Origin: Caulobacter sp. HMWF025
Lineage (GTDB): Bacteria; Pseudomonadota; Alphaproteobacteria; Caulobacterales; Caulobacteraceae
DNA: 35,730 nt
Direction of reading: 5' to 3'
NCBI RefSeq assembly: GCF_003060965.1
Contig: NZ_QAII01000085.1
Coordinates: forward strand, 14,104-49,833
Under the pieces are notes generated by a model, which worked only from the letters and a program-made list of their open reading frames with translations, ran no database searches and was not told the origin of the DNA. Position 1 is the stretch's first letter. The number at the start of each line of letters is the position of its first letter. Made by a program: the position numbers and the translations under genes. This document shows positions 1 to 35,730 of the stretch, piece after piece.

Positions 1-156
1 CAGGGCCTCGCCTGGCGCATTCTGGAAGCCTACAACCGCCTGCAGACCGCCAGGGTCTTCGCGGCCCTGCTGACCCTGGCCCTGCTGGGCGTCGGACTCC
101 ATGCCCTCATGGAGGTCGTCGAGCGCCGATTACTGGCCTGGTGGCGGGGACGTTAG
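1..156 (+). CDS. ABC transporter permease, C-terminal fragment
   Basis: This is the last 51 codons of a gene that begins before the window. The reading frame is open from base 1 to the TAG at 154-156. The visible end has one hydrophobic segment (FAALLTLALLGVGLHALME) followed by a basic tail (ERRLLAWWRGR). This matches the end of permeases of the NitT/TauT (SsuC/TauC) group, which carry a final membrane helix after the EAA loop and an Arg-rich cytoplasmic tail. The stretch RILEAYNRLQTARVFAALL is typical of that group. Substrate cannot be told from this fragment. Family assignment is an inference from a short segment. Confidence 0.6.
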   Translation, partial: QGLAWRILEAYNRLQTARVFAALLTLALLGVGLHALMEVVERRLLAWWRGR

Positions 157-201
157 GTCGAGGTTAAGCCGATTGGACTAGGGGTTGAGTCTAGGATTCA
201 G

Positions 202-846
202 ATGGGCCCTGCTAGCATGCGTCTTGCCGTCGTCATCGTTGCTCTGGCTTGCGTCGCTTCGGCCGCGCAGGCTCGCGACGTGCGCGAAAGCCGCTACGGC
301 CCCCGGTCGGACCGGCCGGCGACCGCTTCGGACGGTACCGCAGCCTATAATGGCCCGATGCTGGCCTGGTCGGGCAAAGCGCAGGACGCCGCGCCGCCGC
401 CCGTTGCACAGCCCCCGGTCTTCGCCCCGCCTTCGCCCGTAGCCCCAGAGCCATCAGCGCCATGGCGCAAGCTCGGAGCCCTTCCGGCCCAGCCGGCACC
501 GCAAGCTGCACCGGCCGCCCCCCTGCCGACGAGCCTCTACGCGCCGGCGCATGCGGCAGCGCCGCGCCCGGCCGGTTCGCCGTCCCAGGTGGCCATGGCT
601 CCACCGTCTTCAGACGCCCTGGGTCCGAGCCTGTCGCGTACCTATTCCGTGGGCCGCCAGTACGGCCTGCAACCTGACGCCCTGCCGCCGCTCAAGCCGA
701 ACGGCATGGTGTTCATCGCGCCCTCCGACCCACAGCCTGCAGCCCGGGGCGAGCCCCCGCGGCACGGCTCGGCAGAGTGGCTGGCCGGCGGCCCTGCAGG
801 GAACGAGGCCGAACGCGATGCCGGCAAGGACCTTTCGCTCCGATGA
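202..846 (+). CDS. Secreted Pro/Ala-rich protein of unknown function
   Basis: A 214-residue protein with an N-terminal signal peptide (hydrophobic core LAVVIVALACVASA, likely cleavage after AQA near residue 24). The rest is rich in Pro and Ala and looks disordered; I see no catalytic motif. The start at 202 is preceded by AGGA at 193-196; a second in-frame ATG at 217 would also give a good signal peptide. Its TGA (844-846) overlaps the ATG of the following DUF2336 gene at 843 as ATGA, so the two are probably translationally coupled and form one operon. Export to the periplasm or envelope is predicted. I do not recognise the family. Low-complexity composition in a GC-rich genome can mimic genes, but the signal peptide and coupling argue that it is real. 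Confidence 0.65.
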   Translation: MGPASMRLAVVIVALACVASAAQARDVRESRYGPRSDRPATASDGTAAYNGPMLAWSGKAQDAAPPPVAQPPVFAPPSPVAPEPSAPWRKLGALPAQPAPQAAPAAPLPTSLYAPAHAAAPRPAGSPSQVAMAPPSSDALGPSLSRTYSVGRQYGLQPDALPPLKPNGMVFIAPSDPQPAARGEPPRHGSAEWLAGGPAGNEAERDAGKDLSLR

Positions 847-1931
847 AATCCCGTCTGCATGATCTGATTGCCCTGGCGGATGAGCCGTCCAGCGAGAAGC
901 GCCGCGAACTTCTGCGTGGCGTCACGGACCTGTTCTTCACCGGCGACGCGCACAACCAGGTCGAAATGGGCCTGTTTGACGATGTGATGTCGCAGCTGGC
1001 CGGCGAAATGGAAGAAGCGGTCAAGGTCGAGCTGGCCCAGCGCATGAGCCAGGCCGCCACACCGCCGCGAGGCTTGAGCCGGGTTCTCGCTGTCGAGAGC
1101 ATCGCCGTCGCCCGGCCGATCCTCGAACGGTCATCGGCCCTGTCGGAAGACGACCTGCTGCATGTGGCCCGGACCCAGGGTCAGGATCACCTGCGCGCCA
1201 TCTCGCAACGGGCCAGCGTGCCCAGCTCCGTCTCGGACGTGGTGATCCAGCGCGGCGACGACGACACGGTCGGCGTGCTGCTGCGCAACGAGGGCGCGGT
1301 GCTGTCGCGCGCAGCCCATGAGGCCGTGGTCGACCGGGCGGCCGCCAACCCCGCCCTGCATGAAGCCGTGATCGACCGCCACAGCCTGCCGGTCGACCTG
1401 CTGAACGAAATGTATTTCATGGTCGAGTCCAAGCTGCGCGACCGGATCATGGCCAAGAATGCGGACATGGACCCCGCGACGCTCGAGGCCGCCCTCAGCG
1501 CCGGCCGCAAGCGTGTCGCGGCCCTGGACGGGGCCTTGCCGGCCGACCACGCTGCGGCCGAGGCCGAATTCCGCGCCCTGAAGGCCCGCAACGGCATCTC
1601 GCCCCAGGCGCTGGCCGGGATGCTGCGCGGCAAGAAGCAGACCCTGTTCCTGGTCGCCCTCTCCGACCTGGCCGAGATCGACTTCCACACCGCGCGAAAG
1701 ATCCTTGAGCGGCGGGAACTGGATGCCCTGGCCATCGTCTGCCGTGCGGCCGCCTTCGACCGCGCGCTGTTCCTGACCTTCGCGCTCCTGATCCTCGACC
1801 CTGCCGACGACGTGATGGGCAAGGCCAAGGCCTATGGCGAGCTCTACACTGCCCTGTCCCGCGAAGCGGCCATGCGGACCATCCGCTTCTGGCGTCTGCG
1901 CCGCCAGACCGGCGACGTCGCCGCCGCCTGA
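843..1931 (+). CDS. DUF2336 family protein
   Basis: A 362-residue cytoplasmic protein, almost entirely alpha-helical, with no membrane segment or signal. The central pattern is short helical repeats (for example DDLLHVARTQGQDHLRAISQR, and NPALHEAVIDRH followed by LPVDLLNEMYFMV), which is characteristic of DUF2336, a family found mainly in alphaproteobacteria and of unknown biochemical role. The frame is open from 777, but the ATG at 843 is preferred: it gives MKSRLHDLIALADEPSSEKR, the usual beginning for this family, and makes the ATGA overlap with the preceding secreted protein gene. The HEAT-like repeats suggest a scaffold or partner-binding role, but that is inference. A weak hairpin (arms 1943-1949 and 1957-1963) follows the gene without a T-run. 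Confidence 0.8.
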   Translation: MKSRLHDLIALADEPSSEKRRELLRGVTDLFFTGDAHNQVEMGLFDDVMSQLAGEMEEAVKVELAQRMSQAATPPRGLSRVLAVESIAVARPILERSSALSEDDLLHVARTQGQDHLRAISQRASVPSSVSDVVIQRGDDDTVGVLLRNEGAVLSRAAHEAVVDRAAANPALHEAVIDRHSLPVDLLNEMYFMVESKLRDRIMAKNADMDPATLEAALSAGRKRVAALDGALPADHAAAEAEFRALKARNGISPQALAGMLRGKKQTLFLVALSDLAEIDFHTARKILERRELDALAIVCRAAAFDRALFLTFALLILDPADDVMGKAKAYGELYTALSREAAMRTIRFWRLRRQTGDVAAA

Positions 1932-2024
1932 TGTGGGCACAGGCAAGGCCTCCAATGCCTTGCTTGCGCCTTCTGCCCCGGCCAAGGTGAGCTGAGAAAA
2001 AGTTCACCAAACCCTGGGTCGTTT

Positions 2025-4922
2025 ATGATTCGCGCCTCGCGCCTGACGCTGCTCGCCGCTGCCGGCCTGTCCCTCGCCGCCTGCTCGTCCCTTCCAAGCC
2101 TGCCGAAGCTGGGTGAAGGCCCAAAGGTCGTGGCCGCTGCGCCGCAGCCGGCCGGACCGACCCTGGCCCAGATCAAGAGCGGCCAGTGGGCGCACGAACT
2201 CTCCGACCTCAAGCCCGACCCGGCCGTGCGCTTCGGCGTCCTGCCCAACGGCATGCGCTATGCGCTGCGCAAGAACGCCACGCCGCCAGGCCAGGCCGCC
2301 CTGCGCCTGTGGTTCGATACGGGTTCGATGATGGAGGCCGACGACCAGCAGGGTCTGGCGCATTTCCTCGAGCACATGGCCTTCAACGGCAGCAAGAACG
2401 TGCCTGAAGGCGAGATGATCAAGATTCTCGAGCGCCATGGCCTGGCTTTCGGGGCCGACACCAACGCCTCGACCGGCCTCGACGAGACCGTCTACCAGCT
2501 GGACCTGCCCAAGACCGACGACGACACCGTCAACACCTCGCTGATGCTGCTGCGGGAGGCGGCCGGGGAACTGACGATCGCGCCGGAATCGGTGGACCGC
2601 GAGCGCGGCGTCGTCCTGTCGGAAGAACGGGCCCGCGACACGCCCGGCTATCGCGTCGCGATCAAGGGCATGGACTTCCAGATGGAAGGCCAGCTGCCAC
2701 CGAAACGCATTCCCATCGGCAAGACCGAGGTTCTCAAGACCGCACCGGCCCAGCGTATCCGCGACTACTACCAGGCCTATTACCGTCCCGAACGGGCGGT
2801 GATCGTCGCCGTCGGCGATTTCGATCTCGACGCCATGGAAGCCCGCATCAAGGCCCGGTTCGGCGACTGGACCGCCAAGGGCCCGGCCGGCGCTGATCCC
2901 GATGTCGGCAAGGTGGCCAGGCGGGGCGAGAGCGTCCGATTGATCGTCGAGCCCGGCGCGGCCCTTTCGGTCCAGATGTCGTGGGCCGGCCTCCCGGACA
3001 AGCGGATCGAGACGCGGGCCACGGACGAGCAGGACACCCTGCAGAACCTTGGATTTGCCGTGCTGAACCGTCGTCTGCAGGCCCTGAGCCGCGCGGGCGA
3101 TCCCCCCTTCCTTTCGGGCTTCGGCTATAGCGGTGACCAGTACGGTGCCCTGCGCCTGACCACCCTCGGGGCGACGGCCCAGCCGGGCCGCTGGAAAGAG
3201 GCCCTGTCCGCGCTCGAACAGGAGCAACGCCGGATCGTGCAGTTCGGCGTACGCCAGGACGAACTGGACCGCGAGATCGCCGCCCTGCGCGCCTCACTGG
3301 TCGCGGCCGTCTCGGGTGAAGCCACCCAGCGAACGACGGCCCTGGCCGGGGCCATTGTCGGCACGCTCGGCAGCGGCGAGACCGTAACCAGCCCCAGCCA
3401 GAACCTGGCCGCCTTCGACGAGACGGTGAAGGGCCTGACGGCCGAGCGCGTCTCCGCCGCGGTGAAAGCCACCTTCACCGGTTCGGGCCCTCTGGTCCTG
3501 ATCCCGACGCCGACCAATATCGAGGGCGGTGAAGCGGCGGTTCAGGGAGCCCTGGCCGAGTCGCGAAAGATCGCCGTTACCGCGCCCGCCGCGCCGGCCA
3601 CGACGCTCTGGCCCTATGCCAGCTTCGGCACCATCGGCAAGGTGGCCGAGCAAAAGGACGTCCCCGACCTCGACACCGTGTTCGTCCGGTTCGAGAACGG
3701 CGTGCGCCTCACGGTCAAACCGACCAAGTTCCGAGACGACCAGATCCTGATCAAGGCCCGGATCGGTCACGGCCTTCTGGATCTGCCGACCACCACCCAA
3801 AGTCCGGTCTGGTCGGGCTCGTCCTTCATCGAGGGCGGGCTGAAGCAGATCAGCGCCCAGGACATGGAGCGGGTGCTGAACGGCAAGATCTGGAACGCCA
3901 GCCTCGGGGTCGAGGACGACGCCTTTACCCTGTCAGGCCGCACGCGCCGCGATGACATCGGCACCGAACTGCAGGTGCTCGCCGCCTTTACGGCCGAGCC
4001 CGGCTGGCGTCCCGAAGCCTTCTCGCGGATCAAGACCTTCTACGGCACGATCCACGACCAGCTGGAAACCACCAGCGGCGGCGTCATCGGCCGGGACCTG
4101 AACGGCCTGATGCACGGCGGCGACCGGCGCTGGACCTTCCCCTCACGCGAGGAGATCGCCGCAGCCTCGCTCGACACCCTGAAGGGCGCGGTTGCCAATC
4201 CGCTGGCCACCGGCCAGATCGAGGTGGTGATCGTCGGGGACGTGACGGTCGACAAGGCCATTGCGGCCGTGGCCGAGACCTTCGGGGCCCTGCCGACCCG
4301 GCAGCCTGTGGCTGAACCTGCGGCCGCCCGGAAGGTCGCCTTCCCGGCCCCGTCCAAGACGCCGGTGGTGATCCCTCACAAGGGCCGCGCCGACCAGGCC
4401 CAGCTGTTCATGGCCTGGCGGACCGATGACCTGTTCTCGGATCTCCAGCGGGCTCGCGACGTTTCGGTCCTGGCCCAGGTGATGCAACTGCGCCTGACCG
4501 ACGAACTGCGCGAGAAACAGGGGGCCACCTATTCGCCCTCGGCTTCGGCGACCCACAGTGTGGTGTTCGATGACTGGGGCTATCTGTCGGTCAGTGTCGA
4601 GGTGCCGCCCGAGAAGCTGGACGGTGTGATCGCCTCGATCCGCCAGATCGCCGCCGACCTGCGCGACAAGCCGGTGACGGCCGACGAACTGAACCGGGCC
4701 AAGAAGCCCCGCCTGGACCAGATCGAAAAGGCCCGGGTGACCAATGAATACTGGCTCGGCGTCCTGTCGGGCGCCCAGGCCGATCCACGCCTGCTGGACT
4801 CGACCCGGTCGGTCGTTTCGGGCCTCGAGCGGGTCACCCCGGCCGATGTCCAGAAAGCCGCCCGGACCTTCCTCGGCGAGGACAAGTCGTGGACGGTCCT
4901 GGCCAAGCCGGCCGGCAAGTAG
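2025..4922 (+). CDS. M16 family zinc metallopeptidase lipoprotein
   Basis: A 965-residue two-half protease of the pitrilysin/insulinase (M16) type. The N-terminus is a lipoprotein signal with lipobox LAAC and Cys20 as the acylation site, so it is probably anchored in the envelope facing the periplasm. The inverted zinc motif HFLEH is at residues 113-117 (both His bind Zn, Glu116 is catalytic) and the third ligand is probably Glu193, 76 residues after His117, in DRERGVVLSEE. The C-terminal half carries the inactive M16_C repeats, including a LRDELREKQGATYS-like segment (DELREKQGATYSPSAS), typical of the substrate-holding domains. The length matches single-chain periplasmic M16 peptidases. It likely degrades peptides in the periplasm. 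It stands alone and ends at a strong bidirectional terminator. Confidence 0.92.
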   Translation: MIRASRLTLLAAAGLSLAACSSLPSLPKLGEGPKVVAAAPQPAGPTLAQIKSGQWAHELSDLKPDPAVRFGVLPNGMRYALRKNATPPGQAALRLWFDTGSMMEADDQQGLAHFLEHMAFNGSKNVPEGEMIKILERHGLAFGADTNASTGLDETVYQLDLPKTDDDTVNTSLMLLREAAGELTIAPESVDRERGVVLSEERARDTPGYRVAIKGMDFQMEGQLPPKRIPIGKTEVLKTAPAQRIRDYYQAYYRPERAVIVAVGDFDLDAMEARIKARFGDWTAKGPAGADPDVGKVARRGESVRLIVEPGAALSVQMSWAGLPDKRIETRATDEQDTLQNLGFAVLNRRLQALSRAGDPPFLSGFGYSGDQYGALRLTTLGATAQPGRWKEALSALEQEQRRIVQFGVRQDELDREIAALRASLVAAVSGEATQRTTALAGAIVGTLGSGETVTSPSQNLAAFDETVKGLTAERVSAAVKATFTGSGPLVLIPTPTNIEGGEAAVQGALAESRKIAVTAPAAPATTLWPYASFGTIGKVAEQKDVPDLDTVFVRFENGVRLTVKPTKFRDDQILIKARIGHGLLDLPTTTQSPVWSGSSFIEGGLKQISAQDMERVLNGKIWNASLGVEDDAFTLSGRTRRDDIGTELQVLAAFTAEPGWRPEAFSRIKTFYGTIHDQLETTSGGVIGRDLNGLMHGGDRRWTFPSREEIAAASLDTLKGAVANPLATGQIEVVIVGDVTVDKAIAAVAETFGALPTRQPVAEPAAARKVAFPAPSKTPVVIPHKGRADQAQLFMAWRTDDLFSDLQRARDVSVLAQVMQLRLTDELREKQGATYSPSASATHSVVFDDWGYLSVSVEVPPEKLDGVIASIRQIAADLRDKPVTADELNRAKKPRLDQIEKARVTNEYWLGVLSGAQADPRLLDSTRSVVSGLERVTPADVQKAARTFLGEDKSWTVLAKPAGK

Positions 4923-4926
4923 GCAC

Positions 4927-4966
4927 AAAAAGGCCCTCCCGCGGTGCGGCGGGAGGGCCTGATCTT
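4927..4966. terminator. Bidirectional intrinsic terminator
   Basis: A perfect 12-bp stem (4931-4942 with 4949-4960) closes a 6-nt loop. On the + strand it is followed by GATCTTTT; on the - strand it is followed by a run of five T (the A-run at 4927-4931). It sits between the convergent M16 peptidase gene and the Cys/Pro-rich protein gene, and so can end transcription from both sides. Confidence 0.9.
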
Positions 4967-4983
4967 TTGGGGGTGTGCCGGGT

Positions 4984-5925
4984 CTAGTAGACGACGCCGC
5001 CGACCCCGCCGTCGAGGCTGAAGCTCATCGACGACCCGCCGACCTCACGGACCGTCTCGTCGCGATAGGCCGTGTAGCGTTCGGTCGTCAGCAGGGTCAG
5101 GATCTTCACACCGGCCCCGAACCGGCGCAGCAACGAGCGTTCATTGCAGTCGCGCGCCGGACGCTGGGGACGGCAGCTGAGCTGACCAGCCGCACCGGTC
5201 TGGGTGCCCGTAGACTGGCCTGGCGTATAGTAGAGCGCCTCGTTCTTGCCGCAGACAAAGGTCTGGCCGCCGCGCGCGGTGCTGATGTCCATGGTGCCGC
5301 TGTAGTCGCCGATCACATACTGCATGCGCGAGCCGGCGATGCAGCGATAGAGCTCGCCGTCATAGGCCTGGTCGATCTCGCGATCGGGAGTCACCTGCGA
5401 GGCGGGGTGCGGTACATCGCGGTCATCCAGGCAGACCGCCCGGACGATGACCCGGCTGATCCGGGTGCGCGTGGCCTCATAGCCGGCGCGCCGGCGGGCT
5501 TCGCCGCCTTCGACGTTCAGCCCCTGGATATAGCCGGTCGACATCGGACCGGAATAGTATCCGCCGTGGCTGCCGCCGCCGTAATAGACGGTGGAACCCG
5601 AATAGCCGCCGGCCCCGGCGCGGGCATAGGCCCCGGAGGTCGCGCCGGCCGAAGCGTTGGCATTGGCGTTGACGATGACGGTCGCGCCGACATTGACGTT
5701 GACGCCCGGAATATTGACGTTGTGGCCCGGCGTGCAGCAGGGGGTGCTGGGCGGGGTCGGAGGCCGCGGCGGAGCCGGCGGCGGCGCGCAGCAGTTCGAA
5801 GGCGGCGGCGGTGGTGCGCAGCCGTTGTTGCACTGGGCATAGGCTGCCCCGCCCAGCAACAGGCTTCCCATCAGGGCGCCGAGCCCCGACACCAGGCCAC
5901 GCATCGATCGTTTCGGCGCCTTCAT
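4984..5925 (-). CDS. Secreted Cys/Pro-rich protein with Asn-Val repeat segment, unknown
   Basis: A 313-residue exported protein that I do not recognise. The signal peptide ends near AYA-QC (residue 30). The mature N-terminus is a Cys/Pro-rich tract (residues 31-65: six Cys, as single residues or adjacent pairs such as NCCAPP and TPCCTP, in poly-Pro). A beta-prone segment follows (GHNVNIPGVNVNVGATVIVNANANA, residues 68-91), then a Gly/Tyr/Ser-rich linker (residues 100-128). The C-terminal half has a folded domain with spaced Cys (VRAVCLDD, LYRCIAGS, FVCGKNE, LSCRPQ, RDCNER) that could form disulfides. This layout suggests a cell-surface or adhesive structure; that is inference. The gene stands alone, divergent from the PAS gene. 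Confidence 0.75.
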   Translation of the reverse strand: MKAPKRSMRGLVSGLGALMGSLLLGGAAYAQCNNGCAPPPPPSNCCAPPPAPPRPPTPPSTPCCTPGHNVNIPGVNVNVGATVIVNANANASAGATSGAYARAGAGGYSGSTVYYGGGSHGGYYSGPMSTGYIQGLNVEGGEARRRAGYEATRTRISRVIVRAVCLDDRDVPHPASQVTPDREIDQAYDGELYRCIAGSRMQYVIGDYSGTMDISTARGGQTFVCGKNEALYYTPGQSTGTQTGAAGQLSCRPQRPARDCNERSLLRRFGAGVKILTLLTTERYTAYRDETVREVGGSSMSFSLDGGVGGVVY

Positions 5926-6098
5926 GGCGTCTCCCCTTCACACGACGTCGTCCGGCTGTCTGGCCAGCAAGAAACGGACCGCGCCGCTCATTCCGTCCGA
6001 CCTGGGTCAAAACGGGACAAAAACCGGTGTGGTCCAGATCTCCCAGCAAGGTCCGTGCGGCCGAAAACAGCCGTGAATGGGCCCGCCAGGGGACGACG

Positions 6099-6647
6099 AT
6101 GTTCCATCCAAGCACGGAACGGTTGATAGACTATTGGCGTGATCGCAAAGGCGACGCCGTCGCCCCCGCGCGCATGGACGTCAATCCGGGCGATTTCACC
6201 GACCTCCTGCCCCAGGTTTTCATGGTCGGCCGCGAACGCGCGGGCCACATGCCCTTCCGGCTGGCCGGGGGATTCCTCACGGACCTGCATGCTCGCGGTC
6301 TGCGTGGCGAGGACATGCTGAGCCTCTGGGCCCTGTCGCATCGCCTCGAGGTGAAGTCGGCACTCGAGATCGCTCGCCGCCGCGGTCAGCCCGTCGTCAT
6401 CACGGCTGACATCCGGGCCCTGGGTGTGCCCTCGGTCGGCATGGAAGTGCTGTTTGCCCCGCTGCGCGGCACCACCGGCGAGACCGACCGGTTCATCGGC
6501 CTCTACCAGCCCATCGCCATGATCCAGCGCCTCATGGGGCGACCGGCCCACGAACTGGGCGTCCGATCGATCCAGCCGCTCGGCATCGCAAACCAGGAAG
6601 GCCCGCAGCTGCGGCTTGCCACCCTGCACGGGCGACGGATCGCCTAG
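6099..6647 (+). CDS. PAS_5 domain protein
   Basis: A 182-residue single-domain protein. The pattern (TERLIDYWRDRKGDAVAPARMDVNPGDFTDLLPQVFMV, then FRLAGGFLTDLHARGLRGEDMLSLW, and a later GLYQPIA segment) fits the alphaproteobacterial PAS_5 family (PF07310), small soluble sensory or protein-interaction domains without an attached kinase. The frame is open from 5811, but the start at 6099 is chosen because it has AGGGGA at 6088-6093 and matches the family's N-terminus. No DNA-binding or enzymatic domain is present. Caulobacter's cell-cycle regulator MopJ is known as a single-domain PAS protein; whether this is its orthologue cannot be judged from sequence alone. The stop overlaps the stop of the convergent globin gene in a shared CTAG (6644-6647). 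Confidence 0.8.
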   Translation: MFHPSTERLIDYWRDRKGDAVAPARMDVNPGDFTDLLPQVFMVGRERAGHMPFRLAGGFLTDLHARGLRGEDMLSLWALSHRLEVKSALEIARRRGQPVVITADIRALGVPSVGMEVLFAPLRGTTGETDRFIGLYQPIAMIQRLMGRPAHELGVRSIQPLGIANQEGPQLRLATLHGRRIA

Positions 6648-7048
6648 CTCCGGGTCGGATCGACCACACAGGCCTCAAGGGCCTCAAGCAACTCGCGCCA
6701 TGCCCCGGCGATCCCGGGGGTCCAGGCCTGGCCCAGCACGTCACGCAGGGTCTCGGCGACGACGCCGAAGAAGGTTCCGAACACGGCGGGCGACACACCA
6801 TAGCCCTCGTGGTTCATCGACTCGCTCAGGATCAGGTTCGCCCCGTACTGGCGGTTGCCGACGAAATCCAGCATGGCGCGGATCACCTGGGACAGCATTT
6901 CGCCCCGCACCTGCTGGTCAGGGTCCATGCAGAACAGCGCCTCCATGTCCGGATGCCGGGCAAACAGGCGCGCATAGACCAGCGGGGTCAGATCCTCGCA
7001 AAGCTCGGCCGCAAGCTCGAACGTCTCTTCGATCAGCGCCCCGTCCAT
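6644..7048 (-). CDS. Globin-like haem protein
   Basis: A 134-residue single-domain globin. The B/C-helix segment TPLVYARLFARHPDMEALF is typical of flavohaemoglobin-type globins, with Tyr25 near position B10 and Phe39 at CD1. The proximal haem ligand is most likely His80 in MNHEGYGV, equivalent to the His of KHxSxxI in Hmp. The G/H helices (VFGTFFGVVAETLRDVLGQAW, AWRELLEAL) complete the fold. There is no FAD/NAD reductase domain, so it would need a separate reductant. It starts 5 nt after the aldo/keto reductase stop, and its GAGG Shine-Dalgarno overlaps that TGA, so the two are co-transcribed. Likely roles are NO/O2 binding or redox sensing (inference). Confidence 0.8.
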   Translation of the reverse strand: MDGALIEETFELAAELCEDLTPLVYARLFARHPDMEALFCMDPDQQVRGEMLSQVIRAMLDFVGNRQYGANLILSESMNHEGYGVSPAVFGTFFGVVAETLRDVLGQAWTPGIAGAWRELLEALEACVVDPTRS

Positions 7049-7053
7049 AAGCC

Positions 7054-8001
7054 TCAGTCCCGACCGGCAGCATCCAGGTCGGCGAGGATCTGCGCCGGCA
7101 GGACCAGTCGCGCGGCCTGCATCAGTTCCTCCAGCTGCTCGACCGAGGTCGCACTGGCGATCGGCGCGGTGATCGCCGGATGGGCCATGATCCAGGCCAG
7201 GGCCAATTGGGCCGGGTTGGCTCCGGTCGCGGCGGCGGCGGCGTCGAGGGCCGCCAGGACCTTGAGCCCCTTGGCATTGAGATAGTCGCGCTTGATGGTC
7301 GCGCCCCGCGCCCGCCCGTCCACATCGGCGGCGGTGCGATACTTGCCGGTCAGGAACCCAGAGGCGAGGCCGTAGAAGGGAATGATGCCGAGGCCCTCGG
7401 CCTCGGTCAGCCGGTCCAGGGCCCCCTCGACCTCGACCCGGTCATACAGGTTGAACTTCGGCTGGATGGTCTCGTAGCGCGGCAGGCCGGCCGCCGACGA
7501 CGCGCCGAGGGACTGCGCCAGGCGCTCCGGCGTGAAATTCGAGGCCCCGATCGCCCGTACCTTGCCGGCCCTGACCAGCCGGCCATAGGCCTCGAGCGTC
7601 TCTTCAACCGGCGTGTCGGCATCGTCGCGGTGCGACTGGTAGAGGTCGATATGGTCGGTCTGCAGCCGCCGGAGCGACTCCTCGACCGCCGTCTCGATAT
7701 TGGCGGCCGAAAGGCCCGGCCGCGCGGGCCACATGGCGACCTTGGTCAGGATCAGCACATCGTCGCGACGGCCCCGCGCCTTCAGCCAGCGACCGATGAC
7801 GCTTTCAGACTCGCCGCCGGTGTGGCCCGGCACCCAGGCAGAATAGACATCCGCCGTGTCGATGGCGTTGAAGCCGCCGTCGACAAAGGCGCCGAGCAGA
7901 CGATGCGAGGTCGCCTCGTCCGCCGTCCAGCCGAAGACATTGCCTCCGAAAATCAGGGGCGCGGTGGACAGGCCGGAACGGCCGAGCGGGCGACGCTGCA
8001 T
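7054..8001 (-). CDS. Aldo/keto reductase
   Basis: A 315-residue NAD(P)H-dependent oxidoreductase of the AKR superfamily, (beta/alpha)8 barrel, cytoplasmic. The catalytic tetrad is visible: Asp48 and Tyr53 in AIDTADVYS, Lys87 in LILTKV, His124 in YQSHRDD. C-terminal motifs include GANPAQLALAWIMAHPAITAPIASAT, the usual cofactor-binding end. The N-terminus MQRRPLGRSGLSTAPLIFGGNVFGW and the long active-site loop with GHTGGESE place it with the YajO/Tas-like subgroup. It lies between the GMC oxidoreductase (56 nt upstream) and the globin gene (5 nt downstream), all on the minus strand. The substrate is unknown; an aldehyde made by the GMC enzyme is a reasonable guess. Confidence 0.9.
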   Translation of the reverse strand: MQRRPLGRSGLSTAPLIFGGNVFGWTADEATSHRLLGAFVDGGFNAIDTADVYSAWVPGHTGGESESVIGRWLKARGRRDDVLILTKVAMWPARPGLSAANIETAVEESLRRLQTDHIDLYQSHRDDADTPVEETLEAYGRLVRAGKVRAIGASNFTPERLAQSLGASSAAGLPRYETIQPKFNLYDRVEVEGALDRLTEAEGLGIIPFYGLASGFLTGKYRTAADVDGRARGATIKRDYLNAKGLKVLAALDAAAAATGANPAQLALAWIMAHPAITAPIASATSVEQLEELMQAARLVLPAQILADLDAAGRD

Positions 8002-8018
8002 CGAAAACTCCCGGGATC

Positions 8019-8048
8019 GACCGGGGGCCCCGCGAGAGGTCCCCGGTC
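8019..8048 (-). other. Intercistronic hairpin between GMC and AKR genes
   Basis: An 8-bp perfect inverted repeat (GACCGGGG at 8019-8026 and CCCCGGTC at 8041-8048) with a 14-nt loop lies in the 56-nt gap between two co-directional genes. There is no T-run on the minus strand, so it is more likely an mRNA-stabilising or processing element than a terminator. Confidence 0.4.
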
Positions 8049-8057
8049 AGGACTGGA

Positions 8058-9722
8058 TCAGGCCGCGACGGCGCGACCGTCTTCGAAGACCGGCACATCC
8101 ATCGGCGCCAGCGTGGTCTTGCCGCGGATCAGGTCACTGGCGCGCTCGGCGATCATGATGGTCGGCGCATTGGTATTGCCGCCCACCAGGGTCGGCATCA
8201 CCGAGGCATCGATGACCCGCAGGCCGGCAAGGCCCTGGACCCGCAGCTGGTCGTCGACCACCGCCATGGAATCGCCGGCCGTGCCCATCCGGCAGGTGCC
8301 GACCGGGTGATAGATGGTCTCCGACTTGGCGCGGATCCAGGCGTCGAGGTCCGCATCGCTGCGCACATCGGCCCCAGGGGCGTATTCGGCGTCGCGATAG
8401 GGATCGAGCGCGGCCTGGGCCACGACTTCGCGGGCCATGCGGACGCCTTCGCGCAGGGCGCGGCGATCCTCGTCGGTGGCCAGATAGTTGCCCAGGATGG
8501 TGGGATCATCGAACGGATCGGCCGAGCGCAGCCCGACCTTGCCCCGGCTTTCGGGGCGCAGCTGGCAGACGTGCAGCGTGAAGCCGTCCTTCTCGACCAC
8601 GACCTTGCCGTGATCCTGCATGATGGCCAGCACGCCGTGGATCTGCAGGTCGGGCCGGTCGAGATCCGGCCGCGACTTGATGAAGGCCCCGCTTTCCAGG
8701 AACTGCTGACGGCCCAGGCCCTGGCCCAGCAACATGTAGGACAGGCCGGTGGCCAGTTTCTTCAGCCCCTTGTTGGCCGAATAGGCCGTGGTCAGGTTCT
8801 TGGCCGTCCATGAGGCGCAGACATCCAGGTGATCCTGGAGGTTGGCGCCGACGCCCTTCGACTCGTGGACGACGTCGATGCCGTGCTGGCGCAGCAGGTC
8901 TGGATCACCGATCCCCGCCAGTTGCAGGATCTGCGGCGACTGGACCGCTCCGGCGCAGAGCAGGACCTCGGCATCGGCATGGGCCACGGCCTTGGCTCCG
9001 CCCTTGCCGACCACATATTCGACGCCGATCGCCCGGCCCTTTTCGATCAGGATCCTGGTGGTGCGGGCCTCGGTCACGCAGGTCAGGTTCGGACGCGACA
9101 GGGCTTCGGTCAGATAGGCCGCCGCCGCGCTCCAGCGCTTGCCGTCGCGGATCGTCAGGTCGTAGGGGCCAAAGCCTTCCTGCTGGTAGCCGTTGAAGTC
9201 CCGGGTGGTCTTGTAACCCGCCTGACGGCCGGCCTCGATCAGGGCCGGATAGAACGGGCTGGGCGACTCGCCCTTCGATACATGCAGCGGGCCCGCGCCG
9301 CCATGGTAGGCATCGCCGCCGGCATGGTGCGTTTCCGAGCGCTTGAAATAGGGCAGGACTTCCGAATAGGACCAGCCCGACAGGCCCATCTGGCGCCACT
9401 GGTCATAGTCGCGCGCATGGCCGCGGATATAGACCATCCCGTTGATCGCCGAGCTGCCGCCCAGCCCCTTGCCGCGCGGCCACCAGAGCTTGCGATCATC
9501 CAGGTGCGGCTCGGCCTCGGTCCAGAAGCCCCAGTTCTGCTCGCCCTTGGCCTTGATCAGTTCGCCAACGCCGGCGGGCATCTTGACGAGGATCGAGGTG
9601 TTCTTGCCGCCGGCCTCCAGCAGCAGGACCTTGATATTGGGGTCTTCCGTCAGACGGGCCGCAAGCACGCAGCCGGCCGAACCGGCCCCGATGACGATGT
9701 AATCGAAGCGTTCACTGGCCAT
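8058..9722 (-). CDS. GMC family FAD-dependent alcohol/choline dehydrogenase
   Basis: A 554-residue flavoprotein of the glucose-methanol-choline family (BetA/AlkJ-like). The Rossmann FAD site is IGAGSAG (residues 11-17) with the ribose-binding Glu36 in LLLEAGG. The GMC signature GKGLGGSSAINGMVYIRGH follows, and the C-terminal active site is HPVGTCRMG (His472) with the partner Asn in GGNTNAPT. It would oxidise a primary or secondary alcohol, passing electrons to the quinone pool or another acceptor. No signal peptide is present, so it is cytoplasmic or peripherally membrane-bound. It is the first gene of a minus-strand run with aldo/keto reductase and globin. The exact substrate cannot be read; choline dehydrogenase proper is possible, but no betaine aldehyde dehydrogenase or betI is nearby. 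Confidence 0.9.
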   Translation of the reverse strand: MASERFDYIVIGAGSAGCVLAARLTEDPNIKVLLLEAGGKNTSILVKMPAGVGELIKAKGEQNWGFWTEAEPHLDDRKLWWPRGKGLGGSSAINGMVYIRGHARDYDQWRQMGLSGWSYSEVLPYFKRSETHHAGGDAYHGGAGPLHVSKGESPSPFYPALIEAGRQAGYKTTRDFNGYQQEGFGPYDLTIRDGKRWSAAAAYLTEALSRPNLTCVTEARTTRILIEKGRAIGVEYVVGKGGAKAVAHADAEVLLCAGAVQSPQILQLAGIGDPDLLRQHGIDVVHESKGVGANLQDHLDVCASWTAKNLTTAYSANKGLKKLATGLSYMLLGQGLGRQQFLESGAFIKSRPDLDRPDLQIHGVLAIMQDHGKVVVEKDGFTLHVCQLRPESRGKVGLRSADPFDDPTILGNYLATDEDRRALREGVRMAREVVAQAALDPYRDAEYAPGADVRSDADLDAWIRAKSETIYHPVGTCRMGTAGDSMAVVDDQLRVQGLAGLRVIDASVMPTLVGGNTNAPTIMIAERASDLIRGKTTLAPMDVPVFEDGRAVAA

Positions 9723-9833
9723 GGCCCCGACGCCCTCCCTGAATGTTATCGTTGTTAAGACAGAGAGTGGCGCGGCTTTTCATTCGGCACAAGAGTGCCC
9801 GTCAGGCACCGGCGAAACTGCAGGGCCCGCCGG

Positions 9834-10370
9834 TCAGTCCGGGCGGAGCTCGACCATCTCGCGGGCATACCGCTTCCAGTTCTCCACATAGTGCAGCGCC
9901 GAAGCCTGCAGGATCAGGGCATGCTGCTCGCCGATCTCGCGCACCACCTTGCCCGGGGCCCCCACGACCATGCTGTTGTCAGGGATCTCCTTGCCCTCGG
10001 TGATCAGGGCACCGGCACCGATCAGGCAGTTCCTGCCGATTTTCGCGCCATTCAGGACAATGGCCCCGATTCCGATCAGCGAGCCGTCGCCGATCGTGCA
10101 GCCGTGCAGCATCACCATGTGACCGATGGTCACGTTCGAACCGATGGTCAGCGGCGCGCCATGGTCCGTGTGAAGAACAGATCCGTCCTGAACGTTGCTG
10201 TTTTCACCGATCACAATGGGATCGTTGTCCCCGCGGATAACCGTTCCCCACCAGATACTTGCGTTCTTCTTGAGGACGACATTGCCCATGACCGAGGCGG
10301 TCGGCGCGATCCAGTATTCACCCTGGCCAGGCAGCTCCGGCCTTGCAGTGCCCAATGAATAGACAGTCAT
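9834..10370 (-). CDS. Gamma-carbonic-anhydrase-like hexapeptide repeat protein
   Basis: A 178-residue left-handed beta-helix protein of the gamma-CA / YrdA / PaaY type. Hexapeptide repeats run from about residue 24 to 128 (for example [35 protein letters not shown]). The three expected metal-binding His are visible: one in HTDHG and two in [10 protein letters not shown]-terminal helix ([23 protein letters not shown]) packs on the helix as in the trimeric family members. It may hydrate CO2 or simply bind Zn; many homologues are not active anhydrases. It is a single gene, divergent from the phoH region; its start is only about 70 nt from the likely 5' end of the RNA candidate. Confidence 0.88.
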
Positions 10371-10439
10371 CCGTATGCCCCATAACCTGAAAATCGCGGC
10401 TTGATTAATCTCTGATAAACCACGTTAGCATCATCCTAG

Positions 10440-10652
10440 TCGGGCGAATCGACGGGGTAAAAGCCTTGATTCACACCGGGCCGATGTTCGGTCCCGGCTC
10501 CCGGCAACGGAGACCACGGTGTCGCTCTTGGCGTTCAGGCGTTCTCTGAGACCCCCGCCTTCCCGGCCCAGTGCCGCGCCTCGTGGCGCACCCGTCTCCG
10601 TACATCTCCTCCCCACCGCCAAGGACGACGCCATACGGCCTCGTCCTTTTTT
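10440..10652 (+). ncRNA. Candidate structured RNA in the phoH leader
   Basis: The 303 bases between the carbonic-anhydrase-like gene and phoH hold no convincing ORF but strong + strand secondary structure. Hairpin 1: CCGGG 10476-10480 with CCCGG 10493-10497, and inner stem CCGA/TCGG closing a 3-nt loop. Domain 2: an 8-bp perfect long-range stem ACGGAGAC 10507-10514 with GTCTCCGT 10594-10601, enclosing hairpin TCAG/CTGA (about 10535-10549) and GCGCC-TCGT-GGCGC (10576-10589). Then an unpaired C-rich stretch (10602-10620, CTCCTCCCC), then an intrinsic terminator with six T ending at 10652. The 5' end is a guess: a -35-like TTGATT at 10401 and TAGCAT at 10426 are weak. It may be a free sRNA or a phoH attenuator. 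I do not recognise it as a known family. Confidence 0.55.
10621..10652 (+). terminator. Intrinsic terminator 12 nt before the phoH ribosome-binding site
   Basis: Stem AAGGACGA (10621-10628) pairs with TCGTCCTT (10641-10648); after a C-C mismatch, GCC/GGC closes an ATAC loop. Six T (10647-10652) follow. On the opposite strand no T-run follows, so it acts on + strand transcripts only. It lies directly upstream of the phoH Shine-Dalgarno at 10664. Confidence 0.75.
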
Positions 10653-10673
10653 CATGCCTGAATGGAGGCTTTC

Positions 10674-11465
10674 ATGACCAAGCGAGCCCTGAAGCGTATG
10701 GCGCGCGAAGGCGCGATCGAGACCGGCCACTTTTCGGATGACGCCAAGGTGCGCCGTCTGCCGGTCGATCATCGCGAGCGCGGGAACGGATGGTCACCCC
10801 TGGGCCATGAAGGGCCAGCCAAAGGGCCAGAGCGAGATCAGAGCTATCTAAAGACCATAAAACCCAAATCACCCGGCCAGGCGGAGTTGATGGAGGCCAT
10901 CGACAAGAAGAACCTGGTCATGGCGCTCGGCCCGGCCGGAACCGGCAAGACCTATATCGCCATCGCCAAGGCGGTCGAGGCCCTCGAAGCCGGAACGGTG
11001 GCCCGCATCGTCCTGTCGCGCCCCGCCGTCGAGGCCGGCGAGTCGATCGGCTACCTGCCCGGCGACATGGAAGACAAGCTGGCCCCCTATCTGCGCCCGC
11101 TCTATGACGCCCTCACCGACCGGCTTTCGACCCGCCGGATGCGGGCCCTGATGGCCGAAGGCGCCATCGAGATCGCCCCGGTCGGCTTCATGCGCGGTCG
11201 CACCCTGAACAACGCCTTCGTGGTCATCGACGAGGCCCAGAACTGCACCTACATGCAGCTGAAAATGCTGCTGACCCGGCTGGGCTGGCACTCGACCATG
11301 GTCGTGACCGGCGATCCCAACCAGTCCGACCTGCTGCCCGGTATTTCCGGTCTTGCGGACGTGGCGGCGCGGTTTGAAGCGGTCGAAAACATCGGCGTGG
11401 TCCGCCTCGCCGATCGCGACATCGTCCGCCACCCCCTCGTCGCGGAGATGCTGGGCGTTCTGTAA
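10674..11465 (+). CDS. phoH: PhoH family ATPase
   Basis: A 263-residue cytoplasmic P-loop NTPase. Walker A is GPAGTGKT (86-93) and Walker B is VVIDEAQN (183-190); the family pieces SRPAVEAGESIGYLPGD and TGDPNQSDL are intact. The first 65 residues are a basic, low-complexity extension before the ATPase core, as in many alphaproteobacterial PhoH proteins. An ATG at 10662 is in frame, but the ATG at 10674 has TGGAGG at 10664-10669, 4-5 nt upstream, and is chosen. PhoH proteins bind ATP and are tied to RNA metabolism and phosphate stress, though the exact reaction is unsettled. Its expression may be controlled by the structured leader: an intrinsic terminator ends just before the ribosome-binding site. 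It ends at a second hairpin terminator. Confidence 0.92.
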   Translation: MTKRALKRMAREGAIETGHFSDDAKVRRLPVDHRERGNGWSPLGHEGPAKGPERDQSYLKTIKPKSPGQAELMEAIDKKNLVMALGPAGTGKTYIAIAKAVEALEAGTVARIVLSRPAVEAGESIGYLPGDMEDKLAPYLRPLYDALTDRLSTRRMRALMAEGAIEIAPVGFMRGRTLNNAFVVIDEAQNCTYMQLKMLLTRLGWHSTMVVTGDPNQSDLLPGISGLADVAARFEAVENIGVVRLADRDIVRHPLVAEMLGVL

Positions 11466-11492
11466 CGCCGGAACCAACCGGACCTTCGACGG

Positions 11493-11519
11493 ACAGGCCG
11501 GCCCCAAGCCGGCCTGTTT
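11493..11519 (+). terminator. Hairpin terminator after phoH
   Basis: A perfect 10-bp stem (ACAGGCCGGC 11493-11502 with GCCGGCCTGT 11508-11517) and a 5-nt loop, ending in three T. The T-run is short, so termination may be partial. A second hairpin (GCCGTCT/AGACGGC, 11521-11547) follows it. Confidence 0.6.
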
Positions 11520-11646
11520 GCCGTCTGGCGTCCCCGAAAGACGGCGAATGACTCTTGAAAGTTTTGCCCGCCGGGATCAGTCTCTCATGAGTTGAGCGCG
11601 CCTGCTGAAGGCAGGTCCCGCCCGCCTGGACGTCAGGAGACAATCG

Positions 11647-11952
11647 ATGTCGCTGTTCCGTTCCGCCTTGGTTGCAACCCTGCTCATGGCCTCGGCCGCT
11701 TCGCCGGTCGCGGCGCAGCAGTTTGTCATTCCGCAATCTGGCGCAGAGCGAATGAGTCAGTTCGACCTCTGGAGCCGGCAGTTGACCGCCATAGGCGGAG
11801 CCCGAGCCACCCAGGCTCAATGGAAGCGCGCTGTGCGGGCGGCAGCCCTGATCAACGCCAACCGCTGCAAGGATGCCTATCTGCTGGCCGCCCACGAACA
11901 GGACGAGCGACTGGCCAAGCGCGTCTATGAGGTCTGCACCGCCCCGGCCTGA
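11647..11952 (+). CDS. Small secreted protein, unknown
   Basis: A 101-residue protein with a signal peptide (SALVATLLMASAASPVAA-QQ, cleavage near residue 23), leaving a mature chain of about 78 residues, mostly helical, with two Cys (NRCKDAYLL and YEVCTAPA) that could form a disulfide in the periplasm. The start is well supported by AGGAGA at 11635-11640, 6 nt from the ATG. It lies between the phoH terminator and the OPT transporter. I do not recognise the family and see no catalytic motif. The conserved-looking middle (AAALINANRCKDAYLLAAHEQDERLAKRV) resembles many small hypothetical periplasmic proteins of Caulobacteraceae, which is an impression only. Confidence 0.75.
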   Translation: MSLFRSALVATLLMASAASPVAAQQFVIPQSGAERMSQFDLWSRQLTAIGGARATQAQWKRAVRAAALINANRCKDAYLLAAHEQDERLAKRVYEVCTAPA

Positions 11953-12052
11953 GGCGCGTTCCGGATCTTGCGCGAAATGCGCATCAAGACTTGAGTTTGA
12001 GGCGGTCGGGCGTGCAAGGTCCGGCCGCCTTAACTGTTTTCAGGACCGCTTC

Positions 12053-14038
12053 ATGGCTGATGCCGCCTCTGTCCCCCGCTCGGAGTTTACCACGCGGGGC
12101 GTCCTGCTCGGGATCGGGATCACGCTCGTGTTCACGGCGGCCCAGGTTTATCTGGGCCTGAAGGTCGGCCTGACCTTCGCCACCTCGATCCCGGCGGCGG
12201 TGATCTCGATGGCCCTGCTGCGGCTGTTCAAGACCGGTACCATCCAGGAAAACAACATCGTCCAGACCATCGCCTCGGCGGCGGGAACGCTGTCTTCGGT
12301 GATCTTCGTCCTGCCGGGCCTGCTGATGATCGGCTGGTGGGCCAATGTGCCGTTCCTGCCCACCTTCGGGGCCTGTGTCGTCGGCGGCGTTCTGGGCGTG
12401 ATGTACACGATCCCGCTGCGCCGGGCCCTGGTGACCAATTCCGACCTGCCCTACCCCGAGGGCGTCGCCGCCGCCGAGGTGCTGAAGGTCGGCACCGGCT
12501 CGCGTGAAGGCGCAGCCGAGGGGCAAGCGGGCCTACTGGCGGTCGCCGCAGGCACCATCGCCTCGGCCCTGTTCGCGGCCCTCGCCGCCGCCAAGATCTT
12601 CGCCGCCGAGGTCTCGGCCTATTTCAAGGCCGGTGCCGGTGCGACCGGCATCGGTGCCTCCAGCTCCCTGGCGCTGATGGGGGCCGGCCACCTGATGGGC
12701 ATCACGGTCGGCATCGCCATGTTCGCGGGCCTGGCCATCGCCTGGGTGATTCTGGTCCCGATCATGACCAGCCTGCACCCGATGGACGGGGCCGATGCCG
12801 CCAAGCATGCCCTCACCGTCTGGAAGACCGAGGTCCGATTCATGGGGGCCGGCGTGATCGGTGCCGCCGCCATCTGGACCCTGGGCAAGCTGGCCGCGCC
12901 GATCTGGAGCGGCCTGACCTCGGCCCTCGACGCCGGCAAGGCCCGCAAGGCCGGGGGCGCGGCCCTGCCCCGCTCGGAACAGGACATCCCGATCACCCTC
13001 GTGGGCCTGATCGCCCTGATCATGCTGGCCCCGGCCGGCTGGTTCCTGGCCCAGTTCCTGGTCGGCGGCCCGATCGTCAGCCTGACGACGCCGCTCGTCG
13101 CCATCGGCATCGGCTATGTGGTTGTCGCCGGTATGCTGGCCGCCGCCGTCTGCGGCTACATGGCCGGCCTGATCGGTTCGTCCAACAGCCCGGTCTCCGG
13201 CATTGCCATCCTGACCGTGCTCGGGGCCTCGCTGATGGTCGGCGCCGTGGCGCGCGGCATGATCGGGCCCGACGTTACCAAGGCCCTCGTGGCTTTTGCC
13301 CTCTATGTGACGACCATCGTCCTGGCCGTGGCCGTGGTCGCCAATGACAACCTGCAGGACCTCAAGACCGGCCAACTGGTCGACGCGACCCCGTGGAAGC
13401 AGCAGGTGGCCCTGGTCATCGGCGTCGTCGCCGGATCGATCGTCATTCCGCTGGTGCTGGAACTGCTGAACCGCTCGAACGGTTTTGCCGGCGCGCCCAA
13501 TCTCAATGCCATCGCCAATGATCCCCTGGCCGCGCCGCAGGCAACCCTGATCTCGACCCTGGCCAAGGGCGTGCTGGGCGGCGACCTGAACTGGGGCCTG
13601 CTGGGGATCGGGGCCCTGATCGGGGCCGGTCTGGTCGTCGTGGACGCCGTGCTGCGCAAGTCCAGCGCCGGCAAGTTCAGCCTGCCGCCGCTGGGCGTCG
13701 GCCTTGCCATCTACCTGCCCAGCTCGGTCACCGCGCCGGTGGTGGTCGGGGCCGTCGCCGGCTGGATCTATGACAAGGTCGTCGCCAAGGACCGAACCGC
13801 CGAGCCCGCCAAGCGGCTGGGCGTTCTGGTCGCCTCCGGCTTCATCGTCGGCGAGAGCCTGTTCAATGTCGCCCTGGCCGGGATGATCGTGCTCAGCAAC
13901 AAGGGCGAGCCCCTGGCCGTGCCCTTCGCGCCGTCCGAGCATGTCGGCATGATCCTGGCCCTGATCGCCGCAGCGATCACCGTGTTCGGCCTCTACCGCT
14001 GGGCCCGCCAGGCGGCGGTGAAGACGGCTGAGGCCTGA
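12053..14038 (+). CDS. OPT family oligopeptide transporter
   Basis: A 661-residue inner-membrane protein with around 14-16 hydrophobic segments. The N-terminal half shows the OPT hallmarks: QVYLGLKVGLTFATSIPAAVISM, IQENNIVQTIASAAGTLSS and NSDLPYPEGVAAAEVLKVG, which are conserved in the yellow-stripe-like / bacterial OPT branch. These carriers take up peptides or metal chelates by proton symport. The frame is open upstream to 11873, but the ATG at 12053 with CAGGA at 12041-12045 begins the family's normal N-terminus; the upstream part overlaps the small secreted protein gene. A GST gene follows after only 9 nt, so the two probably share a transcript. The substrate cannot be told. Confidence 0.92.
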   Translation: MADAASVPRSEFTTRGVLLGIGITLVFTAAQVYLGLKVGLTFATSIPAAVISMALLRLFKTGTIQENNIVQTIASAAGTLSSVIFVLPGLLMIGWWANVPFLPTFGACVVGGVLGVMYTIPLRRALVTNSDLPYPEGVAAAEVLKVGTGSREGAAEGQAGLLAVAAGTIASALFAALAAAKIFAAEVSAYFKAGAGATGIGASSSLALMGAGHLMGITVGIAMFAGLAIAWVILVPIMTSLHPMDGADAAKHALTVWKTEVRFMGAGVIGAAAIWTLGKLAAPIWSGLTSALDAGKARKAGGAALPRSEQDIPITLVGLIALIMLAPAGWFLAQFLVGGPIVSLTTPLVAIGIGYVVVAGMLAAAVCGYMAGLIGSSNSPVSGIAILTVLGASLMVGAVARGMIGPDVTKALVAFALYVTTIVLAVAVVANDNLQDLKTGQLVDATPWKQQVALVIGVVAGSIVIPLVLELLNRSNGFAGAPNLNAIANDPLAAPQATLISTLAKGVLGGDLNWGLLGIGALIGAGLVVVDAVLRKSSAGKFSLPPLGVGLAIYLPSSVTAPVVVGAVAGWIYDKVVAKDRTAEPAKRLGVLVASGFIVGESLFNVALAGMIVLSNKGEPLAVPFAPSEHVGMILALIAAAITVFGLYRWARQAAVKTAEA

Positions 14039-14047
14039 GACCTCGAG

Positions 14048-14695
14048 ATGCTGAAGGTCTGGGGCCGCCGATCCTCCTTCAATGTCCAGAAGGTGCTTTG
14101 GCTTGTGGGGGAGCTTGATCTTCCCCACGAGCACATCCCCGCCAGCGGCGATTTCGGCGGACTCGACGATCCAGGTTTCCTGGCAATGAACCCGCATGGG
14201 CGCATACCCGTCATCGATGACGGCGGGACGATCGTCTGGGAATCTCACGCCATCCTGCGCTACCTAGCCGCCCAGCATGGCGGACTAGCCTGGTGGCCGA
14301 AAACGCCTGCCGACCGCGTTGCGACTGACGGCTGGATGGACTGGGCCCAGAGCACCTTGCAGCACGACTTCCTGACCGGGGTCTTCTGGGGGTGGTATCG
14401 AACCCCGGAGACCCAGCGCGACCTGACCGCCGTAAGAACCGCCCTCGCCGCCTGCGCCCGTCATTTCACCTTGCTGGACGAGGTCCTGGCTAGACGGCCG
14501 TTCCTGGGCGGTGCCGCACCCGGTCTGGCGGACATTCCGTTGGGGACGCACCTCTATCGCTACTTCGCGCTTGAGATCGACAGAGCGCCAACGCCGCATG
14601 TCGAGGCTTGGTACACGCGCCTTCGCGAGCGACCCGCATATCGTCAACACGTCATGATCCCGTTCGCCGAGATGAAAGGCCGACTCGCTTACTAA
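14048..14695 (+). CDS. Glutathione S-transferase family protein
   Basis: A 215-residue cytosolic protein with a thioredoxin-like N-terminal domain (residues 1-80, MLKVWGRRSSFNVQKVLWLVGEL) and an all-helical C-terminal domain. The glutathione gamma-Glu site is visible as NPHGRIPVIDD followed by IVWESHAILRYLA (Glu-Ser pair), typical of GSTs. The catalytic residue would be Ser9 or Ser10 in RRSSFNVQK, as in theta/zeta-like bacterial GSTs. It starts 9 nt after the OPT transporter. The stop TAA overlaps the stop of the convergent GNAT gene (14692-14695), leaving no room for a terminator. The codons look slightly less biased than in the neighbours (more A/T in third positions), which may hint at a different history, but the signal is weak. 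Confidence 0.9.
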   Translation: MLKVWGRRSSFNVQKVLWLVGELDLPHEHIPASGDFGGLDDPGFLAMNPHGRIPVIDDGGTIVWESHAILRYLAAQHGGLAWWPKTPADRVATDGWMDWAQSTLQHDFLTGVFWGWYRTPETQRDLTAVRTALAACARHFTLLDEVLARRPFLGGAAPGLADIPLGTHLYRYFALEIDRAPTPHVEAWYTRLRERPAYRQHVMIPFAEMKGRLAY

Positions 14696-15375
14696 GCCCC
14701 CGCCAGGATCGTGAACACCACCTCGGCGCGGCCGCGATAGCCCAGCGACTCATAGAGACCGATGGCCGTCGTATTGTCGGCATAGCTGTGCAGGAAGGCC
14801 TGCTCGCCGCGCGCCAGGATGCCGGCCGTCACATCGCGCAACAGTCGGGCGGCATAGCCCTGGCCGCGATGGTCGGGATGCACGCAGACACCGCTGGCCT
14901 CGGTGAAGCCGTCCGGACGCATCCGCTCACCGGCCATGGCGACAAGCTGCCCCGCAACCCGCACGCCGATAAAGCGGCCCAGTTCGTGGGTGCGGGTAAA
15001 AAAGGGTCCGGGTTTGGTCAGGGTCGCCAGGGCCAGCATCTCGGCCGCATCGGCGTCGCCCAGGGTCAGGATCTCGAAGGCCACATCCCAGGCCGGGACG
15101 ACCTGGGTGGCGGTCATCTGCAGGCAGACGGCATCGGAGACCAGGCGGGTCTCCGGAACCGGCGGAAAGGCCTTGGGCTCGACCAGCCCCGTCTCGCCAT
15201 GGGCCGCCACCAGGGTGCCGAGATCGGCCAGCGCTTCACGGGAAAAATCGGCCGTGGCGGCAAACAGGCCAAAGTCCGGCGCGACCCGGACGGCCAGCCC
15301 GTTGCGGATCGCCCTATCCGCCTGCCGGCCGCTGAAGGCCGACCAGACCGGCCGGTCGAGGACGTGCACGCTCAT
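14692..15375 (-). CDS. GNAT family N-acetyltransferase
   Basis: A 227-residue protein with its GNAT domain in the C-terminal half (about 100-227). Acetyl-CoA binding motif A is SGVCVHPDHRGQGYAARLL, followed by DNTTAIGLYESLGYRGRAEV, the usual motif B; this resembles the FR47-like subfamily. The N-terminal 90 residues (DRPVWSAFSGRQADRAIRNG) form a separate, less conserved part. The ATG (15373-15375) overlaps the vapC TGA as ATGA, so it is translationally coupled as the third gene of the antitoxin-toxin operon. GNAT enzymes include tRNA-acetylating toxins, but the FR47-like layout fits a metabolite or amino-acid acetyltransferase equally well. The target is unknown. Confidence 0.85.
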   Translation of the reverse strand: MSVHVLDRPVWSAFSGRQADRAIRNGLAVRVAPDFGLFAATADFSREALADLGTLVAAHGETGLVEPKAFPPVPETRLVSDAVCLQMTATQVVPAWDVAFEILTLGDADAAEMLALATLTKPGPFFTRTHELGRFIGVRVAGQLVAMAGERMRPDGFTEASGVCVHPDHRGQGYAARLLRDVTAGILARGEQAFLHSYADNTTAIGLYESLGYRGRAEVVFTILAGA

Positions 15376-15812
15376 CGGTGACCCTGTCCGCCCGCGCCAT
15401 CCGGCCAGGGATTGAAGACCGGCCCGCCCCAGGCCTCAAAATCCCGCACATTGCGCGTGACGATGGTCAGGCCGTGGACCTCGGCCGTGGCCGCCAGGAA
15501 GGCATCCATGACGGGGATCGTGCGACGGGCCGTGTCGCCGGCGCGGCGTAGCCGGCCATGGACCAGGGCGACCTCGCCGTCTACCGGCAGCAGGCGCTCG
15601 GCGAAGTCTGCCACCAGGCTCGCCCGCCAGAGGCGAAGTTCGTCGGCCTTTCGCCCGGGCGGAAGCCGCTCGATGCCGTAGCTGACCTCCGCCAGACTGA
15701 CGACGCTGACGAACAGGCTGGCGCGCGGCTGAGAGGCCAGCCAGTTCGATACGGCAGGATGGGAAACCTGTTTGGTCGAATCCGAGACGACATTGGTGTC
15801 GAGCAGGAACAT
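15372..15812 (-). CDS. vapC: VapC-type PIN-domain toxin
   Basis: A 146-residue PIN-domain ribonuclease, the toxin of a type II toxin-antitoxin pair. All the acidic residues expected to hold Mg2+ are visible: Asp5 in FLLDTNVVS, Glu42 in SLAEVSYGIE, Asp103 in VMDAFLAATA, and the TRNVRDF motif (Asn121, Asp124). The length and the SYGIE element fit the FitB/VapC group, whose members cut tRNA or other structured RNA. The ATG shares one base with the antitoxin stop (TGATG at 15814-15810), and the stop overlaps the GNAT start, so expression depends on translation of both neighbours. The catalytic set is complete, so the toxin is probably functional. Confidence 0.92.
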   Translation of the reverse strand: MFLLDTNVVSDSTKQVSHPAVSNWLASQPRASLFVSVVSLAEVSYGIERLPPGRKADELRLWRASLVADFAERLLPVDGEVALVHGRLRRAGDTARRTIPVMDAFLAATAEVHGLTIVTRNVRDFEAWGGPVFNPWPDGAGGQGHR

Positions 15813-16096
15813 CAGAACTCGACGGGGGTTCGCCCGACATCCTTGTCGCGCCTGAACAGGTCCGCGTGCTCCTCGTCGGTCAGCACGCCGAAGCGGGGAT
15901 CCAGCCAGGGCTTTGCCGCGCCCGAAGAGGCTGAGTGAACCGCCTCATTCAGGCGCCGATATTCTTCAGCCGACACCACCACAACGGCGTCCTTGCCGTT
16001 CCTGGTCAGGCGCTGCGGCCCCTCGGTACGGGCCCGCTCGACCAGTTCACTGAACTTCGCCTTGGCCTCCGCCAGGCTCCAGGTTCCGTCGGGCAT
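15812..16096 (-). CDS. Phd/YefM-type antitoxin
   Basis: A 94-residue protein with the Phd fold: WSLAEAKAKFSELVERARTEGPQRLTRNGKDAVVVVSAEEYRRL (residues about 5-50), which dimerises and binds operator DNA. The C-terminal tail (PWLDPRFGVLTDEEHADLFRRD) is the likely toxin-neutralising part. A GTG at 16099 is in frame, but the ATG at 16096 has the strong GGAGGG at 16106-16101 with a 4-nt spacer, so it is chosen. It precedes vapC with a 1-nt overlap. The 41-bp palindrome just upstream (16112-16152) is the natural autoregulatory operator. Confidence 0.92.
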   Translation of the reverse strand: MPDGTWSLAEAKAKFSELVERARTEGPQRLTRNGKDAVVVVSAEEYRRLNEAVHSASSGAAKPWLDPRFGVLTDEEHADLFRRDKDVGRTPVEF

Positions 16097-16111
16097 CACA
16101 CCCTCCGATAG

Positions 16112-16152
16112 AGAATGACCACTTTGACCAGTCTAGTCAAAGTGGTCATTCT
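16112..16152 (-). promoter_or_regulatory. 41-bp perfect palindrome, likely antitoxin operator/promoter
   Basis: Two perfect 17-bp arms (16112-16128 and 16136-16152) flank a 7-nt spacer (CAGTCTA). On the minus strand the spacer and arm edge hold ACTAGACT, which resembles a Caulobacter -10, and TTGCAAG lies 13 nt upstream as a weak -35. A dimeric Phd antitoxin bound here would cover the promoter. There is no T-run, so it is unlikely to be a terminator of the DUF3126 gene. Confidence 0.75.
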
Positions 16153-16163
16153 TGCAAGATTTC

Positions 16164-16370
16164 CTAGTCGAGGTCTTCGGCCAGGATCGCCATTTCGAAC
16201 ATGTAGGAGCCGTCCTCGTCCTCGTCCTGGAAGACCACGCCGATGAACTCGCCGGCCACTTCGACCTCGGCGGAGTCCTTCTGCTTGGGACGGGCCTTCA
16301 GGGCGATGTGCGGGTTGCCGAAGGTGCGCTTGAGATGCTTTTCGATCTTGGCGATGGCTGCAGCGTCCAC
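16164..16370 (-). CDS. DUF3126 family protein
   Basis: A 68-residue cytoplasmic protein conserved in alphaproteobacteria: AAAIAKIEKHLKRTFGNPHIALKARPKQKDSAEVEVAGEFIGVVFQDEDEDGSYMFEMAILAEDLD has the helix-beta-beta-beta layout of DUF3126, function unknown. An ATG-initiated longer form begins at 16445, but a GTG at 16370 is chosen because AAGGAG lies at 16382-16377 with a 6-nt spacer and the protein then matches the family's usual length; the extra N-terminal 25 residues would be basic low-complexity sequence overlapping the promoter. It is a single gene between two transcription units, with a good promoter at 16417-16445. Confidence 0.85.
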   Translation of the reverse strand: MDAAAIAKIEKHLKRTFGNPHIALKARPKQKDSAEVEVAGEFIGVVFQDEDEDGSYMFEMAILAEDLD

Positions 16371-16416
16371 GGGGAGCTCCTTGTGTCGAATGGGGCGCCG
16401 CGGCGCGTATCGTGGC

Positions 16417-16445
16417 GAACCTAGCGTCCCGCGCCGCAGTGGCAA
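16417..16445 (-). promoter_or_regulatory. Promoter of the DUF3126 gene
   Basis: On the minus strand, TTGCCAC (16445-16439) and GCTAGGTTC (16425-16417) are separated by 13 nt. This fits the Caulobacter housekeeping pattern TTGACGS - 10 to 14 nt - GCTANAWC. Transcription would start about 40 nt before the GTG at 16370. It supports the shorter form of the gene, since the longer form would begin inside the -35. Confidence 0.65.
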
Positions 16446-16501
16446 GCCGCTTCCGTCCCGAATTCAGGATTGGCCGTGGACGAACTGACGCAGGCCCCGG
16501 G

Positions 16502-17287
16502 CTAGGGCGCGAGGGGCTTCAGGCGGATCTCATAGAGGCGCGGCCACAGCTTGCCGGTGACGAACAGCCGGTCGGTCGCCGTGTCATAGGCGATGCCGTT
16601 CAGCACATCGACGCGGTTCCCGGCCCGGTCGGCCTCAGTCAGCAGGCCCGTAAGGTCGATCCAGCCCGTCACCTTGCCGGTCGCCGGATCAATGCGGGCG
16701 ATCAGGTCGGTCTGCCAGATGTTGGCGAAGACCTCGCCCTTCACCCACTCTAGTTCATTGAGGTTGTCCACCGGCCGACCCGCATCGGTGACCTGCACGC
16801 GGCCGGTCTCCTTCAGGGTCTCGGGGTCGAGGAACCGCAGGCTCGATGTGCCGTCGCTCATGATCAGCCGGCGGTCATCGCGGGTCAGGGCCCAGCCTTC
16901 GCCGGGATAGCTGAACTCGCCCAGCTTTTCGAACGTGGCGATGTCGTAGATGAAGCCGGTCTCGTGCTTCCAGGTCAGCTCGATCAACCGGTCTTTCCAG
17001 TCGATGATACCTTCGCCGAAATAGCGGGACTCGATCAGCCGTTCCTGTTCCGGAACGCCGGTCTCCAGCGTCACCTTGCGGATCGACGAGCGCCCCTCCA
17101 GGCCGGTGCTTTCAAACAGGAAGCCGTCGCGCCAGAACAGGCCCTCGGTGAAGGCCCCGGTGTCGTGGGGATAGGCGCGCACGACCTCGAAGCCGTAGCG
17201 CGGGGCCGGCTGGGCGGAGGCCGGCGACCAGAGCCCCGTCGCCAGCCCGGCGGCGAGGACCAGTCCTGTCCAGAAGCCAGGCCGCAC
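16502..17287 (-). CDS. Glutaminyl-peptide cyclotransferase (bacterial/plant type)
   Basis: A 261-residue secreted enzyme of the PF05096 glutamine cyclotransferase family, a five-bladed beta-propeller that turns N-terminal Gln into pyroglutamate. The signal peptide is MRPGFWTGLVLAAGLATGLWSPASA. Family motifs are clear: RAYPHDTGAFTEGLFW, LFESTGLEGRSSIRKV, YFGEGI, ELTWKHETGFIYD, GEGWALTRDDRRLIMSDGTSSLRFLDP, NLNELEWVKGEVFANIWQTDLIARIDPATGKV and VLNGIAYD, where conserved Glu and Asp residues line the active site. It acts in the periplasm. The start is a GTG at 17287, directly abutting the cysE stop (TGA at 17290-17288), so the two genes are co-transcribed and probably coupled. Confidence 0.92.
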   Translation of the reverse strand: MRPGFWTGLVLAAGLATGLWSPASAQPAPRYGFEVVRAYPHDTGAFTEGLFWRDGFLFESTGLEGRSSIRKVTLETGVPEQERLIESRYFGEGIIDWKDRLIELTWKHETGFIYDIATFEKLGEFSYPGEGWALTRDDRRLIMSDGTSSLRFLDPETLKETGRVQVTDAGRPVDNLNELEWVKGEVFANIWQTDLIARIDPATGKVTGWIDLTGLLTEADRAGNRVDVLNGIAYDTATDRLFVTGKLWPRLYEIRLKPLAP

Positions 17288-18133
17288 TCAGATCACGTAG
17301 TCGTAGACGGCCTCGGCCAGGGTGTGGTCCATCGTGCGGGCCGGCTCTTCGCAGGTCGGGCAGTTGACGATGCGGGCCGGCACCCCGGCGGCCGTGCAGT
17401 GCGGCGGCACCGGCTTGAGCACCACCGAGCCCGAGGCCACCTTGGCATAGTCGCCGATGGTGATGTTGCCGAGCACCTTGGCCCCGGCCCCGAGCAGGAC
17501 ACCCTTGCCGATCTTCGGATGGCGATCCCCGCGTCCGGCCCCGGTGCCGCCCAGGGTGACGCCGTGCAGCATCGAGACGTCGTCGCCGACCACGGCGGTC
17601 TCGCCGATGACGATCCCGGTGCCGTGGTCGATGAACACGCCGGAGCCGATCCGGGCGGCCGGGTTGATGTCGACCTGGAAAATCTCGCTGGTCCGGCTCT
17701 GCAGATGGAAGGCCAGGGTTTCGCGGCCCTCGTTCCACAGCCAGTGCGAGACCCGGTGGGTCTGCAGGGCCAGGAAGCCCTTGAAGAACAGGAACGGCTG
17801 GACATAGCCCTTGCAGGCCGGATCGCGCTCGAACACGGCGCGCAGGTCGGCTTCGGCGGCGGCGATCAGGGCGGGATCCGAACGAAAGGCGTCAGCCGCG
17901 AACTCGCGCGCCGTCATGGCCCGCATCTCCTGGTCACCCAGCTTGCGCGCCAGCTGGAAGGTCAGGGCGTCGGCGAGATTGTCGTGGCTGAGGATCACCG
18001 CATTGAGCAGCGAGGCCAGGGCCGGTTCGGCCCGGGCCGCATGCTCAGCCTGGTTGCGCAGGGCCGCCCAGACGGGGGGCGTCGACTGCTCCGTGACGAC
18101 TTCCAGACGTTTAGCCACCGGCCATTCTCCCAT
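17288..18133 (-). CDS. cysE: Serine O-acetyltransferase
   Basis: A 281-residue enzyme that acetylates L-serine with acetyl-CoA, the first step of cysteine synthesis, in the cytoplasm. The N-terminal helical SATase domain (WAALRNQAEHAARAEPALASLLNAVILSHDNLADALTFQLARKL) is followed by HRVSHWLW and the hexapeptide left-handed beta-helix (DINPAARIGSGVFIDHGTGIVIGETAVVGDDVSMLHGVTLGGTG). The catalytic His pairs are present (HRVSH; IDHGTG). A C-terminal extension with CPTCEEPARTMD carries two Cys in a CxxC arrangement. The ATG at 18133 has no clear Shine-Dalgarno; a GTG fifteen bases in (18118) with GGAG upstream is an alternative start. The gene precedes glutaminyl cyclotransferase without a gap. Confidence 0.93.
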   Translation of the reverse strand: MGEWPVAKRLEVVTEQSTPPVWAALRNQAEHAARAEPALASLLNAVILSHDNLADALTFQLARKLGDQEMRAMTAREFAADAFRSDPALIAAAEADLRAVFERDPACKGYVQPFLFFKGFLALQTHRVSHWLWNEGRETLAFHLQSRTSEIFQVDINPAARIGSGVFIDHGTGIVIGETAVVGDDVSMLHGVTLGGTGAGRGDRHPKIGKGVLLGAGAKVLGNITIGDYAKVASGSVVLKPVPPHCTAAGVPARIVNCPTCEEPARTMDHTLAEAVYDYVI

Positions 18134-18143
18134 TCGCTGCAGA

Positions 18144-18181
18144 GACTAGTACATTCTTTTTAGAAACGCACTAGTCGTCAC
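18144..18181 (-). promoter_or_regulatory. Possible cysE promoter with flanking inverted repeat
   Basis: On the minus strand, GTGACGA (18181-18175) and TCTAAAAA (18164-18157) are 10 nt apart, a loose match to the Caulobacter -35/-10. A 7-bp inverted repeat (GACTAGT 18144-18150 and ACTAGTC 18170-18176) brackets the -10, which could be a regulator site. Both calls rest on short matches. Confidence 0.3.
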
Positions 18182-18212
18182 GGGCGGCAACCTCGCCCCT
18201 CGCCGCCGGACC

Positions 18213-18836
18213 CTATCCTAGCACAAGACGGGCGAGATCGCGCGGCAGCTCTCCCTTGACCGCCATATGGTGTACGCGAAGCAGAAGTGCCACCGTCAGC
18301 ACGTCGGGCATGTGGCCGCCGACCGCCGCCTCAAGGGCCTCGCTGAACGGCACCCGGGCGACGGCGAGATCCTCGGTCTCGTCCGGCGCGGTCGGGGCCG
18401 GCGACAGCCCCATGGCCAGAAATCCGAAACCGATTTCGTCCGTCACGGAGTTGGACAGCTCCAGCCGCAGGAGCGGCCGCCAGTCCGACGCCACCAGCCC
18501 GACCTCCTCGGCCAGCTCGCGCTTGGCTCCGTCCAGAGGATCCTCACCGAGCGGCGCGCCGCCTTCCGGCAATTCCCAGCTGTATTTGGCGATGGCGAAG
18601 CGGTTCTGACCGACCAGGGTCACGGTCCCGTCCTCATGCAGGGGCACGACGCCGATCGCCTGGTTCTTGAACGATACCTTGCCGTAAAGCGCCGGCCGGC
18701 CCGTCGGCGCGATCGCCTGGTACTCGGTCACGGCGATCCACGGATTGTCATAGACGGGCTTGCTGCTGCTGACGCCCCAGGGCTGGCCATGCGGCTTTAG
18801 CCAGGACGGCTTGCGGGCATCAGAGGTGTCGGACAT
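18213..18836 (-). CDS. NUDIX hydrolase (ADP-ribose pyrophosphatase-like)
   Basis: A 207-residue cytoplasmic hydrolase. The Nudix box is intact at residues 92-114: G-x5-E-x7-REL-x-EE-x-GL (GGAPLGEDPLDGAKRELAEE then VGL), giving the Mg2+-binding Glu residues. The sequence before the box (WELPEGG) and after (RLELSNSVTDEIGFGFLAMGL) resembles ADP-ribose/NDP-sugar pyrophosphatases. A GTG at 18842 is in frame; the ATG at 18836 is chosen, though its Shine-Dalgarno is weak. It is divergent from the nitroreductase gene and follows cysE's promoter region tail to head. The substrate is uncertain: nucleoside diphosphate sugars are most likely. Confidence 0.9.
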   Translation of the reverse strand: MSDTSDARKPSWLKPHGQPWGVSSSKPVYDNPWIAVTEYQAIAPTGRPALYGKVSFKNQAIGVVPLHEDGTVTLVGQNRFAIAKYSWELPEGGAPLGEDPLDGAKRELAEEVGLVASDWRPLLRLELSNSVTDEIGFGFLAMGLSPAPTAPDETEDLAVARVPFSEALEAAVGGHMPDVLTVALLLRVHHMAVKGELPRDLARLVLG

Positions 18837-18909
18837 GGGCACTCGCGACTTGTGGCGACCGGCCTGCGGCCATAGGTGTCAGCTAGTACAATGCTTCGAG
18901 GAGATCGTC

Positions 18910-19527
18910 TTGACCGGTTCCGTTCCCCCCGCCCCGGCGTTTGGCGAAGCCCTGCCGGTCGAGGCCTCGGACGAAGCGCTGCGCTTCCTGGCGCAACGTC
19001 GCTCGGCCTCGGCCATGACCCTGACGGCCCCCGGCCCTGATGATCAGGCTTTGACCGACCTGCTCCGCATCGCCGCCCGCGTGCCGGACCACGGCAAGCT
19101 GGCCCCGTGGCGCTTTGTCATCCTGCGCGGCGAGGCCAAGGACACTTTCGCCGAGCGGATCACCCCCCTCGCCGACAGCCAGGCCAATCCGGTCAAGGCC
19201 AAGGCCGCCCTGCGCAAGCTCACTCGCCCGCCGGTCTGTATCGCGGTCATCTCGCGCCACATCCCCGGCGAGATCCCGGAATGGGAACAGCGGCAAAGCG
19301 CCTCGGCGGTATGCCATCAAATGCTGCTGGCCGCCGCCGCCATGGGCTGGGGCGCCAACTGGATCACCGACTGGTACAGCTATGACCCGCGTGCCCTGAC
19401 CCTTCTGGGCGTCGCCGAGGGCGAGCAGGTCGCCGGCTATCTCTATCTGGGCACCGCCACAGAAGCCCCGCAGGAACGCCAGCGCCCCGATATCGCGGCC
19501 ATAACCTCAGAATGGGCCCCGGCCTGA
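18910..19527 (+). CDS. YdjA-like nitroreductase family protein
   Basis: A 205-residue FMN-dependent oxidoreductase of the small nitroreductase group. LRFLAQRRSASAMTL supplies the FMN-phosphate Arg/Ser contacts, RVPDHGKLAPWRFVIL matches the RAPDHxxxQPWxF segment of E. coli YdjA, and EWEQRQSASAVCHQMLLAAAAMGWGANWITDW and VAGYLYLGTATEAPQ complete the core. The frame is open to 18760, but a TTG start at 18910 is preferred: GAGGAG lies at 18898-18903 with a 6-nt spacer, no ATG or GTG is better placed, and the length then matches the family. A GCTAGTAC element (18882-18889) upstream may be the -10. It would reduce nitro- or quinone-type compounds with NAD(P)H. Confidence 0.88.
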   Translation: MTGSVPPAPAFGEALPVEASDEALRFLAQRRSASAMTLTAPGPDDQALTDLLRIAARVPDHGKLAPWRFVILRGEAKDTFAERITPLADSQANPVKAKAALRKLTRPPVCIAVISRHIPGEIPEWEQRQSASAVCHQMLLAAAAMGWGANWITDWYSYDPRALTLLGVAEGEQVAGYLYLGTATEAPQERQRPDIAAITSEWAPA

Positions 19528-19583
19528 AGGCGGCGTTCACATCCGCGCGTTAGAGTGTCTTCGAACCGCTGGAGACGACGACC

Positions 19584-19874
19584 ATGACGCGACGCAACGA
19601 CCCCTGGACCGGCCTGGCCTGGGACCTGTGGGCCATGGGCCTGGAGGCCTCGTCGGTGATCGGCCTGCGCACCCTGAAGATCGCCGCAGGCGGCGCGACC
19701 GCCGACGCCGAGATCCGACTGATGGTCAGCGAGAAGGTCGCGGCCAGTTTCGCCCTGCCGATGATGGCCATGACCGGCCGGCTCGGAACCAGCAGCCAGG
19801 CGGTGGCGTCACGCTCGATCACCCACCTGCGCCGCAAGGTCCGCGCCAACCGGCGACGGCTGTCGAAAGGCTGA
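19584..19874 (+). CDS. Small conserved-looking protein, unknown
   Basis: A 96-residue protein with an amphipathic, mostly helical sequence (WTGLAWDLWAMGLEASSVIGLRTLKIAAGG, then EIRLMVSEKVAASFALPMMAMTGRLG) and a strongly basic tail (HLRRKVRANRRRLSKG). The layout is reminiscent of phasin-like or membrane-associated small proteins of alphaproteobacteria, but I cannot name the family. TGGAGA lies about 9 nt before the ATG. It sits between the nitroreductase and the convergent queF gene, 3 nt from the queF stop. A minus-strand ORF covers the same bases but looks like a shadow. Confidence 0.6.
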   Translation: MTRRNDPWTGLAWDLWAMGLEASSVIGLRTLKIAAGGATADAEIRLMVSEKVAASFALPMMAMTGRLGTSSQAVASRSITHLRRKVRANRRRLSKG

Positions 19875-19877
19875 GCC

Positions 19878-20333
19878 TCAGCCGCGTCCGCGGTAGGGCG
19901 CCACGCCCTGGTCAGGCACCCACAGGCCTTCGGGAGCCGGGCCGGTCTGCCAGAAGACGTCGATGGGAATACCGCCGCGCGGATACCAGTAGCCGCCGAT
20001 GCGCAGCCAGCGCGGCTCGGCGATCTCGACGATCTTGCGGGCCACCTTGACCGTGCAGTTCTCGTGGAACGAGCCGTGATTGCGGAAGCTGGTCAGATAG
20101 AGCTTCAGCGACTTGCTTTCGATCAGCCAGTCGCCCGGCGCATAGTCGATGACCAGATGGGCAAAGTCCGGCTGTCCGGTCACCGGGCACAGGGAGGTGA
20201 ACTCCGGGGCCACGAAGCGGGCCAGGTACAGCACATCGGATTGCGGATTGGGCACACGCTCGAGGACCGCCGTTTCGGGGCTCTCGGGGGCATCGACCAT
20301 CTGGCCGAGCTGGGTGACGTTGAGATCTGTCAT
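19878..20333 (-). CDS. queF: NADPH-dependent preQ0 reductase QueF
   Basis: A 151-residue unimodular QueF (7-cyano-7-deazaguanine reductase), which reduces preQ0 to preQ1 in queuosine synthesis. The catalytic Cys49 lies in [13 protein letters not shown] with Asp56, and the QueF motif ESKSLKLY (72-79) binds [16 protein letters not shown] carries the substrate-binding His/Glu. The length matches the short, single-domain type (Bacillus-like) rather than the long E. coli type. No other que gene is nearby and no preQ1 riboswitch fits in the 5' region: the promoter at 20340-20368 puts the start of transcription at or very close to the ATG. Confidence 0.95.
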
Positions 20334-20339
20334 GGGCGG

Positions 20340-20368
20340 GATTTAGGCTTCTCGCCGCAACGAGACAA
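20340..20368 (-). promoter_or_regulatory. queF promoter, probably leaderless
   Basis: On the minus strand, TTGTCTC (20368-20362) and CCTAAATC (20347-20340) are separated by 14 nt, a good match to the Caulobacter -35/-10 pattern. The A of the ATG is only 7 nt past the -10, so the mRNA would begin at or next to the start codon. No Shine-Dalgarno is visible. Confidence 0.6.
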
Positions 20369-20425
20369 GCGGTCCCGGTCCGGCTACAACAGTCCAAACA
20401 CGTGTTCGAACGCGGGAGGGACGAC

Positions 20426-21229
20426 ATGAGTGGACGGGATTTCGACGGCTTTACGGTGGTGGTGACCGGTGGCTCCACCGGCCTTGGCCGGGCCATTGCG
20501 GTCGAAACCGCCCGGCGCGGCGCCGCCCTGGTCGTGATCAACTATGCCCGCAGTGCCGATGAGGCCGAGGAAACCGCCCGTCTGGTCGCGGCCGAGGGCT
20601 CCCGGGCCGTCACCGTCCAGGGCGATGTCTCCATCGACGAAGACTGCCAAAGGATCGCCGCCGCCGCCGCCCCGAGCGGCCGGATCGATGCCCTGTTCAA
20701 CAATGCCGGCATGACCAAGTTCGCGCCCAACCATGCCGATCTGGATGCCGTGGACGCCGACGATTTCCTGCGGCTCTACGCCGTGAACGTCGTCGGAGCC
20801 TTCCAGATGGTGCGGGCTGCCCGCAGCCTGCTGGAAGCCGCCCCCCAGCCCGGGGCCGTGGTCAATACCAGCTCGATCGCCGGTGTGGTCGGCAACGGCT
20901 CCTCGATCCCCTATGCGGCCTCGAAGGGGGCCATGACCACCATGACCCTCTCCCTGGCCCGCGCCCTGGCCCCACTGATCCGGGTCAATGCCATCTGCCC
21001 GGGATTCATCGATACGCCCTGGTTCGGCAAGGCCATGGATGCCGACCGGGTCGAACGCCTGCGGACCGGCGCGGCAGCGGCGACGCCGCTGAAGGTTGCC
21101 TCGACGGCGGAGGATGTCGCCGGAGCTGCAGTCTTCCTGGCCTCCACCGCATCGCGCCACGTGACGGGCGAAACCCTGCTCGTCGATGCCGGTCTGCACC
21201 TGGGCGGCGCGAGTCTGTCGATGCGCTGA
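20426..21229 (+). CDS. Short-chain dehydrogenase/reductase
   Basis: A 267-residue classical SDR. The Rossmann cofactor motif TGGSTGLG is at 14-21, NNAG at 92-95, and the catalytic residues are Ser150, Tyr163 and Lys167 (YAASK). The post-catalytic ICPGFIDTPW and the C-terminal VTGETLLVDAGLHL are standard. The Tx4N region and the acidic/hydrophobic context do not settle NAD versus NADP. An in-frame GTG exists at 20402, but GGGAGGG at 20414-20420 places the start at the ATG 20426. It is divergent from queF, with overlapping upstream regions. The substrate is unknown. Confidence 0.93.
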   Translation: MSGRDFDGFTVVVTGGSTGLGRAIAVETARRGAALVVINYARSADEAEETARLVAAEGSRAVTVQGDVSIDEDCQRIAAAAAPSGRIDALFNNAGMTKFAPNHADLDAVDADDFLRLYAVNVVGAFQMVRAARSLLEAAPQPGAVVNTSSIAGVVGNGSSIPYAASKGAMTTMTLSLARALAPLIRVNAICPGFIDTPWFGKAMDADRVERLRTGAAAATPLKVASTAEDVAGAAVFLASTASRHVTGETLLVDAGLHLGGASLSMR

Positions 21230-21349
21230 AGACACGGGCAAAGGTAAACAAGTGTTCAGCATCTACTGTGGCCTAGCACGGTGAATCTGAAGCAAATTCG
21301 TCACACTTCGCCCAAACTTTAGCCGAAGAACGCCGTTCGCACTGGCGCT

Positions 21350-21375
21350 TTGTCTGCCTTGATTGCAACTACAGG
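21350..21375 (+). promoter_or_regulatory. Possible promoter of the TorF-type porin gene
   Basis: TTGTCTG (21350-21356) and ACTACAGG (21368-21375) are 11 nt apart, a partial match to the Caulobacter pattern. The resulting leader would be about 90 nt. The rest of the 245-base gap (21230-21474) shows no ORF or strong hairpin. Confidence 0.3.
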
Positions 21376-21474
21376 CGTGTGAGTGGCTATTTGCTGCTGA
21401 CGCCAATGCGCTTGCAGGCGCAGTCGGTCGCGGGGTTCGCCCTGACGGACGACACAGACAAGGGGATAAAACCA

Positions 21475-22167
21475 ATGAAATTCGCAAAGATTGCTCTCGT
21501 CGCGGCTGCGGCCACGGTTGCTCTGAGCGGCGCGGCCATGGCTGATGAGCTGAAGCTGTCCTACAACGTCGGTATCGCCAGCGACTACGTGTTCCGCGGC
21601 GTCAGCAACACCCAGGAAGATCCGCAGATCTTCGGCGGCATCGATGCGTCCTACGGCATCGGCTATGCCGGCGTCTGGGCCTCGAACGTCGATTTCGGCA
21701 CCGATGACCCGAGCGCGGAAATCGACCTCTATGCCGGTGTGAAGCCGACCCTGGGCGATACCTCGCTCGACCTCGGCGTCATCTACTACGGCTATGTCGA
21801 CGACAAGGGCGCGACCCCGGGTCAGTACGGCTACCTGGAACTGAAGGCCGCCGCCTCGCGCGCTGTCGGCAAGGCCACCGTGGGCGTCGCCGCCTACTAC
21901 TCGCCCGAGTTCCCCTTCGAGAGCGGCAATGCCTTCTACTACGAAGTGAACGGCTCGCTGCCGGTCGCCGAGAAGCTGTCGGTCAGCGCTGCCCTGGGTC
22001 ACCAGGAAATCAAGCACGCCGGCGACTACAACACCTGGAACATCGGCGCGACCTACGCTCTGACCGAAAAGCTGGCCGCTGACCTGCGCTACTCGGACAC
22101 CGACGAGCACGGCTACGGCGCCATCTACGGCGACCGCATCACGGTCAGCCTGAAGGCCGCCTTCTAA
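21475..22167 (+). CDS. TorF family putative porin
   Basis: A 230-residue outer-membrane beta-barrel protein. The signal peptide is MKFAKIALVAAAATVALSGAAMA. The mature start ELKLSYNVGIASDYVFRGVSNTQEDPQIFGGIDASYGIGYAGVWASNVDFG is the diagnostic beginning of the TorF family (PF09694), and the chain ends in Phe (SLKAAF), as barrel proteins do for BAM recognition. Alternating Tyr/Gly-rich strands run throughout. The frame is open upstream, but the ATG at 21475 with AAGGGG just before it begins the signal peptide. It is a monocistronic gene with a long leader and a strong terminator, as expected for an abundant envelope protein. The transported solute is unknown. Confidence 0.93.
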   Translation: MKFAKIALVAAAATVALSGAAMADELKLSYNVGIASDYVFRGVSNTQEDPQIFGGIDASYGIGYAGVWASNVDFGTDDPSAEIDLYAGVKPTLGDTSLDLGVIYYGYVDDKGATPGQYGYLELKAAASRAVGKATVGVAAYYSPEFPFESGNAFYYEVNGSLPVAEKLSVSAALGHQEIKHAGDYNTWNIGATYALTEKLAADLRYSDTDEHGYGAIYGDRITVSLKAAF

Positions 22168-22196
22168 GAACGCCAGACGTCAACGACGTTGAAGCG

Positions 22197-22230
22197 AGCC
22201 GCCCCGGGCAACCGGGGCGGCTTTTTCTTT
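22197..22230 (+). terminator. Strong intrinsic terminator after the porin gene
   Basis: A perfect 11-bp stem (22197-22207 with 22212-22222), a GCAA tetraloop, and TTTTTCTTT directly after. This is a textbook terminator, about 30 nt past the stop. Confidence 0.95.
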
Positions 22231-22247
22231 GCCGGCCTGAAGAGAAT

Positions 22248-23537
22248 TCAGTCGGTAACGTCGACCATGCCGGCCGGCGGCTGCGGTGGCCGCATCACGA
22301 GGACGGCGACAAAAACGATCGCAACCAGGGCCGCAAAGAGCTGGAAGGTCGGCGCAAAGCCGCCCAGCCGGTCGCGCATTGCCCCGCCGATGAAGGGCCC
22401 CGCCGCCGATACCGCACCGACCAGGCAGGTCAGTGAGAAAAGCTCCAGATTACTGCGCCGGCCATAATAGTTGAGAAGCAGAACCGTCACCGCCAGGACG
22501 GTCAGGCCGAAGCCTATGCCCGTGCCGATCGCATAGAGCAGCATCATCGGCATCGTCGTCGCGGACGCCAGGGCCAATAGCCCCGCCACCAGCATGGCCT
22601 GGGCCCCGACCAGCAGTCCCTTCGGATCGATCCGGTCCCCCAGCAGCCCGCCGCCCAGCCGGGCCAGGGTTTGCATCAGCGATTCGAGGCTCAGCATCTT
22701 GGCGGCGAGTGCCGCTGCGGCGACACTGGCGACCCCGGCGGCGATGCCGATCTCGGTCAGGTGGGTAACGGACAGACTGGCGACGGTCACCCCCACCAGC
22801 AGATGCGTGAAATAGGCTGCGGCCAGAATGTAGAACTGCGGGGTGCGCAGGGCGGCCGAGACCGGCCATTCCCGTGAGGTACGGTAGACGCTCGGATGAG
22901 GCGGGGCGTCCCGGGCGGCCTGCTCGACCTCGAGATCGACGGTCTGGGCAGCCGTCCGCAGCCAGCGCGATCCGCCGACCAGGGCCGCGCAGGCCAGGCC
23001 GATCACCGCGACCAGAACCGCCTGGGCCTGCCAGAAGCCGTGCCAGTCATCGCCGCTGGCCTGCATGAACGCATTGGCGATCAGGGGCCCCGCCGCGCCG
23101 CCCAGCGAACCGAAGGTGAAATAGATCCCGAACGGCAGGGCGCGCTGGCGATAGAGCGCCGACAGGACATGGGTCCCCGGGATCAGGGCCGCCATCTGGA
23201 ACCCGACACCACACAGGGCCGCCCCGGCATAGTAGCGAGCGATGCTGTCGGCACCGGCAAAGCCCAGCAGGCCGAGCGCCAGGATCGCGACGCCGCCGAT
23301 CAGCGTGCCCCGCACCCCGATCCGGCGGATCAGGATGGCCGGAAGCCAGGACGAGGCGCCCGTGAACACCCCCAGGACCGAGAAGCCGAGAAAGGCCTTC
23401 TCGAAGCTCCAGTTCAGCTGACCGATCATCGCAGGCAAAACCACGCCCAGCGACCCGTAGGTCGACGCCGTGATCAGGAACAGCAGCAGGCTGAAGCCGG
23501 CCAGCAGGCTGGTTCGGCGCAGATCGAGGGCTTTCAC
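22248..23537 (-). CDS. MFS transporter (monocarboxylate/oxalate:formate-like)
   Basis: A 429-residue inner-membrane carrier with 12 predicted helices in two halves. The N-terminus SLLLFLITASTYGSLGVVLPAMIGQLNWSFEKAFLGFSVLGVFTG and the central soluble loop (residues about 195-230) fit the MCT/OFA-type branch of the major facilitator superfamily. The cytoplasmic motif after helix 2 is IRRIGVRGTLIGG, and LGDRIDPKGLLVG is its repeat in the second half. The ATG lies 4 nt past the stop of the TonB-dependent receptor gene, so the outer-membrane receptor and this carrier form one unit, probably handling the same compound. Substrate unknown; organic acid or siderophore-like ligands both fit. Confidence 0.88.
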   Translation of the reverse strand: MKALDLRRTSLLAGFSLLLFLITASTYGSLGVVLPAMIGQLNWSFEKAFLGFSVLGVFTGASSWLPAILIRRIGVRGTLIGGVAILALGLLGFAGADSIARYYAGAALCGVGFQMAALIPGTHVLSALYRQRALPFGIYFTFGSLGGAAGPLIANAFMQASGDDWHGFWQAQAVLVAVIGLACAALVGGSRWLRTAAQTVDLEVEQAARDAPPHPSVYRTSREWPVSAALRTPQFYILAAAYFTHLLVGVTVASLSVTHLTEIGIAAGVASVAAAALAAKMLSLESLMQTLARLGGGLLGDRIDPKGLLVGAQAMLVAGLLALASATTMPMMLLYAIGTGIGFGLTVLAVTVLLLNYYGRRSNLELFSLTCLVGAVSAAGPFIGGAMRDRLGGFAPTFQLFAALVAIVFVAVLVMRPPQPPAGMVDVTD

Positions 23538-23541
23538 AGGG

Positions 23542-25932
23542 TCAGAAGGTCCGCTTGAGGGTCACACGCCATTCGCGGCCCTTGCCGGGCAGCGCGCCCA
23601 GATTGGCATAGGTGTCGGCATCGGGGGTGAAATAGAAGGCGTTGAACAGGTTTTCGACGTTCAGAAGCGCCGTATAGGGGCCTCGGGTCACATAGGCCGA
23701 GCCGTTGACGACCGCATAGGCAGGATAACGCACCGCATTCTGCACCGTGCCGCTGGTCTCGCTGACATGGGTAACCCCGAGGGTCGCCCCCGCCTGCCCC
23801 CAGTCTCTCGGCTTGGCGGTATAGGCCCCGTAGAGGCTGACCACCGATTTCGGCACGAGCGTATAGGCATAGTCGCCGCTCCGCCCGGGCAGGCCGGCGA
23901 AGCTCCAGGCCACATAGGAGCCGCCATAGGCGTTCGCGCCCGCCACTCCGGCGGTATAGGCCGGAATATACTGGAACGAGGTGTCCGGTCCCTTGATCGT
24001 GGTGCGCTGGGAATTTCCGGTCAGGGTGAAGCTCAGCTGCTCGCTGGCCAGCCAGCGGACCTCAAGCTCGACACCCTTGGCCCGCGTGCCCTGGACGGTC
24101 GGCGGCGAGGTGTTGGTTAGTTGGGTCCGGTTTTGGCGATAGGCCGCCAGTGAGCCGACCAGGGTTCCGTCCAGCCACTGCACCTTGACGCCCGCTTCAG
24201 CGAGGTCGGAACCGGATAGCCAGGAGCCGTTGGCCACCAGTGACGGGGCAATGTCACCGGCCTGGCTCATCTCGAGTGCAGAGGCCTTGGCATAGGACGC
24301 GTATGGCATCAGCCCGAGCGGGGCCCGGTAGGTCAGGCTGGCGTTCCAGGTCGCCTTGTTGCGATCAGCCACCTGCTTGCCGACCACGGTGTAGCTGAGG
24401 AAGCCGGTATCCTGGCTCTCCACCTCATAGTGATCGTAGCGGCCGCCGAGGATCAGGTTCCAGCGACCGGCCTTGAGGTCCGAGGTCAGGAACAGGCCCG
24501 ACTGGGTCCAGGTCGAGCGGTTGTCGTTCTCCCAGCGCAGGCCGATCCCTCCGGCTTCGTCGGTAAAGGGGCTGTCGATCGTATCGGTCGGGGTGGCCCC
24601 GAAGGCGATGTCACGCCGGTCCAGCGCGATCAGGCCGCTGTTGAAGCTTTCCCGCCGCCGGCCTTCGAACCGCCGATGCGACGCGCCCAGCAGGGTTTCG
24701 CCCTGGATCATCCCGACCGTGGTCGGCAGGGACAGGGAGATCCGCCCCTCCGACACCCTGGCATCCACCGCAGACGGATAGCCGTAAGAGACGAAGCGCT
24801 CATTGTCCTGGCGGTCGTGGAACAGTTGCAGCTTCAGGGTCCGGTCACCGCCCAGATCCCGGGCGAGATCGAAATACAGCGTACCGGTGGTGGTCTTCGA
24901 AAAGTCGGCCGGGCTGACATAGACCGTGCGCCGGCCGAGGCGGGTCTTGCCGACGCCGGTGTCGAGCGTATGCACCGCGTCGCTGGCCGGAAAACCATAG
25001 AAGGGCAGATAAAGCGCGCTGGCATAGGGATAAAAGCCGACCTCATTGGGGGTCAGGCGACCATTGCCGTCGCTGTCCTTCAGGCTGGTATCGCGGCCGG
25101 TGATATAGGTTCGGTTGTCGATCAGGTCCTGGGTCAGGCGGTTCCAGCCGGCCGTCTGAACGTCACCGTCCGAGTGATAGACCATGCCACCGAAGGCCGT
25201 GCTCCAGCCCGAGCCGAGGTCGAAGTCGGCCGAGACCTCGGCCAGCTGGCGGCGCGGATAGATGCCCTTGTAATAGCTGTGGCTGTCTTCAGCCTCGCCA
25301 TAGACATAGACCCCGCCCTCGGCGGCACCCAGTTGAACCGGCGCGCCGAACTGGCCCGAGACCTGCTTTTTGTTGTAGCTGCCGAAGGTCGCCGTCACCT
25401 CGCCTTCGGGTCCGGCCAGGAACCGGCCCTCATCACGGGCCGACTTGGGGATGAAATTGACGAGGCCACCGACCTTGCCCGCGCCATAGACCGGGGTCGG
25501 CGGACCGCGCAGGACCTCGATCCGCGCGGCACCGCCGATCGGGGTGGAGTAGGTTCCCCGGTTCTCGACGCGCTTGAAGCCCCGGAAGTAGTTCTCGGCC
25601 AGGGTCCCGCGGATGTTCAGCGCACCCGGGACCCCGTAAAAGCTGGCCGTGTGGGTGCCCGGTGACACCGAAGTGACTCCGTCGAGGGTCTCGATACCGA
25701 ACCGCTCCAGGGTGGTGTCGCTGACCAGGCTGGCCGAGCGCGGCGTCTCGATCAGCGGCTTGGCAATGCCGAACACCGTGTCTGACGGCTGTTTCTCCAG
25801 GAGGCCGGCCTTGTCACGCGCCAGGACCAGCACGGCATCCACCGGGTCAGAGGCCTGATCTTGAGCCCGCACAGTCCCGGCGCTGACCAGCGTCAGAAGG
25901 CTGGCAGAGAGAAGAACAAGGCGAAACGACAT
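23542..25932 (-). CDS. TonB-dependent outer-membrane receptor
   Basis: A 796-residue receptor: signal peptide to about residue 23 (VSAGTVRA), plug domain about 50-165 (KPLIETPRSASLVSDTTLERFGIETLDGVTSVSPG, then NIRGTLAENYFRGFKR, RIEVLRGPPTPVYGAGKVGGLVNFIPK), and a 22-strand barrel ending in Phe (VTLKRTF). The plug resembles siderophore-type receptors. A TonB-box-like stretch may be AVLVLARD near residue 33. Residues 286-297 read DSDGNGRLTPNE, a full EF-hand calcium loop within what should be an extracellular loop. It lies between a GntR regulator (155 nt upstream) and an MFS carrier (4 nt downstream). A palindrome at 26013-26032 is the probable control site. Ligand unknown. Confidence 0.92.
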   Translation of the reverse strand: MSFRLVLLSASLLTLVSAGTVRAQDQASDPVDAVLVLARDKAGLLEKQPSDTVFGIAKPLIETPRSASLVSDTTLERFGIETLDGVTSVSPGTHTASFYGVPGALNIRGTLAENYFRGFKRVENRGTYSTPIGGAARIEVLRGPPTPVYGAGKVGGLVNFIPKSARDEGRFLAGPEGEVTATFGSYNKKQVSGQFGAPVQLGAAEGGVYVYGEAEDSHSYYKGIYPRRQLAEVSADFDLGSGWSTAFGGMVYHSDGDVQTAGWNRLTQDLIDNRTYITGRDTSLKDSDGNGRLTPNEVGFYPYASALYLPFYGFPASDAVHTLDTGVGKTRLGRRTVYVSPADFSKTTTGTLYFDLARDLGGDRTLKLQLFHDRQDNERFVSYGYPSAVDARVSEGRISLSLPTTVGMIQGETLLGASHRRFEGRRRESFNSGLIALDRRDIAFGATPTDTIDSPFTDEAGGIGLRWENDNRSTWTQSGLFLTSDLKAGRWNLILGGRYDHYEVESQDTGFLSYTVVGKQVADRNKATWNASLTYRAPLGLMPYASYAKASALEMSQAGDIAPSLVANGSWLSGSDLAEAGVKVQWLDGTLVGSLAAYRQNRTQLTNTSPPTVQGTRAKGVELEVRWLASEQLSFTLTGNSQRTTIKGPDTSFQYIPAYTAGVAGANAYGGSYVAWSFAGLPGRSGDYAYTLVPKSVVSLYGAYTAKPRDWGQAGATLGVTHVSETSGTVQNAVRYPAYAVVNGSAYVTRGPYTALLNVENLFNAFYFTPDADTYANLGALPGKGREWRVTLKRTF

Positions 25933-26012
25933 GCGGACGAGCCCCGAAGACGCCCGGTGAAGTCGCCACCGGGCAAGTCACGACACTCTTCGAACCTGAC
26001 GCAACGTCCGTC

Positions 26013-26034
26013 AAAATGCCGCCTGACATTTTAG
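26013..26034 (-). promoter_or_regulatory. Palindromic operator candidate upstream of the TonB receptor gene
   Basis: AAAATG (26013-26018) and CATTTT (26027-26032) form an inverted repeat with an 8-nt spacer. The minus-strand string CTAAAATGTCAGGC (26034-26021) matches 12 of 14 bases of a site upstream of the gntR gene (26864-26877). A second inverted repeat (ACACTCT 25983-25989, AGAGTGT 26033-26039) spans the gap. The shared motif suggests binding by the adjacent GntR protein. Confidence 0.4.
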
Positions 26035-26087
26035 AGTGTATTTTGAGGTCCTGTGGCGAACAGGCCTCACCCTTAGAAAAGTAGGGT

Positions 26088-26825
26088 TTAGGTCGAACTG
26101 GTCGCCAGGTTGGACCTTTGCACTGCCTCGGGCGTCACATTCAGAACCCGCATCATGGCGGCGCGAGAGCCCTCGACGTCGCCGGTGGCGATCACCCGGG
26201 CAACCTGCCGGTGCTCCTCGATATCGGCCAGAAGTTCGGCCTCGGTCGCCCCGCCGAACGAGAAGACCCAGAAGCGCGCCGCCTTGTGCTGCAAGGGAAT
26301 GAGGATGCGGGCCAGGGCCAGGTTCTGGCTGGCGCGGGCGACGGCGGCATGGAAACGCTGGTCCATGGCCACCAGGGCCGGAAGATCGCGCTCGCGGGCC
26401 GCCGTCTCGCCATCGGCAAAGGCATCAAGGATCGCCTCGGCCTCGGCCTTGCTGGCGTGACGGGCGGCCAGACCGGCGCAATGCGGTTCAATCAGGGCCC
26501 TGGCCTCGTAACCCTGACGCAGTTCCACCAGGTCGAGCGGCGCAACCAATGTACCGGAACGGGCCCGGCGAATGACCAGACCCTCAAGGGCCAACCGGCC
26601 CAGGGCATCCCGCACACCGGCAAGGCCCGCATCGTAGCGCGCCGCCAGCGACTGCTCGTCCAGCCGGGCCCCGGGCGCCAGTTCACCCAGGATCAGGTCC
26701 AGCAGGATCCGCTCATAGACCTTGGCCTTCTGCAGGTCCGGCGACCAGTCTTCCAGCCCCGACGACGAACAGACGTCGAGGACCAGCATCCGCGCGCGGG
26801 CATCCTGGACGGGGGCGATGGACAC
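26088..26825 (-). CDS. GntR family transcriptional regulator (FCD type)
   Basis: A DNA-binding repressor/activator with a winged helix-turn-helix (about residues 34-97 of the 245-residue form: KAKVYERILLDLILGELAPGARLDEQSLAARYDAGLAGVRDALGRLALEGLV) and a FadR-C (FCD) ligand domain (about 103-230), with the metal-site pattern AMDQRFHAAVARAS and a later EEHRQVARVIATGD. FCD domains bind small carboxylates or related metabolites. An in-frame ATG at 26885 would add 20 residues, but that is a long tail for this family and would run over the operator-like site; a GTG at 26825 with GGAG 8 nt upstream is preferred. It precedes the TonB receptor and MFS genes on the same strand and probably regulates them. 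Confidence 0.88.
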   Translation of the reverse strand: MSIAPVQDARARMLVLDVCSSSGLEDWSPDLQKAKVYERILLDLILGELAPGARLDEQSLAARYDAGLAGVRDALGRLALEGLVIRRARSGTLVAPLDLVELRQGYEARALIEPHCAGLAARHASKAEAEAILDAFADGETAARERDLPALVAMDQRFHAAVARASQNLALARILIPLQHKAARFWVFSFGGATEAELLADIEEHRQVARVIATGDVEGSRAAMMRVLNVTPEAVQRSNLATSST

Positions 26826-26863
26826 GGGAACAGCTCCGGCTGACGGGTGATCTGATAGGTAGG

Positions 26864-26880
26864 CTGAAATGTCAGACCTG
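26864..26880 (-). promoter_or_regulatory. Operator candidate upstream of gntR
   Basis: CTGAAATGTCAGAC (26864-26877, + strand) matches 12 of 14 bases of the site before the TonB receptor gene, and overlaps the palindrome GTCAG-AC-CTGAC. With a start at 26825 it falls about 40-55 nt upstream of the GTG, in the expected promoter zone for autoregulation. Confidence 0.35.
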
Positions 26881-26951
26881 ACCATAGCCCCGCGCCCCTC
26901 AAGCAGAACGCACGCGGCAAAGGCGGCCGGATCTGAGGCGCGGAACTCTGA

Positions 26952-27776
26952 CTAGAAAGCGGGCACCACCGCGCCGTCGTACTTCTGCTTCATGAAGGTC
27001 GCGACCTCCGGCGAGGTCAGGGCTGCCGCCAGCTTCTTCACGCGAGGGTCGTCCTTGTTGTCCGGGCGACCGACCAGATAGTTCACATAGGGGCTCTTGC
27101 TGTCCTCGATCAGCAGGGCGTCCTTGCCGGGGTTGAGCTTGGCGTCGAGGGCATAGTTGGTGTTGATGATCGCCAGATCCACCTGATTGAGCACGCGCGG
27201 CAGGGTGGCCCCCTCCAGTTCCTTGAACTTCAGGCCCTTGGGGTTGGCCGCGATGTCCCGCAGGCTGGACAGCGGATTGGCCGGGTCCTTCAGGGTGATC
27301 ACGCCGTTGCGCGACAGCAGCAGCAGGGCCCGTCCCTCGGTGCTGGCATCGTTGGGAATGGCCACGGTGGCCCCCTGCGGCAGGTCGGCAATGGACTTGA
27401 ACCTCGCCGAATAGGCCCCGATCGGCTCGATATGCACGCCGATGATCGGGATCAGGTTGGTGCCCTTGTCGCGATTGAAGGTCTCCAGATACGGCAGGGT
27501 CTCGAAATAGCTGACGTCGATCTTCTTCTCGGAGACGGTGACATTGGGCTGGACGTAATCGTTGAAGACCTTGATCTCGATCTTCAGGCCCTGGGCCGCC
27601 AGCTTCGGCTTGATGAACTCCAGCACCTCGGCATGCGGAATGGCTGTGGCGGCCACGGTCAGGGTGTCGCTGGCGCTGGACGAGGCGACAGGCTTCTGGC
27701 CGCATCCAGCCAGGGTCATGGCAGCGACGGTCATGGCGGCGAGGCTGAGGGCGACGAAAGCGCGGCGGGCGACCAT
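26952..27776 (-). CDS. metQ: MetQ/NlpA family substrate-binding lipoprotein
   Basis: A 274-residue periplasmic lipoprotein of the D/L-methionine ABC importer type. The lipobox is LAGC with acylated Cys25. Family signatures: VAATAIPHAEVLEFIKPKLAAQGLKIEIKVFNDYVQPNVTVSEKKIDVSYFETLPYLETFN, IGVHIEPIGAYSARFKSIADLPQGATVAIPNDASTEGRALLLLSRNGVITLKD, and AIINTNYALDAKLNPGKDAL. The ATG at 27776 has GGAG with a 6-nt spacer and is chosen over the upstream 27803. No metN or metI is adjacent, so it must work with a permease/ATPase encoded elsewhere, or bind another ligand. It is followed on the same strand by gntR after about 126 nt. I see no SAM riboswitch in its 5' region. Confidence 0.92.
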   Translation of the reverse strand: MVARRAFVALSLAAMTVAAMTLAGCGQKPVASSSASDTLTVAATAIPHAEVLEFIKPKLAAQGLKIEIKVFNDYVQPNVTVSEKKIDVSYFETLPYLETFNRDKGTNLIPIIGVHIEPIGAYSARFKSIADLPQGATVAIPNDASTEGRALLLLSRNGVITLKDPANPLSSLRDIAANPKGLKFKELEGATLPRVLNQVDLAIINTNYALDAKLNPGKDALLIEDSKSPYVNYLVGRPDNKDDPRVKKLAAALTSPEVATFMKQKYDGAVVPAF

Positions 27777-27904
27777 GAACGGCTCCATAAGGCGATAATC
27801 CAAGTCGGGTTTTGCCCGCTTTCGGCGGCCGGGCGAAATCAGATTTCCTGATCGGGCTGGAGGGATCGCTTGACCCGCCGCCCGAACAGGCCGCCTGAGT
27901 GCGG

Positions 27905-28153
27905 ATGGCCAAGGAAACCGTCTATATCGTGCAAGCCTATCTCGCCGGACGCGGCAAGGGGCTGAAGGCCGAGCAGCAGATCGGCTGCAAGGACGCCGCC
28001 GAGGCTCGCCGCAAGGCCGAGCGTCTGGCCCCGCTGCGTGAGGGCGTGGTGGCCTTTTCGGCCAGTGCCGATGTCGAGCTCGGCGACTATGACGAGAACC
28101 CCGAGATCCTGTTCAAGGCCGGACGCCTGCCCTTCCCGTTCGATCAGGCCTGA
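27905..28153 (+). CDS. Small conserved-looking cytoplasmic protein, unknown
   Basis: An 82-residue soluble protein: MAKETVYIVQAYLAGRGKGLKAEQQIGCKDAAEARRKAERLAPLREGVVAFSASADVELGDYDENPEILFKAGRLPF. The beta-alpha-beta-beta pattern with a regular start and an acidic end looks like a genuine compact fold, and I believe similar short proteins are common in alphaproteobacteria, but I cannot name a family. A GTG at 27899 is two codons upstream; neither start has a clear Shine-Dalgarno. It is divergent from metQ, and its last 10 nt overlap the end of the next, convergent gene. Confidence 0.7.
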   Translation: MAKETVYIVQAYLAGRGKGLKAEQQIGCKDAAEARRKAERLAPLREGVVAFSASADVELGDYDENPEILFKAGRLPFPFDQA

Positions 28154-28512
28154 TCAATATCCTCGTCATTGGCGGGTTCGTCGGGCGCGCCATGGATGGT
28201 CCAGTTGACCACGAAATCGGGACGATCACCGGCCAGACTGGTCACGCCCGGCTCGGCCGCCTTGATCACCGAGGTCTGGGGCGGCAGGGCATAGGTGTCG
28301 CCGTCATGCTCGCCCAGCAGATCGAGCAGGATGCCGTCATGGGCGTCAGCCTCGATGACGCCGCCGAAAAACTGCTGCCGCTCCAGCACTACGCCCGCGT
28401 CATCCACGAAGGTAAGGCCGACCAGCAGGGTCTTGCCGATCAGGGCCTGGGCAAAGGCCTCATCCCAGTGGTCGGGCAGCGGATCGGTGAGGATGGTGAT
28501 GTCATCGGTCAT
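28144..28512 (-). CDS. Conserved-looking acidic protein, unknown
   Basis: A 122-residue, strongly acidic, soluble protein (TDDITILTDPLPDHWDEAFAQALIGKTLLVGLTFVDDAGVVLERQQFFGGVIEADAHDGILLDLLGEHDGDTYALPP). Alternating hydrophobic strands suggest a small beta-rich domain; VVLERQQFFGGVIEAD and TYALPPQTSVIKAAEPG stand out as probably conserved. No catalytic motif, signal peptide or membrane segment is visible. It begins 18 nt after the pabC stop on the same strand and may be the last gene of the MFS-pabB-pabC row. The 3' end overlaps the convergent small gene by 10 nt. Confidence 0.75.
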   Translation of the reverse strand: MTDDITILTDPLPDHWDEAFAQALIGKTLLVGLTFVDDAGVVLERQQFFGGVIEADAHDGILLDLLGEHDGDTYALPPQTSVIKAAEPGVTSLAGDRPDFVVNWTIHGAPDEPANDEDIDQA

Positions 28513-28530
28513 GGCGCGCTTCCTACAGAT

Positions 28531-29295
28531 TCAACCGCGCGCGGCAAGGCCCTCGGACAGGCGGGCGACCAGGGGATGGGGGGGCAGAACCCGACCGTCC
28601 AGGTGCGAAACGGCCCGCACGCCGATCAGGCTGTTGGTCAGAAACACCGCGTCTGACGCCTGAAGCGCCGTTCGGTCGGCGACGGTCTCCTCGATCCGCA
28701 CGCTGAGGTCCGGGGCCATCTCCAGCAGCCGGGCTCGCGTGATGCCGGCCAGCACACCGCAGTCGAGGGCCGGGGTAAACACGGTCTCGCCGCTGATCCA
28801 GAACAGGTTCGCGGCCCCGGCACAGGCGACATGGCCGGCATTGTTCAGCATCACCGCCTCGTCGGCCCCGGCACTCCGCGCCTCGGCCCGGGCCAGCACA
28901 TTGTCGAGATAGGACAGGGTCTTGAGCCGCGAGGCGGGCGAGCCCTCATTGCGTCTGGCCCGCGCGATAATCAGGGTCGCGGGGCCCGTGGGAAGCGGCG
29001 ACGGGGCAGAGGTGGCCCACAGCCGCAGCTCCGGCTCGCCCGGTCGGTCCAGGCCCCGTCCACCGGATCCGGCCGTCAGGGTCAGTCGGACGGCGGCCCG
29101 GCCCGCGGCCGGCGCAGCGGCGAGGCAGGCGGCGCGCGCGGCCTCACGGTCCAGCGACGGCAGGCCCAGCACGCTGCACCCGGCCGCCATCCGGTCGAGA
29201 TGGGACTCGATCCAGGGCAGGGCTCCATCCTGGGCCAGCATGGTCTCGAACAGGCCATCGCCGAGCAGCAGGCCGCGATCATCCAGCGGGATCAT
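28531..29295 (-). CDS. pabC: Aminodeoxychorismate lyase (class IV aminotransferase)
   Basis: A 254-residue PLP enzyme that would release pyruvate from 4-amino-4-deoxychorismate to give p-aminobenzoate for folate. The N-terminus IPLDDRGLLLGDGLFETM and the PLP lysine Lys125 in SRLKTLSYLDNVLA are typical, as is GVLAGITRARLLEM. The position that holds the PLP-N1-pairing Glu in class IV enzymes (five residues before Asn in E-x4-N-x-F) is Cys158 here (ACAGAANLFW, Asn163). The ATG overlaps the pabB stop as ATGA, so the enzymes are made together. Context makes PabC more likely than branched-chain or D-amino-acid aminotransferase. Confidence 0.88.
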   Translation of the reverse strand: MIPLDDRGLLLGDGLFETMLAQDGALPWIESHLDRMAAGCSVLGLPSLDREAARAACLAAAPAAGRAAVRLTLTAGSGGRGLDRPGEPELRLWATSAPSPLPTGPATLIIARARRNEGSPASRLKTLSYLDNVLARAEARSAGADEAVMLNNAGHVACAGAANLFWISGETVFTPALDCGVLAGITRARLLEMAPDLSVRIEETVADRTALQASDAVFLTNSLIGVRAVSHLDGRVLPPHPLVARLSEGLAARG

Positions 29296-30632
29296 GTGGC
29301 CGGCTCCGTCAGCGCCCGCTTGAGGGCGGCGATCTTGGTTTCGGTCTCCAGGCGCTCGGCCTCGGGCTCGCTGTCGGCGACGATCCCGGCCCCGGCCCGC
29401 GCCTCCAGTCGCCAGCCCTGCCCGTCCTGCTCGAGGGCCACGGTACGGATCAGGACGCTGGAGTCCAGGCTGCCGTCAAAGCCGGCCCAGAACAGCGAAC
29501 CGCAATAGGGCCCGCGCGGCGCTTCCAGCCCGGCAATGACCTTCATGGCCTGAACCTTCGGCGCGCCGGTGATCGATCCCGGCGGGAAGGTGGCCCGCAG
29601 CAGATCGCCCAGCCCCCGCCCGGAGGCCAGCCGCGCCGTCACGGTCGAGACCAGGTGATGAACATTGACGAAGGTCTCGACGCCGAACAGGCCCGGCACC
29701 CTGACGCTGCCCGGCGGACTGACCCGGGCCAGATCATTGCGCATCAAATCAACGATCATCAGGTTCTCGGCCCGGTCCTTGGCGCTGGCCAGCAGGGCCG
29801 CGACCTGCTGCGCGTCCTCGGCAGGAGTCTGGCCCCGGCGACGCGTGCCCTTGATCGGCTTGGTCTCGATCCGGCCGTCCTCGCCGGACAGTTTCAGAAA
29901 GCGCTCGGGCGAGTTGGAGACCAGCGCCCGGCCCTCCAGCCGCCAGTAGGCCGAGAACGGAGCCGGGCTCTGGCCGCGCAGCCGGCTGAACAGGTCAAAC
30001 GGATCGGCCCCGTCGACCAGACGGCCGGTCCAGGCCCGGGCAATATTGGCCTGGAAGATCTCGCCGCCCAGAATGCGTCCGACCACATCGGCCACCGCCG
30101 ACTCATAGGCCGCACCGTCGCTGGCCATGAGGGTCTCGCAAAGCGGTCCGGATGGAGGCGACCGGTCATGCGCACGCGCATCGAGCCAGGCCAGAGCCTC
30201 GCGGGCCCGGTCCTGCGCCTCGGCTTCAGAGTCGCCGCGCCCGACGGCGACCACCTGCCGCTCCTGATGATCAAAGGCCAGCAGGGCCGGATAGCGGGCA
30301 CAGGTCAGGTCTGGCCAGGCCGTGCGCCCAAGCCCCAGAGACTCGACCCGGTCCCCCAGCTCGTAGCTGGCCAGACCCACCACGCCACCCTGGAACGGCG
30401 GTCCCTCGGGGTCGGCCGCATGGCGAGGTCCCAGGAGCTCGACAAGGGCCTCAAACGGATCGCGGGGATCCTCGGGAACCACCGTCAGGACGGCATCAGG
30501 ATCGCGCAGCAGATACGACCACCGCTCGCCACCGCCCGACAGCAGGGCGCAGGCAAAGGCCTCGTCCCGGAAGGGCTGCAGGGCCCAGACCGGCTCGCGC
30601 CAGGGGGCGGAAAGGAAGGCGACGCGACGCAT
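29292..30632 (-). CDS. pabB: Aminodeoxychorismate synthase component I
   Basis: A 446-residue chorismate-binding enzyme that aminates chorismate to 4-amino-4-deoxychorismate with ammonia from PabA. The C-terminal catalytic domain carries EIFQANIARAW, the KPIKGT motif (residues 258-263; Lys261 marks PabB against anthranilate synthase, which has Ala), ENLMIVDLMRNDLARV, and FPPGSITGAPKVQAMKVI. The N-terminal domain (LASYELGDRVESLGL) has the usual tryptophan-binding fold remnants. pabA is not nearby, so the glutaminase subunit is encoded elsewhere. It is followed by pabC with an ATGA overlap and preceded by an MFS gene 74 nt upstream. Confidence 0.94.
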   Translation of the reverse strand: MRRVAFLSAPWREPVWALQPFRDEAFACALLSGGGERWSYLLRDPDAVLTVVPEDPRDPFEALVELLGPRHAADPEGPPFQGGVVGLASYELGDRVESLGLGRTAWPDLTCARYPALLAFDHQERQVVAVGRGDSEAEAQDRAREALAWLDARAHDRSPPSGPLCETLMASDGAAYESAVADVVGRILGGEIFQANIARAWTGRLVDGADPFDLFSRLRGQSPAPFSAYWRLEGRALVSNSPERFLKLSGEDGRIETKPIKGTRRRGQTPAEDAQQVAALLASAKDRAENLMIVDLMRNDLARVSPPGSVRVPGLFGVETFVNVHHLVSTVTARLASGRGLGDLLRATFPPGSITGAPKVQAMKVIAGLEAPRGPYCGSLFWAGFDGSLDSSVLIRTVALEQDGQGWRLEARAGAGIVADSEPEAERLETETKIAALKRALTEPAT

Positions 30633-30642
30633 GGCGGCTAGA

Positions 30643-30713
30643 TAGCATCAAATCCGCCGGCCTGAAGGGGCGGGCCTGCAAGATGCTACCGGCTCGGGCC
30701 TCGCCTTCAGGCC
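30643..30713. other. Interleaved inverted repeats between the MFS gene and pabB
   Basis: Two inverted repeats interlock: TAGCATC (30643-30649) with GATGCTA (30682-30688), and GGCCTGAAGG (30659-30668) with CCTTCAGGCC (30704-30713). Both pairings at once would give a pseudoknot-like fold. On the + strand CTTTTT follows, which would make it a terminator for antisense transcripts; on the minus strand it forms the pabB leader after the MFS stop. Confidence 0.35.
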
Positions 30714-32125
30714 TCTTTTTCCCCGCCCTTCACGAAGAACAGCCCGGCCAGGCCGATCAGCAGCAGGGCGACGATCGGCAGGAAGCCGGCCACCTGGCTC
30801 TGGAAGATCTTGGTCGCCGTCGCCACCAGGAGTGATCCCAGCCAGACGGTAGCCGTGCCCGACAGGGCGAAGAGGCCGAAGAAGGCCGCCATGCGGTCTG
30901 GCGGGGCCAGGCGGACCAGCAAAGTCCGGCTCGAGGCATACTGGGCGGTGACGAACACGGCGATCAGCAGGCCCATCGCCAGGTAGATCAACTCGGGCGC
31001 AGTACGGAACAGCGGACCGTCCCAGACCGGCGGATGGGCCGCCGGGTCGTAATGCCAGAAGAACAGGATGCGGTCGCGGCCCATGCCCAGGGTGGCGATC
31101 AGCATGGTCAGGGCCCCGAAGATCTCGATCTGCACGGCCCGGCGGGGGCCGACCTTGCGGTCCAGCCAGGGGGCGAGGAACCCGCCCAGGACGCCGAAGA
31201 TCGACAGTGAAATGCCATAGGCCAGCATTTCCAGCTCGCCCCACTTCATCAGCCCGGCTGCGAACAGGCCGCCGAACACCAGCAGGGCGGTCATGCCGTC
31301 GCAGTAGAGCATCCGCGCGCCCAGGAAGGTCGCCACATCCCTGTGGCCCTTGAGGTTGCCGAAGGTGTCGGCCAGCAGCCGGAAGCCCTGGCGCAGGCTG
31401 GCCAGCATCGACAGTCCGGTGCGCGGTGCATCGCGCGTCCAGAGGAAGAACGGAATGGCCCCCAGACCCATGACCAGGGCCGCCAGGGGTCCGGCCAGAC
31501 GGCTGGGCTCATGGTGTTCGGCGCTCATGCCGAACAGCGGCACCGGCGGCACGCCGGGCCAGGTCACCGCGCCGGGCAGGACAAAGCCCCACAGCATGAA
31601 GATCAGCAGCAGCACCGACAGGAAATTGGCCAGGGCATAGCCCAGCCCCGAGAGCACCGGCTCCTGTCCGGGTCCGGAGGCTCGCGACAGCAGCGAGTTG
31701 TTGAGCACGTCGCCCCAGTTATAGGTCACGCCCAGGATCGTCAGGGCCAGGGCCACCATCGCGACCGGCAGGCCGCCGGTCGGCATCGCCCACCACAGGG
31801 CCAGCAGGGCCGGCAGCATGATCGCCAGAATGCCCGCCAGGAACGGCTTGCGCGGGCCGTACTGCTCGATCGACGCCCCCAGGAACGGGGCCGTCAGGGC
31901 TGTGATCAGGCCGAAGGTCGTGGCGATGTCGGCGACCGCCGCCTGCCCCTTGACCGGATCGCCGATCAGCACCCGCGAGAAGTAGGGCGCGAAGATGTAG
32001 ATGGTGATCAGGATCACATAGGGGTCACGAGAGCCCTGGTGCAGGATCCAGCTGAGCGCGCTCCTGGAAAGGCCCGGCTTGTCGCCCGCGGAAGACTCCG
32101 ACACTACGCCCGTGAACTCGCTCAT
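30707..32125 (-). CDS. UMF1/ATG22-type MFS transporter
   Basis: A 472-residue inner-membrane carrier with about 11-12 helices. The beginning SALSWILHQGSRDPYVILITIYIFAPYFSRVL and ATTFGLITALTAPFLGASIEQYGPRKPFLAGI are characteristic of the bacterial UMF1 family related to yeast vacuolar amino-acid effluxer Atg22. The middle has LTILGVTYNWGDVLNNSLLSRASGPGQEPVLSGLGYALANFLSVLLLI, a conserved stretch in that family. A GTG at 32137 is in frame, but the ATG at 32125 with GGGGCAGG before it is preferred. It lies upstream of pabB on the same strand. The substrate is unknown (amino acids or sugars in relatives). Confidence 0.85.
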   Translation of the reverse strand: MSEFTGVVSESSAGDKPGLSRSALSWILHQGSRDPYVILITIYIFAPYFSRVLIGDPVKGQAAVADIATTFGLITALTAPFLGASIEQYGPRKPFLAGILAIMLPALLALWWAMPTGGLPVAMVALALTILGVTYNWGDVLNNSLLSRASGPGQEPVLSGLGYALANFLSVLLLIFMLWGFVLPGAVTWPGVPPVPLFGMSAEHHEPSRLAGPLAALVMGLGAIPFFLWTRDAPRTGLSMLASLRQGFRLLADTFGNLKGHRDVATFLGARMLYCDGMTALLVFGGLFAAGLMKWGELEMLAYGISLSIFGVLGGFLAPWLDRKVGPRRAVQIEIFGALTMLIATLGMGRDRILFFWHYDPAAHPPVWDGPLFRTAPELIYLAMGLLIAVFVTAQYASSRTLLVRLAPPDRMAAFFGLFALSGTATVWLGSLLVATATKIFQSQVAGFLPIVALLLIGLAGLFFVKGGEKEA

Positions 32126-32234
32126 GCCCTGCCCCACTCGGACGCCCTCTGTCCGGGGAGCCTCTCAACCGAGCGTGGCGGTTAAACAGCCGTTTGTCAC
32201 GGGGGATGTTCGGAAGCGGCGAGCCTCCGTCGCT

Positions 32235-33005
32235 CTAGGCGAGGATGTGTCCCAGCACCGCCTCGCGGGTCCTGGCATCGAGCCCGACGGCCTGTTCCAG
32301 ATAGCCGTCCAGCGAACCGTGCTCGGCCTTCATGACCTCGAAGGCTGCGGCCAGATAGTCGGCCTCGACGCCCATGGCGGCCCGGATCGCCGCAGCGCTG
32401 GGTTCGCGTCCCGTGGCCTCGGCGATCACGGCGATGAACTTGGGACCCCGGCGCTCGAAGCGGGCCTCGTCATTGGTCAGGAGGTAGTCGTCGATGACGT
32501 CATCGTCCGACACGCCGGCGATATGGTGCGTCAGGGCCGCCAGAATGCCGGTGCGGTCCTTGCCCGCAGCGCAATGGATCAGCACCGGACCCCGGCCCTC
32601 GGCAACCGCCTGGAAGTAGCGCCGGAACAGGTCAAGATGCCGGGTCTTGAACGGCGCGCGGCGGTAATACTCGCGCATGTAGGCCTGGATCGTTTCCGGC
32701 GTCAGTTCGGTGGTGCGCAGGAAGGTGTGCCAGGGATCTTCCAGCGAGCCCTCGTCATTGTCGATGACCTGGGCGGCAAAGCCCTCCCAGCGCCGCGAGG
32801 GATCGCGCTCGCGCTCATTGGGTCGGCGCAGGTCGACGATAGTGGCCAGCTTCAGCCCGGCGAGCACCGCCAGGTCTTCGTCGGTGGCCTGGGCCTGGTG
32901 GGCGGCGCGATAGAGCACACCCTTCTTGAGACGGCCGACGCCGGCGGCATAGTCGCCGAAGTCGCGGAGGTTCTCGACGCCTTGCAGGGGGATCAGACGG
33001 GTCAT
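32235..33005 (-). CDS. Tyrosine-protein phosphatase (DSP-like)
   Basis: A 256-residue phosphatase. The active-site loop HCAAGKDRTG is at residues 144-153 with Cys145 as the nucleophile and Arg151 binding phosphate. The N-terminus PLQGVENLRDFGDYAAGVGRLKKGVLYRAAHQAQATDEDLAVLAGLKLATIVDLRRPNERERDPSR is the typical start of the bacterial PF13350 group (LipA/PtpB-like, which act on phospho-Tyr/Ser or phosphoinositides). The frame is open to 33131, but the ATG at 33005 with GGCGGGA upstream begins this normal N-terminus. It has no signal peptide, so it is cytoplasmic. It is divergent from the mannanase gene. Confidence 0.9.
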   Translation of the reverse strand: MTRLIPLQGVENLRDFGDYAAGVGRLKKGVLYRAAHQAQATDEDLAVLAGLKLATIVDLRRPNERERDPSRRWEGFAAQVIDNDEGSLEDPWHTFLRTTELTPETIQAYMREYYRRAPFKTRHLDLFRRYFQAVAEGRGPVLIHCAAGKDRTGILAALTHHIAGVSDDDVIDDYLLTNDEARFERRGPKFIAVIAEATGREPSAAAIRAAMGVEADYLAAAFEVMKAEHGSLDGYLEQAVGLDARTREAVLGHILA

Positions 33006-33113
33006 GTCCCGCCTGTTAGCGTCAGTGCATGACGAAAGCGAGACTTCCCAAGCGGCAGCCTCTCCCCTTCTGCGACTCCAGCCGCTAGGTTCAGCCCAAA
33101 GGAGAGCCGCTTC

Positions 33114-34442
33114 ATGCTGTCGAGACGTCACCTGCTGGCCACACTGGCCGCCCTGCCCGCCCTGGGCACCGCCGTGGGAGCCGCCGCCCAGCCCAAGGGC
33201 TTTGTGACGGTCGAGAAGGGACGCCTGACCCTCGGCGGCCGTCCCTATCGCTTTACCGGGGCCAACCTCTGGTACGGGGCCTATCTCGGTGCCGACGAGG
33301 CCTTCGGCGACCGTGCCCGCCTCGGTCGCGAGCTTGACCGCCTGAAAGCCCTCGGCGTTACCAACCTGCGGGTGCTGGGCTCGGGCGAGCAGTCGCCGGC
33401 CAAGGTGGCCCTGGACCCGGCCTTCCGCGGTCCTGGCGAAGACTACAACCAGGGCCTGCTGAAGGGCCTGGACTACCTGCTGGCCCAGATGGATGCGCGC
33501 GGCATGAAGGCCGTGATCTATCTGAACAACTTCTGGGACTGGTCGGGCGGCATGCCCGCCTATCTGAACTGGACCGGCAACGGCACCTGGTTCCAGCAGA
33601 GCGATCCGGCCTATCCCTGGCCGGCCTTCGCCGACTATTCAGCCCGCTTCTATGCCGACGAAAAGGCCAACACCCTCTGGCGGCACTATATCAAGGCTCT
33701 GGTCACTCGCCGCAATACCGTGACCGGCCGCCTCTATGTCGACGATCCGACGATCATGGCCTGGCAGCTGGCCAATGAGCCCCGGCCAGGAGAGAGCAAG
33801 CCGTTCGTGACCGGCAACCTGCCGATCTACAAGGCCTGGATCGACGGAACCGCCCGCTTCATCAAGAGCCTGGACCCCAACCACCTGGTCAGCTCGGGCA
33901 GCGAAGGCGACATGGGCTGCATTCAGAGTGAGGCCTGTGTGGCCGACTCCCACAGCACCCCGGCCATCGACTACTTGACCCTGCACGTCTGGCCCAACAA
34001 CTGGGGCTGGATCAGCATGAAGGACCAGCCGTCGACCTATGAAGCCGGCGAGGCCAAGACCATCGACTATATCCGCCGCCACATCGCCCAGGCCCGGCTG
34101 ATGAACAAGCCGCTGGTCATCGAGGAGTTCGGCCTGATCCGCGACGGCCGCGCCTTTGCGCCCAATTCACCGGCCACCTATCGCGACCGATTCTATCACA
34201 CGGTCTTCGACATGGCCCTGGCTGACATGAAGGCCGGCGGGCCGGTGGCCGGCACCAACTTCTGGGCCTGGAACGGCGAAGGCCGGGCCCAGCATCCCGA
34301 TGCCTGGTTCAAGAAGGGCGATCGCAGCTATGTCGGCGATCCCCCGCAGGAAGAGCAGGGCCTGTTCGGCGTTTTCGACGTCGACGCGCCGCTGATCGAG
34401 ATCATCCGCAGCCACGCGGCGGCGGTGCAGGCGCTGGTCTAG
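33114..34442 (+). CDS. GH5 endo-beta-1,4-mannanase (GH5_7-like), secreted
   Basis: A 442-residue exported glycoside hydrolase. The N-terminus SRRHLLATLAALPALGTAVGAAA looks like a Tat signal (twin Arg). The (beta/alpha)8 domain starts RPYRFTGANLWYGAYLG, and the acid/base is Glu222 in WQLANEPR; the nucleophile is Glu338 in LVIEEFG. RVLGSGEQ and NFWDWSGGMPAYLNW are typical of the GH5_7 mannanase branch. It would cut beta-1,4-mannan chains. AAAGGAG (33098-33104) precedes the ATG by 9 nt, and GCTAGGTTC (33084-33092) may be the -10. The stop overlaps the stop of the convergent second GH5 gene (CTAG, 34439-34442). Confidence 0.92.
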   Translation: MLSRRHLLATLAALPALGTAVGAAAQPKGFVTVEKGRLTLGGRPYRFTGANLWYGAYLGADEAFGDRARLGRELDRLKALGVTNLRVLGSGEQSPAKVALDPAFRGPGEDYNQGLLKGLDYLLAQMDARGMKAVIYLNNFWDWSGGMPAYLNWTGNGTWFQQSDPAYPWPAFADYSARFYADEKANTLWRHYIKALVTRRNTVTGRLYVDDPTIMAWQLANEPRPGESKPFVTGNLPIYKAWIDGTARFIKSLDPNHLVSSGSEGDMGCIQSEACVADSHSTPAIDYLTLHVWPNNWGWISMKDQPSTYEAGEAKTIDYIRRHIAQARLMNKPLVIEEFGLIRDGRAFAPNSPATYRDRFYHTVFDMALADMKAGGPVAGTNFWAWNGEGRAQHPDAWFKKGDRSYVGDPPQEEQGLFGVFDVDAPLIEIIRSHAAAVQALV

Positions 34443-35488
34443 TAAGACCCGCGCAGCCGCGCCAGGGCCCGTCGCCAGACCGGCGGCCGGCGCAGGGGCC
34501 CGGCAAAAACCTCGGCGGGACGGGCGGTCTGGCGCAGACCGTCCGGACCGTCGATCACCCGCTGGCCCCAGGGTGAGGGCCTGGCGGCGTCAAAGCCCTG
34601 GACCATGTCCAGGTCAGCGACCTTGCGGCTGTTGCCCGACCACGACCAGGCCAGCCAGCCGATCTGCCGCTCGGCCGAGAGCCGCATGATGGTCGCTTCG
34701 TCCACCGGTTCACCCGCATGGTCGGGCCCGAACTCGCCGACGATCAGCGGCAGGCCCGCGCCCTGGAAGGCGTCGAGATAGGCCCGCACCGTCTCGCCCT
34801 GGCCATAGACCTGGTACATGTGGACGCTGAACAGCGTGTTGTGCTGCGGATCGGCAGCCAGCAGGGCGGCGGCGCGGTCGCGCATCGTGCCGCTGGAATC
34901 CTGGCCATAGTCGTCACCATCGACCACGAGCACATGCCGCAGACCGGCGGCGCGCAGGGCCGCGATCGCGGTGCGATGGGCCTCGAACCACGGGCTGGGC
35001 TGCCCCCGCACGCTGAAGGGCTCGTTGGCGATATTGACCAGCACCCGGTCCTCGCGCCCCTCGATCAGGGGCTTCAGGCTCAGCCAGTAGGGGATCAGCG
35101 TCCCCAGATGCACGGCGCCCTTCGCATCAGGACCCGGATCACCGAAGCCGGTGGCGTCATGGACCTCGAGGATCACCACGAGTTTAAGGCGGTCGGCCTC
35201 GTTCAGGATCGCGGCCACCTGCGAGCGCGGGGTCCGCTTCCAGCGCGAGCCGTCACTGAGCACCACGCGCACCGTATTGGCCCCGGTTGCGGCGATGTCC
35301 TTCAGGCTCTGGCGCGTGCGCTCGGGGGCCCAGGCATGGTGCACATTGACACCCCGGATCACGAACGGACGGCCGGAGGCTTCGACCAGATGCCCGTTCT
35401 GAACCTTGAGGTCGGCCCAGGCCGGTCCAGCCAGGGCGATCGCTGTCGCCGCGAGAGCGGCACCAAGGGTCAGGCGAAAGGGTGTCAT
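34439..35488 (-). CDS. GH5 glycoside hydrolase, mannanase-like (GH5_8-like), secreted
   Basis: A 349-residue secreted enzyme. The signal peptide is MTPFRLTLGAALAATAIALAGPAWA. The catalytic domain has FVIRGVNVHHAWAPERTRQSLKDIAATGANTVRVVLSDG, typical of the GH5_8 mannanases, with acid/base Glu156 in VNIANEPF and nucleophile Glu252 in LIVGEFG. His110 in ILEVHDATG and His223 in SVHMYQVYG are other active-site residues of the family. A TTG start at 35506 is possible, but the ATG at 35488 begins the signal peptide and is chosen. It faces the other GH5 gene tail to tail. The upstream region holds a LacI-type palindrome at 35577-35590. The pair suggests breakdown of plant mannan or related hemicellulose. 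Confidence 0.9.
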   Translation of the reverse strand: MTPFRLTLGAALAATAIALAGPAWADLKVQNGHLVEASGRPFVIRGVNVHHAWAPERTRQSLKDIAATGANTVRVVLSDGSRWKRTPRSQVAAILNEADRLKLVVILEVHDATGFGDPGPDAKGAVHLGTLIPYWLSLKPLIEGREDRVLVNIANEPFSVRGQPSPWFEAHRTAIAALRAAGLRHVLVVDGDDYGQDSSGTMRDRAAALLAADPQHNTLFSVHMYQVYGQGETVRAYLDAFQGAGLPLIVGEFGPDHAGEPVDEATIMRLSAERQIGWLAWSWSGNSRKVADLDMVQGFDAARPSPWGQRVIDGPDGLRQTARPAEVFAGPLRRPPVWRRALARLRGSY

Positions 35489-35576
35489 GGGCAGGCCGCG
35501 TCGCAATTCCGTAAGGGCAGTCTCGCTACTTAGCGGGTTCTGCCCGCTCCGCGCGAGGCGTCTTGTGAATAATCGT

Positions 35577-35590
35577 TGCCACCGGTGTCA
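35577..35590. promoter_or_regulatory. LacI-type operator-like palindrome
   Basis: The bases TGCCACCGGTGTCA form a near-perfect palindrome around CACCGGTG with a central CpG, like LacI-family operators. It lies between the divergent GH5 gene (start 35488) and the Tat-exported gene (start 35643), so one regulator could serve both. No LacI-type gene is in the window. Confidence 0.45.
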
Positions 35591-35642
35591 GGCTTCGTGC
35601 TAGCCAAGGCCGGAGCCGCCCGAAGAGCGCCCGGAGGACACC

Positions 35643-35730
35643 ATGGTCGACCTCATCCGCACCGATCGCCGCCGCATGATCCAGACCGCCGGGGCCGCCG
35701 GAGCCCTGCTGCTGGTACCCCGCCCTGCCC
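35643..35730 (+). CDS. Tat-exported protein, N-terminal fragment
   Basis: Only the first 29 codons are inside the window. DRRRMIQTAGAAGALLLVPRPA is a twin-arginine signal (RRR followed by a hydrophobic core), with GGAGGA just before the ATG. The function of the mature protein cannot be seen. The position next to the mannanase-like genes, and the shared LacI-type palindrome, make a carbohydrate-related enzyme plausible (inference). Confidence 0.75.
   Translation, partial: MVDLIRTDRRRMIQTAGAAGALLLVPRPA

Follow-up and report, generated by a model that had tools for sequence, protein, structure and literature searches.

In the Escherichia coli pyrBI operon, an intrinsic terminator is described as sitting within a 135-bp leader gene (PMC4824070), and the advancing ribosome is reported to inhibit that terminator (PMC4824070, PMC5021804); when a polyproline stretch lies ahead of the pyrL terminator, termination is reported to increase if EF-P is missing (PMC5021804). 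We found a similar arrangement in front of a phoH gene of Caulobacter sp. HMWF025, in a window (the whole stretch of DNA that we analyzed) of 35,730 nucleotides, and on balance we favor the view that this leader is a translation-coupled transcription attenuator of phoH with a pyrBI-like layout. The word phoH does not occur in the main text of papers on Hfq-bound RNAs (PMC11005374), ribosome profiling in Caulobacter crescentus (PMC4117421), premature terminators (PMC2965389), or GcrA and CcrM (PMC7987155). Translation-coupled attenuation is a known kind of control; as far as our searches went, phoH is a new gene for it, and no description of phoH attenuation of this kind was found in the open-licence PMC literature.

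PhoH is a widespread ATPase. The window gene (10674..11465, + strand) encodes a short PhoH-domain ATPase of 263 amino acids (PF02562) and is preceded by a GGAGG ribosome-binding site at 10664..10668 (+ strand). The closest named relatives of its product are from Caulobacter, and its Pfam matches comprise PhoH and related NTPase domains, with no PIN domain. The genome has a second PhoH gene, flanked by a radical-SAM/TRAM (MiaB-like) gene and ybeY, then by a CorC-like gene; because this second gene sits between the MiaB-like gene and ybeY, the window phoH is the other, solitary copy. In C. crescentus, 30 min of carbon starvation is reported to raise the expression of CC_2644, a phoH gene, 44.56-fold; CC_2644 is listed as a CtrA target and as cell-cycle regulated, and a phoH gene of Caulobacter is counted among the transcripts that carbon starvation induces most strongly (PMC3073932). 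CC_2644 probably corresponds to the window phoH, because the other phoH lies inside an operon and because the window promoter has a CtrA-like box (assigned by eye). PhoH is also reported to be lower in copper-treated swarmer cells in one medium (PMC8224329).

A first-pass annotation described positions 10440-10652, upstream of phoH, as a gene-free gap carrying a structured RNA. The structural elements were found where they had been placed: a 5′ hairpin at 10476..10497 (+ strand; MFE fold; of three groups whose consensus was folded from plain sequence alignments, two have a comparable hairpin); a perfect 8-bp stem (ACGGAGAC at 10507-10514 with GTCTCCGT at 10594-10601) closing a domain at 10507..10601 (+ strand); a C-rich single strand, pyrimidine-rich in composition, before the terminator; and an intrinsic-terminator-like hairpin with six Ts at 10621..10652 (+ strand), whose basal stem pairs 10621-10628 with 10641-10648 and whose T6 (10647-10652) is separated by 11 nt from the phoH GGAGG. 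Since the left neighbor gene is on the minus strand, this + strand terminator is not that neighbor's. Folding of the 221-nt RNA gave −91 kcal/mol, whereas shuffles averaged −78.45 (z = −2.69; 2 of 200 shuffles equally good). By one fixed rule, the whole window contains three terminator-like sites on the + strand, the phoH-leader site included, and two on the − strand; a simple terminator scanner did not list the phoH-leader terminator. The Rfam scan suggested in that annotation gave no match at or above the gathering score among 4,227 families for the whole window, the best sub-threshold match in 10300-10750 being to part of ar35, at the terminator, with 19.5 bits versus a gathering score of 45.

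The gap is not gene-free, because a 52-codon ORF sits there. This leader ORF (10519..10677, + strand) has a GTG start, a Shine-Dalgarno (SD) GGAG at 10509..10512 (+ strand), and a predicted product of 52 amino acids (VSLLAFRRSLRPPPSRPSAAPRGAPVSVHLLPTAKDDAIRPRPFFMPEWRLS); its TGA stop overlaps the phoH ATG as ATGA, and the whole terminator falls within it. Three consecutive proline codons lie at 10552..10560 (+ strand); many relatives have Pro-Pro-Gly (PPG) further on, and the window has no PPG. Between the leader start and the terminator, the window has no T run longer than two. The sequence is thus better read as a predicted translated leader than as an empty gap.

The domain closed by the 8-bp stem contains the SD, but only some clades keep the stem; we rejected it as a general element, as its six core pairs form in just 70.6% of cells among 17 leaders. 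It is rather unlikely that the terminator is governed by an RNA switch (an antiterminator or a ribosome-site lock, acting with a ligand, a protein, or Rho), with the ORF serving only to couple translation to phoH. The SD-holding stem of some clades would fit such a switch, as would a helix holding the start codon, whose cells are paired at 88.2% in group A2 and 80.3% in group A4, and the uORF-dependent attenuation described for a Sinorhizobium DUF1127 gene (PMC12218461). However, the fraction pairing above 0.5 was 0.79 for the terminator arm with upstream sequence, versus 0.88 in shuffles, and it was 0.92 versus 0.88 for the start codon and 0.98 versus 0.89 for the SD region; thus, neither an antiterminator nor a ribosome-site lock showed a clear excess over shuffles in the leaders.

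The attenuator reading that we prefer draws instead on the terminator and the ORF. Across the leaders compared, the predicted terminator is conserved well beyond the genus. We scored a terminator as a run of at least five Ts with a hairpin of −13 kcal/mol or lower, no more than 100 nt from phoH; by this rule, 113 of the 115 distinct leaders from Caulobacteraceae have one, versus a background in the same loci of 0.0082 per 100 nt. Elsewhere in the order, the leaders positive in four families numbered 3/3, 5/6, 2/6, and 0/5, and other orders gave 8/15, these being the 15 short-PhoH genomes out of 95 searched. The rule missed two Caulobacteraceae leaders, L127 and L133, whose hairpins (at −132 and −93) are weaker in a hairpin scan of the 136 leaders without the short L097; L129, counted among the 113 positives, scored through a different hairpin. 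By eye, these three Asticcacaulis leaders have an extra G+C-rich inverted repeat between the terminator and phoH. The last 90 nt before phoH in another Caulobacteraceae genome (L163, genome G127) hold two tandem terminator hairpins, both with T runs; the leader frame passes through the pair and encodes a repeated SASPFFMP stretch, which looks like a duplication of the attenuator.

Leader DNA similar to that of the window was found in 54 of 101 genomes, within the genus only (54/61, versus 0/40 in other families), with a query that held just 7 nt of phoH. The leader directly precedes phoH in all 54, and a T run of 5 to 6 just upstream of the phoH ribosome site was read directly in each; a T run before phoH is also present in nearly all of 80 named loci, including those of Phenylobacterium, Brevundimonas, and Asticcacaulis. 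At an E value of 1e-3, a covariance model of the leader had matches in 138 of 199 genomes, and within the family it reached 21 of 22 genera, with weak matches counted irrespective of position, and mostly with a single match per genome.

The first-pass annotation proposed either an sRNA gene or an attenuator of phoH transcription. Of these, attenuation is supported by a conserved, covarying terminator directly before phoH; the noncoding half is not supported, since the terminator is traversed by an ORF whose SD and start are conserved. We regard it as improbable that the terminated leader is a trans-acting sRNA and that phoH is simply read through part of the time. This reading has in its favor a structured RNA with a strong terminator and a comparable 5′ leader sRNA, Rhodobacter UpsM (PMC5089854), but it is weaker than the attenuator reading: the leader precedes phoH in 54 of 54 genomes matched by leader DNA, most genomes have one match, and a frame-keeping ORF occupies the leader's middle. 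These points do not argue against an additional role of the leader RNA in trans. The sRNA CcnA was tried and rejected as a match; it lies at the replication origin, and the main text of its description does not use the word phoH (PMC8959179).

As for the attenuator's terminator, the hairpin itself appears to be what is conserved, and the peptide and the reading frame through it are not. The first-pass annotation had named an absence of covariation among phoH leaders as grounds for doubt; the terminator stem does covary. It contains many pair types among 95 distinct segments (pairs taken from MFE folds, with unpaired cells uncounted). In an alignment not fitted to structure, 95.4% of stem cells were paired, with both-side changes in two pairs; in an alignment fitted to structure (43 rows, among them the reference and two partial matches on the opposite strand), 99.5% were paired, with both-side changes in three. 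When codons were replaced by synonyms in frame f1, no more than 25 of 500 variants matched the stability of the real hairpin in 22 of 27 leaders, and 30 to 66 did so in the other five. Clades differ in the frame used through the hairpin, which is read as KDDAIRPRPFF in one and QGRAISATPFF in another; since the hairpin codes for differing peptides in different clades, the conserved thing is apparently not the peptide. A −1 frameshift at T6 was considered as an idea and set aside.

The leader ORF was compared in 69 aligned leaders, which are those of 91 sources whose match covered 120 nt or more of the leader; as the sequences are related, the counts are not independent. GGAG, GAGG, or GAAG precedes the start column in 64 of the 69, and the column itself is ATG, GTG, or TTG in 58 (no usual start codon in 11). 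The frame from this column passes the T run in 68 leaders and stops earlier in 1. Most of these frames (59) stop within −20 to +1 of the phoH ATG, 1 stops at −22, and the frames without a stop before phoH enter it in frame in 5 leaders and out of frame in 3. Because the five in-frame leaders (L119, L117, L086, L239, and L244) have no stop before phoH, a longer PhoH is possible in these once the terminator has been passed.

Among the 58 leaders with a usual start, 57 are open to the T run, versus 39.4 expected from dinucleotide shuffles, and all 21 representatives are open, versus 14.7 expected (P = 4e-4 if independent); the two other frames from the same start are also often open (54/58 and 41/58), so openness alone is a modest sign. 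Frame-keeping indels are a stronger sign of a candidate ORF. In 61 leaders (ATG, GTG, or TTG starts, plus GTC starts), the distance from the start to the PPG column is mainly 53, 56, 59, 62, 65, or 68 nt and falls in one class modulo 3 in 56, whereas the distance from the PPG column to the T run is divided 24/7/30 among the three classes. With 34 previously unused leaders, the same start-to-PPG class was found in 28, and the PPG-to-T run distances were divided 16/13/5; the frame passes the T run in 33 of the 34, and it stops at +1, −2, or −3 of phoH in 26. Indels in these alignments thus preserve the frame from the start codon to the PPG column, but not from there to the T run. A frame that is kept to the prolines, then drifts but stays open, and is mostly closed at phoH would be expected were it translation itself that mattered, and not the peptide past the prolines.

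PPG occurs in 38 of 57 peptides, versus 4.7 expected from residue shuffles, and in 24 of the 34 new leaders, versus 4.1 expected. For the broader set of PPP, PPG, PPD, PPE, and PPW, the counts were 41 of 57 in the first set, versus 16.2 expected, and 33 of 34 in the new one. Since PPG also belongs to a small hairpin motif, RNA constraint may explain part of its conservation. Codon-level constraint on the predicted peptide is weak: permuting columns for pN/pS in four groups reached the observed value in 272, 40, 42, and 74 of 400 trials, and in the first group (272/400) the ORF frame was not the best of three. The case for the leader peptide as a conserved protein is weak. In each of five clades, the ORF frame gave a lower pairwise dN/dS (0.58, 0.73, 0.59, 0.57, and 0.47) than either shifted frame did; because these pairs are not independent, we relied on the modulo 3 test instead. 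That the ORF encodes a small functional protein for PhoH (for example, a PhoAT-like partner of PhoH2), with the hairpin being secondary, is also improbable: although the small ORF overlaps phoH, and mycobacterial phoAT is reported to be cotranscribed upstream of phoH2 and their products to interact (PMC7390352), here the peptide sequence and even its frame change beyond the proline column, codon constraint is weak, the window PhoH is missing the PIN domain, and the peptide has no Pfam or NCBIfam match.

Outside the Caulobacteraceae, 7 of 20 leaders have an ORF of at least 20 codons with an SD and a usual start, most of which reach the phoH start region. By eye, in two leaders from another family of the order (L182 and L184), a frame encoding Thr-Pro-Pro-Pro-Gly passes the terminator, with no usual start fittingly placed, and in two from other orders (L260 and L271), an ATG-started frame passes the terminator before phoH, that of L271 stopping 6 nt upstream of the phoH ATG.

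Upstream of the leader ORF, a promoter-like region (10401..10431, + strand), a partly conserved alignment block assigned by eye, includes TTGATT (10401-10406, + strand), a CtrA-box-like TTAA-N7-TAAA (10405-10419, + strand; called by eye against the CtrA consensus), and a −10-like TAGCAT (10426-10431, + strand), which is altered in some Caulobacter clades; a sigma-70 scan gave no promoter at 10401-10431. Our guess is that transcription starts near 10438. Just downstream of this presumed start is a GANTC, the CcrM methylation site (10446..10450, no strand assigned). GANTC is present at −340 to −120 in 114 of 115 Caulobacteraceae leaders and, in other families, in 3/3 (f2), 6/6 (f4), 5/5 (f5), and 0/6 (f3). 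Because 69% of shuffled leaders also contain a GANTC, the argument is its constant place after the presumed start: by eye, in 43 Caulobacteraceae contexts and in other families, it lies ∼13 to 14 nt past the −10-like box, although it is placed elsewhere in a few leaders (e.g., L118 and L127). Its recurrence in three other families suggests CcrM/GcrA control of phoH.

In the attenuation mechanism that we propose, RNA polymerase would start near 10438 and, by default, halt at T6, releasing a leader RNA of ∼210 nt. A ribosome initiating at the GTG at 10519 would trail the polymerase closely; by occupying the codons of the terminator hairpin, a close ribosome would block the hairpin, so that transcription continues into phoH, and it would terminate on the phoH start codon, handing over where stop and start share ATGA. 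The run of prolines that lies ∼70 to 100 nt before the T run, as PPP in the window and PPG in many relatives, would be a speed bump setting the ribosome's lag, and phoH output would then depend on EF-P, proline supply, or polymerase speed. Comparison among relatives establishes that the start is conserved, that indels keep the frame as far as the proline column, that the frame remains open across the terminator, and that the terminator covaries and is tied to phoH; termination, translation, their coupling, and the signal and its sign we infer.

Were starvation to hold back ribosomes more than polymerase, the model would predict an effect opposite to the induction that has been reported. A conserved, ribosome-read termination gate would be a concrete, testable cause of phoH induction and a natural sensor of transcription-translation coupling. 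It is a possible but rather doubtful extension that short phoH genes of alphaproteobacteria are widely under such a ribosome-polymerase distance gate, with an EF-P-dependent PPG timer and a CtrA/CcrM-type promoter; if true, this would let phoH report the uncoupling of transcription from translation in starved cells and would account for its very strong induction by carbon starvation.

Several described systems share parts of this layout. Like the phoH leader, the long 5′ dcw leader of Rhodobacter that yields UpsM has an intrinsic terminator, but UpsM is described as noncoding and probably trans-acting (PMC5089854). In the mycobacterial PhoAT-PhoH2 system, a small upstream ORF is described as sharing one transcript with a PhoH-domain gene (PMC7390352); however, PhoH2 carries a PIN domain, whereas the window PhoH has none and its leader peptide is not conserved. 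Sinorhizobium meliloti duf1127 is a parallel in that translation of an alphaproteobacterial uORF decides premature termination of a downstream gene, but this termination is described as Rho dependent and as taking place between the uORF and the gene, whose expression falls when the uORF is translated (PMC12218461). Attenuators of the trp/his type have a regulatory codon run, as do phoH leaders (PPG in many, PPP in the window), and pairing between antiterminator and terminator arms, for which phoH leaders gave 0.79 versus 0.88 in shuffles. As in mgtL and the polyproline-pyrL reporter, consecutive prolines precede the termination point, and in those systems ribosome lag is reported to be able to decide termination (PMC5021804); mgtL works via Rho and RNA structure, unlike the phoH leader, with its intrinsic terminator and no switch found. 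The phoH leader resembles E. coli pyrBI (pyrL) in having an intrinsic terminator in a short leader gene before the controlled gene, but the gene and the lineage are different, and the phoH leader stop overlaps the phoH start. In pyrBI-type leaders, a T-rich pausing tract before the terminator provides UTP sensing; the phoH leader has no such tract and has a proline motif there. Because it has both a pyrBI-type terminator within an ORF and a proline stretch, we propose termination by default with a proline timer.
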